Source: Colwellia sp. M166 (GTDB lineage Bacteria; Pseudomonadota; Gammaproteobacteria; Enterobacterales; Alteromonadaceae). Taken from it: DNA of 64,000 nt. The position numbers and the translations under genes were made by a program. Shown here in pieces: positions 1 through 64,000 of the stretch (positions within the stretch are counted from its first letter, which is position 1; the number at the start of each line of letters is the position of its first letter). Location: positions 1,984,001 to 2,048,000 of the forward strand of contig NZ_CP040755.1 of the NCBI RefSeq assembly GCF_024585285.1, written 5' to 3'. Below the pieces are notes generated by a model that saw only the letters and a program-made list of their open reading frames with translations, searched no databases and was not told the origin of the DNA.

Positions 1-136
1 CATCAACGTCATTACCGTTTAACTGAGACAAGTAGTTTTTAATAGCTACTTTTGCTTGTGTGCGTAAAGGCGAGGCCTTTGTCTGAGTTTGTAGATCACC
101 GGTAATAAATGGAGAGGAAATATTTTGTTCAAACAT
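1..136 (-). CDS. fis: DNA-binding protein Fis (N-terminal part, cut by window edge)
   Basis: Reading the minus strand from an ATG at 136 gives a protein opening MFEQNISSPF and continuing to NYLSQLNGND at the edge. This matches the start of Fis, including the conserved segment just before the dimerisation helices. About 45 codons are visible; the helix-turn-helix lies outside the window. Fis is a nucleoid protein that bends DNA and activates stable-RNA promoters. The ATG follows the dusB stop by 5 bp, which is the dusB-fis operon arrangement common in gammaproteobacteria. Identification rests on the N-terminus and this context together. Confidence 0.9.
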   Translation of the reverse strand, partial: MFEQNISSPFITGDLQTQTKASPLRTQAKVAIKNYLSQLNGNDVD

Positions 137-141
137 AAAGT

Positions 142-1119
142 TCAGACTCTTTCTAAAGTTAAATTATCAAAATACATAGTTAATGCGTCGAGTTGTTCAG
201 TAACTGACTCAAGTGCATTAAAAATAGAACGAAACGATTTTCCTTGTTCATGCGTTTGCATGTACCAAGAAACATGTTTACGGGCAAAACGCAGACCCAT
301 AAATTCACCGTAAAATTTGTGTAATTCCATTACATGCCCAATTAAAATTGAACGAACTTCTTCCGTTGTTGGAGCAGACAAATGCCTACCCGTTTTCAAA
401 AAATGATTAATTTCTCGAAAAATCCAAGGTCTCCCTTGGGCACCACGACCAATCATAATGGCATCAGCCCCGGTGTAATTCAGCACTTGCTCTGCTTTTT
501 CAGCACAAGTAACATCACCATTAGCAATAACAGGAATATTCACCGCTTGCTTGATTGCTTTAATGGTATCGTATTCTGCATCGCCTTTATAAAAGTCGTT
601 ACGTGTACGGCCATGCACGGCAAGTGATTGTATTCCGTTATACTCAGCAATATTGGCTATTTCAATACCGTTGCGAGTGTTTTCACACCAGCCAGTACGA
701 ATTTTCAACGTTACCGGAATATCTACTGCATTAACCACAGCTTTAACAATCAGCTCGACTAACGCAGGTTCTTTCAATAACGCTGAACCTGCTAATTTTT
801 TATTTACCTTTTTAGCTGGGCAGCCCATATTGATATCAATAATTTGAGCGCCGTTATCAGCATTAAACTTTGCAGCAAAAGCTAATTCTTCAGGGTCAGA
901 ACCGGCAATTTGCACCGACCGTATACCTGCTTCTTCGCTGTGCAACATTCGACGCTGAGATTTACCGGTATTCCACACTTTTGGATTAGATGACATCATC
1001 TCTGATACTGCTAACCCTGCCCCCATCTGACAACATAATTGTCGAAATGGTTGATCGGTAATTCCCGCCATGGGTGCAAGTATGGTATTACTTGCTAATG
1101 TGTATGGACCTATCTTCAC
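142..1119 (-). CDS. dusB: tRNA-dihydrouridine synthase B
   Basis: FMN-dependent enzyme that reduces a uridine to dihydrouridine in the tRNA D-loop using NADPH. The 325-residue length fits DusB. Visible signatures are the TIM-barrel start [13 protein letters not shown] (residues 14-26), the active-site motif NMGCPAKKV with catalytic Cys100, HGRTR near 170, and the FMN-phosphate segment IANGDV followed by IMIGRGAQG. It lies directly upstream of fis and is almost certainly co-transcribed with it. The 197 bp between this gene and prmA should hold its promoter. Family assignment is secure; the B subtype is supported by the fis linkage. Confidence 0.95.
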
Positions 1120-1316
1120 GCTGTTGTTTTTTTGAGCTACTAGTCAAAAGGGCGCTAAGTTTACGTGTTTTTTTTCGGATTGAAAAGGATATAAATTGAA
1201 CAAAAAGCGCTTTTTTTCACGTTTTTCATATTGACATTTTCTAAAGTGTTGATGCGAGCAGATTTTGTACAATTTGATAACAAAAGCTGCTCATTTTTTA
1301 ATACATTTATAAACGA

Positions 1317-2198
1317 CTATTTACGAACACCGGATAAACGTACCCATTCATCTTGAACAGTAATAGCATCCATCTGACAAAACTCACCATATATAGTCTG
1401 TAATTGCTCAGCTTGCTCTTCCAAAACACCGGATAATGCAAGTACGCCATTGCTAGCAACATATTCAATGATCACTGGGGCAAGTTCACGTAATGGCCCT
1501 GCTAGGATATTTGCCACGACGACATCGGCTTTAAATTCGGGCTGATCTTTAGGTAAGTATAATGCTAAGCGATCTTCACATTGGTTACGTTTAGCATTTT
1601 CTAAGCTTGCTTGGAGTGCTTGTGGATCGATATCAATGCCGATAACTTTCTTCGCACCTAATTTCAGCGCGGCAAGTGACAAAATACCAGAGCCACAGCC
1701 AAAATCTACAACAGTTTTACCTTCAAGGTCTAAACCATCAAGCCAAGTTAAACATAAAGCCGTTGTTGGATGTGTACCGGTACCAAATGCTAAGCCCGGA
1801 TCAAGCATCACATTAACCGCGGCTGGATCAGGCACATCACGCCAGCTTGGACAAATCCATAAGCGTTGACCAAATTTCATTGGATGAAAGTTATCCATCC
1901 ACTCGCGTTCCCAATCTTTATCTTCTAACTGTTCAAGCTTATAAACCATGTTGGCTTTATCTGGGTGAATGCCTTTTAGGTAATTCAACACTTTGTCCAT
2001 GTCATGGCTAGCATCGTATAAGCCCATAACAACGGTATTATTCCAATAGATCACTTCATCACCGGGAAGAGGCTCATATATAGGTGTGTCTTTAGCATCA
2101 ATAAAGGTGACTGCTTGTGCACCACAAGCACTTAGCCAATCACTATACTTTTCTGCAGTCTCTTCATTGGCACTTAATCTAAGCTGGATCCAAGGCAT
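1317..2198 (-). CDS. prmA: Ribosomal protein L11 methyltransferase
   Basis: SAM-dependent enzyme that trimethylates amino groups of ribosomal protein L11. The protein shows the PrmA-specific stretches [19 protein letters not shown] and [15 protein letters not shown], the SAM motif DFGCGSGIL and the NILAGPL active-site loop. A longer ORF runs to 2213, but family members begin MPWIQL, and the ATG at 2198 encodes exactly that with a GAGA-type ribosome site upstream, so the start is placed there (293 residues, the usual length). prmA next to dusB-fis is an arrangement seen in many gammaproteobacteria. It reads on the same strand as dusB, but the 197 bp gap suggests its own transcript. Confidence 0.95.
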
Positions 2199-2416
2199 GT
2201 TTAATCTCATCAAAAAATTTTCGCTAGTTTATCATTCTATATCGAGACAGAATAGCCAATTCAGCTAAGTACTGACAGAATTAAGCAGGCTAGATTATTA
2301 GATAAGAAACACAAGTAAAATAAATTAGCCCAATACTCACTATTACTCTTCTGTACAGATCCAAACGCAATGTTCTGATAAAGTAATCTTGCACTTATTC
2401 ACCCTTAAGGATACCT

Positions 2417-2899
2417 ATGCTAGATTTACTGCCTGACTTATTTGATAACCATGCTGATAAACTTTCTTTAGCTCAACCTATTTTTAACGATTATGGCGGC
2501 AAGAAAATATTCTTTGGCGAGATAGTAACTGTCAGCTGTTATAACGATAATTCAAAAGTTAAAGAGCTTGTTGCCACTGATGGCCGCAATAAAGTCATGG
2601 TTGTTGATGGCAAAGCTAGCATCACTAATGCTTTGCTTGGTGATATGTTAGCTGAACAAGCGGTAAAAAATGGTTGGCAAGCTATTGTTATCAATGGCTG
2701 TATTCGTGATGCCGGCACTATCGCTACATTACCACTTGCTGTAAAGGCTATTGGCTGCTGTCCAATAAAAACTGAAAAGTTAGGAAAAGGTGAAATTAAC
2801 AGTATTATTAGCTTTGCCAACCTAAGCTTTAATCCAGGTCAATATATTTATGGTGATAGTAATGGCTTAGCTATCAGTAAAGCACTATTATCTTTTTAA
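2417..2899 (+). CDS. rraA: Regulator of ribonuclease activity A
   Basis: RraA family protein of 160 residues. In E. coli RraA binds the C-terminal part of RNase E and damps mRNA decay. The sequence keeps the family landmarks: the N-terminal LPDLFDNHADK-type segment, YGGKKIFFGEIVTV, the MVVDGKASITNALLGD loop, and VINGCIRDAGTIATL corresponding to the GxVRD segment of the fold. The length equals that of E. coli RraA. An AAGGA ribosome site lies just upstream of the ATG. The fold is shared with HMG/CHA aldolases, but these have different active-site residues, so the RraA call is preferred. Confidence 0.88.
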   Translation: MLDLLPDLFDNHADKLSLAQPIFNDYGGKKIFFGEIVTVSCYNDNSKVKELVATDGRNKVMVVDGKASITNALLGDMLAEQAVKNGWQAIVINGCIRDAGTIATLPLAVKAIGCCPIKTEKLGKGEINSIISFANLSFNPGQYIYGDSNGLAISKALLSF

Positions 2900-2967
2900 G
2901 AAAAAATCTGCGTAATAAGCCTATTACTGAGATTATAAATAAAGCTAAACCTTAGAGTATTATAACA

Positions 2968-3933
2968 ATGAAGTATTTTCCTATTTATCTAGACGCCAAT
3001 TATATCAACGCCATGATAATAGGTGGCGGTGAAGTTGCCGCCCGTAAAATAGACTTGTTATTAAAGTCGACAACAAACATCACCATAATGTCTGAAACGC
3101 TTAATAGTAGTGTCGAACGTTTAGTCAATTTGCATCAATTAACTTGGCTTAAGCACAACTATCAACTGGGCCATCTCAATAATTATAATATTGTTATTGC
3201 CGCCACTGATAGCAGTGAAGTTAATAGCGCTGTCGCAGCAGAAAGTAAGCAGTTAAAAATCTTAACCAATGTTGTCGACCAACCTGAGCTTTGTAACTAT
3301 ATAACGCCAGCGATTATTGATCGAAACCCAATGATTATTGCTATGTCGAGCTCTGGTAGCGCGCCTATTTTACTACGTATGCTACGAGAGCAAATCGAAA
3401 AAACCCTACCTTATGGTTATGGCAAGCTAGCCGAGTTTTCTTTTAAGTTTAGAGATCACGTCAAAGCACGAGTAAAAAGCATACGTGACCGTCGTACTTT
3501 TTGGGAGCGCACATTACGAGGTAGTATAGGTGCAGCTATTTTAGCTGGCGAAACAACCTCGGCTGAGCAACAATTAATTGCCAGCTTAAAAGCTCAAGTG
3601 CCACCGCCAAGTGGTGAAATAGTATTTATACACACAGGTGATGGTAATCCTGACAACCTGACCCTAAATGCGCACAGAGAAATGCAATTTGCCGATGCGG
3701 TTTTTTACGACCAAGAAGTCAACACCGATATCATTGAATACATCAGACGTGACGCCAGTAAGTTCCCTCAAGATATATCATCAAGTATTTTAATTAATGT
3801 ACAACACGCGCTCGACTTAGCTGAAAAGGGTGAAAAAGTGATTTATTTACTGCACGGCGTATTAGAACTACCGAGCAATAAAACCTTAGCTGAAAGCGCC
3901 ATTACTAAAAAGCATATTTATAGCGGCACTTAA
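2968..3933 (+). CDS. cysG: Siroheme synthase, dehydrogenase/ferrochelatase half with a vestigial methylase domain
   Basis: Residues 1 to about 205 match the N-terminal CysG half (precorrin-2 dehydrogenase and sirohydrochlorin ferrochelatase): NAD-binding GGGEVAARK near residue 20, the VVDQPELCNYITPAI segment, SSSGSAPIL and the helical RDRRTFWERTLRG region. From about residue 217 the chain still resembles the start of a uroporphyrinogen methyltransferase domain (EIVFIHTGDGNPDNLTL, then ADAVFYDQEV), but the conserved GAGPGD has become HTGDGN and the chain ends after roughly 100 residues instead of about 250. Full CysG is near 457 residues; this is 321. Methylation of uroporphyrinogen III is therefore presumably done by a separate CobA. 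Ferrochelatase and dehydrogenase roles follow from the family. Confidence 0.85.
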   Translation: MKYFPIYLDANYINAMIIGGGEVAARKIDLLLKSTTNITIMSETLNSSVERLVNLHQLTWLKHNYQLGHLNNYNIVIAATDSSEVNSAVAAESKQLKILTNVVDQPELCNYITPAIIDRNPMIIAMSSSGSAPILLRMLREQIEKTLPYGYGKLAEFSFKFRDHVKARVKSIRDRRTFWERTLRGSIGAAILAGETTSAEQQLIASLKAQVPPPSGEIVFIHTGDGNPDNLTLNAHREMQFADAVFYDQEVNTDIIEYIRRDASKFPQDISSSILINVQHALDLAEKGEKVIYLLHGVLELPSNKTLAESAITKKHIYSGT

Positions 3934-4420
3934 GACTTTGAAGACGAAAGCTTAAAGTGAAAACTCATGTTAAAAAATTGCACCATTGTGCAAGAACATT
4001 GGAACATTGGGCTAAACCGTAGTCATTCAAACGGTATAGCTTCATTATTATCGACATAAGTCGTTCGTAAAAAAGCAGAGCATGACTGAAGCTGCGTATT
4101 TTAGGCTTGCTTATGCTACCAGCGCAATGGCCACTAATAACATGAATACCGCAACACTATGTATTAGATTAATGATAGGGCTTGCAGCGGTCAATTGATT
4201 ATCATCTTGCATAAGTAACTCCACGGTAAACATATTAGCTAAGTAATACTATAGAACCGTCAATAGCCGATTAAGTTCCAAGCTTTACGCTTCCTTACAT
4301 TTATATTGTCTTACGCTGTTTATATATGTAGTCATCATTTAATTAATATTTCACCTAAAATTCACCAATTAATGATAAGTTAATGACTTGAGGGAATTGC
4401 AGAATTAATTGGATAGCAAG
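3934..4420. other. Intergenic region between siroheme synthase and the response regulator
   Basis: About 490 bases without a long gene. It holds one convincing small ORF on the minus strand (4111-4212, listed separately). The last 150 bases are AT-rich and should contain the promoter of the two-component operon, but no clear -35/-10 pair or operator was seen. Confidence 0.5.
4111..4212 (-). CDS. Candidate 33-residue single-helix membrane protein
   Basis: A short minus-strand ORF starts with ATG at 4212 and stops at 4111. A well placed GGAG ribosome site lies six bases before the ATG, which argues for real translation. The product has a polar N-terminus (MQDDNQLTAASP) followed by one hydrophobic stretch of about 20 residues ending MLLVAIALVA, as expected for a small inner-membrane protein. 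It is divergent from the two-component system. No family was recognised. The evidence is the ribosome site plus the hydrophobic pattern; a chance ORF of this length cannot be excluded. Confidence 0.45.
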   Translation of the reverse strand: MQDDNQLTAASPIINLIHSVAVFMLLVAIALVA

Positions 4421-5101
4421 ATGAAAATACTGCTGGTGGAAGACAACCAAACCATAGCAAAACAGCTGGTAGAATTCTTATCTGCACAACAATGGCAGCT
4501 TGATTATGCTCACACTGGTAAACTTGCCCTAACACTTGCCACAAGTAATATTTATGATCTAGTTTTACTCGACCTCAATCTACCTGATATAGATGGCCTT
4601 GAGGTTTGCCAACAAATTAAAGCGCAGAGTGAAAAAATTCCGGCAATTTTAATGCTAACAGCCCGCGACAGTTTTGACGACAAAGCCGCCGGCTTTGGGT
4701 TTGGTGCCGATGACTATTTAACTAAGCCCTTTGATTTACGTGAATTAGCCCTACGCTGTCAAGCGCTGACACGTCGCCAACAATTACACCAAGAAAACAC
4801 CATCAGTTTAGCAAAAAACAATAGTCACTTACTGCTAAAAATTACGGAAAAAAGCGCCTTTCGTGATGACAACGAACTCAAACTAACCACGGTTGGTTTT
4901 ACAATTTTGAACTTGTTGATGCAACATCACCCACAACCTATCTCGCGCAGCTTATTGATTCATGAGCTATGGGGTGATTCACCACCAGAAAGCGATGCAC
5001 TAAAATCACATATTTATAGTTTACGCCAAGCCTTGGATAAGCCATTCGAAAAAGCGTTGCTGTCAACCGTCATGAATGTTGGCTACAAGCTTTCATTTTA
5101 A
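4421..5101 (+). CDS. OmpR/PhoB-family response regulator
   Basis: Transcription factor with an N-terminal receiver domain (about residues 1-115) and a C-terminal winged-helix DNA-binding domain. Acidic pocket residues are in VEDNQ, the phospho-acceptor is Asp51 in LVLLDLNLPDIDG, the conserved Thr is in LTARD and the Lys is in LTKPFD (Lys102). The C-terminus holds the winged-helix sequence SDALKSHIYSLRQALDKPF and ends in MNVGYKL. The ORF can be extended to a TTG at 4409, but the ATG at 4421 (MKILLVEDN) is the normal family start. The partner kinase follows after 35 bp, so the two form one operon. The signal and targets are unknown; the adjacent DJ-1/hydrolase genes are possible targets. Confidence 0.92.
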   Translation: MKILLVEDNQTIAKQLVEFLSAQQWQLDYAHTGKLALTLATSNIYDLVLLDLNLPDIDGLEVCQQIKAQSEKIPAILMLTARDSFDDKAAGFGFGADDYLTKPFDLRELALRCQALTRRQQLHQENTISLAKNNSHLLLKITEKSAFRDDNELKLTTVGFTILNLLMQHHPQPISRSLLIHELWGDSPPESDALKSHIYSLRQALDKPFEKALLSTVMNVGYKLSF

Positions 5102-5136
5102 CGTTAAGCATTAATAAGAAACGCGCTGGAGGTAAA

Positions 5137-6483
5137 GTGCAAATTAACAGTATAAAAACCAAAGCTATCTTATTACTGAGTTCATTTACGCTATTTATTG
5201 GCATCATTTATTCTGTATTGACTGTATTAACGGCCTATATTGTTGAAGATAAAATAATAGAAAAAGTATTGTTGATAGAAGCAAAAAGGCTCAACCAGCA
5301 ATATCAAAAAACCGGCGTACTACCGACAGCTAATATTGCTGGCATGACTGTTTATAAAACAGCAAAAAGTTTACCCGATTTTGTCAAAGACGCATTAAAA
5401 GCAACGCCAAAAGCACGAGAAATATTTACCGACGACAACAATCATTTTCACTTAACCTATCTAAAAACACCTACCGCTGCTGGCGAAAACTTTTCGATAA
5501 AGCCCGCTGTAGAGCCAGCGATTTTACTGGCCAATGTCGCTGATTTATTAGTGGTAAGCAATATTTCTATTGACGTACTTTTACTGTTTATCACGGTGTT
5601 TTTTATCACCTTAATACTCGCTACTTGGTTGGCTTATAAAATAGCACTGCATTCTACAACACCTATCTTACAGTTAACCTCAGCACTGCAAGCTCAACAA
5701 AATAATAGTCAAGCAATTAAGCTACCGATACTTAATGATGAGCTAGGTTATTTGTCTCGGACCCTGCAGAGCACTTTCAATGATTTACAACAAGCGTTAA
5801 ATCGGGAACAAGAATTTACTAAAGATGTTAGTCATGAACTACGCACGCCACTAACTATTATTTCCAACACGCTAGCATTAAGTGAACAAAGAGCAATAAC
5901 AGCTGAAGATAAGCAGCACATTGCACAAGCTAGTGAACAAATGAAAAGCACGATAGAAGTATTGCTAACCTTGGCTAGAACACATACCTTAACAACTGAA
6001 TTTAATCAATATGCCACACAGTTTTCACTGCGTGCCCTGCTCGAAGAAGTTATATTGTCATGCCATGCCAATGAACGTGCAGCGCAATTTATCATCAACA
6101 TCCATATCGACAATAGCGACAGCAAAAGCAGTAATAACGAAGATAGCGATATCATACTGACCAGCCATCAAACACTGTTTACCTTATTGCTGAGTAATGT
6201 CATTAACAATGCTATTAATCACGCGAGTTCCGCTGAACTTAATATTTATTGTTCACGTAAAAGGCTAGCGAACACATGTATGGAAACAAGATTAAGTTTT
6301 CAAAACCCTTATCAAATCACAAAACCGGTATCGTCATTGCAAACTAAACCACCAACATTACTCAATCACAGCATAGGTCAAGGCTTATTCTTAATAGAGC
6401 GTATCGCCCGCGCCTTACAACTTAGTATTGAAATAGATAAGAGCCATGGGATTTTTACACTAAAAATACAATCAATTACTTAG
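5137..6483 (+). CDS. Membrane sensor histidine kinase
   Basis: Partner of the preceding response regulator. It starts with GTG at 5137, four bases after a strong GGAGG site. The 448-residue protein has membrane helix 1 (about 10-34), a periplasmic domain (about 35-140), helix 2 (about 146-168), a HAMP-like linker, the phospho-acceptor motif DVSHELRTPLT with His233, an N-box LLSNVINNAINHA (Asn355/Asn358) and a G-box-like GQGLFLIERIA near 415. The usual DxGxG box is hard to see, so the ATP-binding domain is somewhat divergent. The periplasmic sensor domain matches nothing I recognise, so the stimulus is unknown. Confidence 0.9.
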   Translation: MQINSIKTKAILLLSSFTLFIGIIYSVLTVLTAYIVEDKIIEKVLLIEAKRLNQQYQKTGVLPTANIAGMTVYKTAKSLPDFVKDALKATPKAREIFTDDNNHFHLTYLKTPTAAGENFSIKPAVEPAILLANVADLLVVSNISIDVLLLFITVFFITLILATWLAYKIALHSTTPILQLTSALQAQQNNSQAIKLPILNDELGYLSRTLQSTFNDLQQALNREQEFTKDVSHELRTPLTIISNTLALSEQRAITAEDKQHIAQASEQMKSTIEVLLTLARTHTLTTEFNQYATQFSLRALLEEVILSCHANERAAQFIINIHIDNSDSKSSNNEDSDIILTSHQTLFTLLLSNVINNAINHASSAELNIYCSRKRLANTCMETRLSFQNPYQITKPVSSLQTKPPTLLNHSIGQGLFLIERIARALQLSIEIDKSHGIFTLKIQSIT

Positions 6484-6623
6484 CTTAACTTAATTTAACG
6501 TAGCTAAAAGTAATCCGCTTTTTTTCACCTTGATTTCACTTAACTAAGCGTATCATTTCTGCATAATCCAACTCTCGAGTGACATACCCTAGCTAAAGGT
6601 TATGTCCAAATTAAGGAATTATT

Positions 6624-7730
6624 ATGTGGAAAAAACTACTGATCGCCACTCTTGTCTTACTGTTAGCCTTGGTTGCTTCAGGTGCTTGGTTTTTGTCACT
6701 AGTGCCAGTAAGCGAGCGTGAAAAATTAGTGCAAAGTAAAAAAAGTGATATTGCCTATTTAAACAATGCCAGAGCAGCCACAGGTGGAAAAATTCTCGCT
6801 GTAGTCACTAGCACTAATAAAATGGGGGATACAGATAAAAAAACCGGCTATGAATTAACCGAACTTGCTCGAGCTTATTGGGTTTTTCAGGCTAATGGCT
6901 TTGAGGTAGATATTGCCAGTCCTCAAGGAGGAAAGCCACCTGTGATCATAGATGACGACGACATGGGAATATTTGACTTTGCCTTTTTAAATGACGAAGC
7001 AGCACAACACAAAGTCACTCATTCAATAAAGATTGCCGACATTAATCCAGATGATTACCAAGGCGTCTACTTCGTTGGTGGTAAAGGCGCCATGTTTGAT
7101 TTTCCTAATAACCTCGCGATTCAACAGCTAATAAAACAACATCATCAAAGCAATAAAGTCATCGCCGCCGTATGTCATGGTCCCGCAGCATTAGTAAACG
7201 TTATATTAGACGACGGTAGTTTTTTGGTTGATAACAAAAATATCAGTGCTTTTAGCAATAGTGAAGAGTTATTTTTAATACCTGATGCTGATGACATCTT
7301 TCCATTTTTATTGGAAAGTAAGCTCAAGCAGCAAGGTGCAAATTATCAAGCTGCAGCGAACTATCTTGAAAAAATCAGCTGGGAAGGCAATTTAATCACC
7401 GGACAAAACCCATGGTCAGTATGGGCTTTGGCTGAAGCGGTGGTTACACAATTGGGCTATCAACCTATGCCAAGAATAAAGTCCCCTGAAGAGAACACCA
7501 TTGATCTACTCGCGTACTATCAACAACATGGTTTTGATAAAACTCAACACTACCTGCAAGCATCGGTGAATATCGAGCAACAACAAGTGCTCTTATTAAT
7601 GCATGCTATTGTTGCGCTAATGGAATTTAAAGTCGTTAAATCTAGTGACTTAATTCGCCTCACCTTGAGTATAAAAGAACATATTAAGCGACATACGAGC
7701 AGCTTGGCACGAGATAAAAATAATGCTTAA
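6624..7730 (+). CDS. Membrane-anchored DJ-1/PfpI (type 1 glutamine amidotransferase-like) protein
   Basis: The N-terminal 28 residues form a signal anchor, so the catalytic part is probably periplasmic. Residues about 55-275 are a DJ-1/PfpI domain related to Hsp31-type glyoxalases/deglycases: KILAVVTSTNKMG, Glu77 in GYELTELARAYW, and the nucleophile elbow AAVCHGPAAL with Cys184-His185. About 90 extra C-terminal residues of unknown role follow. An AAGGA ribosome site precedes the ATG. The stop overlaps the start of the next gene, a hydrolase also carrying an N-terminal membrane helix, so the two are translationally coupled. A detoxifying or chaperone-like role in the envelope is inferred from the family only. 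Confidence 0.82.
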   Translation: MWKKLLIATLVLLLALVASGAWFLSLVPVSEREKLVQSKKSDIAYLNNARAATGGKILAVVTSTNKMGDTDKKTGYELTELARAYWVFQANGFEVDIASPQGGKPPVIIDDDDMGIFDFAFLNDEAAQHKVTHSIKIADINPDDYQGVYFVGGKGAMFDFPNNLAIQQLIKQHHQSNKVIAAVCHGPAALVNVILDDGSFLVDNKNISAFSNSEELFLIPDADDIFPFLLESKLKQQGANYQAAANYLEKISWEGNLITGQNPWSVWALAEAVVTQLGYQPMPRIKSPEENTIDLLAYYQQHGFDKTQHYLQASVNIEQQQVLLLMHAIVALMEFKVVKSSDLIRLTLSIKEHIKRHTSSLARDKNNA

Positions 7731-8649
7731 AATAAATTATCTTAAAACACTGCGCTATATATTACTCGCAACATTTTCACTTTTTACATTGGCACTGCTT
7801 TGGTATCTGATGCTTGCTCTGAAGCTTCAGCCTATGTCACAAAAAGATATTTTTGCGCAGTATGAATATCAACATAACCCGTCGTTAGATATCAGCTTTG
7901 TAGCCATTGATGAGCACAATTTACAATTTAGCTATCACTCGTTTGACGGTGAAGTCGTGTACGGACAAATAAGCTATCCAAAAAAGCAGGCTGAGCATTA
8001 CCCAGTATTAATTGGCATTTCAGCGATGGGCCGAAGTTATGTCCGTTGGTGGGCCGATAGTTTTAATGGCAATCCCACGTTGACCCAAGTAGATAAAATC
8101 GCTCAACTGGCAAATCAACAAGGTTATGTTGTGGTAGCCATTGACGCCAGGTTTCATGGTAAACGCAAACAGGAGTCACTGCCTTTAAGTAAAATAATGA
8201 ATAATTTACACCTTTGGGGTGATCGCAAAGGGTATCTTAATATGATCACCAATACCGTTAAAGATCACCGTGTATTACTTGACTGGTTAATGGAACAAAC
8301 TCAATTTTCAGTCGGTAAAGTCACTGTTGCCGGTTACAGTATGGGCGGGCAAATATCACTACTACTGGCCAGCGTAGACCCGCGCATCGATAAGATTATC
8401 GCTATTGCACCACCGTTTATAAATGACAAAGTAGCGGCTGTAGCCCCTAAAAACTTAGTGCCGAATATGCGCAATGCCTCCACACTTCTGATGACAGCGA
8501 GCAATGATGAATATGCAAGTCAGCTTGAAAATAATTTACTGTTTAGTTTAATTAACAGTGAAAAAAAGCAACGAATTGATTTTGACAGCGGACACATATT
8601 ACCGGCTCATTACGTAGAGCAATTGCTACCGTTTTTAGCGACTAATTAA
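7723..8649 (+). CDS. Membrane-anchored alpha/beta hydrolase
   Basis: A 308-residue protein with an N-terminal hydrophobic helix (about 10-32) followed by an alpha/beta-hydrolase domain. The nucleophile elbow is VAGYSMGGQ (Ser206). The likely triad partners are Asp262 in TASNDEYA and His291 in DSGHILPAHY. The substrate is unknown; the family includes esterases, lipases and peptidases. It overlaps the DJ-1-like gene by 8 bp and probably acts in the same compartment. No further gene follows on this strand before the haem operon, and the 218 bp downstream contain that operon's promoter. Confidence 0.82.
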   Translation: MLKINYLKTLRYILLATFSLFTLALLWYLMLALKLQPMSQKDIFAQYEYQHNPSLDISFVAIDEHNLQFSYHSFDGEVVYGQISYPKKQAEHYPVLIGISAMGRSYVRWWADSFNGNPTLTQVDKIAQLANQQGYVVVAIDARFHGKRKQESLPLSKIMNNLHLWGDRKGYLNMITNTVKDHRVLLDWLMEQTQFSVGKVTVAGYSMGGQISLLLASVDPRIDKIIAIAPPFINDKVAAVAPKNLVPNMRNASTLLMTASNDEYASQLENNLLFSLINSEKKQRIDFDSGHILPAHYVEQLLPFLATN

Positions 8650-8820
8650 CCACACTGAACGATAACGGTTTTGATGAATATTTTCGATATTTATCAAAGC
8701 CAACTAGGACGATGTTATTGTTAAACCTGCCTGACGAAAGCATTAAATAACTCCCCCGTAAACTTAATATCCGAGAATAAATAATTTTGCTTGCTATTTA
8801 TTCTCCTTACCATTACGATC

Positions 8821-8839
8821 GCAATCGATAATCATTCGT
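8821..8839 (+). promoter_or_regulatory. Possible Fur-binding site upstream of the haem-uptake operon
   Basis: The core GATAATCATT at 8827-8836 lies about 30 bp before the TonB receptor start and matches the central part of the Fur consensus; about 12 of 19 positions agree. The location and iron-related function of the operon fit Fur control. It is weaker than the site in front of feoA in this same window, so confidence is moderate. Confidence 0.5.
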
Positions 8840-8867
8840 ATTTAGATTCTTATTGGTATTAATAAAC

Positions 8868-10826
8868 ATGTATATTAAAGCTAGCCTATCCGCTCTCATT
8901 TTAACTTTGCCCATCAACACCATAGCGCAAATAGCACCAGACAGAAGTCAAACTGAACACATTGTTGTTACCGGCACCCGTACCGCAAAGCTTTTAAGTG
9001 ACTCTCCAGTATTAGTCGATGTTATTAATGGTGAAACTATTGCCAAAATTAGTCATGGCACGTTAGCGCAAGCACTAAATTATATTCCGGGTGTCGTCGT
9101 GAAACGTAGCGTAAAAGACGGCTATAACATTCAAATGCAAGGCTTTGATGGTGACCATGTTTTAGTCTTGATTGACGGTCAACCCATTATAAGTCCTACT
9201 GGCTCATCCGCGGATCTAGACCAAGTTCCCGCCAGTAATATTGCCCAAATTGAAATTATTCGTGGTGCGGCTTCGGTTATGTATGGCAGCTCAGCCATGG
9301 GTGGTGTAATTAATATAATTACCCATAAATCTGACGAACCAGCACTAAAGCTTGATTATGATGTCAGTCAATATCAAGGTAATACCCTTGAAGATGGCGA
9401 CTTAAACCACACGCTAAAAATAAATGCGGTGGAAAGTTTCTCTGGCTGGCGTACACAACTTAACGCGTTGGTCATCGATGACCAAGGTTATGATTACGAC
9501 AGCAATACCGTCAGCCAAGATGCGGCCAGTGTTGATAAAAAATTCATTACAGTAAGCACGAATAAAGCCTTTGAAGATCTAGCCACAAGCATTAAATACC
9601 AATGGTTAAGTGATGAAAAGCTACGTGATAGTTCGATAATCCCGGGACAAAACGAGGTTATTTTTTATAGAACAGAGGTAGATCAACAGCAAATCGATCT
9701 GGGCTTAAAAAGTACTAAACATCCAAAATCACCTTGGCAACTTAATGCTCGCTACATTAATCATCAAGAAACCAGTGGCCAATCAAATAGCTTACGTGAC
9801 ACCAATATTATTCTGTCCGAAATTAATGGCCAAAAAGTTTTTCAATTCAACAATATTGAGTTAGTTACCGGTGCAGCCGTTCATGCTGACAAACTGACAC
9901 AAGATAAACCCGCTGAAAAGGTTATTGAAGTTGATAATGAAAGCCGTGAAAGCGTTGAAGTATTTGTACAAGGCAACTGGGTAAAATCAGACTATCAACT
10001 CCTTGCCGGTATGCGTAGCCAATACGACTCAGATTTTGGTTGGCATAACGCCTTACGCCTTAGCGCAATGAAAAACTTTGCTTTAGGTGAAGGTAAATTG
10101 CAATGGCGTGCAGGCATAGGTCAAAGCTATCGCGTGCCAAACTTAAAAGAGCGTTTCTATGTCTTCGATCATAGCGCTTTAGGCTACATGGTATTAGGCA
10201 ACAAAGACCTTGAACCAGAAACAGCCGATTCATTTAACTCAAGTTTAACTTTTAACACCACTTTGGCGGATAACAAAGTCGACTTGCGCAGCGATATCAG
10301 TGTCCATTACTCAAAAACTGACAACCTAATTGACTCGATCATTGATGTTGAACAATCACAAGAAACAGGTTTATCTATTTATCAGTATCAAAATATCAGT
10401 GAAGCGAAAATTCATGGTTTTGATATCAGTACGCAACTGACCTTTAGTCAATGGAAAACACAATTAAATTACAGCTACTTAACCAGCGAAGATGAAAATA
10501 ACCAACGCCTACTTTCCCGTCCGCGTCATCAAATAAAATTCAACATTAATTATGATATCGACGCTTATGATATCGAAATTATCGCCTACGCCGTTTATCA
10601 AGCAGGAGAAGCTGTGCCTGATAGCTACCAAGGCGTCGAAAATAATGAATATACCACCTTTAACACGGTATTTAATCAAGCCATAACAGACAAACTGTCG
10701 TGGCGAATAAGTGTTGACAATATCTTTGATAAACACAAAAAACCGACTGCAAGCAGTCAAAATTTATTTGATGCAAGACCTGTTAGTAGCCGCACCATAA
10801 GTGCTGGCATTAGCTATAAATTTTAG
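8868..10826 (+). CDS. hmuR: TonB-dependent outer-membrane receptor, HmuR-like haem receptor
   Basis: Imports a large ligand across the outer membrane using TonB energy. The ATG at 8868 gives a signal peptide ending near TIAQ; a TTG 15 bp upstream keeps the frame but gives no better signal. The TonB box region is EHIVVTGTR, followed by a plug domain (MQGFDGDHVLVLIDGQ, IEIIRGAASVMYGSSAMGGVINI) and a beta-barrel ending in SAGISYKF with a terminal Phe. The barrel contains the typical RVPNLKERFY and NLEPE-like (NKDLEPETADS) motifs. The immediate neighbours, an HmuY-type lipoprotein and a CobN-like HmuS, point to haem rather than cobalamin as the ligand, though BtuB-like receptors look similar. Confidence 0.85.
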   Translation: MYIKASLSALILTLPINTIAQIAPDRSQTEHIVVTGTRTAKLLSDSPVLVDVINGETIAKISHGTLAQALNYIPGVVVKRSVKDGYNIQMQGFDGDHVLVLIDGQPIISPTGSSADLDQVPASNIAQIEIIRGAASVMYGSSAMGGVINIITHKSDEPALKLDYDVSQYQGNTLEDGDLNHTLKINAVESFSGWRTQLNALVIDDQGYDYDSNTVSQDAASVDKKFITVSTNKAFEDLATSIKYQWLSDEKLRDSSIIPGQNEVIFYRTEVDQQQIDLGLKSTKHPKSPWQLNARYINHQETSGQSNSLRDTNIILSEINGQKVFQFNNIELVTGAAVHADKLTQDKPAEKVIEVDNESRESVEVFVQGNWVKSDYQLLAGMRSQYDSDFGWHNALRLSAMKNFALGEGKLQWRAGIGQSYRVPNLKERFYVFDHSALGYMVLGNKDLEPETADSFNSSLTFNTTLADNKVDLRSDISVHYSKTDNLIDSIIDVEQSQETGLSIYQYQNISEAKIHGFDISTQLTFSQWKTQLNYSYLTSEDENNQRLLSRPRHQIKFNINYDIDAYDIEIIAYAVYQAGEAVPDSYQGVENNEYTTFNTVFNQAITDKLSWRISVDNIFDKHKKPTASSQNLFDARPVSSRTISAGISYKF

Positions 10827-10844
10827 GGAATATAGGAAAACAAC

Positions 10845-12047
10845 ATGAGACTTAATAAAGATTTAAACCAGAAATTCAAATTAACCAGCTTAGCACTGTG
10901 CGTTTTACTAACAGCTTGTGGTGGTGGCGGTAGTTCAAGTGAGGAAACCACATCTGAACCAACGACACCAACGACACCAACAACACCTGAACCAACGACT
11001 CCAACAGCACCAACGCAAGGTGATATTATTGGGCCACATAGCACTGGCAGTACTAGCGAGCCGGTATTGGTATATTACGATTTAGATGCTAAAGCCGTTG
11101 TTGAATTAGCGACAGAAGAAGAAGCTGCAGCAAACACGGTATGGGACATAGCCTTTAAACGTACCAACATTTATCTTAATCAAAACAGTGACAATACTAT
11201 TACAGCCTATGCCATGGGTAATAATAGCGACTTTTTTGATGCCAATGGCGACCCTATCGCAGCAAGTTTCATTGCCGCCAATGCTGACACTGAGTTAGAT
11301 GATTATTTAGCGGTAAAAACTAGCGATATACCAACCGATGAAACCTTGTTCATCGCTGATGTTACCGCAAATATTATTGCAGGTTTCTACGACTACAATT
11401 CGACAACACATGTGGTTAGTGCCGCTGATACCAAATACTTCATTACTGATTCAGACGGTGCCTTTACTAAATTTAGAGCAACAAGCATTACCACTGCAGG
11501 TCGAGGCATAGGCCAAATAACTTTACAGACTGCTTATCAAGGTAGCAGTGACGTTGCTTTTGCCCCTGAGCAAGCGCTTGTTATAGACGCCGCATTAACT
11601 TGTTCAGGCGACGTAACCGCGGTGTATGTTGATTTTGATAGCAATCAAGAAGTGACCGAAGCTGATGCTTGGGATATTAGCCTACCTTGTGCTGAAGATA
11701 AGACTGGCGCAAGTTTCGAAATTAAGCTTGCTGATGATGCCACAGCATTACAAGATTTCGAAAACAGCTATGACGCTATTGATCCTGCTTCAGCCGAGTT
11801 TTTAGGTTTTAAAAGTAGTAGTTATTCGGAAAACACTTTTAAATCCTTTACCCATAATTGGTACCAATACGCACTTAATGGTGGCCATTTATTGTGGTCG
11901 CAATTCGACATTTATTTAATTAAAACACCGACAGCCACTCATAAACTACAAATAACCAGCTACTACGATGAAAGTGTTACCTCTGGTAACTATAGCTTCA
12001 GAGCTGATGAAGTAACCGAACTTGTTGGCGAAGCCGCTAATGAGTAA
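10845..12047 (+). CDS. hmuY: HmuY-family lipoprotein (surface haemophore)
   Basis: A 400-residue lipoprotein with lipobox LLTACGG (Cys25), a Gly/Ser stretch, and a low-complexity Thr-Pro linker (about residues 38-56) built from repeated Thr/Pro codons. The C-terminal part resembles HmuY: HKLQITSYYD followed by SGNYSFRADEV, a pairing usual for these beta-sheet haem binders. HmuY of Porphyromonas captures haem outside the cell and hands it to HmuR. A ribosome site AGGAAA precedes the ATG, 18 bp after the receptor stop, so the genes are co-transcribed. The haem ligands cannot be assigned by eye. This protein is longer than typical Bacteroidetes HmuY, mostly because of the N-terminal linker region. 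Confidence 0.75.
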   Translation: MRLNKDLNQKFKLTSLALCVLLTACGGGGSSSEETTSEPTTPTTPTTPEPTTPTAPTQGDIIGPHSTGSTSEPVLVYYDLDAKAVVELATEEEAAANTVWDIAFKRTNIYLNQNSDNTITAYAMGNNSDFFDANGDPIAASFIAANADTELDDYLAVKTSDIPTDETLFIADVTANIIAGFYDYNSTTHVVSAADTKYFITDSDGAFTKFRATSITTAGRGIGQITLQTAYQGSSDVAFAPEQALVIDAALTCSGDVTAVYVDFDSNQEVTEADAWDISLPCAEDKTGASFEIKLADDATALQDFENSYDAIDPASAEFLGFKSSSYSENTFKSFTHNWYQYALNGGHLLWSQFDIYLIKTPTATHKLQITSYYDESVTSGNYSFRADEVTELVGEAANE

Positions 12048-12064
12048 ACCCGAGTAAACCTCAT

Positions 12065-12097
12065 ACTCAAGGCGTAAACCTCTCCTGCGCCTTGAGT
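12065..12097 (+). repeat. Hairpin between hmuY and hmuU
   Basis: A perfect 10-bp inverted repeat (ACTCAAGGCG at 12065-12074 and its complement at 12088-12097) encloses a 13-base loop. No T-run follows, so it is not an ordinary terminator. It may stabilise the upstream receptor/haemophore mRNA or adjust expression of the downstream genes. Confidence 0.6.
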
Positions 12098-12152
12098 CCC
12101 TGACTCACCTGCATTGTTTATCACTTAAATTAACTACCTGTTAGGAAATATT

Positions 12153-12761
12153 ATGATCGCCCTGATCGAACAAACCATGTACCAGCTGTCTGATTTCTTT
12201 ATGGCTCCTGTGCTTTGTCTTATTGCATTACTGTTTATTTACTCTTTATTTGCTAGCGGACAATTTTTTAGTCAAACCCTGCAACGTCGTCGTCACTATA
12301 AGTCTTTCATACAATTACTTAACAGCAGATTAGGCAATAAGCCGGACTTAATGCTGAATGGCTACCCAATGGCATCTTTGGCAAATGAAATTCCCAACAT
12401 CAGTCAAGACCAACTTGATGTCGCGGCACTAAAAGAGCTGGAAGGCGTGCGTAATGTCAGCCGTTTAGCCCCTATGTTAGGTTTAATCGCGACTATGATC
12501 CCAATGGGACCTGCTTTAAAAAGCTTAGCCGATGGCAATATACAAGGCATCAGTGAAAACTTAATCGTCGCATTTTCTGCGGTTATTTTTGGTTTGATAA
12601 TCGCCTCAATTACCTTTTGGATCGCCTCAGTTAAAAAGCGTTGGATGGTTGAAGAACTCGTCGCATTAATGCCGCTGATCAACAACAAAGCGCCGGTAAT
12701 TAATCAGCAAACACTTACCTTACCTGTAAAAGCTGTGGAGCAAGACTATGAGGTTGCTTGA
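12153..12761 (+). CDS. hmuU: MotA/TolQ/ExbB-family proton channel protein, HmuU-like
   Basis: A 202-residue inner-membrane protein with three hydrophobic segments (about residues 15-37, 104-125 and 138-162), the cytoplasmic loop between the first and second, and the ExbB-like stretch VRNVSRLAPMLGLIATMIPMGPAL. In this type of operon it is expected to work with the small DUF2149 partner as a dedicated energy unit for the TonB receptor, in place of a generic ExbB/ExbD pair. Its 3' end overlaps the next gene by 14 bp, indicating translational coupling. Confidence 0.8.
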   Translation: MIALIEQTMYQLSDFFMAPVLCLIALLFIYSLFASGQFFSQTLQRRRHYKSFIQLLNSRLGNKPDLMLNGYPMASLANEIPNISQDQLDVAALKELEGVRNVSRLAPMLGLIATMIPMGPALKSLADGNIQGISENLIVAFSAVIFGLIIASITFWIASVKKRWMVEELVALMPLINNKAPVINQQTLTLPVKAVEQDYEVA

Positions 12762-13053
12762 TGAAGATGAAGGCATTAACCCTGCATTATCGGTCGTCAA
12801 CTTAGTCGATGTATTTTTAGTGTTAGTGGCCGCCTTATTAATTGCTATTGCACAAAACCCATTGAATCCCTTTCTAGCCGAAGATGTCACCGTTATTAAA
12901 AATGCCGGTAAAGATAATATGGAAATTATCGTTAAAAAAGGTAATACCATCGAGAGCTTTAAAAGTGATGGCAAAACGGGAGCAGGCACAGGTAAGAAAG
13001 CAGGTACTGCTTATGAAATGGCCGATGGCAGCATGATTTACGTAAAAGAGTAG
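12748..13053 (+). CDS. hmuV: DUF2149 protein, HmuV-like, ExbD-type partner
   Basis: A small (101-residue) protein with one membrane helix at about residues 18-36 followed by a short periplasmic domain. The N-terminal NLVDVFLVLVAALLIAIAQ pattern, with an Asp just before the hydrophobic run, is that expected for an ExbD/TolR-like proton channel partner. DUF2149 proteins are regularly found beside MotA/TolQ-type proteins and CobN-like HmuS. It starts inside the end of the ExbB-like gene, so the two are made together. Confidence 0.78.
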   Translation: MRLLDEDEGINPALSVVNLVDVFLVLVAALLIAIAQNPLNPFLAEDVTVIKNAGKDNMEIIVKKGNTIESFKSDGKTGAGTGKKAGTAYEMADGSMIYVKE

Positions 13054-13066
13054 CGATATTTATCAC

Positions 13067-16000
13067 ATGAAAAATCCTTTAATTAAAATTTCCATCTTAT
13101 TATTTTCCTGCATTACAGTTATCAGTAATGTTTTTGCCCAAGCACCGAGTGTCAAACAAGAGCAAGCACCGACAGGTAAAGCGCATAACGTATTATTTAT
13201 TAGTACCGCTCATGCTAATACTGCAAAAATAACCTTATTAAAAGAGGTCGCTAAAGAAAGAGTGGCTTCGACTTGGCATATCCAACAAAAGTCGGCGAAG
13301 TCATTGCTCGACGCGACTAACCAAACAAGCACACTAGTCTCCTTGTTTAATCAATATGATTTAGTCATTCTCGACGCGGTGTCAGTACGAGAAGCCAGTG
13401 CCGCTTTCGATAATTACGCCGAGGCAATCAGCCAAGTAAATTCTGCCGTCGTTGCTTTTAAATATTTACAAAACGCTAAACTCAATAAAGCTTTAAGCGC
13501 TGATAATGCCAGTACTTTAGAAGATTATTGGCTGAACGCTGGCCGTCGCAATCTCGATAACATGCTGTCCTATATTGCAGAAAATGTTGGCAACGCTAAG
13601 CAAGCAAGCTCAACGCTAGCAATGTCAGCAACTCCTACGGTTAGCAAAGTACCTGCTCCAATTATTTTTCCTCAACAGGGCATTTATCACCCGGCATTGC
13701 CGGACTTAATTATCAAAGATTTAGCCGAATATAAAAAACGCCGTCCGGTCAAACCTCAACAACCTAAAATAGCGGTATTGCTACAACGCGCATTAATAGA
13801 GTCTGAACAAACGCAATTAATTGATGCCACCATAGCCCAGCTAGAAGCCAAAGGTGCTTACGTTGTACCGTTCTTTTTCAAACTAAGTCCTGTTACCAGC
13901 GACTATAGCCATTTGCTACAACTGCCAATCACTAAAGATGGCCAGGTTGTTGGTCAAGAAACTGATGTTGATTTGATCATCAACTTTCGTAACATTCATT
14001 GGGCTAATCAACGTAAAGTCGAGTTTGAAAAATTCAATGTGCCTGTCATGCAAGCAATGACTTATTATTCTGGTGATAAAGAAACATGGGAAGCTGATAT
14101 GCAAGGCGTCAGCGCCAATATGATGTCATTCACTTTAGTGTTACCAGAAAACGCCGGCGTGATTGATCCGATGATCGTGGCAGCAATGAACATGACAGAT
14201 CAAAAAGTTGAAGTTATCGACTACCAACTAGAGCACCTAGTGAACAAAGCCATTAATGTCGTTAATTTAAAATACAAAGCCAATAAAGATAAAAAGCTCA
14301 CCTTATTTGTTTGGGGCGACAAAGATGTTGGCGCTTCTTTTATGAATATCCCTAAAAGTATTGAAGCCATTAGTCAGCGCTTAGCTAATGAAGGCTACAA
14401 CACCGCAGAACGTGATGCAGAATATTTTGTTGCCAACGCCAAGAAAATTCTCGACCCTTTCTATCGTGATTATCAATTAACCGAATTGTTAGATCATGAC
14501 TTAGCCGAGTTAATGCCGATTGATGACTATTTAAGCTGGTTTAATGCCCTGCCAACTGAATTAACGCAAAAAATAACGGATCATTGGGGCCAGCCACAAG
14601 ATAACTTTATGGCCGTAGAAAAAGACGGTAAGCACTTTTTTATCCTGCCACGTATTCGCAATGGCAATATGCTGATCATGCGACAACCACCGCGTTCTGA
14701 TAGTAAAAATGATGAAAACATGATTTATCACCAAGGTTTAGTACCTATCAATCATTTCTACCTTGCCGCTTATTATTATGCCCGCGAGTATTGGCAATCC
14801 GACGCTATTGTTCATTTAGGTACCCATGGTTCACAAGAGTATTTAGGCGGCAAAGAACGGGGTTTATCTATTTATGACCAAGGAAATTTAGCGGTTTGGG
14901 ATACGCCCGTGGTATACCCATTTATTGTCGATGATGTTGGTGAAGCGATGCAAACCAAACGCCGTGGCCGCGCTACTGTAATTTCACACATGACACCACC
15001 ATTTGCTGCTGCCGGATTAGAAGGCGAGATTCGAAATTTGCATGAATTGATGCATCAATATAAACAACTCGATCAAGGTGGCGTAAAACAAAAAACGGCC
15101 GTGCAATTAACTCAGTTATGTTTTGATACCAATATCTGTAAAGACCTAGCGTGGGAACAAGCACAAATTGACCAAGCGTTTGATGAGTTTATCGACGCCT
15201 TACATATTCACTTAGAAGCGTTAGCAACGGCTAATCAGCCACTAGGTTTACATACTTTTGGTTATATTCCAGAACAAGCCTTAACGATATCAACCTTAGT
15301 ACAAATGCTGGGCAACGACTTTACTGCAAGGGCTAGTGAGTTTGAACATGATAACTACGGTGAAAGCTTAATTGGTGAGCATCACGGCGACGGCACTAAC
15401 GAAAGTGACGAAAGTGTTGCTCATAGCCATACTTACCATGAAAAAAGGCATGAAAAAGGGCATGAAAAAGATAATATCACCCGTACTGAAACAGTTGAAG
15501 AAAATGATGTCAGCCGTTTATCAGGTTACTTAACCGTTAAAAATTATATCATTGATGCTACAGATCAAACGGCCCAACGTCCGCTGGAGTTCTCTCAACT
15601 CTCAACTGAGCTACAAGCAGATATCGAACGTGGTAAAGCGCTATATAAAAGCATGGCAAGTATCCACGAACTCGATGCCATGGTCGACTTCTTGAGTGCT
15701 AAGTATATCCCGGTAAAATCAGGTGGAGATCCCATACGTCATCCCGAATCTTTAGCTACTGGCTATAACTTATTTGGCTTTAACCCTGCTCGCGTTCCAA
15801 CCCAAGCAGCTTTCGAGCAAGGCAAAGAACTGACAGAACAAATGATCGCTAATTACTATCAAAAGCATCAACGTTACCCTGACAAAATGGCCTTCTCGTT
15901 ATGGTCAATTGAAACCATGCGTCACTACGGCGTACTTGAATCTCAAGTACTTTATGCCATGGGTGTTAAGCCGAAATGGAGTGCAAGCGGCCGTGTTATT

Positions 16001-17347
16001 GGCACCGAAATCATTCCTTACAGCGAATTAAAGCGTCCACGTATAGATGTCGTGGTGTCAGCCACAGGTCTATACCGTGATGCTTTTCCTAATGTCATGC
16101 AAATGCTAGCAAAAGCGGTCAATCAGGTCGCGGCATTAAAAGAAGACAACAACTCGATTTGGCAAAATAGTGAAAAAGTAAAAGCAGACTTACTGGCCGA
16201 AGGTGTTGATGAAAAAGAAGCAGAGTATTTATCAACTATTCGAATTTTTTCAAATCAATCAGGTGATTACGGTACCGGCGTAGACGACGCTGCTTGGGCC
16301 AGTGATACATGGGAAGATGATAAAAAAATATCAGATAACTATCTAGGTAAAATGGGCTACTTCTTCGGTGCTGACAATAGCCGCTGGGGACAAAAAGCGG
16401 CAAATACCGACGGTAAAGAAGTACAACTTTACGCCAAACAATTATCAGGCACTGACATCGCCATGTTTGCTCGTTCTTCGAATCTATTTGGTATGTTAAG
16501 TACTGATGACCCGTTTGAATACTTTGGCGCACTCAGTTTAGCAGTACGTAACATTGATGGTAAAAGTCCTGACATGGTAATAGCCAACTTACGTGACGCT
16601 AAAAACGCTAAAGCCGAAGATGCCGGTTTATTTCTTGCCAAAGAATTACGTACTCGCATGTTTCATCCTCGCTGGATAAAAGAGCTACAAAAAGAAGGTT
16701 ATTCAGGTGCCGTGTCATTAGCCTCAAAAATGGATAACTTTTTTGGCTGGCAAGTCGTTGATCCTAACTTGATCAGAAACGATCAATGGGATGAGTACTT
16801 AGATATTTATGTTAACGACAAACTCGACCTGAAGCTCAACCAATGGTTTAAAGATATTAACCCTGCCGCCTTCGCCCGTATGATGGAACGTATGCTAGAA
16901 GCAGAGCGTAAAGACTATTGGCAAGCAGACCCTGAACGTTTGAAACAACTTGTTGAACAATACGTTGCCGTGGTTAATAACAATGATTTAGTGATTTTAA
17001 ATGACGCGGTAAAAGCGCATGTAAATGAACTAGCCGAAGGTTTTGGTTTAGCGCCACTGGTAGCAAAAACCCTAGAAGCCATGGCCGCTAGCGCAAAAGC
17101 CCAGCAAGCCATGAACAACCAACAACTTGCTGAACAAAAAAAAGCTGATGCTAAACTTGTGGAAAATGAACAACAAGTGGAAGGGCAAAAGCTTGATAAA
17201 CAAACCCAACATGCCGCAACACCGAATGATTTTATCTACTACAGCCTTACCAGTATATTATTTTTAATCGGCTGCGGCGCTGCTTGGCAAACCCGAAATC
17301 GCAAACATAATAGAAACCAGCTATTTACCTTAACTAAAAACAGCTAA
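13067..17347 (+). CDS. hmuS: CobN/Mg-chelatase H-like protein, HmuS-type, periplasmic and membrane-anchored
   Basis: A 1426-residue member of the CobN/BchH family. An N-terminal signal peptide (ending near NVFA) and one C-terminal hydrophobic helix (about 1388-1408) with a basic tail place the large domain in the periplasm, unlike cytoplasmic cobaltochelatase CobN. Typical CobN segments include NRHG-like HLGTHGSQEYLGGKERGLS, a glycine-rich region around TKRRGRATVISHM, and the late FGALSLAVRN and SNLFGMLSTDDPFEYFG stretches. In the Hmu system HmuS is thought to remove iron from haem or otherwise process it. An unusual His-rich insert occupies about residues 765-805. No CobS/CobT or ChlI/ChlD partner genes occur nearby, which fits a non-ATP-driven chelatase. 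Confidence 0.82.
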   Translation: MKNPLIKISILLFSCITVISNVFAQAPSVKQEQAPTGKAHNVLFISTAHANTAKITLLKEVAKERVASTWHIQQKSAKSLLDATNQTSTLVSLFNQYDLVILDAVSVREASAAFDNYAEAISQVNSAVVAFKYLQNAKLNKALSADNASTLEDYWLNAGRRNLDNMLSYIAENVGNAKQASSTLAMSATPTVSKVPAPIIFPQQGIYHPALPDLIIKDLAEYKKRRPVKPQQPKIAVLLQRALIESEQTQLIDATIAQLEAKGAYVVPFFFKLSPVTSDYSHLLQLPITKDGQVVGQETDVDLIINFRNIHWANQRKVEFEKFNVPVMQAMTYYSGDKETWEADMQGVSANMMSFTLVLPENAGVIDPMIVAAMNMTDQKVEVIDYQLEHLVNKAINVVNLKYKANKDKKLTLFVWGDKDVGASFMNIPKSIEAISQRLANEGYNTAERDAEYFVANAKKILDPFYRDYQLTELLDHDLAELMPIDDYLSWFNALPTELTQKITDHWGQPQDNFMAVEKDGKHFFILPRIRNGNMLIMRQPPRSDSKNDENMIYHQGLVPINHFYLAAYYYAREYWQSDAIVHLGTHGSQEYLGGKERGLSIYDQGNLAVWDTPVVYPFIVDDVGEAMQTKRRGRATVISHMTPPFAAAGLEGEIRNLHELMHQYKQLDQGGVKQKTAVQLTQLCFDTNICKDLAWEQAQIDQAFDEFIDALHIHLEALATANQPLGLHTFGYIPEQALTISTLVQMLGNDFTARASEFEHDNYGESLIGEHHGDGTNESDESVAHSHTYHEKRHEKGHEKDNITRTETVEENDVSRLSGYLTVKNYIIDATDQTAQRPLEFSQLSTELQADIERGKALYKSMASIHELDAMVDFLSAKYIPVKSGGDPIRHPESLATGYNLFGFNPARVPTQAAFEQGKELTEQMIANYYQKHQRYPDKMAFSLWSIETMRHYGVLESQVLYAMGVKPKWSASGRVIGTEIIPYSELKRPRIDVVVSATGLYRDAFPNVMQMLAKAVNQVAALKEDNNSIWQNSEKVKADLLAEGVDEKEAEYLSTIRIFSNQSGDYGTGVDDAAWASDTWEDDKKISDNYLGKMGYFFGADNSRWGQKAANTDGKEVQLYAKQLSGTDIAMFARSSNLFGMLSTDDPFEYFGALSLAVRNIDGKSPDMVIANLRDAKNAKAEDAGLFLAKELRTRMFHPRWIKELQKEGYSGAVSLASKMDNFFGWQVVDPNLIRNDQWDEYLDIYVNDKLDLKLNQWFKDINPAAFARMMERMLEAERKDYWQADPERLKQLVEQYVAVVNNNDLVILNDAVKAHVNELAEGFGLAPLVAKTLEAMAASAKAQQAMNNQQLAEQKKADAKLVENEQQVEGQKLDKQTQHAATPNDFIYYSLTSILFLIGCGAAWQTRNRKHNRNQLFTLTKNS

Positions 17348-17405
17348 CCAGCAGGAAATACCTGACATACTTAAGCAGTATTCGACTTGATTTTCTACAG
17401 TAAAG

Positions 17406-17430
17406 GCCGCAACAAGCGTTGCGGCTTTTT
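17406..17430 (+). terminator. Intrinsic terminator of the haem operon
   Basis: An 8-bp perfect GC-rich stem (GCCGCAAC at 17406-17413 with its complement at 17418-17425), a 4-base loop and a run of five T. It sits about 60 bp after the hmuS stop and closes the operon. Confidence 0.92.
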
Positions 17431-17617
17431 ATAGAGTAAATCTATCTTGTTGATAATAAACCACCACATTATGTTCAATTTATAGACAAGCCTAGGCAAG
17501 TATAATAATCTGACAAGAGCTTGGTTTATAATAACTAAATGACTAAAAACAGGTTATTTTATAATTTTGAGTTACACTGAATTAAAGAGAAAAGTCTACT
17601 AAAATGGAATGTTATAG

Positions 17618-18154
17618 ATGCCAAATAATAAAAATAGCAAAAAAGAGCAACAGCCAGATGTCACTCCGACAAATGAACTTGATCAGCTTCGGCAAATTGT
17701 TTTTGGCGCAGCAGAACAACAACTAAAACAACAAATTGCCTCAACACGCAGCGATATTGAGCAGGCGTTAAGTAAACAAAATAGCAGTTTTAATGATCGT
17801 CTAGTGCAAATGCAGGAAAATATTAACAAACGATTTACTGAGCTTGAGCAAAAATTACAACTTTTTGATAAAAACCATGACGATAACGAGGCTTCAATTG
17901 AGAAAAATCTTGCCAGTCTATCATCAGAGCATGAAATGTTTACCAGCGCTACTCAACAAGATTTCAAAAATATAGAGCAAGCAATTGATCATGAAAGTCA
18001 GTTGCTTACCGGTAATTTTAATGAGCAACTAGAACAATTAAAAACACATCTTGAAGCGGTATCAAATGAACTTAGCTCTTCAAAAACCGACAGAAAAACC
18101 TTGGCTAAATTACTCGCAACCATGGCAACCAATTTAGAAGACGACCAAATATAA
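17618..18154 (+). CDS. Coiled-coil protein of the GTPase/OmpA cluster
   Basis: A soluble 178-residue protein, very rich in Gln, Glu, Lys, Asp and Asn, with long heptad-like helices over nearly the whole chain (about residues 18-175) and no membrane segment or signal peptide. An early motif, LRQIVFGAAEQQL, is echoed by LEKIRTLLLGKE at the start of the next protein, suggesting a shared short domain or common origin of their N-termini. It ends in TAATG overlap with the next gene, so the two are coupled. No catalytic motif is visible; a scaffolding or GTPase-effector role is an inference from the neighbourhood. Confidence 0.75.
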   Translation: MPNNKNSKKEQQPDVTPTNELDQLRQIVFGAAEQQLKQQIASTRSDIEQALSKQNSSFNDRLVQMQENINKRFTELEQKLQLFDKNHDDNEASIEKNLASLSSEHEMFTSATQQDFKNIEQAIDHESQLLTGNFNEQLEQLKTHLEAVSNELSSSKTDRKTLAKLLATMATNLEDDQI

Positions 18155-19914
18155 TGCCAACTGATGCCGCAACAGATCATGCTGACTCAGAGCAACAATT
18201 AGAAAAAATACGTACCCTGCTCTTAGGTAAAGAAAACAGCAAAGTAACAGCAAGCATAAAAAAAGATGCTCGTAGCCTAGTGGCTGATGTTATTACTGAA
18301 GCACTGCATGATAGACAAAAAAAAGACAATTCAGTGAATAAGGTACTGCAACCATTCGTTGAAGAGTCCGTTAAACAATCTGTTGCTCACAATAGTGAAC
18401 AACTGGTTAGCGCTTTATACCCACTTGTTGGTAGCTTGGTCAGAAAGTCTGTTGCTGCTTTTCTTAGTGATTTTATGGAGAAAACCAATCAGTTACTAGA
18501 AAATAGTTTAACCATCAAAGGATTAAAATGGCGCTTTAAAGCACGGCAAAGTGGCATCAGTTATGCTCAATATGCCGCATCACAAACCTTTGTTTATCGT
18601 GTAGAACATGTTTTTCTTATTCACAGAGAGAGCGGTCTATTATTAAGCACTGTTGCTCGGGAGCATGAAAGTAACAGTAACGCAGATATTGTCTCTGCCA
18701 TGTTAACCGCGATTAATGACTTCGTTGGTGATTCGTTTCTAACCGATCAAGAAGGTCAAAAAGAACAATTACAAGCGGTGAGTACCGACAACTTTAACTT
18801 ACTGATAAAACCAGGACCGAGTGCGCTAGTTGTAGCTGCCGTGAGTGGTAATCCACCGCAAAGTATCAGTAATCAACTGCAACTGACACTAGAAAACATC
18901 CATAGTTTATACTTTGATGAACTCAATAGTTTCAATGGTGACAATAAAGACTTTGATAGCGTCGACAATTTATTACGCGACTGTTTGTTATCTGAACAGA
19001 AAACCGTAACAGCTGAGAAGAAGAAAATTCCTTGGTTGGCTTGGTCAATCGTATCATTAGTTATGATCTACGTCGGATACCAATCCTTTAACTGGTTTAA
19101 AAGCGCCCAGCTGCACGAAAAAATAATGCAACTAGATAATCAACCTGGGATCATTATCAAGCGGCTAAAAATAAATCAGCTTGATAACATCAGCTTAGAT
19201 ATATTACGCGATCCCGATGCCTTAAATATTAATGATTGGCTGAAAGAAAATGCATTAATTCCAGCACAACTCACGATTACTGAACGTAACTATCGCTCGC
19301 TTGATCAACAAATATTACAACAACGAGCGCAACGTATTATTTCAGCATATCCAAGTATTAATGCTAGTTGGCAAAATCATCACCTTATGATTACTGGCAC
19401 CGTAGATTTAATAAAAATAGAACAACTACGCAACACTCTAGCTATCGCCGGCTTCACCGAAGGAGAAAACCTTAACACTGAACAACTCACGTTGGTAGCA
19501 AACTCTCCTTCAATAGCCAGCGAAGAAATTAAGCAACAACTGTTTGAGCAGTTAATTGGTCGCATAGCATCTATTCAACTTAATTTTTCAGTTGCCAGTG
19601 AAAGTATCACCCCACAAATGCAAACATCATTACAGCGGCTATATCTGTATATGCAACAATTAACCCCGATAGCTAAAGACCTTAATATTGATTTTGGTTT
19701 ACTCATTTTAGGCAGTAGCGATAACACCGGCAGTAAAAACACTAATAACATTTTGAGTATAAAAAGAGCCAACAATACTGCAGAGATATTACAGAGCAAA
19801 GGCATAGCTAAAGATAAAATGTATGTGGTTGGTTTAGGGCAGATAAACATCAAAAATATTAGCAGGACAGCAAGAAGCGTTATGTTCAAGGTAATATATA
19901 TAAATCACGACTAA
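18154..19914 (+). CDS. Longin/roadblock-like domain + membrane helix + OmpA-like protein
   Basis: A 586-residue protein with a distinct modular layout. Residues 1-145 are helical. Residues about 148-265 look like a longin/roadblock-type fold, opening VEHVFLIHRESGLLLS and followed by an ADIVSAMLTAINDFVGDSF helix. One membrane helix lies at about 292-309. Residues about 310-470 contain a BON-like segment. Residues about 480-586 resemble an OmpA peptidoglycan-associating domain, with LGSSDNTGSKNTNN and SIKRANNTAEILQSKGI. The cytoplasmic half would face the GTPase encoded next, and roadblock/longin proteins are known partners of small GTPases (MglB with MglA). Domain calls are by eye and moderate; the overall topology is clear. 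Confidence 0.72.
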   Translation: MPTDAATDHADSEQQLEKIRTLLLGKENSKVTASIKKDARSLVADVITEALHDRQKKDNSVNKVLQPFVEESVKQSVAHNSEQLVSALYPLVGSLVRKSVAAFLSDFMEKTNQLLENSLTIKGLKWRFKARQSGISYAQYAASQTFVYRVEHVFLIHRESGLLLSTVAREHESNSNADIVSAMLTAINDFVGDSFLTDQEGQKEQLQAVSTDNFNLLIKPGPSALVVAAVSGNPPQSISNQLQLTLENIHSLYFDELNSFNGDNKDFDSVDNLLRDCLLSEQKTVTAEKKKIPWLAWSIVSLVMIYVGYQSFNWFKSAQLHEKIMQLDNQPGIIIKRLKINQLDNISLDILRDPDALNINDWLKENALIPAQLTITERNYRSLDQQILQQRAQRIISAYPSINASWQNHHLMITGTVDLIKIEQLRNTLAIAGFTEGENLNTEQLTLVANSPSIASEEIKQQLFEQLIGRIASIQLNFSVASESITPQMQTSLQRLYLYMQQLTPIAKDLNIDFGLLILGSSDNTGSKNTNNILSIKRANNTAEILQSKGIAKDKMYVVGLGQINIKNISRTARSVMFKVIYINHD

Positions 19915-20027
19915 ATAACCTGAACTCAGGATAAATAAAATAATAAGGTGACTCTGTTGTAAATAAGAGTAGTATTTTAAGTGGTATTATTAATAAACAA
20001 CAAGCGGTCGAAAAGGGAGGTGACGCT

Positions 20028-20543
20028 TTGATTCAAAAAAAAATCTGCCTATTAGGCGCATCGAGTGTTGGTAAAACCAGTTTAGTTAAACAATTTGTCG
20101 AAGGTATTTTTAGTGAAAAATATCTAACTACCATTGGTGTTAAAATTGACAAAAAAACGCTATCGATAGCAAATGAGCAAGTTAATCTGCTGCTATGGGA
20201 TATGGAAGGCAATGATAGTTATAACGTTTTTCAAGAGAAGTACTTACGCGGTGCTGCTGGCTATATTATAGTTGTTGATCAAACTCGTGCTTCTTCATTG
20301 CTTGAAGGTATCGACATTCACACGCTCGCACGCCAAGTTACTGATTGCCCAGCAATATTGGCCATTAATAAAAGCGACTTACTGGCTACCTGGCATTTAG
20401 ATGACAGCGAATATGAAGCCTATCAAGATTTATTTGCTCTGCATTTTTTAACCAGTGCTAAAACTGGCAATAATGTCGAGCAAATGTTCTCATCATTGGC
20501 TGAATTGCTATTAAAGCGTGAAAAAAATGACCTCACTACTTAA
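20028..20543 (+). CDS. Ras/Rab-like small GTPase
   Basis: A 171-residue small GTPase. G1 is GASSVGKTSL, G2 the TTIGV loop, G3 WDMEGND, G4 NKSD and G5 SAK. The start must be TTG at 20028, since no ATG or GTG lies in frame before it; a very strong GGGAGG site sits seven bases upstream. In G3 the residue matching catalytic Gln61 of Ras is Asn, suggesting slow intrinsic hydrolysis or dependence on a partner. It lies between the longin/OmpA membrane protein and the GGDEF-EAL gene and overlaps the latter, so it plausibly links envelope state to c-di-GMP. Prokaryotic Rab-like GTPases are known, but their roles are mostly undefined. Confidence 0.88.
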   Translation: MIQKKICLLGASSVGKTSLVKQFVEGIFSEKYLTTIGVKIDKKTLSIANEQVNLLLWDMEGNDSYNVFQEKYLRGAAGYIIVVDQTRASSLLEGIDIHTLARQVTDCPAILAINKSDLLATWHLDDSEYEAYQDLFALHFLTSAKTGNNVEQMFSSLAELLLKREKNDLTT

Positions 20544-22668
20544 TACCGCTTTAAATGCCTTAGAACAAGTTGTACTGGAAGTAACTGACGCCAAATCCTG
20601 CACAGTAAAATTACTGGAAGGTGGTAGCACATGGGCAAGTGATTTATTCCCCCAATCTAGCGATCAACAAGCATTTACTATTAATGAAGATATTCCTTTT
20701 TTACTGGATTTTCTCATTGATGCTAAAACCATTTGGCAGCAACAAGAAAATGCTAAATTGCACTCGGGTTTATGGACTGAAATAACCTCAAATAATAAAG
20801 AGTTACATTTAGAAGCCATTGCGATAAAACACCAGCAACGCAATATTTTAGTGATAAGTAACCAATTAGAAAACTTTAAAATTCAACAAAAAACTAAACA
20901 GTTAGCACGTGAAGTTTTATTGTCTTACGATCGACTTTTTTTAAAAAATGAATATCTGCATACACGATTACTGTCTATTTTAAATCAGCCTACCGACCAA
21001 AGTAATGTGCTAGCAACACTGGCTAAAGTCATTGAAAATGCAGAGTTTGCAGTTTTAATTGCTAGTAAAGACTTCACCACCAGTATTGAAAATTCAGCCG
21101 CACTCAGTCTATTTAAACAAGATGATTTACTAAGATCACAATCGGCTCGCCCGATAGACATTCTCATTACCTTGATGAAAAATCAATTACCTGAATACCA
21201 ACGCATACTCGCAACAGGCTCAAGTTGGGATGGCGAGTTGTGTTGGATTTTGCCTCCCTCAACGCTAAAGTGGCTGAAAATCGGCTTTTATCCGGTAAAA
21301 AGCAAAAACAACCAAGTAGAAAGCTGGATCATATTTGCCAACGACATCAGCACCATTAAACACTTAACACAGCGTAACGAATTACTTGCAATGCAAGATA
21401 TGCTAACAGAGCTACCGAATCGCTTTGCGTTTTGGCAAACATTAGAAGAGCATATTGCTTCGAAACAAGCATTTTATTTACTCTATATTGATATTAATGA
21501 CTTTAGGCGACACAACGAATTTTATGGTCATCATGAAGGTGACAAGTTACTCATCGAACTCAGTAAGCGTATTCGCCGCGTTATTAAAGCCGTTGACTTT
21601 ATTGCCAGAGTCGGTGGTGATGAGTTTGCTATTATTCTCAGTGGTATTGATAATAAAAAAGCCTGCGAATTAGCCATAAAACGCATCATAGAAAATATTA
21701 ACAAGCCATTTCAAACTAAAGAACTCGAGCTTTTCGCAATTAAGGTTAGCATTGGCGTCGCCAATTACCCTAATGATGCAGAAAGCGTTGAAGAGTTAAT
21801 GAAATTTGTCGACTTGAGTGCTTATAACGGTAAGAAAAACAAAAAAAACTCAGTGCAATTTTATTCAAAATCAATGAAAGATGCTTCACATGACCTAATT
21901 AAAATAGAACAAGAGTTACGACAAGCAATCGCAAACAACGAATTTGAATTATATTTACAACCGATTATTGATGTCAAAACTAACTGCATTAACAAGGCCG
22001 AAGCATTGATCCGCTGGAATCATCCAGAAAATGGTTTAATCAGTCCGGACCAGTTTATTCCTATCGCTGAGAAAAGTGGTTTAATAATAGCACTAGGTCA
22101 ATGGGTTATAAGCCGCTCTTGCCAAATAGCGAAAGCAATTAATCAGCTAGGTTATAATGTTAAAATATCCATGAACCTATCCCCTTCTCAGGTCACTGAC
22201 GTTAATTTATTTTCTCATTTACGTAGCTGCATTAAAGACAACCAACTTAACCCTGGCTTATTAGAGTTAGAAGTCACAGAAGGTGTATTAGTTGATGATT
22301 ATGCAGTCGCAGAGAAGTTATTAAGCAAAGTCAGAATGATTGGTATGAGCGTTTCTGTTGATGATTTTGGCACCGGTTACAGCTCGCTTGCCTACTTAAA
22401 AAAACTACCATTAGATTATTTAAAAATTGATCGCTCATTTATTAAAGAAATTGTCACCGATGATAACGATAAAGCGATAGTGCGGGCCGTTATTGCTATG
22501 GCCCATAATTTAAATTTATGCGTCACAGCAGAAGGCGTTGAAACTAAAGAGCAACTAACCTTCCTGATTAATAACTCATGTAACTCAGTACAAGGTTACA
22601 TGTTAAGCAGACCGATTAAATTAGAGCATTTCATTAAGCTGCTTAATGAACAAAAAACCATAAACTGA
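20527..22668 (+). CDS. GGDEF-EAL c-di-GMP turnover protein
   Basis: Start at ATG 20527 (an in-frame GTG lies at 20518), overlapping the GTPase gene. The first 140 residues are unrecognised and soluble, a PAS-like sensory segment lies at about 155-285 (DELCWILPPSTLKWLKIGFYP region), and then come GGDEF (RVGGDEFAIIL, about residues 363-367) and EAL (AEALIRW, about 492) domains. The EAL motif set also includes DDFGTGYSSLAYL and AEGVET. Both catalytic motifs look intact, so synthesis, degradation or both are possible. There is no transmembrane helix, so localisation presumably depends on the cluster partners. It is last in the four-gene unit and converges on the cfa-like gene. Confidence 0.9.
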   Translation: MTSLLNTALNALEQVVLEVTDAKSCTVKLLEGGSTWASDLFPQSSDQQAFTINEDIPFLLDFLIDAKTIWQQQENAKLHSGLWTEITSNNKELHLEAIAIKHQQRNILVISNQLENFKIQQKTKQLAREVLLSYDRLFLKNEYLHTRLLSILNQPTDQSNVLATLAKVIENAEFAVLIASKDFTTSIENSAALSLFKQDDLLRSQSARPIDILITLMKNQLPEYQRILATGSSWDGELCWILPPSTLKWLKIGFYPVKSKNNQVESWIIFANDISTIKHLTQRNELLAMQDMLTELPNRFAFWQTLEEHIASKQAFYLLYIDINDFRRHNEFYGHHEGDKLLIELSKRIRRVIKAVDFIARVGGDEFAIILSGIDNKKACELAIKRIIENINKPFQTKELELFAIKVSIGVANYPNDAESVEELMKFVDLSAYNGKKNKKNSVQFYSKSMKDASHDLIKIEQELRQAIANNEFELYLQPIIDVKTNCINKAEALIRWNHPENGLISPDQFIPIAEKSGLIIALGQWVISRSCQIAKAINQLGYNVKISMNLSPSQVTDVNLFSHLRSCIKDNQLNPGLLELEVTEGVLVDDYAVAEKLLSKVRMIGMSVSVDDFGTGYSSLAYLKKLPLDYLKIDRSFIKEIVTDDNDKAIVRAVIAMAHNLNLCVTAEGVETKEQLTFLINNSCNSVQGYMLSRPIKLEHFIKLLNEQKTIN

Positions 22669-22721
22669 AGTTCATTTAAATTAAGTGCAGAGAAGTTAAG
22701 CTTTATAATTTGTTTAACCCG

Positions 22722-23951
22722 TTACTTTCTAGCAAGTAAATGAACGGTACTGGTCGAGCGCTCTAAAAAAGCACCTTCACAATATGCAAAATAATATAGC
22801 CATAAACGTTTAAATTTTTCATCATAACCAAACTGTGTCAGCTCTGACCAAGAATTTAAGAACGCCTCTCGCCAATGGGCTAATGTTTTTGCATAATCTA
22901 AACCTATATCGTCAATCGATTCTGTTACAAGCTCGGTATGTTGGGTAAGGTTTTGCGTTAAAATCGTCACTGAAGGTAAAAAACCACCGGGGAAAATATA
23001 ACGCTGAATAAAATCAACATTCTGTTTGTAGTAACCAAAACGTTGATCAGCAATAGTGATTGACTGTATTAATAACTTACCGCCTGATTTCAAACGTTGG
23101 TTACATTGCTGGAAAAAGCTCGGTAAATATTCAAACCCAACCGCTTCAATCATTTCAATTGACACTAACTTGTCGTATTCACCGGTTAAATCACGGTAAT
23201 CTTTTTTTAATAATGTTATTTGCTCTGTCAAGCCTAAGGCTTCAATACGTTGCTTTGCATAAGCATATTGTGCATCAGAAATGGTTGTTGTGGTAACTTT
23301 GCAGCCATAATGCTGAGCGGCATAAATAGCTAAACCGCCCCAACCTGTACCTATCTCTAATAAATGATCAGTGGTTTTTAATTCCAAACGCTGACAAATA
23401 GTCGACAGCTTATGCTGTTGCGCCTGCGCTAAGCTAGCTTCCGCTTGTGGGTAAATCGCTGATGAATACATCATTTGTGGATCAAGAAAGCGACTATAAA
23501 GCTCATTGCCTAAATCATAATGAGCAAGAATATTCTTTTTTGAACCTGTTTGACTGTTACGATTGCTACGATGTAATAAAGCGTATTTAAGTTTAGTTAA
23601 CCAAGGTTTTTTTTGCTCAAGTGCATCGGTTTGCTGCTGAGCGCGAGCAAAAATTCTAATAACTGTGGTTAAATTAGGACTGCTCCATTTGCCAGCAATA
23701 TAAGCCTCAGCAGCTCCTATGCTGCCACCCTTAACAAAATCACGATAAACACTGCTGTCATGAATATTAATACGTCCCAGTAAGGATTTATTTTCCGCAA
23801 ACTCAGGAAATAGAAAGCGCTGACTATTATCAACCAATTCAATTTGCCCGTAGTCAAGTTTTGCTAAAACTGAGAACACTAAACTACGACAACGCTTATC
23901 TAACCAATTAGCTTGTTTTCTTACTTTTAATCCTGACACTTGTTCCACCAT
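22722..23951 (-). CDS. CFA-synthase-family lipid methyltransferase (divergent active site)
   Basis: A 409-residue member of the cyclopropane-fatty-acyl-phospholipid synthase family, with the fold landmarks HYDLGNELYSRFLD, the SAM motif LEIGTGWGGLA, IEMIEAVG and YIFPGGFLPS. Compared with E. coli Cfa, the bicarbonate ligands appear changed: the Cys is Ser164, the His is Gln296 and the Tyr is Arg361, while the Glu (Glu269) is kept. It may therefore methylate unsaturated lipid chains without making cyclopropane. It is the last gene of the ChrR-linked stress cluster and has an AGGAG site four bases before the ATG. A link to furan or branched fatty acid formation, as described for Rhodobacter ChrR-sigma-E regulons, is an inference. 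Confidence 0.85.
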   Translation of the reverse strand: MVEQVSGLKVRKQANWLDKRCRSLVFSVLAKLDYGQIELVDNSQRFLFPEFAENKSLLGRINIHDSSVYRDFVKGGSIGAAEAYIAGKWSSPNLTTVIRIFARAQQQTDALEQKKPWLTKLKYALLHRSNRNSQTGSKKNILAHYDLGNELYSRFLDPQMMYSSAIYPQAEASLAQAQQHKLSTICQRLELKTTDHLLEIGTGWGGLAIYAAQHYGCKVTTTTISDAQYAYAKQRIEALGLTEQITLLKKDYRDLTGEYDKLVSIEMIEAVGFEYLPSFFQQCNQRLKSGGKLLIQSITIADQRFGYYKQNVDFIQRYIFPGGFLPSVTILTQNLTQHTELVTESIDDIGLDYAKTLAHWREAFLNSWSELTQFGYDEKFKRLWLYYFAYCEGAFLERSTSTVHLLARK

Positions 23952-23993
23952 TAAACTCCTTAATTAAAGCTTTTTGACCTAGCGTTATAACAA

Positions 23994-24806
23994 TTACTTA
24001 GCTTTTTGATAGCCAATAAAGGGAATACCTTTACAAAAAATCTTCAAAGCTTGCCAATATATGCCCAAAACTATTTTCAAGGTCATTACCGGAAAATTAC
24101 ACCAGAGCTTCCATAGCGAGGTACGGGTAAATGGCACTTTGGTTAAATTCATTGTTGCAGCAAATATTTTTTGCTCAGCTTTACCATTTTCACTGTCACC
24201 TTTTGAGTGGTTTTCAATATGAACGAGTAACTTGCCACTATTGAGCATCGGTGGCTTAATTCGCCATTGATAACACATATTCAAATCCATAAAAGGTGAC
24301 ACCTGAAAATTTTTCTCGGTAATATGAGGCTTGGCATCGAGTTCACTGTTTTCATCATGACTTAACGGTACTAAATAATAATGCCGCTCATGCCACGGTG
24401 TATTACTCACTTCCACTAACACTTGCTGACAAATTTCATTGGCGTCATAGCAAAAATAAAAATTTGCTGGACTAAAATAAAGCCCTAAACACCTAACCTG
24501 AACTAACATAGTGATGCGAGCTATCTTGTCAGCAATATCATCATTAGCCGTTAAAACTGCTACTTTATTCTTTATACGTTGCTTAAGAGATCCTGGTTCA
24601 CCTTTTAGATAATCATTTTGCTCAAACCTCAACAAATTAAACCAAGCAAAACCAAAAATGCCTTTCGGTGCTTGTTTTTTTTCCATTTCATCAGCATCAA
24701 GCGCCAGCATATATAACTGATAGTTAAAGCTATGTGGCTTAGGGCTAAAGCGTCGATGGCTGATTTGCCCGCGATAAATATGACTATAAGGAGAGTGTTC
24801 AGTCAT
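23994..24806 (-). CDS. DUF1365 protein
   Basis: Conserved protein regularly encoded between a CFA-type methyltransferase and an FAD-dependent oxidoreductase. The N-terminal pattern YRGQISHRRFSPKPHSFNY and the later FYFCYD segment are typical. The longest ORF reaches 24842, but this overlaps the upstream gene by 31 bp and adds residues unlike the family; ATG 24806 gives MTEHSPYSHIYRG and lies 5 bp after the upstream stop, so it is preferred (270 residues). No catalytic residues are known to me. A role in fatty-acid or membrane modification is inferred from its neighbours. Confidence 0.85.
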   Translation of the reverse strand: MTEHSPYSHIYRGQISHRRFSPKPHSFNYQLYMLALDADEMEKKQAPKGIFGFAWFNLLRFEQNDYLKGEPGSLKQRIKNKVAVLTANDDIADKIARITMLVQVRCLGLYFSPANFYFCYDANEICQQVLVEVSNTPWHERHYYLVPLSHDENSELDAKPHITEKNFQVSPFMDLNMCYQWRIKPPMLNSGKLLVHIENHSKGDSENGKAEQKIFAATMNLTKVPFTRTSLWKLWCNFPVMTLKIVLGIYWQALKIFCKGIPFIGYQKAK

Positions 24807-24811
24807 GATTA

Positions 24812-26083
24812 TTACTTCGCTGCACTGTCTTGCAAATAGCAATCAAATCGCTGCGCTACATCAACAGCGCTTCTGACGCCATCTTCATGGAAGCCGCTAT
24901 ACCAATATGCACCAACAAAATGAGTGTTTTGTTGACCACATATCTGTATACGTTGACGCTGCGCTTCAATAGACGCTATTGAAAATACCGGATGATGATA
25001 AGTAAATTCTCGCAATACTTTACTCGGGTCAATATCCTCTCGCTGATTCAAAGTGACACAAAAAGTATGCTCAGAATTTAATCCCTGCAAGATATTCATA
25101 TTGTAAGTAACGCTCGCAGGCTTGGTTCTATTTGAAGTTAATTGATAGTTCCAACTCGCCCATGCCTTTTGCCTTTTCGGCAGTAAACTAATATCGGTAT
25201 GTAACACCACAGAATTATCGCTGTAAGGTATCGCACCCAATATATTTTGTTCTTGCTCGCTCGCATCACCAAGTAAAGCCAGCGCTTGATCAGAATGACA
25301 AGCCAATACCACTTCATCAAACGTTTGTATTTCACCGCTAGCAAAATGCAGCTGAACTTGGTTATTTTCTCGTGTTACCGCACTAATATCAGCGTTAAGA
25401 TGAATATTATCAGCGAACGATGCAGACAAAGGTGCCAAGTAGCTTCTCGATCCCCCCGGCACAACATACCATTGTGGCCTACCGGCTATATTCAATAAGC
25501 CATGGTGATGGAAAAAATTAACAAAAAACTGAAATTGAAACTGCTCCATTTGCTCTAAGGAACTAGACCAAATCGCAGCCCCCATCGGCAAAATATAATG
25601 CTCAGCAAAGTAATCACTGAATTTATGCTCACTTAAAAACTCGCCTAAGGTCAATTGCTCAGTATAGTTTTTGCTTTGAAAGCTTTGTTTGCACAGTTTA
25701 TTAAATTTAAGAATATCGCTAATTAATAACCAAAATTTCGGGTTGAAAATATTACGACGCTGTGCAAATAAGCTATCAAGGTTATGGCCGTTATACTCCA
25801 TCCCCGTATCCGTATTATGTACCGAAAAGCTCATTTGTGTTTCTTGCTTACCGACACCTATTTCGTCTAATAACGCTAAATAGTTTGGATAGGTTTTATT
25901 ATTAAAAACAATAAAACCAGTGTCGATGGCATACCATGTGTTATCAACTTCAACATCTACCGTTGCGGTGTGTCCGCCGATAGCCGAAGCCTTTTCAAAA
26001 ACACTCACTTGATGCTTTTTAGCTAATAAATAGGCGGCAGTTAAACCCGACACACCTGATCCGATAATAGCGATATGTTTCAT
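24812..26083 (-). CDS. FAD-dependent amine-oxidase-like oxidoreductase
   Basis: A 423-residue flavoprotein with the N-terminal dinucleotide fold IIGSGVSGLTAAYLL, the second signature FEKASAIGGHTATVDV and the C-terminal FAD contact HFVGAYWYSGFHEDGVRSA. It belongs to the amine-oxidase/phytoene-desaturase-like family found next to DUF1365 and CFA-type genes. Together these three probably modify unsaturated fatty acids in the membrane. It overlaps the SDR gene upstream by 4 bp (ATGA), so translation is coupled. The substrate is not known. Confidence 0.88.
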   Translation of the reverse strand: MKHIAIIGSGVSGLTAAYLLAKKHQVSVFEKASAIGGHTATVDVEVDNTWYAIDTGFIVFNNKTYPNYLALLDEIGVGKQETQMSFSVHNTDTGMEYNGHNLDSLFAQRRNIFNPKFWLLISDILKFNKLCKQSFQSKNYTEQLTLGEFLSEHKFSDYFAEHYILPMGAAIWSSSLEQMEQFQFQFFVNFFHHHGLLNIAGRPQWYVVPGGSRSYLAPLSASFADNIHLNADISAVTRENNQVQLHFASGEIQTFDEVVLACHSDQALALLGDASEQEQNILGAIPYSDNSVVLHTDISLLPKRQKAWASWNYQLTSNRTKPASVTYNMNILQGLNSEHTFCVTLNQREDIDPSKVLREFTYHHPVFSIASIEAQRQRIQICGQQNTHFVGAYWYSGFHEDGVRSAVDVAQRFDCYLQDSAAK

Positions 26084-26823
26084 TTTTTCTCACTCTTTAA
26101 GGCAATATTTTGCCAAACAACGTCAGGAAATAGCGCGAGCAGTTTCAATAACAAGGTTAATCTTTTGGGAAAATGTAGATAAGATTTTTTAGCGCTTACA
26201 CCTTGATAAATTCGGCTAGCCGCTTGTTGACTGGATAGTAAAAATGGCATAGAAAAATCATTTTTATCCGTTAATGGCGTTTTGATAAAACCAGGGTGTA
26301 CGAGAGTTACAGCAATATCTTGCGCTTTTAAATCTATCCGTAAGCTATTGGCTAAGTAATCAATACCTGCTTTAGAAGCACCATAAGCTTCGGCTCGAGG
26401 AAACGGCAATAATGTCGCACTAGAGCTAATAAATACAACCTGCCCTCCGGCATCCACTTTTGGTAAAAAATACTCTAGTAAATAACCTAAAGATTGCAGA
26501 TTTGTTGCGATAACACTAGCAAATAACTCGCCATCAAATGCCTTGGCATTGTCGATATAGCGACAATCACCGGCGTTAAACATTAAAATATCTATACGGG
26601 CTATTTGCTTGAGTTCAGCTGCAGCGGCTTTTATTTGCTCACTATCAGTAATATCAAAGGCAACAGGAATAACATCGGCATTACTATCAGCTAGTTGTTT
26701 AAGCTTTTCTTTATTACGACCACAGGCAATAACCTGATAGTCGTTGGCTAAGTAATGATGTAGCAAAGACTCGCCGATACCAGAAGTAGCACCGGTAATA
26801 AGAATAGTGCGTTTTGCATTCAT
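26080..26823 (-). CDS. Short-chain dehydrogenase/reductase
   Basis: A classical SDR of 247 residues: NAD(P)-binding GATSGIGESL at about 11-20, an MFNAGD segment (the NNAG position), the catalytic Ser in VFISSSATL, and YGASKAG with catalytic Tyr and Lys. The HPGFIKTPLTDKN segment follows. The preference of the SNADV region for NAD or NADP is unclear. It is coupled by 4-bp overlaps to both neighbours, so it is an integral part of the photo-oxidative operon. The reaction is unknown, probably an alcohol/ketone conversion on a lipid. Confidence 0.88.
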   Translation of the reverse strand: MNAKRTILITGATSGIGESLLHHYLANDYQVIACGRNKEKLKQLADSNADVIPVAFDITDSEQIKAAAAELKQIARIDILMFNAGDCRYIDNAKAFDGELFASVIATNLQSLGYLLEYFLPKVDAGGQVVFISSSATLLPFPRAEAYGASKAGIDYLANSLRIDLKAQDIAVTLVHPGFIKTPLTDKNDFSMPFLLSSQQAASRIYQGVSAKKSYLHFPKRLTLLLKLLALFPDVVWQNIALKSEKK

Positions 26824-27299
26824 GAGTTGGTCGCCCTACGTTTCAGGAAGCGAATAATGCGTCCTAATAAAGGTACTTGTTCATAAAGCATTGCGCCTAA
26901 ATCGATATAATCACGATGAAAAATAACTTTATCGCCATCACCTCTTATGTGCGAGCTACCTTGTACATGCACCACATTACCGGCATTTAAACGTGGATGC
27001 TGATAGCTCATATTCCAATAAATAGCCGCTTCATTTTCTTCTGCTATCACCTGCTCAATACTAAATTCACAATAGCTGAGCTGTTGATACAGTCCATCAA
27101 AATAATGGGCTAATTGCTCAAAACCGGTCAGTTTATGCATGGGATCAATAAAGGTAATATTTTGATGATAAAGCTCAGCTAACAAGTGCAAATTATCAAC
27201 CGATAATCGCTGATAGATATCGACAAACTTAATTAACCAAAGTGCATGCGGAGGTTGAATATTTAATTCATTCGCTTGCTGAAATTTTTCATCTGACAT
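26820..27299 (-). CDS. SnoaL/NTF2-like protein
   Basis: A 159-residue protein with the alpha+beta cone pattern of the NTF2/SnoaL fold: an N-terminal helix, YHQNITFIDPMHKLTG, a central strand region with AIYWNMSYQH and an RDYIDLGAMLYEQVPLLG end that is typical of the SnoaL-like proteins of ChrR/photolyase clusters. An AAGGA site precedes the ATG. It could be a small-molecule binding or isomerase-like subunit; no catalytic residues can be named. Confidence 0.8.
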   Translation of the reverse strand: MSDEKFQQANELNIQPPHALWLIKFVDIYQRLSVDNLHLLAELYHQNITFIDPMHKLTGFEQLAHYFDGLYQQLSYCEFSIEQVIAEENEAAIYWNMSYQHPRLNAGNVVHVQGSSHIRGDGDKVIFHRDYIDLGAMLYEQVPLLGRIIRFLKRRATNS

Positions 27300-27364
27300 A
27301 AAGACTATTCCTTGCTATGCCTTTATTCTTGAGCTTATTTCAACAAGCATAATATCCATTACTG

Positions 27365-28768
27365 TTATCTATAAAACTCAAGAGCGGCTAATCTAGCTTG
27401 CTTATGGTCAACAATAGCCGGCCAATAAAGCGTTAATTTTTCTTTGGCGAGATATTGATGCGGAAAATGAATTTCTTTATCAGGTAATTTCGCCAGCTCT
27501 GGTATGTACTTACGAACGAATTCACCTTTAGGATCAAATCTTTCGCTTTGTCGTATCGGGTTAAATACTCGAAAATAAGGCTGTGCATCACAGCCAGTAC
27601 TTGCCGCCCATTGCCAGCCACCATTATTCGCTGCAAGGTCGCCATCAATCAGCTTTTGCATAAAATATTTTTCACCCCAACGCCAATCAATCAATAAATG
27701 CTTAGTCAGAAAACTGGCGACCACCATACGGAGTCGATTGTGCATCCAACCCGTTTGATTCAATTGTCTCATGGCAGCATCAACTAGCGGATATCCGGTT
27801 TTACCTTCGCACCAAGCACTAAATAACGCAGGGTTATTAGGCCAAATGACGGCGCTATATTTAGCGTTAAAGCACTGATGCTTACATAAGCCTTGTTTAT
27901 GAAAGATTAAATTACGATAAAATTCACGCCAAATAAGCTCATTTAACCAGGTGAATTCTGGGCTATCTGATGCCACCAAAATATCAGGAAAACGCTGTAG
28001 AAATAACAGTAGTAAATAGCGTGGACTAATCGCACCTATAGCTAAATAAGGTGATAAGCCAGACGTGGCTTTAATAGCAGGAAAATCACGTTTTTCGCCG
28101 TAACTGGCGACTTTATTTTGATAAAAATCAGGTACTACCTGTTGCTCAACCTGCTCGGCCAAAGGCCAAGCGTCAGACTCACCAGTAGATGTTAGCAGCG
28201 GCATTAACTCAGCTACTTCTTGCTCAGCGATCGTCTCGGTTTTTACTGGGCTAGGTTTACCAAGATAGTCAAAACCATGTTGTCGAACGTACGTTAGCCA
28301 AGCCCGTTTAAAAGGAGTGAATACTTTATACATTTCACCGGTTTTATTGAGCACTTTGCCTTTCGCGACAATCACATCGCTTTCAAACATCCGTAATGGA
28401 ATACCTGTTGCTAAGCAAAGTTGGTCACGTTGATTTTCATTAAATTCAAGTTCTTGATTCACCACTACTTCTTTAACATTATGTAGCTGGCAATAGCGCT
28501 GTAAAAATGAAATTTGCTCAGAAAAATCATCACAATGTACAACCTCTAAGCTGATATTTAATGACAATAGCTGCTTGGCAAGCGCATTAACATGACGCTT
28601 GATAAAATCAATTTTTATCGACGACCAGTCATGAGCTAGCCATTGTTTTTCGCTGACAAAAAAAACAGCTTTACCGGGAAGTAAGCCGTTTTTTTGTGCC
28701 AGAAAATAATCTAAAGCCGGATTGTCGTGTATTCTAATATCGTTGCGAAACCAAAGTAACAAGGACAT
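27365..28768 (-). CDS. phrB: Deoxyribodipyrimidine photolyase
   Basis: Blue-light DNA repair enzyme that splits cyclobutane pyrimidine dimers with reduced FAD. The N-terminal antenna domain starts LLLWFRNDIRIHDNPAL. The FAD domain carries WMHNRLRMVVASFLTKHL and the signature WAASTGCDAQPYFRVFNP. Length (467) fits class I photolyases. The annotated ATG has an AAGGA site directly against it; a TTG two codons later sits at the normal six-base distance, so the true start may be slightly downstream. Its position in the sigma/ChrR operon fits induction by light and singlet oxygen. Confidence 0.93.
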   Translation of the reverse strand: MSLLLWFRNDIRIHDNPALDYFLAQKNGLLPGKAVFFVSEKQWLAHDWSSIKIDFIKRHVNALAKQLLSLNISLEVVHCDDFSEQISFLQRYCQLHNVKEVVVNQELEFNENQRDQLCLATGIPLRMFESDVIVAKGKVLNKTGEMYKVFTPFKRAWLTYVRQHGFDYLGKPSPVKTETIAEQEVAELMPLLTSTGESDAWPLAEQVEQQVVPDFYQNKVASYGEKRDFPAIKATSGLSPYLAIGAISPRYLLLLFLQRFPDILVASDSPEFTWLNELIWREFYRNLIFHKQGLCKHQCFNAKYSAVIWPNNPALFSAWCEGKTGYPLVDAAMRQLNQTGWMHNRLRMVVASFLTKHLLIDWRWGEKYFMQKLIDGDLAANNGGWQWAASTGCDAQPYFRVFNPIRQSERFDPKGEFVRKYIPELAKLPDKEIHFPHQYLAKEKLTLYWPAIVDHKQARLAALEFYR

Positions 28769-28787
28769 TCCTTAATAATCAAGTGGG

Positions 28788-29747
28788 TTAATATCCGTAT
28801 CTCAGCTTTAACGATTCAGGATAAGGATTTAAATACGCTTGCTGAGCTAAATAATCATTAGGGTGTGCTAACAAATAATGATTAACCAAGGTCAGTGGCA
28901 CCATCAGTGGCACTAATCCCGTACGGTAGGCATCAACTTGTGCAGATAACTCTTTTCGTTGCTCTGCGTTTAAGTACTTTGAGAAATACCCTTGAATATG
29001 TGACAAAGTATTAGAATGATTTTTACACGTTGCTTTTATTGTTAACGCGGCCATCAAGCCACTAATATATTGCTCTGCCATTTCTTCAACGGGTAAATCA
29101 GCACGCGCCAATAAACGTCCGAGCTCTTTATAAGCAACCAGATTATGGCTCATCACGGTATATTTATATTGCGCATGAAAACTGGTCAGTTTATGTTTGC
29201 TAATGCCTGACTCGACCAATGCCAACCAATGACGATAAGCGTAAACACGAGCAACAAAGTTTTCGCGAATAATAGGATCATTCAAGCGACCGTTCTCTTC
29301 ACAAGGTAGCAGCGGGTTCGCTTTCATTATTTCTCGAGAAAAAACCCCAATACCTTTTGCTTGTAGCGGATCGCCAGTCGGCGAATACACTTTAACGCGC
29401 TCCATGCCACAGCTTGGACTTTTAGCACAAAATACATAGCCACTGAGGTTTTTAGAGAATGACGCTACTTTTTTACCATAAGCTTTAATCTCACTAGTAA
29501 CATCACCCGAGCCGTCAGGGCGTGACACCTTGATCATCTGCTCGTCTTTAATCAACCGTATGGTTGGACGAGGAATTGGCATACCAACAGCTACTTCAGG
29601 GCAATAAGCCTTGTAAGTTACATGCTGGCTTAGCTCATGAATACAAAAATTTGATGGTTTGTTGCTCGCGTCAAAACGAACTTTTTCACCAATTAAACAA
29701 GCACTAATGCCAATAAGCACATCTTCTTTTGTAAATTTTTTATGCAT
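28788..29747 (-). CDS. DUF523-DUF1722 protein (YbgA-like)
   Basis: Two-domain protein. The N-terminal DUF523 part (about residues 1-155) shows three conserved Cys motifs, SACLIGEKVRFD, YCPEVAVGMPIPRPT and AKSPSCGMERV, which match the iron-sulphur site pattern of DUF523 enzymes such as thiouracil desulphurase TudS. The C-terminal DUF1722 part (about 190-310) is helical and YbgA-like. Two in-frame ATGs lie at 29753 and 29747; the second has a better-spaced GGGA site and is used. It sits between photolyase and chrR, a linkage seen in other gammaproteobacteria, suggesting a role in light or oxidative damage; the actual reaction is not established. Confidence 0.85.
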   Translation of the reverse strand: MHKKFTKEDVLIGISACLIGEKVRFDASNKPSNFCIHELSQHVTYKAYCPEVAVGMPIPRPTIRLIKDEQMIKVSRPDGSGDVTSEIKAYGKKVASFSKNLSGYVFCAKSPSCGMERVKVYSPTGDPLQAKGIGVFSREIMKANPLLPCEENGRLNDPIIRENFVARVYAYRHWLALVESGISKHKLTSFHAQYKYTVMSHNLVAYKELGRLLARADLPVEEMAEQYISGLMAALTIKATCKNHSNTLSHIQGYFSKYLNAEQRKELSAQVDAYRTGLVPLMVPLTLVNHYLLAHPNDYLAQQAYLNPYPESLKLRYGY

Positions 29748-29758
29748 AGTCATCCCAA

Positions 29759-30442
29759 CTAATAAATAAAAGAGCCAATAGGGTTAAGCAACTTGTTGAT
29801 ACCTTGAGTAAAATGCAAAGCATCATTGGCAACGGTATAGCAAAGACAGCCTTGCTCAGTCGCTGGCTGATGTTGATGGCGCTTATCTAGCATGATAAAA
29901 TCACCTTGCACATACTCACCTTGTTCATCAGCAAAGGTCCCTGCTAATAGTAAGGTTAGCTCAAAACCTTTGTGTGTGTGCTCAGGTATAGAACCGCCAG
30001 CGCCAATGTGCAATAAATTAGTATGAATTCCACCTTCATCTAACAAGATGCGTGCCCGTGATAATTTACCTATTTGAGCGGTTTTTCCTAATGACATATT
30101 TCGTAGCGCATTAGGTAAAACATACTGTGTGCCTTTAAAACTAACCGAGCGTTCAACGCTAGCGGCTTTCATCGGCTCAACATCATCAGAAGCGGTAATT
30201 TGGCCAATGATGTCGTCAAAATCTAATTCAGCAGCTTTCGTGTCGGCATCATCAACAATAAACTCGGCATCAAAGCTTTCTTCAAAACTTGCCTCTGCCA
30301 CTTGTTCAGTGAGTTGAGTTACTTTTTGTTGGCACAAAGGACACATTTCAGCATGTATTGCGATACCAGCAGCAAGTGAAGCCGGTAAGTCACCATCAAC
30401 AAAACTTTGTAATAAGGAAAATTTAGGGTGGTGTTTAATCAT
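29759..30442 (-). CDS. chrR: ChrR-type zinc anti-sigma factor
   Basis: Holds the ECF sigma factor inactive until singlet oxygen or related stress. The N-terminal anti-sigma domain has the zinc ligand set His at 4/5, His30, Cys34 and Cys37 (HAEMCPLCQQ), equal in spacing to Rhodobacter ChrR. The C-terminal cupin domain has the metal-binding pattern PEHTHKGFELTLLLAG with a later RHQHQP, also as in ChrR. The ATG at 30442 follows a GGAG site by six bases and overlaps the sigma gene by 8 bp; a TTG at 30454 that would extend the ORF is less likely because it covers the ribosome site. Confidence 0.92.
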   Translation of the reverse strand: MIKHHPKFSLLQSFVDGDLPASLAAGIAIHAEMCPLCQQKVTQLTEQVAEASFEESFDAEFIVDDADTKAAELDFDDIIGQITASDDVEPMKAASVERSVSFKGTQYVLPNALRNMSLGKTAQIGKLSRARILLDEGGIHTNLLHIGAGGSIPEHTHKGFELTLLLAGTFADEQGEYVQGDFIMLDKRHQHQPATEQGCLCYTVANDALHFTQGINKLLNPIGSFIY

Positions 30443-31061
30443 GATGATCTCCAAGTTTCAACTTTAGTTTGCCAAGGGCAAGTCGAAGCCGCGATTTTAT
30501 CGTGCCAAGCGGTAAATTAAGATGAACAGCAAGTTGCTCTTGTGACATCTCCATAAAATAAAAACCTTTAACCACTTGCTGCTGATTTTCAGGCAGGGTT
30601 TCAATAACGCCGAGTAAATTACGACTTTGAATATGGTCAGTAAAACTTTCATCTTCGGTGTTTAATGCTTCAGCTATCGGCCAAATATCATCACTGAGAT
30701 TGTCTTCTTTATTGGCTTTCATTTTGCGCAATAGGTCAAAGGTCACGTTACGCATTATGGTGTATACCCATGTGGTGGCAGCACCTTTACTATCATCAAA
30801 TAAATGTGCCTTGCGCCAAACATTGCTCATGGTGTCTTGTAACACTTCAGCGGCAAGCGCCTCATTGTTCAGTTTGCTTTGAGCAATACGCTGTATTTTA
30901 GGGGCAAAGAATTTAAACACGCCAGTAAATGCTTGTTTGTCTCTATCAACCGCTATTGATTTAAGCCATTGACAAAGTTGGGAATGATCGATTTTATTAG
31001 TCATGCTACTAGATGTAGCAGCTGTTTGACGACTTGGCAACTCTGAATGAACAGACTGCAT
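30435..31061 (-). CDS. rpoE: ECF sigma factor, RpoE/ChrR (ECF11-like) type
   Basis: A 208-residue group IV sigma factor. Region 2 runs over about residues 40-110 (FKFFAPKIQRIAQ, then AAEVLQDTMSNVWRKA and WVYTIMRNVTFDLLRK); region 4 over about 150-205 (LPENQQQVVKGFYFMEMSQEQLA and GTIKSRLRLALGKL). The GTIKSR helix recognises the -35 element. It overlaps chrR, its antagonist. The family responds to singlet oxygen in photosynthetic and marine bacteria. The ATG at 31061 is used; an internal ATG at residue 20 has no ribosome site. A likely self-controlled promoter lies 32-60 bp upstream. Confidence 0.92.
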   Translation of the reverse strand: MQSVHSELPSRQTAATSSSMTNKIDHSQLCQWLKSIAVDRDKQAFTGVFKFFAPKIQRIAQSKLNNEALAAEVLQDTMSNVWRKAHLFDDSKGAATTWVYTIMRNVTFDLLRKMKANKEDNLSDDIWPIAEALNTEDESFTDHIQSRNLLGVIETLPENQQQVVKGFYFMEMSQEQLAVHLNLPLGTIKSRLRLALGKLKLKLGDHHD

Positions 31062-31092
31062 AATTCTTACCCATTATTTCACTGATATTAAT

Positions 31093-31121
31093 TTATACGC
31101 AGTAAAAATGGCTTGAGATCA
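31093..31121 (-). promoter_or_regulatory. Putative sigma-E/ChrR-type promoter of the sigma gene
   Basis: On the minus strand TGATCT (31116-31121) and GTATAA (31093-31098) are separated by 17 bp, ending about 32 bp before the rpoE start. TGATC is the known -35 core of RpoE/ChrR sigma factors. The same pair recurs upstream of the LON-domain gene at 31759-31786, both with a C just before GTATAA, which makes a shared ECF promoter likely. Confidence 0.7.
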
Positions 31122-31150
31122 CATTTTTTCATTTTATTTTTCAGCAACAG

Positions 31151-31720
31151 TTATTGCTCAGCTAAAATAATACTTTGTAAAAACTCTTTCGCAGCACTAA
31201 ATGAGCCTGACTCGACAAATAAACGTTTTTCATCGATAGTCACCGGCAGTAGTTCTAACCAACGTGCCACCACCCAACTGCTTTGGCTAAAGTATGGCGT
31301 AGGGTATAAAGCGTTTAATTCCACGTTGTCATCAAAGACCTTACTTAACGACTGTGCAAGCGGATCGGCTGTTTCATCTATGCCACTGTCTGACCAATGA
31401 GCTTTAACGCTGACATCACCATGATGAAGCTTGTCTTGATCTTGTGTCATGGCGTTAATATCAACTAAGCACTTACAGCGCACATCTATCAATAACAAGC
31501 CATCGTCACCCTGATCGAAGTTAACAATTTCAACCCAACTACCGGTTGGCATATCACTAACGTTTTCAGCTTTGTCATACGCTAAAATAACAAAACCGTC
31601 ATGTTTCATCGCATGGGCAACCATTTTTAAATAGCGCTTTTCAAAAATGCGCAAGCGAGTTAGCCCTTGTGGTAACAAGAAGACTGGTAATGGAAAAATA
31701 GGTAAGTTCACTGTTGTCAT
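31151..31720 (-). CDS. LON-domain (Lon substrate-binding-like) protein
   Basis: A 189-residue stand-alone LON N-terminal domain: LPIFPLPVFLLPQGLTRLRIFEKRYLKMV at the start, followed by the strand pattern GSWVEIVNF and LLLIDVRCKCLV. There is no ATPase or protease part. Such proteins are common near photolyase/ChrR clusters; the function is unknown, possibly peptide or damaged-protein recognition. It reads towards rpoE, and a site like the sigma-E promoter lies 39 bp upstream of its ATG, so it is probably part of the same regulon. Confidence 0.85.
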   Translation of the reverse strand: MTTVNLPIFPLPVFLLPQGLTRLRIFEKRYLKMVAHAMKHDGFVILAYDKAENVSDMPTGSWVEIVNFDQGDDGLLLIDVRCKCLVDINAMTQDQDKLHHGDVSVKAHWSDSGIDETADPLAQSLSKVFDDNVELNALYPTPYFSQSSWVVARWLELLPVTIDEKRLFVESGSFSAAKEFLQSIILAEQ

Positions 31721-31758
31721 AGTTTCACAATAATAAATGCAGCTGAGTTGATAGAGTG

Positions 31759-31786
31759 TTATACGTAGAAAAATACAAAACGATCA
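31759..31786 (-). promoter_or_regulatory. Putative sigma-E/ChrR-type promoter of the LON-domain gene
   Basis: Minus strand TGATCG (31781-31786) and GTATAA (31759-31764), 16 bp apart, preceded by C at the -10. It nearly duplicates the site upstream of rpoE. Its -35 abuts the T-run of the terminator of the preceding operon. Confidence 0.68.
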
Positions 31787-31826
31787 AAAAAAAGCCCCGA
31801 CAGCAAATATATTGCATAATAGGGGC
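31786..31826 (-). terminator. Intrinsic terminator of the DUF2878/chalcone-isomerase-like/DUF3833 operon
   Basis: On the minus strand, GCCCC (31822-31826) pairs with GGGGC (31794-31798), with an inner GCAA/TTGC stem, followed by eight T (31786-31793). It lies 85 bp after the DUF3833 stop. The end of the T-run touches the -35 box of the next gene's promoter. Confidence 0.85.
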
Positions 31827-31910
31827 AAAGGACACACAGCAAGTAGTGATAAATTTCCTCGTTACACAGCACGATATAAAACACGGCATACCATTATTAG
31901 TTTTAGCGCT

Positions 31911-32462
31911 CTATCGACAGGTTTTTTCTGGTATCTGTTTGTCAAAAAATAAGCTTATTTCCGCCAGCGTTACGCCAATTTTTTTCATTTCGGTACGATT
32001 AAAAACACGATACTCATCTATTTGATACATCCAATCATCAAGCGAAAATTCTATGGTTTCGCCGTCAATAGGCACTAATAAGTCATATTGCCATTGAAAA
32101 GCAAAACCGACTTGCTGACCAAAAGCTTCACCAACAACATCTTCCGCACTGCCTTGATATCTGCCCTGCGGGAGCTTTTTAAGCTGCCAATTACGATAAC
32201 TTACTTCACCATCGGCAAAATAAAACACTTCCTTTAACAGGCCATTATCACCCTGCCATTGGCCGTCAATTTCAACACAAAATCGACGCGTCACATTGTC
32301 GGTATAATCTTGCACCATGCCCCACGCGATAAGCTTGCCGGAAAAATATTGCGCAATATCGAGTTCAGGCGAGCTTGCTTGATAATCTTTTAGTTGCGTT
32401 GTGCAGCTCGATAACAACAATATCACCGTGGCAAGAGCACTGAATTTATAATGCCATTTCAT
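31911..32462 (-). CDS. DUF3833 lipoprotein
   Basis: A 183-residue lipoprotein with lipobox LLSSCTTQ and the DUF3833 pattern: SPELDIAQYFSGKLIAWG, WQGDNGLLKEVFYFADGE, and GEAFGQQVGFAFQW followed by DDWMYQIDEYRVFNRTEMKKIGV. The fold resembles a small beta-barrel able to bind lipid, but function is not established. It overlaps the upstream chalcone-isomerase-like gene by 4 bp. DUF3833, chalcone-isomerase-like and DUF2878 proteins usually travel together beside photolyase/CFA clusters. Confidence 0.85.
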   Translation of the reverse strand: MKWHYKFSALATVILLLSSCTTQLKDYQASSPELDIAQYFSGKLIAWGMVQDYTDNVTRRFCVEIDGQWQGDNGLLKEVFYFADGEVSYRNWQLKKLPQGRYQGSAEDVVGEAFGQQVGFAFQWQYDLLVPIDGETIEFSLDDWMYQIDEYRVFNRTEMKKIGVTLAEISLFFDKQIPEKTCR

Positions 32463-33070
32463 ATTAACTCTCCAAGTAGTTGCTGACGTAATTTCGGCTC
32501 GCTCGTGTTTTCATCTAGCCAAATAGCAAGAAACAGCTGAGCGAAAGTGGCACTGTCAATTACCCCTATTCTGTGCCGATTTAAATAAAATGTCGTACTG
32601 TTTGCTTGGCTTAACATTGATAGTTGATCACCGGCCTTTATGTCTGGCCAAATGCCCGCTAATAACGGCAAAAATTCGATATAATCATCTTCATCAAGTG
32701 CTAAATGACGCCACTGCGAAAGGGTATTTTCTAATAATTCTGCTTTACTAATATCGCGTAAATAATGAATTTCAAACAAAGCATGCTGACAAGTATGACT
32801 AAACGGTGGTTGCCCATCAGTGGTTAATAATGTGCTTTGGTAGATATCCCAGAACAATACTGAGAACTTAGCGCTACCTAACAACTGAAAATGCTGCTCA
32901 GCAATCGACGGCGCTAATTCATCGACCGTCATGGGAGTTTGCTCAGTCGCTCGACATTGGGTCATGCGTTTAGCATTATCAGCTGCAATATCGTTACTTG
33001 CTTGAGCGCTTGAAAACATGGTGCTGAGCGACATTATCAAAACAATAAAGTAATTAAAGTTGCGCAACAT
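32459..33070 (-). CDS. Chalcone-isomerase-like secreted protein
   Basis: The mature part resembles the bacterial chalcone isomerase-like family: FQLLGSAKFSVLFWDIYQSTLL and FEIHYLRDISKAELLENTLSQWRHL, ending in RHRIGVIDSATFAQLFLAIWLDE. The ATG at 33070 gives a clean signal peptide (to about SSAQA) and follows a GAGGAG site; an upstream in-frame start at 33100 would bury the signal, so it is rejected. It overlaps the DUF2878 gene by 17 bp. The fold binds fatty acids in relatives, which would match a lipid-stress role, but this is inference. Confidence 0.82.
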   Translation of the reverse strand: MLRNFNYFIVLIMSLSTMFSSAQASNDIAADNAKRMTQCRATEQTPMTVDELAPSIAEQHFQLLGSAKFSVLFWDIYQSTLLTTDGQPPFSHTCQHALFEIHYLRDISKAELLENTLSQWRHLALDEDDYIEFLPLLAGIWPDIKAGDQLSMLSQANSTTFYLNRHRIGVIDSATFAQLFLAIWLDENTSEPKLRQQLLGELI

Positions 33071-33590
33071 GGTTTTTCTCCTCAATTTGAAGCCAAGCAC
33101 TTAAGGCAAAAACAAGCACCATTAATGGTCCCCATAAACCAGCAAGCAGTAAGTAGCTCAACTCAAACGGTGGCGTGATATAGACCACAGAAAACTTTGC
33201 CCCAGCCAAGTAACTTAACGGCGCAAAAATAGCGCCTATCAAGCATTGTAATATTTTAGAATTTGCCAAAAAACCTAAGCTGTGTCGCACCGTAGCGGCA
33301 AAACATAACCACAGGGTAATTAGCCAAAATGGTAACTGCGTAGATCCAGGAAAAACAAAAGTTCCTGAATAAATCAAAGCGCTATCTAATAACACGCCCA
33401 CACCAGCAACAATCAAAATAAGCACTAACTCATTTTTATCTGCTTGGTAGTACAGATGAAGCAACAGCATTATCACTGCAATTGGAATAAAAACATTGCC
33501 AAGTAAGATCAGCCCGAACCAAATGGCATTGAAACCCAGTAAGTTAACTAGGATTAGATTATTGCTTAAGGTTAAGCTCGGTTTTATCAC
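33054..33590 (-). CDS. DUF2878 membrane protein
   Basis: A 178-residue protein with about five hydrophobic segments and the DUF2878-like pattern NLLGFNAIWFGLILLGN at the N-terminus and PFWLITLWLCFAATVRHSL in the middle. The best start is GTG at 33590; no ATG gives a full first helix. It begins the three-gene operon with the chalcone-isomerase-like and DUF3833 genes. No TGATC/GTATAA promoter was found upstream. Function unknown. Confidence 0.8.
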   Translation of the reverse strand: MIKPSLTLSNNLILVNLLGFNAIWFGLILLGNVFIPIAVIMLLLHLYYQADKNELVLILIVAGVGVLLDSALIYSGTFVFPGSTQLPFWLITLWLCFAATVRHSLGFLANSKILQCLIGAIFAPLSYLAGAKFSVVYITPPFELSYLLLAGLWGPLMVLVFALSAWLQIEEKNHVAQL

Positions 33591-33812
33591 GCTTTATCAC
33601 AACAATTTTATTATCTTGACGGACAATACGTAAGTAATAGGTATTTGGATTAGTCTGATAAAAATAATTATTTGAACAACAATGCTGCTGACAAGAGAAA
33701 TAAGTTAAATGCGATGTGATCTATAGCGAGGCGAAAGCGAGCGACGTCTCGCTCACTTTAATGATGTTAACTGAATGTTCTAGTGATGAGAATTAGCAAA
33801 AACGTTAGTACG
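33591..33812. other. Intergenic, no feature recognised
   Basis: About 220 bases upstream of the DUF2878 operon. It should hold that operon's promoter, but no recognisable motif, hairpin or small ORF with a ribosome site was seen. Confidence 0.4.
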
Positions 33813-34205
33813 TTAGCGTGACTTTAAGTTGACCACAAATGGCTTACCGCCGTAACCATGCTTATTGCACTTGGCCCGTACAATGACCTTAGAAAGCTCT
33901 GATGGGACACTGATATTACACTTGCTGCGAGTGAATGGTTGTTCATTAACATGAGGATGACCCAGTAAACGAAAGGCTATTTGATTACCGTCAGGGTCGA
34001 GCACCTGCCAACCATCGGCGTAATGTTGCCAACCTTGATCATTATGTCGAACCGACGTACCAAAGCACCAACTGCCATCAGCTTTCTGCGTCGCAAGCAC
34101 ACCTGTCACCTGAGCGAACTCTAGGGACGTAGAGTAAGTGTCTAAATCTGGCTTTTCTGCAAATACCGACGATGCAAATAGCGATAATAGTAGTAGTGTT
34201 CTCAT
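33813..34205 (-). CDS. Small secreted protein of unknown function
   Basis: A 130-residue protein with a clear signal peptide (MRTLLLLSLFASSVFA) and a mature part with three Cys (in GSWCFGT, RSKCNIS and RAKCNKHG), which could form a disulphide in the periplasm. A GAGGA site precedes the ATG. I do not recognise a family; the chain has a small beta-rich look. It is preceded by 98 bp without a gene and reads in the same direction as the next upstream ORF. Confidence 0.7.
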   Translation of the reverse strand: MRTLLLLSLFASSVFAEKPDLDTYSTSLEFAQVTGVLATQKADGSWCFGTSVRHNDQGWQHYADGWQVLDPDGNQIAFRLLGHPHVNEQPFTRSKCNISVPSELSKVIVRAKCNKHGYGGKPFVVNLKSR

Positions 34206-34303
34206 GTGTTCCTCGTTTAGTCACTGGCCAAATAATAGCCTGAGTAGATATTAATTAAATCTCTAGCAAAGCGAAATCGAGCAAACGCTTCCGCTTAAAG
34301 TTC

Positions 34304-34942
34304 CTATGCTTTTTTGAAATTGGCTTTCTTATTAGCTTGTAGCTCTGCAATCGGTTTAGCTCGCCGGTATAAAGCAAGTAACATTTTTAACTGAACTAAT
34401 TCATCGCCTTTCGATATTTTGTGCAAAGACTGAACTTGGTTATTAGTTAGACTGAAGCCTTCATGCAACTGTTTTATCGAGTTTTTTACAAAAATAATTT
34501 CTTCTCTTAATTGTTTAGCTTCTAGATCTTTAATTTTTAGTTGAGTCAATTTACGCTTTTGATATTGCGAGTAAATTAAACTGTAAGTTCCTGCGATACT
34601 CGCAATAGAAGCACATATAGATGAAACAATAATACCAATATCTTTTGCTACCTCTGTAATTAATGTTAATTCAATGAAGCCTGGAGATGCATATTGGATG
34701 CGTTTCACTTCTGGGTTATTTTCGGGAGGAACAAGTCTCCCCATTATACTAAAAAACCCAACAACACTACCGCCACCTAACCAAGGCATTCTTTCAAATT
34801 CTAATTGTGAAAGTTGATTACTCTCAACAGAACGTAAGGCATAAAAAAAACCATACAGTTGCATATATTCTTTTGTCAGTATTGCGAAATCTTCTAATTT
34901 CCATCTTTCATCCAAAAGTATGTATGAATTACCTTTTTGCAT
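34304..34942 (-). CDS. Unrecognised protein with one membrane helix
   Basis: A 212-residue protein with an AAGGAG site ahead of the ATG, so translation is likely. The N-terminal 95 residues are soluble and not similar to anything I know. A hydrophobic helix of about 20 residues (IGIIVSSICASIASIAGTYS) is followed by a charged, coiled-coil-like tail to the end. The layout is that of a membrane-tethered coiled-coil protein. It has no conserved operon context in view. Confidence 0.65.
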   Translation of the reverse strand: MQKGNSYILLDERWKLEDFAILTKEYMQLYGFFYALRSVESNQLSQLEFERMPWLGGGSVVGFFSIMGRLVPPENNPEVKRIQYASPGFIELTLITEVAKDIGIIVSSICASIASIAGTYSLIYSQYQKRKLTQLKIKDLEAKQLREEIIFVKNSIKQLHEGFSLTNNQVQSLHKISKGDELVQLKMLLALYRRAKPIAELQANKKANFKKA

Positions 34943-34990
34943 GATACTCCTTAGTTGAAGTTAACATTTACGCATAACAACTTAACCAAA

Positions 34991-35019
34991 GGAAACTTTG
35001 TTCCTACAAGAAAGTTTCC
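34991..35019. repeat. Inverted repeat upstream of the 34304-34942 gene
   Basis: GGAAACTTT (34991-34999) and its perfect complement (35011-35019) flank an 11-base loop, about 50 bp before the start of the membrane protein gene. No T-run follows on either strand, so an operator or mRNA leader structure is more likely than a terminator. Confidence 0.5.
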
Positions 35020-35248
35020 ATCTTATTTACCTATTAATAACAAATCCTTGTAGCGATTACCACTGCTTACTTGTAAGTAAAACTAGCTAAAATTTAGAAC
35101 GAAATGAGGAAAGTATCTCAATTTTATGATTTGGCTTATGGCTAAGGAGGATGCACAAAACGGCGATATTTAAAGCAGTAAATGATTAACAAGCTTTGCA
35201 GTATTTAACTTTGCTATTTACTGCAGACATTTGAAATGACAAAAAGCA

Positions 35249-35275
35249 CAAAGCAGCCCAACAAGGGCTGCTTTG
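35249..35275 (-). terminator. Terminator after the glyoxalase-fold gene
   Basis: An 11-bp perfect stem (35249-35259 and 35265-35275) with a 5-base loop. On the minus strand it is followed by TGCTTTTTG, consistent with termination after the 35331-35834 gene. Confidence 0.8.
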
Positions 35276-35330
35276 TTTCATGTACTGCCTAAATTCCGTA
35301 ACTTAGAGCAGAAAATCTAGCGCCAATAAC

Positions 35331-35834
35331 TTATTGGTATGCGCCAGCGGCATAGGTTAGTTCATAGCTATGGCTATAAATTTCTAAAATATTACCAAAC
35401 GGGTCTTCCATGTAAATCATACGGTAAGGCTTTTCACCTGGATAATAATAGCGTGGCTCAGCCATACGTTTTTTACCACCGGCGGCAACAATTTTTTCGA
35501 CCAATTCTTCTAAATTTGGATCTTGAACACAGAAGTGAAATACACCTGTTTTCCAATATTCAAAATTATTTTCTGGATTTTCTTGGTTTTTAAATTCAAA
35601 TAACTCGACACCAACACGATCACCTGTCGACATGTGGGCAATTTTAAATTTGTCCCAATTAGCACCAAATACATCGGTGCACATCACGCCTATAGCACTG
35701 TCGTCTTCAACGACTTCTGTTGGCTCCATAATTAAATACCAACCAAGTACTTCGGTATAAAACTTAACGGCTTTTTCTACACTCGGTACTGAGATGCCGA
35801 TATGTGAAAATGTTCTTGGGTATGCTTTGCTCAT
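35331..35834 (-). CDS. VOC/glyoxalase-fold protein
   Basis: A 167-residue vicinal oxygen chelate protein. It has the two babbab modules: FSHIGISVPSVEKAVKFYTEVLGW at the start and FHFCVQDPNLEELVEKIVAAGG later, ending MIYMEDPFGNILEIYSHSYE. The likely metal ligands are His12, His near 101 and Glu in NILEIY. Lactoylglutathione lyase, dioxygenase or resistance proteins share this fold, so the substrate is open. A GAGGAA site precedes the ATG. It is divergent from a LysR regulator, 94 bp apart, which probably controls it. Confidence 0.85.
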   Translation of the reverse strand: MSKAYPRTFSHIGISVPSVEKAVKFYTEVLGWYLIMEPTEVVEDDSAIGVMCTDVFGANWDKFKIAHMSTGDRVGVELFEFKNQENPENNFEYWKTGVFHFCVQDPNLEELVEKIVAAGGKKRMAEPRYYYPGEKPYRMIYMEDPFGNILEIYSHSYELTYAAGAYQ

Positions 35835-35928
35835 GTTTTTTTCCTCGCTAACGTTGATAGCAAAAGTATAGCCCAGCTGATAGAATACAAAAAATTATCA
35901 TTTATTATGGATATGAGTACGTTTTGTT

Positions 35929-36804
35929 ATGATAAATCTTAACTGGTTAAAAACATTTTGTACCCTTGCTGAGGTTGGTCATTTCACCAAAACAGCAGAG
36001 GTTTTGTTTATGACGCAGTCAGGAGTCAGCCAACATATTAAAAAACTTGAACAACAACTAGCGGTGACGCTGCTGCTTCGAGAGGGCAAGTCTTTTACTT
36101 TAAGCGATGAAGGCTTACGCTTATATCAGCAGGGAAAGTTGTTACTGGAAAAAAGTGATGACCTTGCACAGTCAATCAAACAAGATGACGCCCACATTGG
36201 CAATATACGTATTTCTTCTCCCGGCAGTATAGGACTAAAGCTTTATCCACAGTTAATCGCTATTCAGCAAGAGCACCCGAAATTATCACTCGATTATACC
36301 TTTGCGCCCAATCACAGTATTGAACTGGCGTTAATTGAACGTAACATTGATATCGGTTTGGTAACCAAGAAGCCACAAGATCATCGTATCAATAGCACAG
36401 CCATTGGCGTTGAACCCTTAGTATTAGTAACACCGGCAGCTGTTAACCAAATTACTTGGCCAGTGTTGAACGAACTAGGCTTTATTGATCACCCTGATGC
36501 AGCTCATCACGCTAATTTGTTGTTGCAGAAAAACTTTACCGAGTTTAGTCATATTAGCCAGTTCCAACACAAAGGTTTTTCCAATCAAATAAGCCTAATT
36601 TTAGCGCCGGTGAGCTTAGGGTTAGGCTTTACGGTATTGCCGCTATATGCGGCTTTAGCTTTTCATCAGCCGAGCTTAATTAAGATTCATCATCTAACTG
36701 AAACTATTGATGAACCGCTCTATATTTGTCATAACCAATACTCACATAGAGCGCAGCGTATTAACTTTATCAGCAATGAAATCATCAAGCATATTGCTAA
36801 GTAA
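35929..36804 (+). CDS. LysR-family transcriptional regulator
   Basis: A 291-residue LTTR: the N-terminal helix-turn-helix LNWLKTFCTLAEVGHFTKTAEVLFMTQSGVSQHIKKLEQQL (given in two parts: FCTLAEVGHFTKTAEVL and MTQSGVSQHIKKLEQQL) and the effector domain with ISSPGSIGLKLYPQL. LTTRs usually act on the gene next to them on the opposite strand, here the glyoxalase-fold gene. The inducer is unknown. An intergenic gap of about 150 bp follows before the first insertion sequence end. Confidence 0.92.
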   Translation: MINLNWLKTFCTLAEVGHFTKTAEVLFMTQSGVSQHIKKLEQQLAVTLLLREGKSFTLSDEGLRLYQQGKLLLEKSDDLAQSIKQDDAHIGNIRISSPGSIGLKLYPQLIAIQQEHPKLSLDYTFAPNHSIELALIERNIDIGLVTKKPQDHRINSTAIGVEPLVLVTPAAVNQITWPVLNELGFIDHPDAAHHANLLLQKNFTEFSHISQFQHKGFSNQISLILAPVSLGLGFTVLPLYAALAFHQPSLIKIHHLTETIDEPLYICHNQYSHRAQRINFISNEIIKHIAK

Positions 36805-37088
36805 CGTAAGCTCAAGATAAATCATCGCTATTATTTGGAACGTCATAAATAATGAGAAACGCGTCACAGTATGAGAAAATTCAACATATTAATGACGTTT
36901 TGTGATTGTCCTTAATCTTTGAAATAAACCTCTCGTATGTTCACTAATGCCACAGACTGTGTGAAAACCTTTTGATCACTTTTTCGTATAACCACCTGAT
37001 AGTTATGATCAATCGGTCTTAACCTTATCCACAAAAAAACACACGTTTGCTATACTTATCAGTAAGTTAATCTTTATTGGTAAGTATC

Positions 37089-38025
37089 ATGTCAGGCTTT
37101 ATTAAAGGTGTTAACCGCTCCCAATCTACACTCTTTCCAGAATCTCTCGATGACTTTGTTATTGCTGAAAATACCGTCAGAGTCATTGATGTGTTTATTG
37201 AGGCATTGGATTTAGCAGCGTTAGGTTTCGCGGGCATGATCATCAAGTCTACTGGCCGTCCTAAGTATCACCCTGCTGTCATGTTAAAACTCTATCTCTA
37301 TGGCTATCTTAATCGAGTCCAATCCTCTAGAAGATTAGAAATTGAAGCGAATAGAAATATTGAACTCATGTGGTTACTTGAACGACTTGCTCCAGATTTT
37401 AAAACCATTGCTGACTTTAGGAAAAATAATGCTAAGGGAATTAAGCATGTTTGCCGTACATTCGTTCAGCTATGTAGACAACTTCATATGTTTGATGAAG
37501 GTGAGATCGCCATTGATGGCAGTAAATTTAAAGCTAGCAACAACAAAGATAACAATTACACCCCAAAGAAAATGGCCTTTCATATTGAGCGAGTTGAAAA
37601 ACATATTAGTAACTATTTAGAAAAACTAGACAGAGCTGATGAAGAGCAACATAGCCCTCAAACAATCAAGGCAACACAAGAAACTATTAGCAATTTAAAA
37701 CAAAAACTCGCTGAATTAAAAATACTAGAAAAAGAAGTCAAAGACCATCCAGAAAAACAAATATCCACCACTGATCCTGATTCAAGGTTGATGAAAACTC
37801 AAGGTATGACGAGAGTCGTCAGCTACAACATTCAAAGTGCTGTTGATACCAAGCATCATCTCATTGTTGCACATGAAGTGACCAATACCACTGACCGAGG
37901 CCAACTCTGTCCTACAGCGGTTTTAGCTCAACACGCGCTAAAAAGAAAAGACCTAACAGTTATCGCAGATAAGGGTTACTTCAGCGGCCAAGATATCAAA
38001 GACACACAAGATGCTGGTATGACAT
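37089..38025 (+). pseudogene. IS1182 transposase, N-terminal portion
   Basis: ATG at 37089 (an in-frame TTG at 37077 is also possible). It contains the helical N-terminal domain (FPESLDDFVIAENTVRVID, RPKYHPAVMLKLYLYGYLN), a DDE catalytic Asp in GEIAIDGSKFKA and a second in VIADKGYFSG. After GMT the reading frame runs 47 bp into the inserted IS110-family element and stops at 38072. The rest resumes at 39540 in the same frame, so insertion is precise and recent-looking. Confidence 0.88.
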
Positions 38026-38438
38026 ATATGGACGCTTCCTTGATGTCAACCCAAGTGAATACGAAAACATAACAAAACGGGCTTATGTTTTTGATTACTG
38101 AGCATTACTCTTTTCATACTTTTGTTCATGATGACAGGCGCTTTCGCTTGCTTAAAGCAAACTGTACTGACATATATTTGAGCTATGGTTTGTTATCCAT
38201 GCTCCAGATAAGTTGCGAACTAGAAATACCTTAAAACATTGTTCACCCAAACGTGATAGATACACTTGTCCTCTCACAGGCTTTGTTCTAGTTGGCTAGT
38301 GCCTTTTTTTCATCTTATCAACAACAGTCTTGAAAAGTTTTCTGGATAAATTAAGTCCCCTCTAGCAGCCTAAACACCCACACAGACTCATGGCCTTTGT
38401 CCTACACAGGCTTACTAGAGGGTAAAACGGGTCGTCAA
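38026..38438 (-). ncRNA. Candidate seekRNA/bridge RNA region of the IS1111-group element
   Basis: IS110-family elements encode a structured guide RNA in their long non-coding end; in the IS1111 group it lies downstream of the transposase, as here. Within this region TGACATATAT (38168-38177) repeats the 10 bases spanning the left junction (38020-38029), and CACTTGT (38263-38269) repeats the right target flank (39547-39553). These could be guide segments. Exact RNA ends cannot be set from sequence alone. Confidence 0.5.
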
Positions 38439-39464
38439 TCATGTGATTACCTTAACCGGTTGAGGCGTGTAATGGCATTGCTTTTGTAACAATGTCCACA
38501 TGATGCGTGCTAACTTGTGCGCAGTGGCAACCGCGGTACAATTGAACGGTTTTCGTGCACTTAACTGGGTTATCCACACACTCAATGCATCGTGTTTCTT
38601 TCTGGCATGAACGATGATGGCACGCGCACCATGGATAAGCTGTTTACGCAGGTATTGGTCTCCACGTTTACTGATGCCGCCCATCACGCTTTTATTGCCT
38701 GAGGCAAATTGTTTGGGTGTAATGCCTAGCCAAACAGCAAAGTCGCGTGCACTGGTGAAGGCTTGTCCACTGCCTATAGAGGCAATAAAGGCAGAAGCAT
38801 TGAGGTAACCAATGCCAGGGATACTCAATAGTATTTGCCCTAATGAATTGGCTTCAATGTCAGTTTTTAATTGTTTTTCAATCGCTTTAATACGTAGGTT
38901 TAAGGTTTTGAATTCTTGATAAACATCGTTAACTAGCCACTGAACTGATACCGATAACGTGGTATCAAGTGATAATGCTTGCATACTTTCATTAAAAGCA
39001 GGTATGCCTAACGGGAAAACAAGGCCAATGTCAGCTAATAAACCACGTAGTTGATTAGTGACCGCTGTACGTGTTTTAAGTAACCTTTCTCGCAAGCGAT
39101 GTAGCATTAACGTTTCTTGCTGAGTTTGGGTTTTGATGGGGACAAACCGAATGAAAGGTCGCCTACTTGCTTCGAATATGGCCAGTGTATCGTTACTGTC
39201 ATTCTTGTTTCCTCGCACAAAAGGTGTCACGTGTTGCGCAGGAATTAAGTGCACAGTGTGACCGATGGATTCAAACAACCGGCCCCAATAATGAGAAGAA
39301 TAACAGGCCTCCATCACAACACGACATGGGGGTTGCATTTGCATAAAATGCTTCAGTTGAGCGCGGTTCAAGCGCTTATTAAAAACGCCTTTATTAGCCT
39401 CAGTAAACCCCATGAGTTGAAAAACGTTTTTTGCTAAATCAATTGATATTGTGCTAACTTTCAT
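38439..39464 (-). CDS. IS110-family transposase
   Basis: A 341-residue protein with the N-terminal RuvC-like DEDD domain (SIDLAKNVFQLMG with catalytic Asp, then VVMEACYSSHYW, GNKNDSNDTLAIFEA) and the C-terminal Tnp_20 domain (LLSIPGIGYLNASAFIASIG, AVWLGITPKQFASGNK, KRGDQYLRKQLIHGAR). All catalytic acids seem present and the frame is open, so the element could be active. It probably acts with an RNA guide rather than by copying flanks. Confidence 0.93.
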   Translation of the reverse strand: MKVSTISIDLAKNVFQLMGFTEANKGVFNKRLNRAQLKHFMQMQPPCRVVMEACYSSHYWGRLFESIGHTVHLIPAQHVTPFVRGNKNDSNDTLAIFEASRRPFIRFVPIKTQTQQETLMLHRLRERLLKTRTAVTNQLRGLLADIGLVFPLGIPAFNESMQALSLDTTLSVSVQWLVNDVYQEFKTLNLRIKAIEKQLKTDIEANSLGQILLSIPGIGYLNASAFIASIGSGQAFTSARDFAVWLGITPKQFASGNKSVMGGISKRGDQYLRKQLIHGARAIIVHARKKHDALSVWITQLSARKPFNCTAVATAHKLARIMWTLLQKQCHYTPQPVKVIT

Positions 39465-39539
39465 GACGGACGTTCCTTAAATTAACTGATTGTTTTTAAC
39501 CAGTTTGGCGCATTGACGCCGTAATTGGGAGCGTCCATC

Positions 39540-40052
39540 ACATCACCACTTGTACCAAAGGGAGATACCTCAGGTAGCGATAAAAAAGGCATCTTTAATC
39601 GTTCTAAATTTACCTATGATAAAGAAAAAGAGGTTTATATTTGTCCCAACAACAGTCAATTAATGCCAGGTAAAACCATGACAAAAGATCGTGATTTATA
39701 TTTGATGCATTACCGAGCTAGAGTCAAAGATTGCCGACATTGTAGCTTGCAGCCACAATGTACCAAAAGTGCAACACCAAGAAAGATAACTCGATGGGAG
39801 CATCAAGACAGAATAGACAATATGGATAAGTTAATGAAAAAACGGCCAGACTTGATGCTAATTAGAAAACAGAGTGTCGAGCACCCGTTCGGTACGATTA
39901 AGTGTTGGATGGGGATGACACATTTACTCACTCGTCGATTTAAAAACGTCCGAACCGAAATGAATCTCCATGTTCTGGCTTATAACTTCAAGCGAATGTT
40001 AAACATAATGGGTATTGAAGGGTTAATGAGCGCCATAAAGGCCAAGATATAA
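39540..40052 (+). pseudogene. IS1182 transposase, C-terminal portion
   Basis: Continuation of the transposase begun at 37089; reading resumes at ACA TCA CCA (TSPLVPKGDTSGS) in the original frame. It includes the Cys-rich motif KDCRHCSLQPQCTKS and the catalytic Glu region VEHPFGTIKCWMG. A TTG-started ORF from 39525 exists but the first codons belong to the inserted element. After the stop come about 100 bp to the right inverted repeat. Confidence 0.88.
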
Positions 40053-40162
40053 GGCTCTAACCTTATCTTTTTATTTTAAATTTGACTCTCATCCAAAATA
40101 AACAAACTAAGCTGTAAAACGTATTTTAAAATTTATATAAACAACAATGAGTTTTTACACAG

Positions 40163-40541
40163 GCTGGCCACAAAGCGGTCTAAATTTACGAATAAAAATC
40201 ATCCCGCCTAACGATCACTTTGATACGATTGCGGACATTTCACTAATTGGATTTTATGACTTCTTTGTGTAGGTTTGTAGATCATCAGTGTCATGATCTA
40301 AGCCGTGATGATGCCCTAATTGGAGCGGATGTCGACAAAGCCCACAATGAAGAAACCGCGGGAAGCAAGTGCCTATGGGGATTGTATCTCTGTGGGTGGT
40401 AGTTGTAGGGTGGCTTTTATCTTAACTTGTCTGGATTGACCGTGGTAAGTCACAACCATTCGATTTTCCATCATAAATACTCTCTCTTTTGTTGATGTGA
40501 TAACGCCTTTTCAGCCAGTAAGGCAAAGCTATCCCTGACGA
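40163..40541. other. Intergenic stretch between IS1182 and the IS91-type transposase
   Basis: About 380 bases, probably partly the 3' end of the IS91-type element. It holds several imperfect palindromes around 40280-40310 (ATCATCAGTGTCATGAT region) and a possible 33-codon minus-strand ORF (40373-40474) with a weak ribosome site. The exact end of the IS91 element could not be found. Confidence 0.4.
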
Positions 40542-41772
40542 TTATACTGTCCTTTTTTTAAACGTCATTCTCTCTACTGGATTAATGATCTTCTCAGGCG
40601 GAGCGCGAGGATAATTTATCCCAACAAGCAACTCAATGATCATCATTGGCGTATGACATTTCGGGCAGATAAAGGGATCAGTACGATCTAGCTTCGCTAC
40701 TTCTGCGGCTTCCTGTACTGCTGTCTCAAGCGCTGGCACATTGAGTAACCGCCTTGCTTGTTGCAGATTTCGCTTTCTACCGGCATTAGCCACTAAACCA
40801 TAATGACGAATACGGTGAAAGCCCGAGGGCAGTACATGCAGCAAGAAGCGACGTATAAACTCATCATGACTCAGTTGCATCACACGTTGTCGACATCGTG
40901 CTTTGACACGGTAGTTTTTCCAGCGGAAACTGACAGTATTTTTATCCATCGACACTAAGCGAGAATTGGCAATTGCGACTCGATGAGTGTATCTAGCCAA
41001 ATACCTTAATACGGCGTCAGGGCCAGAAAACGGGCGTTTGGCATACACAACCCACTCCATTTTACGGTGTTTACTTAACCAAGCATTGAACTCATGCTCA
41101 TCTGCTAGCGTTTTCGTGTTGGCGAAGAACTGTAATTTACCTTGCTGATAAGCCTCGCTGAGCCGCGCTAAATACAAACGGCGAAACAGACGCGATAAGA
41201 CCCGAACAGGCAAGAAGAAGCCTTTTTTACAACTGAGCCATTGTTTACCATTGAGAGACAGTCCACCGCCTGGGACAATCCCATGCACGTGTGGGTGGTG
41301 CATCATGGCACTTCCCCACGTATGCAACACGAAGGTTACCCCCACTTGTGCGCCCAAATGTTTTTTATCTGCCGCAATGGTTAATAAGGTTTGTGCTGCC
41401 GTTTTCATCAAAATTCCATACATCACGTCCTTGTTGTAATAAGCCAAATCAGCAAGTTCGCTAGGTAAACTGAAGACTAAATGATAATACTCAACCGGTA
41501 ATAGCTCTGTTTGCCTAGCCTCTAACCAGCGTTTAGCTGAGCTGGCTTGGCACTTCGGGCAATGGCGATTTCGACAAGAGTTATAGGCAACCTGAACATG
41601 CTCACATTCAGGGCATTGCAAAACATGCCCCCCCGAGCACACTGGTTCGACAGTGTTCAATGGCTGACATGACTTTGTGTTGTTGTAAGCTTAAATGGCC
41701 TGCATTCTCATCACGATAAGTTTGACCCGCAACACGAAACACATCCGCTACTTCCAGTTTAGGGCGAGACAT
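40542..41772 (-). pseudogene. IS91-family (Y2, HUH) transposase with a frameshift in a G7 tract
   Basis: The catalytic part is intact: zinc-finger CRNRHCPKCQ, HUH motif HPHVHGIVPGGG and the C-terminal LARYTHRVAIANSR region. The normal N-terminus MSRPKLEVADVFR starts at ATG 41772 but is in another frame from the body. The frames meet at seven consecutive G on the coding strand (41628-41634); six G would restore TSVLGGHVLQCPEC, the expected family sequence. So the gene has a one-base insertion (or a sequencing error or phase-variable tract). The shorter ORF from 41660 lacks about 45 N-terminal residues. IS91 elements move by rolling-circle replication. Confidence 0.85.
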
Positions 41773-41779
41773 GACCGAC

Positions 41780-42673
41780 TCACTCCTTTGCTTTACCTTT
41801 CTTCTTCATGATGGTATCTAACGGACTCGTGACTTCTTTTAATAAATCCGTCGCAACTTGCGCATACAAGGCGGTGCTATTGAGTTTACTGTGTCCAAGC
41901 AGTACTTGTATCACGCGAATATCCACTTTGGCTTCCAATAAGTGCGTGGCAAAGCTATGCCTCAAGGAATGCATAGATATCTTTTTAGTGATACCTGCTG
42001 TAGAAACGGCGGCTTTACATATTCGGCTCAAATGGCGAGAGGTCATATGATAGATAGGGTTATTGCTCGGAAATAACCAACCCCCTTCAAACATCTGCCC
42101 CTGTTGATTAGCAAAGCGCCACCAGTTGCGCAGGTGTTCAAGCAATACCGGGGATAACATGGCATAACGGTCTCGTTGGCCTTTACCTTGTTCAACCCGA
42201 AGTGCCATTCGTTCACTGTCAATATCGCTGACCTTGAGATTGACGACTTCACTCACCCGTAAACCAGCGCCATAAGCTACGGCCAATGCCGCTTTAAATT
42301 TCGGGTGCATCGCCGAATCAATGAGCTGTTTGGCTTCATCCATGCTGAGTATTTCGGGTAATTTACGAGCGACCGGTACACTGCTGAGCTTATACACGAC
42401 TTCGGGTTTATCCAGTGTAATATTGTATAGGAAGCGCAAGGCGGTCAAGGTGACATTAATCGTTTGACCTGTGGTGCCAATATTAACTAAATGTAATTGG
42501 AATAGTCGTAAGTCTTCAGCCGTAATATTTTCTGGCGAGCGTTGCAGATAATCGCAGAGTTTAGAAATCCCTCTAACGTAGGCCACGAGACTACCTGAGC
42601 CGAGTTTACGTAAGGTGATATCGTCTTCAAGACGTTTAAGTAATTCAGGTGGGAAGTAAGTGCTGATATTCAT
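41780..42673 (-). CDS. Tyrosine recombinase associated with the IS91-type transposase
   Basis: A phage-integrase/Xer-like protein of about 297 residues. Catalytic motifs: Arg in GAGLRVSEVVNL, Lys in QGKGQRDRYAML, HSLRHSFATHLL (His-x-x-Arg), LLGHSKLNST and the nucleophile Tyr in TALYAQV. The start is taken at ATG 42673 (MNISTYFPPELLKRL) with a GGAG site; an upstream start at 42772 adds unlikely residues. It ends 7 bp before the transposase start; this two-gene arrangement is common for one branch of IS91 elements. Confidence 0.9.
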   Translation of the reverse strand: MNISTYFPPELLKRLEDDITLRKLGSGSLVAYVRGISKLCDYLQRSPENITAEDLRLFQLHLVNIGTTGQTINVTLTALRFLYNITLDKPEVVYKLSSVPVARKLPEILSMDEAKQLIDSAMHPKFKAALAVAYGAGLRVSEVVNLKVSDIDSERMALRVEQGKGQRDRYAMLSPVLLEHLRNWWRFANQQGQMFEGGWLFPSNNPIYHMTSRHLSRICKAAVSTAGITKKISMHSLRHSFATHLLEAKVDIRVIQVLLGHSKLNSTALYAQVATDLLKEVTSPLDTIMKKKGKAKE

Positions 42674-42679
42674 GAGATG

Positions 42680-42715
42680 AACTCCTCGGGTTATAGGCGA
42701 AATGCCTGAGGAGTT
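42680..42715. repeat. Hairpin in the leader of the recombinase gene
   Basis: AACTCCTC (42680-42687) and its complement GAGGAGTT (42708-42715) flank 20 bases, just upstream of the recombinase start and covering its GGAG ribosome site, so the hairpin could limit translation. Another small hairpin, ACCGC/GCGGT, lies near 42773-42787. Confidence 0.5.
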
Positions 42716-43005
42716 AGAGTCGTAAAAAGTACAAAGGTTGAAAAGGAATTCAGTGGTAGCCAAGAACGCCATTACCGCGCGAGCGGTTTAGTTCTTTGTG
42801 CCATTTTCGGCCATTCACCACTAACTTAATACCTTAAATCCAATTGCAATAGCGGGCGTTCAACCAATTCGTATTTGGACATCTTTGAGTTACGATTCGT
42901 AGAGAACTCTAACTTTTCCGATTACTCCTAGTATTGCAAGCATGTGCTTTCTCATACATGTACCTGACCAAAATCACTAGTCCACTACAATTGATGCTTG
43001 CTCAT

Positions 43006-44454
43006 TTAAGGCGCTACATAAAGCTTATATAATTGTCGGCTAGCACTCGGCCCACCTTTATTGACATATTCAATCAAGAGCTTGCAAACTTCGTGCTCTA
43101 TAATTGCTTTATGTGTGAATTGAAGATTTCCACGTTCTTTTCCATAATTTTGCCGAGCTATCGCTAATGCTATACGACTAAACCAATAATTACTTAGACC
43201 TTCTGGTGATGCATTTGGATTCAATACTATGCCATGCTCAGCTTTCTGTCGTACTGCTTTTTTTAAAAGAGCTATTGGTGAACTCTCCACATTGATTAAT
43301 CCAGTAATTCTTGATGGAACTTCCACTCCCTGTTTTTCATCGTGCAATATAGTGGCTTTGATTATCAAATTAAGTGCTTTTGTTCTTTCTAATTCTAACT
43401 GTGTTAAAGGTCCGGCCACAATCGACTCTACAAATTCCGCTTGTTCATTCAAGGTCGGCTTGATTCTTAAAGGCTTTGGGGAGTCCGTTAAATATGTAAG
43501 GCATGCTGACTCTGATTTGTTGACCCAAGACTTTGTAGCATAGGAATTAAGGTCAAGAGGATATGCCAGTACAATATCAGTAATAATCTTGTTCGATTTA
43601 ATTCTCTGACTAAAAGCTCGTACATTAATATAGTGACTCAACAGCACGTCTAAACGAGGTTCATTACTATCATCACAGTTCGGTAACGCTTCATGCCACT
43701 TTGTAATCTTTACCTTCACTAACTCAAGACTTTTTTGCTCGCTGAGACCTAATTTGCTTATCCCATCTCGGTATAGATTCAGGAAGTCATCAGCTACATA
43801 ATCCTGAGCTCTAGAAAGAGTATCCCGCACCTCAAGCGCTTGGCTCTGTTCTTGGCGTGGCATCATAAAGCTAAGTCTGCATAGCAGCTCTGACAAGATG
43901 GAGGAGTTTTCCATCGCCTTATCTTCTAGAAGTGGCCATTCGGCTCTAAACTCAAAACTACAAGAGTTATCCGAGTCACTCATTAACAATGTTCTCAACT
44001 TCGGGCGGAATCGATGTAACCGATATAGCAAAGTTAGTACGCGATACGCTACAACTCGGTCTTGTTTGACCCAATCCTTAAACGGCAGGGAAGTGATTTT
44101 TTTAATATCGGTGCGGATATCCTTACTTAGATCCTCTACACTCCCCCCGTACCTCGACTCTAAGTAATGAAAGAATTCTGTTTCACTCTTCGATGGCAAT
44201 TCATCACTCGGGTAACCAGCCTCGTAAGCTGATTCATAGATTCCACATTTCTGTTCATCGGTAAGGTTGGAAAAAATGTAACCATGCAGGTTGCCCCAAG
44301 GGCAACCAATTACTCGACCAACAACATTTCTTTGCACGAACGAAGAACTAGCTTCCCCTTCTAGGCCAACCATATCAGTAAGGTAAGGCTTAAGTGTAGC
44401 AATGTCGTTAGTAAGGTCGTTTGCCTTCAAAATATGTTCATAAAACACTGTCAT
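43006..44454 (-). CDS. Unrecognised 482-residue accessory protein
   Basis: A soluble, mostly helical protein with no signal peptide or membrane segment. I recognise no family and see no catalytic motif such as Walker A, nuclease or protease residues. Notable segments are VVGRVIGCPWGNLHGYIFS near residue 50 and LTQLELERTKALNLIIKATILHD near 350. The preceding small gene ends directly against its start codon (TAA then ATG), so the two form a tight pair. Lying between an IS91 element and a RAYT gene, it is probably horizontally acquired. Function unknown; a defence or plasmid-type role is only a guess from position. Confidence 0.7.
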   Translation of the reverse strand: MTVFYEHILKANDLTNDIATLKPYLTDMVGLEGEASSSFVQRNVVGRVIGCPWGNLHGYIFSNLTDEQKCGIYESAYEAGYPSDELPSKSETEFFHYLESRYGGSVEDLSKDIRTDIKKITSLPFKDWVKQDRVVAYRVLTLLYRLHRFRPKLRTLLMSDSDNSCSFEFRAEWPLLEDKAMENSSILSELLCRLSFMMPRQEQSQALEVRDTLSRAQDYVADDFLNLYRDGISKLGLSEQKSLELVKVKITKWHEALPNCDDSNEPRLDVLLSHYINVRAFSQRIKSNKIITDIVLAYPLDLNSYATKSWVNKSESACLTYLTDSPKPLRIKPTLNEQAEFVESIVAGPLTQLELERTKALNLIIKATILHDEKQGVEVPSRITGLINVESSPIALLKKAVRQKAEHGIVLNPNASPEGLSNYWFSRIALAIARQNYGKERGNLQFTHKAIIEHEVCKLLIEYVNKGGPSASRQLYKLYVAP

Positions 44455-44781
44455 TTACTCTGCTAGATAATCTTTGGGGAAATGAGCCATCTTTCTTTTT
44501 TGATTTCGAACTAGGGCTACTGTCTGTTTCTTAGTAAGAGCCACCTTTGAATGTGACACCTTGTATAGCTTGCCATAAGAACTGACATCTTGCTCACTAA
44601 AAGATTCTCCGGTGTTTTCTTCCATTAGTAAAGCTATTATACGCGAAGGAACATCAGCCTCTAACAGTGCAGCACAGCGTTCGATCGCATCAGCTGAACG
44701 ACTTTTTGGTGTTCGAATTTTATCTAGCGCATCAACACCTTCGGCTAATATATCGTTAATACCGTCTTTGAAATCTGACAT
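44455..44781 (-). CDS. Unrecognised 108-residue protein paired with the 482-residue protein
   Basis: A small soluble, basic-ended helical protein. The middle (SADAIERCAALLEADVPSR, then SEQDVSSYGKLYKVSH) could form a helix-turn-helix-like bundle, and the C-terminus is rich in Lys/Arg (KKQTVALVRNQKRKM), so DNA or RNA binding is possible. It is the first gene of a two-gene operon. A regulator or small subunit for the downstream protein is an inference. No family match is known to me. Confidence 0.6.
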   Translation of the reverse strand: MSDFKDGINDILAEGVDALDKIRTPKSRSADAIERCAALLEADVPSRIIALLMEENTGESFSEQDVSSYGKLYKVSHSKVALTKKQTVALVRNQKRKMAHFPKDYLAE

Positions 44782-45210
44782 AGCTTATTACTCCTAAATA
44801 GTTTATCAATCGTATTCGTGGGTAGTCTCTATCCACTTAGCCCACTTTAATCGATGGGAAGGAATCTATCAGGGGGAGAAAATATTATTTTTTCTGCAAA
44901 CAGGTTGGTGTAGCGGCATGATGAATTTGGTTACATAGTTAGAATAGAAAAAGTAAGTCAGGTGATGCATGTGTTGTGTTAACTTAGCTGTTAACTTAGC
45001 CACCCATAATAAGTTTAAGTTATAACATAACACTGTTTCCCTCATTGTAATAACAGACAAAGCCTCATTTATTCACTCAATAGGTACTCGGTTGACAATG
45101 ATCACTTACCAATGACTAAGTCAGTGAATTTCAGGCGAGTTAATGCTGTTATACGAAGATAACCCTAGGTTTTAGCTTTTTAGTGATTAAGTTTTAATTA
45201 AAAATAAGTG
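44782..45210. other. Intergenic region with a REP-like repeat
   Basis: About 430 bases. It contains the promoter side of the two-gene accessory operon, the repeat copy at 45000-45016 and, before it, a doubled TTAACTTAGC motif (44979-45000). Beyond this nothing coding was seen. Confidence 0.5.
45000..45016 (+). repeat. REP-like repeat, copy 1
   Basis: CCACCCATAATAAGTTT. It is an inverted copy of the repeat at 46250-46266 and a direct relative of the one at 47033-47049. Copies 1 and 2 flank the Y1 transposase gene on both sides. Confidence 0.65.
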
Positions 45211-46191
45211 TTAGGCGCTATTCAAACAGGCTTCTGCACTGGCGATACCATGCGTGCGTTTTAAGCCAACATGTTCACTAAATACACACAAGTGCTCTGC
45301 TGTGCCGACCGCGCCGGTGAAAACACCTTCAAAATTCGTGGTCAGTGTTAACCAACTGTTATCACTGATGTGTAACCTTGCGAGTATTTTAGTAACTTTA
45401 GCGTTAATTGCCCCGCGTTTATCTTCCCGCAGTATTCGACCTGTTTCATCCACGAGGATTAGGTAATCTTTTAAGCTAAAGGCTAAGCCGGTGGTTTTGT
45501 TTTGATGTTCATTACCGATAAAGGGCAGTAAAGCTGAGGGTTGTTTGCCCTTTATGGCCGCTTTTATACGTAATTGAATACTGGTGAAGCTCGACTGCTC
45601 AGGTGTCGCGGCGATACCCGCACGTACAGGGTTTAAATCTACATAAGCCATACACGACAATAAAGCACCTTCATCTAATAAGGCTTGAGACTGAAAGCGA
45701 CCTTCCCAAAAATGTCCCGTGCACTTATCTTCTTTATTGGCTTGTCGAGCAATGGGCTCGTTCAGTGAACGCATAAACCAACTGATATCTATTAAGCGTT
45801 GTTTATACGCCATTGCTGTTTCTTCCACCATCTCGAGTTCGTATTTATCTAATGGGGAGTTATGCTGATATTTTTTGGTCAGGTGTGTGCCTTTAAATAG
45901 TTTATGCCAACGGGTAAGCACGTCCAGTGTAGACCACTTTTTTACTTGCTCGCTATCGACATGTAATACCAAGTGTAAATGATTATGCATAACGGCATGG
46001 GCACAAATATCAATAGAAAAAACTTGAGATAATTGAAAAATACGCTTCTCAATCCAATGACGCCTGTGTTCAAAACTAACCCCTGTTTCGGTATCAACGC
46101 CGCATAAAAAGGCTTTGCGCACGGTTCGACTACAAATATGATAATACGGCGTATCTGATAAACTAATTTGTTGTGAACGGGGTTTTGGCAT
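45211..46191 (-). CDS. REP-associated/IS200-like Y1 transposase (RAYT)
   Basis: A 326-residue Y1 single-strand transposase relative. The HUH-type pair is in AHAVMHNHLHLVLH, the N-terminus SDTPYYHICSR is typical, and YVDLNPVRAG is a RAYT hallmark. The start is ATG 46191 with a GGTGA site; a GTG at 46203 is in frame but overlaps a hairpin stem. RAYT proteins are domesticated or self-acting enzymes that process REP palindromes; here the flanking REP-like sequences support that. The C-terminal ~120 residues are specific to this group and not assigned. Confidence 0.88.
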   Translation of the reverse strand: MPKPRSQQISLSDTPYYHICSRTVRKAFLCGVDTETGVSFEHRRHWIEKRIFQLSQVFSIDICAHAVMHNHLHLVLHVDSEQVKKWSTLDVLTRWHKLFKGTHLTKKYQHNSPLDKYELEMVEETAMAYKQRLIDISWFMRSLNEPIARQANKEDKCTGHFWEGRFQSQALLDEGALLSCMAYVDLNPVRAGIAATPEQSSFTSIQLRIKAAIKGKQPSALLPFIGNEHQNKTTGLAFSLKDYLILVDETGRILREDKRGAINAKVTKILARLHISDNSWLTLTTNFEGVFTGAVGTAEHLCVFSEHVGLKRTHGIASAEACLNSA

Positions 46192-46201
46192 GACAATCAC
46201 C

Positions 46202-46227
46202 ACACTGAATTAAGGTAAATTCAGTGT
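46202..46227. repeat. Perfect hairpin just upstream of the RAYT gene
   Basis: ACACTGAATT (46202-46211) and its perfect complement (46218-46227) with a 6-base loop. It lies 10 bp before the RAYT start, so it may be the enzyme's recognition hairpin or a translational control element. Confidence 0.65.
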
Positions 46228-46248
46228 AGCTTATTGATTGAAATTTGA

Positions 46249-46662
46249 ACAAGTTATTATGGGTGGCTTGTTAAGTTTCTGTTACTTGCTCTTGAAGGAC
46301 TATTTGGACCAACTGTTTGGGACGTAAAATGGGCTAAAAATGGGCGAGCTGAGTTGCTTCAAGTTTTAGCAACAACGGATGTAAATCAAATTTGGGCTCA
46401 TATTTCACCGAAAACTTGTCCAAACTGTAATTCTTATAATAACTTTTTTGGGGAAGGCGGTTATAATTTAGATTTTACGGTATTAGAAGAATATTTCCAT
46501 GTAGTAGAGCAATGGAATACTGGAGAAATGACAAAATCTAGCTATCTTTGGGAAGCGATGATTAATGGTTATGATAACAAATATGAAAGACAAGCTAAGG
46601 GATTTGCGAGAGATAATTTAGCTAATTTTAGGGTGTCAATAAATCAGCACATGAGGAAATGA
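46249..46662 (+). pseudogene. Decapitated toxin-like gene fragment
   Basis: An open frame without a good start codon runs from a stop at 46246-46248 through REP copy 2 and encodes about 137 residues. The C-terminal part, LEEYFHVVEQW, then YLWEAMINGY and YERQAKGFARDN, has the look of the tail domain of polymorphic (Rhs-type) toxins with an E-E-x-x-H core; this resemblance is by eye. A CPNCNS motif lies near the middle. The 5' end of the original gene is missing, cut at the RAYT/REP junction. An internal TTG at 46354 could start a 102-residue protein. It is coupled (ATGA) to the lipoprotein gene behind it, as toxin and immunity genes often are. Confidence 0.45.
46250..46266 (-). repeat. REP-like repeat, copy 2
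   Basis: On the minus strand CCACCCATAATAACTTG, differing from copy 1 only in the last five bases. It directly abuts the open frame of the truncated toxin-like gene. Confidence 0.65.
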
Positions 46663-47018
46663 TGAATAAATTAATAATGCTACTGTTACCTCTGATTTTA
46701 ACGGCTTGTATTACGATCGGTGACAACTCAGCATATGTCAAAGCTGAATTGTCAAAAAACTTTTATAAATCTCTTAAAAATGAAGAATCTTGCTCTTTTC
46801 AAATAAGTATTGCAGAGAGCTCCTTTGTCATTTATAAAGAAAAATTGAAGCAACAATTTGAAGCCAATATTTCTGTATCACCAAAAGATATTCAATATAA
46901 GTTTAATATCATCTGCGGATCAAAAGAGGCCAAAGTTCACTATGAAACAGAAATCATAGTAGGCAAAAGCAATCTTACTGCAGATATTGGGATTATTAAT
47001 GCAAGCTTAACTGATTAG
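46659..47018 (+). CDS. Small lipoprotein, possible immunity protein
   Basis: A 119-residue lipoprotein with lipobox LILTACIT. The mature part is short and beta-rich with two Cys (EESCSFQ, NIICGS). It starts within the stop codon of the toxin-like fragment. Position and size fit a periplasmic immunity protein; the sequence itself matches no family I know. Immediately after it is REP copy 3. Confidence 0.6.
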   Translation: MMNKLIMLLLPLILTACITIGDNSAYVKAELSKNFYKSLKNEESCSFQISIAESSFVIYKEKLKQQFEANISVSPKDIQYKFNIICGSKEAKVHYETEIIVGKSNLTADIGIINASLTD

Positions 47019-47032
47019 GAAACCTTATTAGA

Positions 47033-47049
47033 CCACCCATGATAACTTG
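47033..47049 (+). repeat. REP-like repeat, copy 3
   Basis: CCACCCATGATAACTTG, one mismatch from the minus-strand form of copy 2. It closes the toxin-like/lipoprotein cassette, which is therefore bracketed by inverted copies 2 and 3. Confidence 0.6.
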
Positions 47050-47614
47050 CTAGCGTGCTTTGAAAAACTTATTAGGGCGTGTTTTTAATAATGATGTACT
47101 ATTTAGGTAATGTTAAAACATTACAACTTTCTGTGGTGCAATGGGGGCGATTGCGCCTTAGAATTAATACTCTATTTTATGTGGACCTTAGTTGATTCTA
47201 ATGTCCGTTTTTGAGATTGGGTAGATAATTGTACGAAAAGTATTGAATAAGATTTTAGGTGTAAATTAATAGACATTTTTAAATTATATGTGGCAGTTTT
47301 AGGCTCACAAGTTGACAGTACAGGTATAAACCTAATGTCTGCTATTGGCTAACAGAAGTCACAAGGTTATCTTCGATGCTAATGACCGCTTTATTAGTTA
47401 AGCGGACGTTAGAATAAAAACTGCTAGAGTCCGCAATGCGCACAAAATTTATTCCTATTGAGCTGTAAGCCCTAATGCCAGAGTTCAAGAGTTTTCGTTA
47501 TTGGTGAAATTCTACAATTATTTCAGGTTCAGATTAAATGACCCCCGTTGATCTCATCGCGACACTTTTTCGTATTAAAGAGTTAACAGACAGCGGCCGA
47601 GCAAAGGAGTAAAG
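47050..47614. other. Non-coding region with degenerate short repeats
   Basis: About 565 bases without a gene. It has an inverted repeat GTAATGTT/AACATTAC at 47107-47124 and several related short words of the type TAATGTCCG/TAATGTCTGC/GCGGACGTTAG between 47195 and 47440, which look like decayed copies of an intergenic repeat. The last 15 bases carry the AAAGGAG ribosome site of the next gene. Confidence 0.45.
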
Positions 47615-48341
47615 ATGAAATCACCAACAGCGCTGATCATTGGCGCCAATAGCGAAAGCAATTGCATTACAAGCTATTAGCAATGAGGCTACACAACTCA
47701 TTGTTATTAGCCGTGACTGTAGCTTTTATCAACAAGAACAATTCGCTAATACTAAAGTTATTAGTATCGATAACTATCAAGAAAAAGCGATTAGCCAAGC
47801 GGTAGAAACACTAAAAACCAGCATGCCGGTGACTATTACACAGGTATTTATTTGCCACGGTATTTTGCACAACGAGCGCTGCCAGCCGGAAAAACGCTTG
47901 GAAGATTTTTCTACAGAGATGTTTATTGAAACCCTGACCGCTAATACCGTTACTCCTATGCTGTGGTTAAAACATTTAACGCCATTATTGGCCGGAAAGC
48001 ATGAATGTAAAGTGGTGGTATTTAGCGCCCGCGTTGGCAGTATTAGCGATAATAAATTAGGTGGTTGGTACAGTTATAGAGCGTCAAAAGCGGCGATGAA
48101 TATGCTCATTACCTCGGCCGCAGTTGAACTGGCTCGAAGAGCTAAAAACATCAAGTTAATCTCTTTTCATCCTGGTACTACCGATAGCCCGCTGTCGAAA
48201 CCATTTCAAAAAAATGTCCCTAAAGACAAACTATTCAATAGCCAGTTCGTTGCTAGCCAATTACTCAGCATTGTTGAATCAGCGGTTGTTGACGGTCAGG
48301 CAAGCTACTTGGATTGGCAAGGCAAGAAAATACCTTGGTAA
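47615..48341 (+). pseudogene. SDR-family dehydrogenase with an N-terminal frameshift
   Basis: A strong AAAGGAG site and ATG at 47615 start MKSPTALIIGANS, the normal SDR opening, but the frame then breaks. The remainder is open in another frame from 47640 (IAKAIALQAI onward) with Tyr/Lys in YSYRASKAAM, given here as SYRASKAAM, and a C-terminal HPGTTDSPLS segment. The break is at AATAGCGAAAGC; intact relatives would read ANSDIAKAI, so about 8 bp between two TAGCG words were probably lost. A product from the TTG at 47640 would lack the first nucleotide-binding strand. A sequencing error is the alternative. Confidence 0.75.
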
Positions 48342-48367
48342 TTCTATCGTTTTAGCTATTACAGTTG

Positions 48368-48583
48368 TTACTGCCAACCCATCTTCCATTGTTTGCTGTC
48401 TTTTAGGTCACGCCAATTAATGACATATTCGTTATTGTTAATCACTGCCTCGATAACACAGGCAGTCACGCGCTGTTCTTCATCAACAGTTAATTTGGTA
48501 ATGGCAAAGTGCTTTTCTTTATTCTCTACGGTTATTTTTGTCCACTTACTATCAAGCAGTGCTTTCGGGCTAATTTTATTCAT
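48368..48583 (-). CDS. TIGR02450-family Trp-rich small protein
   Basis: A 71-residue protein: MNKISPKALLDSKWTKI at the start, KEKHFAITKL, VIEAVINNNEYVINWRDLKD and a GW ending, all typical of this family. The second of two adjacent ATGs (48583) is used because an AGGAG site is four bases before it. These proteins often sit close to photolyase and cryptochrome genes; function is unknown. Confidence 0.85.
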   Translation of the reverse strand: MNKISPKALLDSKWTKITVENKEKHFAITKLTVDEEQRVTACVIEAVINNNEYVINWRDLKDSKQWKMGWQ

Positions 48584-48594
48584 CATGCTCCTAA

Positions 48595-48855
48595 CTAACT
48601 TTTATTCATCGCAGAGGGGGAATATACTTTTTCCACAAGCTTATTAAACGGCTGCAACTTGGCTTCGTCTTCACAATCAAATGCAAAGCGGCCATGAAAG
48701 TACATCGACATGGTCACTTGGTTATAACTTAGGTAACAGGTGTAACCGTCTAAGTCATGCCAAGCATTAAGCCCATGTAAACAGTATTTATCATCATGCT
48801 TTTCACCCTCTGAAATCACTTGATTGAACACATAAAGGTACTGAGAAAGTTTCAT
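48595..48855 (-). CDS. DUF3081 protein
   Basis: An 86-residue protein with the DUF3081 pattern: VFNQVISEGEKHDDKYCLHGL, AWHDLDGYTCYLSYNQVTMSMYFHG (given in part: HDLDGYTCYLSYNQV) and a C-terminal helix. The ORF stops 11 bp before the Trp-rich protein gene starts, so they are likely co-transcribed. Function unknown. Confidence 0.82.
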   Translation of the reverse strand: MKLSQYLYVFNQVISEGEKHDDKYCLHGLNAWHDLDGYTCYLSYNQVTMSMYFHGRFAFDCEDEAKLQPFNKLVEKVYSPSAMNKS

Positions 48856-49201
48856 AGCATTACACCCGTTTAATTTAGCGCTATTATTTATATTGATTTT
48901 ACGAAGTCATAAAGCAAAAAGTTTACTTTAAACATAATATTTAACCCGCTTACCGGTTTAGTCACGCTTACCTTAACAATATTAGCTGTTTTGTTGCGCC
49001 CTCTATATTGCACCAAAACAAAGCAGTGGCTTATTTTAGTGCACTTTTCTTAATTTTAAAATGCCTTAGCCTTCATCGATAAAAATAAATACATCTTACT
49101 TTACAATACATTACAACGACTCAGTAGCTACTAGATAAAATGGCACAGGAGTTGAAGGTATAATAACAACCATAACGAATATTTTAGCGACAGTGGGAAT
49201 T
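48856..49201. other. Divergent promoter region
   Basis: About 345 AT-rich bases between the divergent DUF3081 and glycerate kinase genes. It must contain promoters for both, but no reliable operator or hairpin was identified. Confidence 0.4.
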
Positions 49202-50083
49202 ATGCTTTCAACCTTTATTAAGCAACATAAATTGCCTGAAACATTTAAATTCACGGCAGAAAAGCACTACCAACCGCTCGCCGAGCAGATATTTGGCCAA
49301 TTTGGTAAACATGACGGCGCTTTTTTTGTTGGTATCAATGGTTGCCAAGGCAGTGGTAAGTCAACGTTAACAGATTACCTGGCAGAATATTTAGCGACCA
49401 CTTACCAATTAACCATTATGGTAATGTCATTAGATGATTTTTATCTGACCGGTGAAAAACGCCAGCAACTGGCACATGAAGTTCATCCCTTATTAGCTAC
49501 ACGAGGAGTGCCCGGCACTCACGATATAGCTGCGCTAAAGCAAACCTTAAATAAGTTAAAAACCAAGCAAACCGGCTTTGCTATGCCACGATTTAATAAA
49601 GCAACCGATGAACCCTATCCTGAGAGCCAATGGCCAGTTATTGACAAGCCAGTAGACATTATTTTATTAGAAGGATGGTGTTGGGGCGTAAAACCACAAA
49701 CAGATCAGCAACTAGCAGCTCCCGTTAACGAGCTGGAATTTAAACATGATGTGAATGGCCAGTGGCGAAATTATGTTAATCAACAACTAAAAAGCTATTA
49801 CCAACCTTTATATAAAGAAATGGATTTTTGGTTAGCACTACAAGCACCGTCATTTGATTGTGTTTACAAATGGCGTTTAGAGCAAGAGCAAAAGCTGCAG
49901 GCAAGAAATATCGACCTGGCAAATTCTAAGGTGATGGGACCTGCTGGCGTTTTAAATTTCACACAGTATTTTCAAAGACTTAGCGTACAGGCTTGTAACA
50001 CTATCTCGCAGTCAGCGGATGCCATTTTTTATTTAGATCATGCAAGAAATATAACAAAAACGCCGATAGTGGACGCGGAATGA
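49202..50083 (+). CDS. D-glycerate 3-kinase-like P-loop kinase
   Basis: Phosphorylates D-glycerate to 3-phosphoglycerate (GLYK type, class III). The Walker A motif is GINGCQGSGKSTL (about residues 47-59), followed by SLDDFYLTGEKRQQLA, TRGVPGTHD and LLEGWCWGV, all characteristic of this kinase family. A GTG at 49193 could extend it by three residues; the ATG at 49202 is preferred with its GGGA site. It overlaps the phosphatase gene by 4 bp and opens the glucosylglycerate operon, where its role would be to recover glycerate set free by the phosphorylase. Confidence 0.88.
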   Translation: MLSTFIKQHKLPETFKFTAEKHYQPLAEQIFGQFGKHDGAFFVGINGCQGSGKSTLTDYLAEYLATTYQLTIMVMSLDDFYLTGEKRQQLAHEVHPLLATRGVPGTHDIAALKQTLNKLKTKQTGFAMPRFNKATDEPYPESQWPVIDKPVDIILLEGWCWGVKPQTDQQLAAPVNELEFKHDVNGQWRNYVNQQLKSYYQPLYKEMDFWLALQAPSFDCVYKWRLEQEQKLQARNIDLANSKVMGPAGVLNFTQYFQRLSVQACNTISQSADAIFYLDHARNITKTPIVDAE

Positions 50084-50937
50084 GTGCTAAGCAAACGTTA
50101 ATTTTTAGTGACCTCGATGGTACTTTGCTTGACCACTATAGCTATCAGTCGACTGCTGCGCAGCCGACACTAAAACAACTGCATGACGCTAAAATACCGG
50201 TCATTTTAAATACCAGTAAAACACTGGCTGAATTAAACATTATTCGTGCAGAGCTAGAACTTGAAACCCCTTTTATTATCGAAAATGGTGCCGCCATTTA
50301 TATTCCAATCAATACCTTTAAAACACAGCCCGAAGACACAGAAGTGTTCGGAAACTACTGGCTAAAATCATTCTGTTCTCCACGACAGCATTGGCTAGAT
50401 CTACTGAGCCAACAATGTGAACAATTTCAGCCTTATTACCAAGGATTTTCAACTCTCTCTAGCGCTGAATTATGCCAAGTCACCGGCTTAGATTTAGCCC
50501 AAGCTGAACGCGCAAAACAACGACAATACGGCGAACCTGTGCAATGGCTTGGCGATGAACCAACCAAGAAATTATTTATAGAGCATCTTGTTGAATTAGG
50601 CGCAAGCGTTGTTCAAGGTGGCCGGTTTATGCATATTGGTGGCTACTGTGATAAAGGCCAAGCGCTGATTTGGTTAACCGAACAATATCGAGAACATTTC
50701 GCTAACAACAGCGTTTATACCATCGCCTTAGGTGATGGCGAAAACGACATTCCGATGTTAGAGGCAGCTGACATTGCCGTGCAAATACGCTCACCTGTTC
50801 ATGACTTTCCGCCACTGTATCAGCAATATAAAACGAGTCAAACCGAACGATATGGTCCTGAGGGTTGGGCCGATGCGATACAGCAGCTTTTAACCAATCA
50901 ATTCGACTCACATTTAATTCAACCTAATTTAGTTTAA
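50080..50937 (+). CDS. Glucosyl-/mannosyl-3-phosphoglycerate phosphatase
   Basis: HAD-IIB phosphatase of 285 residues: FSDLDGTLLDH (nucleophile Asp), NTSKTLAEL, FIIENGAAIY and ALGDGENDIPML, which are the MPGP/YedP family signatures. It removes phosphate from glucosyl-3-phosphoglycerate to give the solute glucosylglycerate. Coupled to the kinase gene by an ATGA overlap and followed after 18 bp by the synthase. The mannosyl substrate is an alternative but the next gene is a glucosyl-type synthase. Confidence 0.9.
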   Translation: MSAKQTLIFSDLDGTLLDHYSYQSTAAQPTLKQLHDAKIPVILNTSKTLAELNIIRAELELETPFIIENGAAIYIPINTFKTQPEDTEVFGNYWLKSFCSPRQHWLDLLSQQCEQFQPYYQGFSTLSSAELCQVTGLDLAQAERAKQRQYGEPVQWLGDEPTKKLFIEHLVELGASVVQGGRFMHIGGYCDKGQALIWLTEQYREHFANNSVYTIALGDGENDIPMLEAADIAVQIRSPVHDFPPLYQQYKTSQTERYGPEGWADAIQQLLTNQFDSHLIQPNLV

Positions 50938-50955
50938 TAAAACAAGAGGTAAACC

Positions 50956-52215
50956 ATGGCTGACTTCTATCAAAACGGTACGGTTACTACATTACATAAC
51001 TTGGCTCAGCGTGAGCCTGAAGATATGGCGGCCGAATTACTCGAGTTTTCAAAAATTCGTTCATTAGGGCTTATTTTACCTTCGTTATTTTCTGAATTAG
51101 AAGGTAAAGCCTTACCCGATATTATTAATAAGATAAAAGACGTAAAGTACTTATCTGAAATTGTAATTGGCCTAGATCGCGCCGATCTAAAGCAATACAA
51201 ACATGCGCTATCATTTTTTGGACAGTTGCCTCAGCATCACCGCGTGTTGTGGAATGATGGTCCTAGGCTACAAGCAATCGACGCCAAGCTACAAGCACTT
51301 GGTTTAGCACCAAAAGAGCTCGGCAAAGGCCGTAACGTTTGGTATTGCATGGGCTATATTTTGGCTTCGGGTAAAGCCGAGTCTATTGCCTTACATGATT
51401 GTGATATTTTGACCTATGAAAAAGAACTGCTTGACCGACTTCTTTATCCGGTTGCCAACCCACTCTTTAACTATGAATTTTCTAAGGGGTTTTATGCCCG
51501 TGTTGCTGGCGGAAAAATCAATGGTCGGGTTTCTCGTTTATTGGTCACACCTTTGATCAAGGCATTGAAAAAAACCGTCGGCCATTGTGATTATTTAGAG
51601 TACATGGACAGCTTTTTGTATCCACTTGCTGGTGAGTTTTCATTTCGTCGCGATGTCTTAAACGACATTCGTATTCCCAGTGACTGGGGTTTAGAGATTG
51701 GCGTACTCTCTGAAATGTATCGCAACTATTCTCCGAACCGTTTATGCCAAGTGGATATTGCCGCTACTTACGACCATAAACATCAAGATTTGTCGCTAGA
51801 TAACACTGCCGGCGGACTTTCAAAAATGTCGATTGATATCAGCAAAGCTTTTATTCGAAAGCTTGCCACACAAGGTGAAACCTTCAGCGCTGAAAAATTT
51901 AGAACCTTAAAAGCCACTTACTACCGTATCGCTTTAGACTATGTTGAAACTTATCGTAATGACGCGATGATGAATGGCCTTGAACTCGATATTCATAACG
52001 AAGAAAAAGCCGTAGAAATGTTTGCCGAAAATATTTTAACCGCCGGTAACACCTTTTTAGAGAACCCGATGGAAACACCGTTTATACCGTCTTGGAATCG
52101 TGTGGTCAGTGCTATTCCTGATATTTTATCGCAACTGAAAACAGCCGTGGAATTGGATAATCAAGAATTTAGTCAAGCATTAAAGGAAAGCACCGCTTAT
52201 GCCAGCGCAGATTGA
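50956..52215 (+). CDS. gpgS: Glucosyl-3-phosphoglycerate synthase (GT81)
   Basis: A 419-residue glycosyltransferase that joins glucose from an NDP-glucose to 3-phosphoglycerate. The N-terminal region has [15 protein letters not shown], a segment typical of GpgS; the metal-binding motif is [10 protein letters not shown] (DxD type), and later [19 protein letters not shown] and [12 protein letters not shown] match the family. An AGAGGT ribosome site precedes the ATG. Its end overlaps the phosphorylase gene by 17 bp. Members of this family make osmolytes under salt stress and nitrogen limitation. Confidence 0.9.
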
Positions 52216-53944
52216 ACAGTTAAAAAACAAGCTCATTCAGCAACTTGATACTATTTATCAAAACGTGGCTATTACACAAGAATCGGCTGATATTGCAGAT
52301 GCACTGATTGATATTATGCGCTTGGCAAATCATGTCGCGGTACCAACGCCTTTTACTAATCATTGGTCGGAAAGCGACATTATTCTGATCACCTATGGCG
52401 ATAGCATTATCAGTCCAAATCAGCCACCGCTAAAAACATTAAAGAAATTTTTAGACTCCCACCTAAAAAATACCATTAACAGTGTGCATATTTTACCATT
52501 TTTTCCTTATAGCTCTGATGATGGTTTTTCGGTTATTGATTATTCATCGGTTAATGAGTCATTAGGTACATGGCAGGACATTACGCAGATCAGCCAACAA
52601 TATCAGCTAATGTCAGATCTGGTGATAAATCATTGTTCAAGCCGAAGTGCCTGGTTTGACAACTTTATTAAGGGCGAAGGCATAGGACATGACTTTTTCT
52701 TTACCGCACAGCCTGAGGATGATTTAAGTGAAGTAGTAAGGCCTAGAACCTCACCGCTACTTAAAGAGATTGAAACGGGCCAAGGTAAAAAGTTTGTCTG
52801 GTGTACTTTTAGTCATGATCAAGTTGATTTTGATTTTCGTAACCCTGAAGTATTAAAAACTTTTACCTCGATTATTCGACAATATCTTGATAACGGCGTA
52901 AAAATATTCCGCTTTGACGCTATCGCATTTCTATGGAAAGTGGTTGGCAGTAAAAGTATCAATTTACCACAAACCCATGAAGTGGTTAGGTTATTAAGAA
53001 CATTAATTGAAGCCGCTGAGCCACACGCAATTATCATTACCGAGACTAATATTCCTAACACCCAAAATTTGACCTATTTTGGTAACGCCAATGAAGCGCA
53101 CGGTATTTATAATTTTTCACTCCCCCCCTTATTGCTCAATACTTTACTCACCGGTAACTGTTTATACTTAAAGCGCTGGTTAATGAGCATGCCACCAGCG
53201 CAAGATGGCACGCTTTATTTTAATTTTATTGCTTCTCATGACGGTATTGGTTTGCGCCCCGCTGAAGGACTGTTAAGCGATGTGGAACTTGATAATTTAA
53301 TTCATACCGTTGAAAACTTTGGTGGCAAAATTTCATGGCGAACTACAGACAATGGCGAGCAAAAAGCTTATGAAATGAATATTGCCCTGTACGATGCACT
53401 ACAAGGTACTGTTGACGGTAAAGATCAGTGGAATTTTCAACGTTTTATTTGCGCACATGCCATTATGTTTGCGCTTGAAGGCATACCCGGTATTTATATC
53501 CATAGCATACTAGGAACCCAGAATGACTATAACAAGTTAGCTAACACTCATCATAATAGATCGATTAACCGCCATCGCTGGCAAGAAGATAGCTTAGAGG
53601 CTGTGCTAACAGACAACCACTCACATCACTATAAAGTGTTATCAACATTAAAGTTTTTATTAGACATACGTATTAAACAGCCGGCATTTCACCCCAATGC
53701 TACACAATTTACTTTGCATTTAGGCTTGCAGTTGTTTGGTTTTTGGCGACAAAGTCAGAACCGAAAACAAAGTATATTTTGTGTCAGTAACATCTCCAAT
53801 AAACCGGTAGCATTGCCGTTAAGCGAGCTTAATTTAATCATCACTGAATCATGGCAAGAGCTGATCAGCCAGACAAAAATTACCGAGTTAAACCAAGAGC
53901 TCATCTTATCTCCCTATCAAACAGTTTGGATAGCTAACCAATAA
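52199..53944 (+). CDS. GH13 subfamily 18 phosphorylase, probable glucosylglycerate phosphorylase
   Basis: A 581-residue alpha-amylase-fold enzyme of the sucrose phosphorylase subfamily. Landmarks are [39 protein letters not shown], the nucleophile Asp240 in [11 protein letters not shown], the acid/base Glu282 in IITETNIPN, and [12 protein letters not shown]. It would split glucosylglycerate with phosphate to glucose-1-phosphate and glycerate. Sucrose phosphorylase is an alternative in isolation, but the three upstream genes make glucosylglycerate the best substrate. It closes the operon; a terminator lies 210 bp downstream beyond a pseudogene remnant. Confidence 0.87.
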
Positions 53945-54026
53945 CGATATAAGACATTAGTTTTAAAATATTTCTATCTTAAAACTTTTACTAAAGCCAA
54001 AGAAGCGATAACACTGGCGCTTCTGA

Positions 54027-54143
54027 TATATTGATAATGTTGCTATAACATCAGTAGCTAGTGCACAAGTATCAGAGCTATCTAGTCTTGCTATTTTAGC
54101 ACTCGGGATCATGGATTTTGCTGTACGAAGATTTAAAAAGTAA
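54027..54143 (+). pseudogene. Remnant of a PEP-CTERM sorting-signal protein
   Basis: An open stretch of 38 codons with no start codon, beginning after a TGA (54024-54026). It encodes YIDNVAIT, then VSELSSLAILALGIMDF and VRRFKK before the stop, the exact layout of a PEP-CTERM tail (short motif, hydrophobic helix, Arg-rich end), with the usual VPEPS altered to VSELS. Just upstream, in another frame, SDNTGASD suggests the preceding domain, so at least one frameshift occurred. It is a decayed 3' end of an exported protein gene, still followed by its terminator. Confidence 0.65.
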
Positions 54144-54155
54144 TCTGTAAAACAG

Positions 54156-54188
54156 AAAAAGTACTACTGAGCTAAGTAGTACTTTTTT
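54156..54188 (+). terminator. Strong intrinsic terminator
   Basis: A 13-bp stem (54156-54168 with 54175-54187), a 6-base loop and six T. It lies 12 bp after the stop codon of the PEP-CTERM remnant and probably belonged to it; it would also stop the glucosylglycerate operon. Confidence 0.88.
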
Positions 54189-54706
54189 CATAAATCTCGT
54201 ATAACGCATTCAGTGGTTGCACTAAAACCTCATTGGCAATATTGCGCTGATATCACTTCGTTTCACAGATGCCTGTAGGATTTAATACACTAAATCAATG
54301 CAGCTTATCAGTACACACCTCAATAACGATCAAATGATTTTAACTTCAAAAAACATTAAATTTCAATGCTTTATGGCACATATTGCTGCCACATTTTATC
54401 TTTAGAATTTCTCGCGCAGAGTTTATTCTGGATTTTATACTCAGTATCAACATAACTTTTGGTGCTATATTATCCGTCAAATTTACTACTGTAATCGAGA
54501 TAGCACCTGTGATTGTATATTTTTCAAACAAATGATATATACAAAAATAACCAGTATTATACCAAGCCAACCCATAAGCTAAGTTAACAATACCGGAATC
54601 GCTCGCCCAAAGTTAAAAATAAGCTAAAAATAAGATTGTTAAGATCTTATCAATAATAACGCTCGTATATATCCATCATGCATTAAGCGCTGAATTTTAG
54701 CTTGGT
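54189..54706. other. Intergenic region
   Basis: About 520 bases. A 74-codon minus-strand ORF at 54346-54570 lacks a ribosome site and family features and is judged spurious. The segment should carry the promoter for the flavin reductase gene. Nothing else was recognised. Confidence 0.4.
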
Positions 54707-55453
54707 GTGTCATGGCAATTTAATGCAGCAATAGAAGCTAACAATATCTGGGAGAACAACATCAACTATCAACATTACGACAGTGCTGACTTAGCAAAAA
54801 TGTCGAGTCGCTACCGCGCAAAGTTTATTAACAGCTTGTCTGGATATAAAAGTGTCAACCTTGTTGGCACACAAAACCTCGACGGCCAAAGCAATTTAGC
54901 AATATTCAGCTCGGTTGTGCATTTAGGCGCATCACCGGCACTCATTGGTTTTATCATGAGACCCGATAACGGCTCAAGGCACACACTAGATAATATTACA
55001 CAAAGCCAAAATTATACGATTAACCAAGTTTCAGCTGATTTTTATCAAGCGGCACATCAAACCTCAGCTCGTTACCCTGAACATGAAAGTGAATTTGTTA
55101 CTTGCAACTTATCTGAGCATTATATTGATGGGTTCAATGCGCCATTCGTTCAACAAAGTCGATTAAAATATGCAGTGAAATTACAAGAAATAATGCCAAT
55201 AGCAATCAATAACACTCAACTTATTATTGGTGAAATTGTTCATGTTATTTGTGATAGTACGGCTATTCAAGGTGATGGATATATTGATATAGAATCACTA
55301 AACACTGTCACTGCTTCAGGTTTAGATAGTTATCATACTGGTGAACGAATAGCGCGTTTGGCTTATGCAAAACCCGAGTTAAAAACGACCTCTATCGCAT
55401 TAGATGGTAGCGCTATCATCGATGATACCCTACAAAAAATAACAAGCAGTTAA
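54707..55453 (+). CDS. Flavin-reductase-like (FMN-binding split barrel) protein
   Basis: A 248-residue protein of the flavin reductase-like fold: SGYKSVNLVGTQNLDGQSNLA near residue 45, ALIGFIMRPDNGSRHTLDNI near 85 and LIIGEIVHV near 170. GTG at 54707 is the best start. The family binds FMN and reduces it or a substrate. The next gene, a DCC thiol-oxidoreductase, follows after 12 bp, so they form a pair. Such pairs are often seen near photolyase/ChrR stress clusters, but this one is 21 kb away. Confidence 0.82.
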   Translation: MSWQFNAAIEANNIWENNINYQHYDSADLAKMSSRYRAKFINSLSGYKSVNLVGTQNLDGQSNLAIFSSVVHLGASPALIGFIMRPDNGSRHTLDNITQSQNYTINQVSADFYQAAHQTSARYPEHESEFVTCNLSEHYIDGFNAPFVQQSRLKYAVKLQEIMPIAINNTQLIIGEIVHVICDSTAIQGDGYIDIESLNTVTASGLDSYHTGERIARLAYAKPELKTTSIALDGSAIIDDTLQKITSS

Positions 55454-55465
55454 TAAGATGAATAT

Positions 55466-55900
55466 ATGACAAATAAAACCTTAACTATTTTTTATGACGG
55501 TAATTGCCCTTTATGTACGCTAGAAATGCAAAAGCTAAAACGCTATGACACTAATAACCTTATTACCTTGGAGAATTTGCACCAAAAAGATTTCCCGATA
55601 AAGTACCCAGATATAAATACCGATGCAGCGATGAAAATATTACATGGTTTTTATCAAGGCAAAACCCTGCTGGCATTAGATGTAACACACAGAGCATGGA
55701 CACTGGTAGGCAAAGGAATACTGGTTGCCCCCCTACAATTTCCTATCATAAAGCAGCTTGCACATGGTTGTTATTTATTACTAGCAAAATACCGACAGCC
55801 AATTTCTCATTACTTATTCAATCGATTCGGTATTGGCATAAATTCATGTAAAGCTGGAAGTTGTTATGTTCAGCAAAAAAAGACTGATGAAGAGCGTTAA
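55466..55900 (+). CDS. DCC-family (DUF393) thiol-disulphide oxidoreductase-like protein
   Basis: A 144-residue protein starting TLTIFYDGNCPLCTLEMQKL, with the CPLC pair next to the FYDGxC motif that defines DUF393. Later it shows VTHRAWTLVGKG and a C-terminal AGSCYVQ. It probably has a thioredoxin-like fold with a redox CxxC site; no substrate is known. Co-transcribed with the flavin reductase-like gene. Confidence 0.88.
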   Translation: MTNKTLTIFYDGNCPLCTLEMQKLKRYDTNNLITLENLHQKDFPIKYPDINTDAAMKILHGFYQGKTLLALDVTHRAWTLVGKGILVAPLQFPIIKQLAHGCYLLLAKYRQPISHYLFNRFGIGINSCKAGSCYVQQKKTDEER

Positions 55901-56132
55901 TAATAACGTTAGAAGCCTTATTTTATCCGATCAGGCGCTCTGGGACGCTTAGCAAGCTTGTGATTATAGTTGCTACTAAAAGCAATGCACCTTTGGTTTA
56001 ATCCATATATCAAAAAATCCTTTATTTAAAAATAAGATAATAAATTTACGGCTCACATGTTGCTTAGAGTCTACAACAGGTAATTTTATTGACGCTGTTA
56101 TTAAAGTGGAAATCATTTAAAGGATAAATATT

Positions 56133-57344
56133 GTGGATGAAACAACCCTTAATGTAAAAGCAATGTATGAAGAATACCCATACCCAACCGGTGGCATTAT
56201 GATGAGATCGGGGTGCGATGTTAATTTACTATTAAGTCACGTAGAAATATCACGAAAAACTTCAGGGCCAATGTATGCTTTAGATGCAGGTTGTGGACGT
56301 GGAGTTGGTGTAATTGGTGCTGCAATGCTGCAACCAAATATTCATTTCATTGGCGCTGATATGAATACCACAGCACTAAAAGATGCTAAAAAAACGGCTG
56401 AAGAAAGAAATATTAACAATGTTAAATTTGTTGAAGCTAACTTGATGACACTTGAGGGGATCGAAGTTCCGCCCGGAGGCTTCGATGTTATTTATTCTTC
56501 AGGAGTGCTCCATCACCTTTCGGACCCGTTGGTAGGGTTACAAAATTTAGAGAAAATTCTAGCGCCACATGGCGTTATATCCCTCATGTTATACGGAAGT
56601 TATGGTCGCCAAGCCCTATACCGGTTTATAGAGGGCATTGATATATTAATGCCAGACGAAAAAACAATAAAAGAACGCTTACCCTACACAAGGCTAATGT
56701 CACAAGCTGCCGGACAGTCACTGTTCAAAAACAATTACTGGCAAGATACCGATAAAGTAAATGACGTAGAGTTTGTTGATCGCTGTTTAAATGTCAACGA
56801 AGTCAGTTACGATATTGATTCCTTGTGGGAGTTAATCGACAAAGCAGATATGCATTTTATTCGATGGGATAATATTGCCGAGTGGTCAATTGAACATTTA
56901 TTTACGGCTCCACATTTACTAAATAAATTACGCCAATTAGCGCCAAAAGATCAATTCAAGATTATTGAACGAATGTTTGAGCGTCCGCGTCTAGAGCTTC
57001 TGATAAGTAAAAAAGACAATCCTCGACGTCTACCAGTTCCGATTAATATGATACATAAACTTAATTTTTCTGTTACTCCTGAGGTTTCCTTTTCAGTAGA
57101 AAAAAGAAATCTAAATGGTTTTCAACGTATTGAATCAATAAGCTACAAATTAAAAGCAAATGAATCATTGCGAATTACCGACAACGCTGTCGCAAAAGCA
57201 GCTCTGCTACTCGTGGATCAAGATAGGTTATTTACAGGTCAAGAGCTTATTTTTGCTCTTAAAGATAATGGTTTATCACAAACAGACGCTATCAACGCGT
57301 TAATAAAGTTATTGCAGTTAGAAATTATTTATTGCCCACATTGA
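56133..57344 (+). CDS. Class I SAM-dependent methyltransferase
   Basis: A 403-residue protein. An N-terminal MYEEYPYPTGG motif precedes the SAM-binding fold: LDAGCGRGVGVIGAAML (motif I), FIGADMNTTAL, FVEANLMTLE and DVIYSSGVLHHLSDP. The second half (about 200-403) is a helical extension lacking a known domain; its end resembles a winged-helix-like dimer segment. Start is GTG at 56133 after an AAGGA site. The YPYP motif occurs in methyltransferases of unknown target. It stands alone between the DCC gene and the convergent MmcQ gene. Confidence 0.85.
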   Translation: MDETTLNVKAMYEEYPYPTGGIMMRSGCDVNLLLSHVEISRKTSGPMYALDAGCGRGVGVIGAAMLQPNIHFIGADMNTTALKDAKKTAEERNINNVKFVEANLMTLEGIEVPPGGFDVIYSSGVLHHLSDPLVGLQNLEKILAPHGVISLMLYGSYGRQALYRFIEGIDILMPDEKTIKERLPYTRLMSQAAGQSLFKNNYWQDTDKVNDVEFVDRCLNVNEVSYDIDSLWELIDKADMHFIRWDNIAEWSIEHLFTAPHLLNKLRQLAPKDQFKIIERMFERPRLELLISKKDNPRRLPVPINMIHKLNFSVTPEVSFSVEKRNLNGFQRIESISYKLKANESLRITDNAVAKAALLLVDQDRLFTGQELIFALKDNGLSQTDAINALIKLLQLEIIYCPH

Positions 57345-57381
57345 CAATCAACAACTCTGGATCTTTATAAAAATAGCAGGA

Positions 57382-57774
57382 TTAAAGATGTAGTAAAATT
57401 GACTCTTGTTCTTTCTTCGGCAGTTTGCTCACCACCAATAGGTAAGAATTATCAATCATGCGCTCAATTTCACCTTGTGGAATTGAGCCATCTAAAATTA
57501 CCGTATTCCATTGTGACTTATTCATATGATAGCCAGGTATAATGGCTGGAAAAATATCTCGCAGTATTACAGCCTCATCGCGGCCACATTTTAAGTTAAT
57601 ACAATAGTGCCCTGCCATTTTGCCGTTAGTACCTTTTTCATTACCCTTACCTAAAGATAAAGTCGCGAACATTTTATTTTTCACCTTAAAGACACTAACA
57701 TCAGAGCCAAAAGGGTGATAGATACAAGCTTCAATTTTATCGAGTAAGTAACGCTTAACTTGCATATTATCCAT
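57382..57774 (-). CDS. MmcQ/YjbR-family protein
   Basis: A 130-residue protein with the MmcQ/YjbR pattern: YHPFGSDVSVFKVKNKMFA, INLKCGRDEAVILRD and PGYHMNKSQWNTVILDG, ending with a helix containing IDNSYLLVVSKL. The fold resembles a small CyaY-like or double-wing DNA-binding domain, but the function is unknown. It converges with the methyltransferase gene. Confidence 0.88.
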   Translation of the reverse strand: MDNMQVKRYLLDKIEACIYHPFGSDVSVFKVKNKMFATLSLGKGNEKGTNGKMAGHYCINLKCGRDEAVILRDIFPAIIPGYHMNKSQWNTVILDGSIPQGEIERMIDNSYLLVVSKLPKKEQESILLHL

Positions 57775-57875
57775 AGTGTAAACACCCTTTTCTTATGTTA
57801 TTAAAAACCAGACAACTATAAATTTATCAGTAACTTAATAAATAACCTTAACACAAAAACACTTAATAAGTTGCA

Positions 57876-60056
57876 TTAGCGATAAGTGACTAGTGTAGGA
57901 ATAGTCAATATTTTACTTCCTGCACGTTTTAAGCCGTAATAAATACTAAAAAATACCGAAAACACTAGGCTAAGGCTGAGCAATGAGTCAAGCGGCTGCG
58001 TTGAAAGGACCGCAATTTGGTAACATGCTGTTGCAGCTAAATAAGCTAAGGTAAAGCTCCATAAAGCTGCAAACACAGCCCAACGCGTGCCCACCTCATT
58101 TTTAATCGCCCCCATAGCAGCAGCACATGGTGTATAGAGTAGAATGAAGAGTAAATAACTGAATGCACCAATTTTTCCGGCAAATGCTGCCTGCATAATA
58201 GTAATGGTACTTTCAGCAACACCTTGTTCTTGTGCGGCAACCTCAATACTCGAGACATCACCAATATCCGTACCTAATGGATCATCCGCTTCGATACCTT
58301 GTAAATTATCGCTGATACTTGTTAGTGCTTGCTGCCATAAATCTTGCATTGAGTCTGGCTCTGTTGGCTCTTCTGACATCGGCGAATATAAACTATTAAA
58401 CGTGGCAACTAAGGCTTCTTTGGCAAATAACCCGGTTATAATGCCAACACTGGCTTGCCAATTGTCTTCTTTAACGCCCATTGGCGCGAGTAATGGCGTA
58501 ACCACTTGTGCAGTCTTACTCAATAAAGAATCTTGGCTATCATGATGACCAAATTCACCATCAGTACCTAAAGAGTTAAAGAAGTTTAGAATACACACCA
58601 CGACAACAATGGTTTTACCGGCACCAACTACAAATGAGCGAGTGCGTTGCCATACACGCTTAAATAAATATGAAGGTTTAGGCCATTCATATAAAGGTAA
58701 TTCCATAATATTAATAGAATTTTTACCCATTAAGATAGTTTTCTTGAGTAGTAAGCCAGTAAATAATGCCGCAGCAATACCAATAAGGTATAACAAGAAG
58801 ACTAAGTTCTGCCCTGAATCTGGAAAAAACGCTGCAGCAAATAAAGCATAAACCGGTAAGCGTGCACCACATGACATAAACGGCGACATCATTACCGTCG
58901 TAATACGCTCGCGTTCATTATCCAAAATTCGTGCTGACATCACCGCCGGCACAGTACAGCCAAAACCAACAATCAAGGGAACAAAAGCTTTACCTGGTAG
59001 GCCAATTTTTTGCATCGCTGTATCAACAACAAATGCCGCCCTAGCTAAATAGCCACTACTTTCTAGTAATGACAAGCCAATAAATAAACAGGCAATAACA
59101 GGAATGAATGTAGCTACCGTTTGAATACCTAAGCCGATACCACTTAAAATGGTAGTAAGCCAAGCAGGTAAGTTAAAGCTACTTAAAAAATGTAGAGGAT
59201 AATCAACAAAGATTGCACCTGCTAAAATGTCAAAAAAATCAATAAAAGCGCTACCAATATTAATCGCGAACATAAATAATAAATACATCATCACTAAAAA
59301 TATCGGTACACCCAAAACAGGATGTAGCATCCAGTGATCTAATTTATCACTAAATCTGCTGTTATTTGTTGGCTCCGTGGCAACTTCAGCCAATAGCTGA
59401 TGAATAAAATCATATCTTGCCTGCATGACTGCCATGGCATTTTTATCAGCTGACTGACATGCTTGGTTTTTACTACAAGCTTGGCGTTCCAACTCTAAAG
59501 GCATACCTTGATGATCAGCAAGTTCAGCGGGTAAGGTTAATACATGGCGCTTAGCGCTAGCCTTAGGTATGTCTTTTAATGCGGCTTTAATTGCGTTGCC
59601 GGCATGTTTACCAATACTATTCTCAGTAACTACCGGACAAGCTAATTTATCAGACAGTTTTTGCAAATCTATGTTTGGCGCTTCTTTACGATCCACTTTA
59701 TTGAGCACAACAATCATAGGTATGCCAAGCTCAAGTAACTGCGTGGTTAAATATAATTGTCGTTTAAGTTGGGTGGCATCAATAACATTAACTAAACAAT
59801 CAATACTATTTTGACGTAAAAAATCTTGGCTAATAGATAGGTCTTTACTTTGCTGATTGCGCTGAGTTAACGAGCTAATTCCAGGTAAATCAGTGAGTAA
59901 TGTCAACTTCCCATTCAATTGACATTGTTGTTTTTTTGCCGCAACCGTAACACCAGTCCAGTTGCCAGTTTTTTGTTTCGCTCCTGTTAAGGCATTAAAT
60001 AGTGTGCTTTTTCCTGAATTAGCAAAGCCAACTAAGGCAAAGTTTTGTTCGATCAT
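57876..60056 (-). CDS. feoB: Ferrous iron transport protein B
   Basis: Inner-membrane Fe(II) transporter, 726 residues. The N-terminal G domain has G1 GFANSGKST (usually GNPNSGKT), G3 DLPGISSL at about 56 and G4 NKVD at 119-122. A membrane part of about ten helices follows, with the two gate motifs around FVPLIVGFGCTVPAVM and SPFMSCGARLPVYALF (conserved Cys in each), and a C-terminal TPCAAAMGAIKNE. An intracellular insert with LDNLQGIE-type acidic residues lies near 590-620. FeoA is upstream, overlapping by 1 bp; no FeoC was seen. Expression should be iron-repressed through the Fur site. Confidence 0.95.
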   Translation of the reverse strand: MIEQNFALVGFANSGKSTLFNALTGAKQKTGNWTGVTVAAKKQQCQLNGKLTLLTDLPGISSLTQRNQQSKDLSISQDFLRQNSIDCLVNVIDATQLKRQLYLTTQLLELGIPMIVVLNKVDRKEAPNIDLQKLSDKLACPVVTENSIGKHAGNAIKAALKDIPKASAKRHVLTLPAELADHQGMPLELERQACSKNQACQSADKNAMAVMQARYDFIHQLLAEVATEPTNNSRFSDKLDHWMLHPVLGVPIFLVMMYLLFMFAINIGSAFIDFFDILAGAIFVDYPLHFLSSFNLPAWLTTILSGIGLGIQTVATFIPVIACLFIGLSLLESSGYLARAAFVVDTAMQKIGLPGKAFVPLIVGFGCTVPAVMSARILDNERERITTVMMSPFMSCGARLPVYALFAAAFFPDSGQNLVFLLYLIGIAAALFTGLLLKKTILMGKNSINIMELPLYEWPKPSYLFKRVWQRTRSFVVGAGKTIVVVVCILNFFNSLGTDGEFGHHDSQDSLLSKTAQVVTPLLAPMGVKEDNWQASVGIITGLFAKEALVATFNSLYSPMSEEPTEPDSMQDLWQQALTSISDNLQGIEADDPLGTDIGDVSSIEVAAQEQGVAESTITIMQAAFAGKIGAFSYLLFILLYTPCAAAMGAIKNEVGTRWAVFAALWSFTLAYLAATACYQIAVLSTQPLDSLLSLSLVFSVFFSIYYGLKRAGSKILTIPTLVTYR

Positions 60057-60283
60057 TAGGCTAATAACTCAATTTTAATTTGATTGGCAATTGCTACGGG
60101 CAAACACATTTTCGTACCATGCAAGTGAAAAGCAATAGGACCGTTAAATGGGGCTTTATGCGCCAGTGATATTTCGCTTTTCAATGCAAAACCTTGCTCA
60201 ATCAGTTGGGCACTTAAATCAAAATCTGTCGGTAAATAGCTAATACGTGCCGACTGGTTCACGGTTAACTCTGATAAAGTCAT
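60056..60283 (-). CDS. feoA: Ferrous iron transport protein A
   Basis: A 75-residue SH3-like cytoplasmic protein that supports FeoB function. Features: a short N-terminal LSELTVNQSARI, then IEQGFALKSEISLAHKAPF and an ending LPVAIANQIKIELLA, standard for FeoA. It starts 16 bp after the Fur site and overlaps feoB by one base. Confidence 0.92.
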   Translation of the reverse strand: MTLSELTVNQSARISYLPTDFDLSAQLIEQGFALKSEISLAHKAPFNGPIAFHLHGTKMCLPVAIANQIKIELLA

Positions 60284-60298
60284 AACAAGACATCCAAA

Positions 60299-60313
60299 CG
60301 ATAATAATTATCA
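60299..60313 (-). promoter_or_regulatory. Fur box of feoAB
   Basis: CGATAATAATTATCA matches the 7-1-7 Fur consensus (TGATAATnATTATCA) at all but the first base. It sits 16 bp upstream of the feoA start, within the promoter, so iron-loaded Fur would block feoAB. Confidence 0.9.
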
Positions 60314-60898
60314 TTTAATGGTACTAGAATGAACCACCTGCAACAACATAATAAATCATCATTTCAATGCTATTTTGATCTAACTCAGTGTTCTAGCTTA
60401 TTAGCTATTAAAATTGCCTCTTAATTATTTGATCGATACGATTATTTTCTACTCAAATTTTTTTAATCATTCTGACTTCCAAAGATGCTTTCGAGGTCAT
60501 ACCAAACCTATTAAGTTTGTTCTCTGTGAGCGCTTACCAAGAGTGATTTTAAAAGGCTTACAGGCCGTGTTATTGATTTCGATAAGGTTCTCACAGGGAT
60601 GTGAGTCATTAGAGCAACGCAGGAGCAGTTGTCGAGAACAACCATTATCTTCAACCAATGCCTTGCCTGCATGGATTTAGGTACTTAGGTTCAGTCTGGA
60701 ACTGTGAACCTGTGCCGCTAAAGCTTTTAAACTTCACTGAGTGGGAAGAAACTTAGTAAAATTGGTATAATATTATTTATGACGAGTAGACGATAACAGT
60801 AATATGCAACAGACAAAGTCACTATATTGGCGGAATAAAGGATGACAAATCAGATTACACTGGCACAATAGCTAAGTAATAATACAAAAGGATATGCA
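60314..60898. repeat. Structured intergenic element upstream of the protease gene
   Basis: About 585 bases. The segment 60480-60720 is denser in G and C and contains several hairpins: CTCACA/TGTGAG at 60590-60605, GTTGT/ACAAC at 60628-60642 and AGGTTCA/TGAACCT at 60687-60711. It looks like a dispersed non-coding repeat rather than a gene; the 88-codon ORF at 60414-60680 has no protein-like features. No further copy exists in this window. The last 40 bases hold the AAGGAT ribosome site of the protease. Confidence 0.45.
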
Positions 60899-62152
60899 AT
60901 GAGAGTTATTTTTGCTCTGCTACTTATCGGTTTTAGTACCTTAAGTTACGCAGTTGAGCAGGCCGAAGAAATTTTTAAACAACTGGCCCCATCACTTTAT
61001 CAAATTCGTTTAATCGACAAAGCTAGTGGTGAGAAATCATCTATTGGTTCGGGCTTTCAAATTAGCAGTGACGGCCTTATTGCCACTAATTATCATGTTA
61101 TTTCTGGTTATGCTCGTCACCCGCATAAATACACCATTGAATATTTAGACAATCAAGGCAACAAAGCGCAACTGAAGTTAAAAAGTGTTGATGTTATTAA
61201 TGACTTAGCGATAGTGCAGCGCGAGGTTAGCAGCGAAATGCCTTATTTTGACATTGCTCAGCAAGCGCCAACTAAAGGTGAAGAGCTTTACTCATTAGGT
61301 AACCCTCATGATTTAGGTATGATTGTGGTCCCCGGCACCTATAATGGCTTAAAAAATGAATCCTTTAATGATCGAATCCACTTCACTGGCTCAGTAAACT
61401 CAGGTATGAGTGGTGGCCCAGTGGTTAACAAAAATACCGAAGTTGTTGGTATTAACGTTGCAACCTCAGGCAATCAAATTGGTTTTTTAGTACCACATGA
61501 CAAGCTACTAGCACTATACCTAGACTATAAAGCTAGTCCGCCAGAAAGTATTGAACAACAAATGACTGCGCAACTGATGCAAAACCAAAATAAGTTGATC
61601 AGTACGATAATGGACAGTGATTGGCAACTCAAGCAGTTAGGCAGAGGCTTAATTCCAACCATCGATGTACCTTTTGTCCGTTGTTGGGGTGAGTCAAATT
61701 CAGATAAAGCTGATGCCCAAATTATGGCAGCCGTCGCCAATTGTGACTTAGATGAGAATACCTATATTTCTTCCGACTTTTTTACCGGTTCGCTAGAAAT
61801 GGAATATCGTTACATGGAGTCAAATAAAATTGGCAGTACTAAGTTTTACCATATCTTTGAGCGCCAGTTAAACCAAGTAGCGCCAGGTAACCAAGCAGGT
61901 AAAGATGATGTAACCGACTATCAATGCCACCATGACATTGTGATGCCTGAAACCAGTAATATAAAAAATAAAGCAGTATTTTGTACCCGCGCTTATAAAG
62001 CCTTTCCTGACCTCTACGATGTACTTTATATCGCAATATCTGTTGATCATGAGCAATATGCATTACTGAGCCATTTCACCATATCAGGGGTAGCACAAGA
62101 CACCTCATTGGCTTTTCTTGCTAAGTTTATGGAGTCGGTTTCATGGAAATAA
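60899..62152 (+). CDS. Secreted trypsin-like serine protease
   Basis: Signal peptide MRVIFALLLIGFSTLSYA, then an S1/HtrA-like protease domain with catalytic His66 (TNYHVIS), Asp102 (VINDLAIV) and Ser171 (SGMSGGPVV). There is no PDZ domain; instead a C-terminal part of about 180 residues follows, with Cys pairs in VRCWGE, NCDLDE, YQCHH and FCTRA that could form disulphides. It ends inside the start of an FHA-domain membrane protein gene (10-bp overlap), so the two act together. Periplasmic; target unknown. Confidence 0.87.
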   Translation: MRVIFALLLIGFSTLSYAVEQAEEIFKQLAPSLYQIRLIDKASGEKSSIGSGFQISSDGLIATNYHVISGYARHPHKYTIEYLDNQGNKAQLKLKSVDVINDLAIVQREVSSEMPYFDIAQQAPTKGEELYSLGNPHDLGMIVVPGTYNGLKNESFNDRIHFTGSVNSGMSGGPVVNKNTEVVGINVATSGNQIGFLVPHDKLLALYLDYKASPPESIEQQMTAQLMQNQNKLISTIMDSDWQLKQLGRGLIPTIDVPFVRCWGESNSDKADAQIMAAVANCDLDENTYISSDFFTGSLEMEYRYMESNKIGSTKFYHIFERQLNQVAPGNQAGKDDVTDYQCHHDIVMPETSNIKNKAVFCTRAYKAFPDLYDVLYIAISVDHEQYALLSHFTISGVAQDTSLAFLAKFMESVSWK

Positions 62153-63111
62153 TTATTGAAGAAATCAGCCATGGTCACAAGCTATTGGGTCGTCATAAAT
62201 TTGCCACAGATAACATCACTATTGGTCGTGGTTACGACAACGATATTATCATTAGTGACCCGCATGTTTGTGCCAACCACCTGCACTTACAATTTAACGG
62301 TGAACATTGGCTCGTTAGCGATCAAGGCTCAATTAATGGCAGCTACCTTGAAGACAGCAAAGAAAACATTATTCAGCAGCAAGTAAAGTCTGGCGATATT
62401 ATCACCATTGGTAAAAGCCAAGTGCGCCTAGTTTTTCCAAGTCATCCGGTTGAAGAAAGTATAGCCATCAGTCCGTTTGAGGGCTTAATTAACTTAGCAC
62501 GTCATCCGTTAGTCCTGGCGTTAAGCATGAGTTTATTCGCTCTTATTGCCGGTTGGATTATTAACTTAAACAACGCCAATGAAGTCACGCTAACCCAAAT
62601 ACTAGTACCGACCATAGGTTTAACATTTGGCTTTGCCTTATGGCCTGCTGGCATAGCATTAGTTTCGCATTTAACTAAACACGATGCGCGCTTTTGGACC
62701 CAAATGGGTATTAGCTTTATCTTTTTTAATTTAATGTGGTTCAGTGATATTTTTGAAAATATTGTGCACTTTAATACCTCAAGCAACTTTTCAATGTTGT
62801 GGACCATTGCCATCATCCCTTTACTATTGGCATTTTGCTTGTTTTGGCTCAACTGCTATGTTGGCTTTCATATGACCTTGCGTCGTAGAAACGTTGTCTC
62901 ATTATGTTTAGTACTACTGCTATTTGGCGGCAGCTTAATCATACAAATGAGTAAACGGCCAGACTTTAACCCTCGACCACAGTTTGATACGACAATAATG
63001 TCGCCAGCCTTTCTATTTACCCCCAGTAGTAATGTTGAAAACTTTGTTAGCGATAGCGCTAAGCTATTTGACAAAGTATCGAAGGAAGCTGAAGAAGATA
63101 ACAAAGAATAA
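62143..63111 (+). CDS. FHA-domain membrane protein
   Basis: A 322-residue protein: N-terminal FHA domain (about 1-100) with GRGYDNDIIISDP, VCANHLHL and DQGSINGSYLED, which bind phosphothreonine in relatives; then four hydrophobic helices (about 125-145, 152-175, 185-205, 220-245, with possibly a fifth near 255) and a soluble tail. The FHA faces the cytoplasm. It is translationally coupled to the secreted protease, suggesting that cytoplasmic phospho-signals and protease activity are linked through this membrane protein. No Ser/Thr kinase gene is in view. Confidence 0.87.
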   Translation: MEIIIEEISHGHKLLGRHKFATDNITIGRGYDNDIIISDPHVCANHLHLQFNGEHWLVSDQGSINGSYLEDSKENIIQQQVKSGDIITIGKSQVRLVFPSHPVEESIAISPFEGLINLARHPLVLALSMSLFALIAGWIINLNNANEVTLTQILVPTIGLTFGFALWPAGIALVSHLTKHDARFWTQMGISFIFFNLMWFSDIFENIVHFNTSSNFSMLWTIAIIPLLLAFCLFWLNCYVGFHMTLRRRNVVSLCLVLLLFGGSLIIQMSKRPDFNPRPQFDTTIMSPAFLFTPSSNVENFVSDSAKLFDKVSKEAEEDNKE

Positions 63112-63188
63112 CCATATAACGTAGTGATAACTCTCACCGGTATGAGGTTGTTAAACTAATCAAATTTAACCAGCTATTTTAATAAAAA

Positions 63189-63212
63189 GGCTGCTCATAA
63201 ATATGAGCAGCC
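63189..63212. terminator. Bidirectional terminator between the FHA gene and trpS
   Basis: A 10-11 bp stem, GGCTGCTCAT (63189-63198) with ATGAGCAGCC (63203-63212). On the minus strand it is followed by TTTTTATT, ending trpS; on the plus strand it is followed by a weaker T-rich stretch, possibly ending the protease/FHA operon. Confidence 0.85.
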
Positions 63213-63247
63213 AAAGTTTGACTCTTTTATACCCGAAATAGACCCGC

Positions 63248-64000
63248 TTAAGGTCTAGCAATAAAACCGACAGCTTGATATACCTCAGCAAGTAACTTAC
63301 TCGCGCGAGCAGAAGCTTTTTCAGCCCCTTTACGCATGACTTCATCTAAGTAGGCTTGGTCATTACGAAACTGATGATAACGCTCTTGAATTGGCGCTAA
63401 CAAAGCAACCACAGCTTCAGCAACATCACCTTTTAAGTGGCCATACATTTTGTCTTCATACTCAGGCACAAGCTCTTCAACGGTTTTACCGGTAGTACAT
63501 GATAATAATGACAACAAATTAGACACACCCGGCTTTTCTGCAATATCAAAATAGATATTCGCTTGCTCGTCAGAGTCAGTTACTGCACGTTTAATTTTCT
63601 TGGTAATTTTCTTGGTGTCTTCTAACAAGCCAATAAAGTTACCTGGGTTAGTGTCAGACTTAGACATTTTCTTTGTTGGCTCTAACAAGCTCATCACACG
63701 GGCACCAAACTCTGGAATATAAGGCTCTGGTACTTTAAACGTTTCGCCGTGTAAATTATTAAAACGTGTTGCAATGTCACGTGCTAATTCTAAATGTTGT
63801 TTTTGATCATCGCCAACAGGCACCTGATTAGCGCCGTATAATAAAATATCAGCCGCCATTAATACTGGGTAAGTAAACAAGCCAGAGTTCATGTTAGCTT
63901 CAGACTTTGCCGACTTATCTTTATATTGCGTCATTCTGTTAAGCTCACCCATTTGGGTGTAACAATTTAACACCCAACTTAATTGCGCGTGCTCAGGAAC
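63248..64000 (-). CDS. trpS: Tryptophanyl-tRNA synthetase (C-terminal part, cut by window edge)
   Basis: The frame continues past the edge: upstream of the first internal Met it reads [11 protein letters not shown], so this is the 3' part of the gene. It shows the class I KMSKS signature ([14 protein letters not shown]), the [16 protein letters not shown] and [16 protein letters not shown] motifs of TrpRS, and a normal C-terminus. About 250 of roughly 335 residues are visible. The enzyme charges tRNA-Trp. Confidence 0.95.

Follow-up and report, generated by a model that had tools for sequence, protein, structure and literature searches.

Four neighboring genes of Colwellia sp. M166 match, on gene content and motifs, the neighborhood of Group 1 of Rup, a family of prokaryotic GTPases defined in Wuichet and Sogaard-Andersen 2014 (PMC4316618), and the domain preceding the membrane helix in one of their products is predicted to adopt a longin fold. 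The gene neighborhood itself has been known since 2014; added here is the longin prediction for the Rup-neighbor domain. We propose a Group 1 Rup module in which a membrane-anchored longin platform would load the GTPase and the GTPase would in turn gate a c-di-GMP phosphodiesterase, a reading to which we give an even chance.

According to the available text of PMC4316618, Group 1 Rup proteins lack the G3 glutamine, are very similar to eukaryotic Rab/Ran/Ras/Rho and are accompanied by three neighbor genes. These encode a predicted coiled-coil protein, a protein with a conserved domain of unassigned type, often with a TM helix and an OmpA domain, and an output protein with an invariant Gln in its N-terminal region. 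Typical outputs are c-di-GMP cyclases/phosphodiesterases and histidine kinases. The authors suggested that the absent G3 Gln may come in trans, and no Rup interaction had yet been characterized at publication in 2014. The first-pass annotation of this DNA had known of no described pathway with such a composition, a statement overturned by this source, in which Group 1 Rup comes with a coiled-coil protein, a domain-TM-OmpA protein and a c-di-GMP output.

Organization of the locus

The four open reading frames occupy positions 17618-18154, 18154-19914, 20028-20543 and 20518-22668 of the window (the whole stretch analyzed, 64,000 nucleotides of contig NZ_CP040755.1), all on the plus strand. Genes 1 and 2 overlap by 1 base, genes 2 and 3 are separated by a gap of 113 bases and genes 3 and 4 overlap by 26 bases, in agreement with the first-pass annotation of four genes on one strand with mostly overlapping ends. 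Pfam likewise bears out the composition given there, with a GTPase (Ras, 9.9e-30), an OmpA domain (residues 478-572 of the gene 2 product) and a GGDEF-EAL protein. A terminator-like hairpin on the plus strand (17406..17425; GCCGCAAC..GTTGCGGC followed by TTTTT), read from the sequence and with its stem also listed by a scan for the other strand, stands between a CobN-like upstream gene and gene 1, and the first gene 3' of gene 4 lies on the opposite strand. The minus-strand cluster past gene 4 (22722-31061) comprises an ECF sigma factor with a ChrR-type anti-sigma factor, a photolyase, an SDR oxidoreductase, a FAD-binding oxidase-like protein and a cyclopropane-fatty-acid-synthase-like methyltransferase, and presumably resembles a singlet-oxygen response set. 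A search of the genome, a 4.84 Mb contig, returned one match each for gene 2, the GTPase and the N-terminal domain of gene 4; a second match to gene 2 covers the OmpA domain only.

Gene 1 (17618..18154) encodes a 178-aa predicted coiled-coil protein. Its place in the set is upheld by 103 of 106 testable loci, at which a relative immediately precedes the longin gene; its coiled-coil nature, also claimed in the first-pass annotation, is weakly supported, by Pfam matches under their cut-offs and a weak heptad bias (0.41 vs 0.28). A conserved N-terminal motif, LDQLRQIVFGAAEQQ (residues 21-35, 17678..17722), has R25 in 102/103 alignment rows and G30 in 103/103, and is also present in gene 2 as LEKIRTLLLGKE (residues 16-27, 18199..18234). 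Comparison of the gene 1 motif region with the gene 2 N-terminus by hhalign gave a probability of 86% (P 4.9e-6) for segments that were picked by eye.

A predicted longin domain ahead of a membrane helix

Gene 2 (18154..19914) encodes a 586-aa protein with top relatives in Cognaticolwellia and Colwellia. A longin-like domain had been placed at residues 148-265 in the first-pass annotation, and structure prediction concurs: the model of residues 147-285 (18592..19008) contains the longin fold order b1-b2-a1-b3-b4-b5-a2-a3, and longin is the best-matching fold, with sequence identities of just 4-18% among the structure matches listed. This domain was brought out by a second model, built from 89 diverse N-terminal sequences; a first model of the whole 586 aa on 33 close relatives (33 of 120 listed) had pLDDT values mostly <50 at residues 146-290 and was set aside. 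The least certain part of the predicted longin domain is the block at residues 171-210 (pLDDT 61-73), comprising helix a1 and the following loop, that is, the proposed GTPase face. Ahead of the longin domain, residues 1-140 (18154-18580) form a conserved helical region.

Sequence comparison placed a longin family first for the segment, below threshold: the Pfam family Fuz_longin_1 scored 13.4 bits (E 0.094), its cut-off being 26.1, and matched 6/89 members. Sub-threshold Fuz_longin_1 matches occurred in 9 of 24 genomes searched and likewise in 3 of 14 control genomes, and none of the weak matches in the 24 genomes was a gene 2-type protein. The whole gene 2 N-terminus matched scattered Pfam families below threshold, 85 in total, of which the first 25 were listed. 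A sequence search of solved structures with the N-terminus gave, at best, an unconvincing match of its helical part to a MotA/TolQ/ExbB-type channel (E 0.22), which was rejected. The strands, helix a1 (S181 to F195) and the a2-a3 loop (F260, G262) rank among the best-conserved parts of the longin domain. Position 152 is the sole nearly invariant Gln of the longin family and is His in the window protein.

The single membrane helix recognized in the first-pass annotation is supported by hydropathy and the model: the sole hydropathy peak >1.3 in the protein falls at residues 292-310 (1.36 at 292), the model helix spans residues 294-329, and the membrane segment is set at about residues 292-313 (19027..19092), with KKK just before it. 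The longin side would face inside and the OmpA side outside. The OmpA/Pal-type domain covers residues 467-584 (19552..19905) and includes two conserved residues, D523 and R538. Peptidoglycan anchoring, as put forward in the first-pass annotation, is not general, since some gene 2 relatives carry no recognizable OmpA domain and two (L040, 336 aa; L054, 344 aa) are too short for one. Wall sensing is therefore not core to the module.

A Rup-type GTPase and its output protein

Gene 3 (20028..20543, TTG start) encodes a 171-aa Rab/Ras-like GTPase whose closest solved relative is Rab35 (E 6.7e-24). As a single-domain Ras-superfamily protein of <240 aa that keeps the G3 Asp, it classifies as Rup and not MglA. 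In its G3 motif, WDMEGND (20196..20216), the Asp is retained and the catalytic Gln position is occupied by Asn. The Asp is found in 100 of 101 alignment rows, the remaining row having a gap, and Gln occurs at the catalytic position in none of the 100 rows with a residue there (window counted); a second, partly overlapping set of GTPases has the Gln in 1 of 36.

Gene 4 (20518..22668, GTG start) encodes a 716-aa GGDEF-EAL protein. Its N-terminal domain (residues 1-145, 20518..20952) is common to other Rup outputs in a 76-row alignment; residues 1-145 have no Pfam match, and no convincing solved-structure match was obtained for the domain. Glutamine 128 (codon 20899..20901), a candidate for the catalytic Gln acting in trans, is Gln in all 73 rows with a residue there, and in 39/39 and 31/31 rows of other alignments; S83, E99, Q128 and L135 are invariant across the 39 rows of gene 4-type N-domains. 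The GGDEF domain (21388..21849) has an intact motif in the window protein, and among the 31 same-order proteins (window counted) the exact motif occurs in 17 and departs in 14. In the EAL phosphodiesterase domain (21910..22614), the residues E495, N553, E585, D615, D616, K636, E672 and Q692, which we take to be the catalytic ones, are present in 31/31 same-order proteins. This difference in conservation points to c-di-GMP breakdown as the retained activity.

In other phyla, the output slot is filled by kinases, sigma-54 activators, HD-GYP proteins or cyclases. The N-terminal domains of the outputs fall into two families, found in tandem in seven proteins. The second stands alone (about 133 aa) in many cyanobacterial loci, and close to its end lies a Gln that is invariant (55/55 rows with a residue, seed counted twice). 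This domain has no significant Pfam match, and a search of the Colwellia sp. M166 genome, run with no known positive as control, found none. Merging the two domains into one family was rejected on hhalign probabilities of 2.8% and 0.8%, and they are therefore kept as two families of like layout. Pfam assigned HATPase_c to 41, a sigma-54 activator domain to 12 and HD_5 to 9 of 63 first-type proteins (the window and 62 of 69 others; 7 cut or short ones were left out), and among ten proteins scanned separately, four with the second type had a class III cyclase domain. At L041:9227-10249, L056:9325-10368, L080:6225-7256 and L104:8739-9665, the gene right after the GTPase gene encodes a class III nucleotide cyclase that carries a Rup-associated N-terminal domain. 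At these four loci, a route from a Rab-like GTPase to a cyclic nucleotide is possible.

Conservation of the four-gene set

The gene 2 N-terminus was found at 108 loci, including the window and two contigs counted twice (L006 = L050, L018 = L032), and the denominators given here comprise only loci with enough flanking sequence. As the first-pass annotation had expected, the genes stay together in relatives: 84 of the 88 fully testable loci have the complete four-part set, under seven phylum-level labels (as given in the sequence records), so the arrangement is not chance. The GTPase gene lies directly downstream of gene 2 in 100/104 testable loci, and an output N-domain of either family follows in 88/90. 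By label, the full set was found in the window (1/1), two sets of Gammaproteobacteria (13/13 and 6/7), Acidobacteriota (7/7), Desulfobacterota (3/5), Dehalococcoidia (2/2), Cyanobacteria (36/36), Nitrospirota (15/15), Coatesbacteria (1/1) and Latescibacterota (0/1). The best 80 of 560 relatives comprised Cyanobacteria (37), Nitrospirota (16), Acidobacteriota (9), Gammaproteobacteria (7), Desulfobacterota/'Deltaproteobacteria' (5), Dehalococcoidia (3), Latescibacterota (2) and Coatesbacteria (1), proportions that mean little because these 80 were selected by their similarity to a single gammaproteobacterial sequence.

The four exceptions differ in kind. Locus L050 is without gene 1 and has just 531 bases of upstream sequence; L082 lacks both the GTPase and the output downstream; L089 (Latescibacterota) has genes 1 and 2 and an output gene with no GTPase found between them; and L084 encodes a sigma-54 protein whose N-terminus is matched by neither output model. 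At L082 (Desulfobacteraceae), a GTPase gene is located ahead of genes 1 and 2. Parts are also missing at L006, L015, L017 and L029, loci that are not fully testable.

Closer to the window, 36 regions were compared, 32 from its order and 4 from other gammaproteobacteria. Genes 1, 2 and 3 are present in all 36 (in L162 with gene 2 in two frames), and a gene 4 with GGDEF-EAL in 30 of the 32 order members; in L149 the GGDEF-EAL frame is short, and L164 has no such gene. When the whole class was searched with the gene 2 family, 210 of 369 genomes gave a match, mostly through OmpA only among the matches listed; matches to the N-terminal/longin region were seen in the genome itself and at least 27 others (L001, L003-L029) among the matches listed. 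The longin domain occurs in 40/147 genomes of the window's family and 13/295 of its order, and the module is therefore patchy.

Proposed mechanism and alternatives

The longin fold docks and switches on Rab proteins in eukaryotic cells, where longin RabGEFs include Mon1-Ccz1, Fuzzy-Inturned and TRAPP. The scheme proposed here builds on the observed gene content, order, conservation and motifs and on a predicted fold; the interactions, the membrane topology, the roles as GEF and GAP, the signal and the direction in which it travels are all inferred. The 586-aa protein would sit in the inner membrane, its longin domain being cytoplasmic and its OmpA domain attached to peptidoglycan on the periplasmic side. 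Perhaps dimeric, and held with the coiled-coil protein via their common N-terminal motif, the longin domain would serve as docking platform and probably as exchange factor for the Rab-like GTPase, comparable to the Mon1-Ccz1 longin pairs. Rup-GTP would then bind the N-terminal domain of the GGDEF-EAL protein, and this contact would switch the phosphodiesterase while Q128 stands in for the missing Gln of the GTPase, so that a single protein, the output, would act as both effector and GAP. The signal may be the state of the cell wall, or merely position at the wall.

A role as platform or exchange factor is favored because the places that would correspond to the Mon1-Ccz1 contact, helix a1 and the a2-a3 loop, are among the most conserved of the domain; in Mon1-Ccz1, the longin pair contacts the Rab via its a1 helices and an elbow loop (PMC5216073). 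Against the proposed module stand the low pLDDT of a1, the sub-threshold sequence support for a longin, the OmpA-less relatives, the one GTPase in 36 with a G3 Gln, the patchy distribution and the L089 locus without GTPase. Longin domains also occur in SNAREs and clathrin adaptors, not as exchange factors, which speaks against the GEF reading.

Among the alternatives, there is some chance, a minor one, that the longin domain does no more than bring the GTPase to the membrane, by analogy with the pairing of SR-beta and the longin domain of SRX, and that the GTPase positions the complex with c-di-GMP regulated by something else. The conserved output N-domains that follow in 88/90 testable loci argue against such a tether and suggest that the output is part of the switch.

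It is unlikely that the domain is instead an MglB-like GAP of the GTPase with the c-di-GMP enzyme as a plain effector, a reading close to the roadblock/MglB comparison of the first-pass annotation. In its favor, MglB is described as both GAP and GEF of MglA (PMC11016934), longin and roadblock folds have a common core (PMC10933270), and Foldseek returned roadblock entries for the longin model at E about 5e-3 to 1e-2. The best fit is to longin, and hhalign gave the roadblock profile, built from ten roadblock domains only, a probability of 0.5%. Robl_LC7 had no Pfam match in the window's gene 2 protein or its longin segment, and was not among the first 25 families listed for other gene 2 members. 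A separate structure comparison, uninformative alone, had no roadblock chain among its 50 listed matches. In addition, coupling of Rup genes to MglB is given as 0/121 in PMC4316618, and the invariant Gln sits in the output protein, whereas the near-invariant Gln 152 of the longin family is His in the window.

Flow in the reverse direction, with the GGDEF-EAL protein as a c-di-GMP receptor acting on the GTPase and the longin-OmpA protein in a LapD-like, inside-out manner, is very unlikely. The GGDEF motif departs in 14/31 proteins, as in receptor-type proteins, and the envelope partner is OmpA-linked; but the listed EAL residues are kept in 31/31, and the kinases, sigma-54 activators, HD-GYP proteins and cyclases that fill the slot in other phyla are outputs, not c-di-GMP receptors. 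That the genes are mere neighbors with no functional link has next to no probability. Nothing was found in its favor, and it is already contradicted by the order common to 84/88 fully testable loci; the motif common to genes 1 and 2 also speaks against it, as does the single genomic match obtained for each of gene 2, the GTPase and the N-domain of gene 4.

Comparison with known systems

LapD-type and dual GGDEF-EAL proteins resemble gene 4 in their tandem GGDEF-EAL domains and regulatory N-terminus. The degenerate EAL active site that marks a LapD-type receptor is absent here, the catalytic residues being intact (31/31), and in place of a periplasmic sensor gene 4 has an N-domain without Pfam name.

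MglA/MglB of Myxococcus and the conservons (CvnA-D) likewise combine a bacterial small GTPase, a protein with a small alpha/beta regulatory domain and a signaling output. Their regulators are roadblock proteins, and Robl_LC7 had no Pfam match in the Colwellia sp. M166 genome; the partners here also differ from the histidine kinase, MglB, CvnC and MglA-type GTPase that together define a conservon. MglA is without the G3 Asp (PMC4316618), whereas Rup keeps it, as WD..G here.

Compared with the longin RabGEFs Mon1-Ccz1, Fuzzy-Inturned and TRAPP, gene 2 encodes one longin per protein, a transmembrane segment and a wall-binding type domain; identity is 4-18% among the matches listed, and the exchange role is predicted. 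That bacteria have longin-like domains is not in itself new, since PMC4917890, citing De Franceschi 2014, places Longin/Roadblock in bacteria.

Genes for small GTPases in MK-D1, an Asgard archaeon, do not as a rule share operons with longin genes, as reported in the available text of PMC10933270, whereas GTPase and longin genes lie side by side in the bacterial loci described here. We consider it plausible, at somewhat less than an even chance, that many phyla use an operon-encoded Rab-longin pair with an envelope-anchored longin platform or exchange factor, and two Gln-bearing receiver domains (effector and GAP) on c-di-GMP, kinase, sigma-54 and cyclic-nucleotide outputs. If so, Rab switching by longin would be an ancient bacterial signaling device, beyond eukaryotic or Asgard trafficking. 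The predicted longin domain in the neighboring protein also opens the origin of Rab-longin regulation to tests in simple bacteria, using mixtures of three or four proteins.

The closest known system is Group 1 Rup itself. Openly licensed literature yielded no studies of Group 1 Rup partners, and no assignment of the Rup-neighbor domain to longin in titles and abstract openings. The window has the same four gene types, the same absent G3 Gln, a GGDEF-EAL output and an output N-terminal Gln with Q128 as candidate counterpart. Relative to the available text of PMC4316618, sigma-54 activators, HD-GYP proteins and class III nucleotide cyclases are added as outputs, and the domain before the membrane helix, unassigned there, is predicted here to be a longin, which makes it a concrete candidate for the Rup platform or exchange factor.
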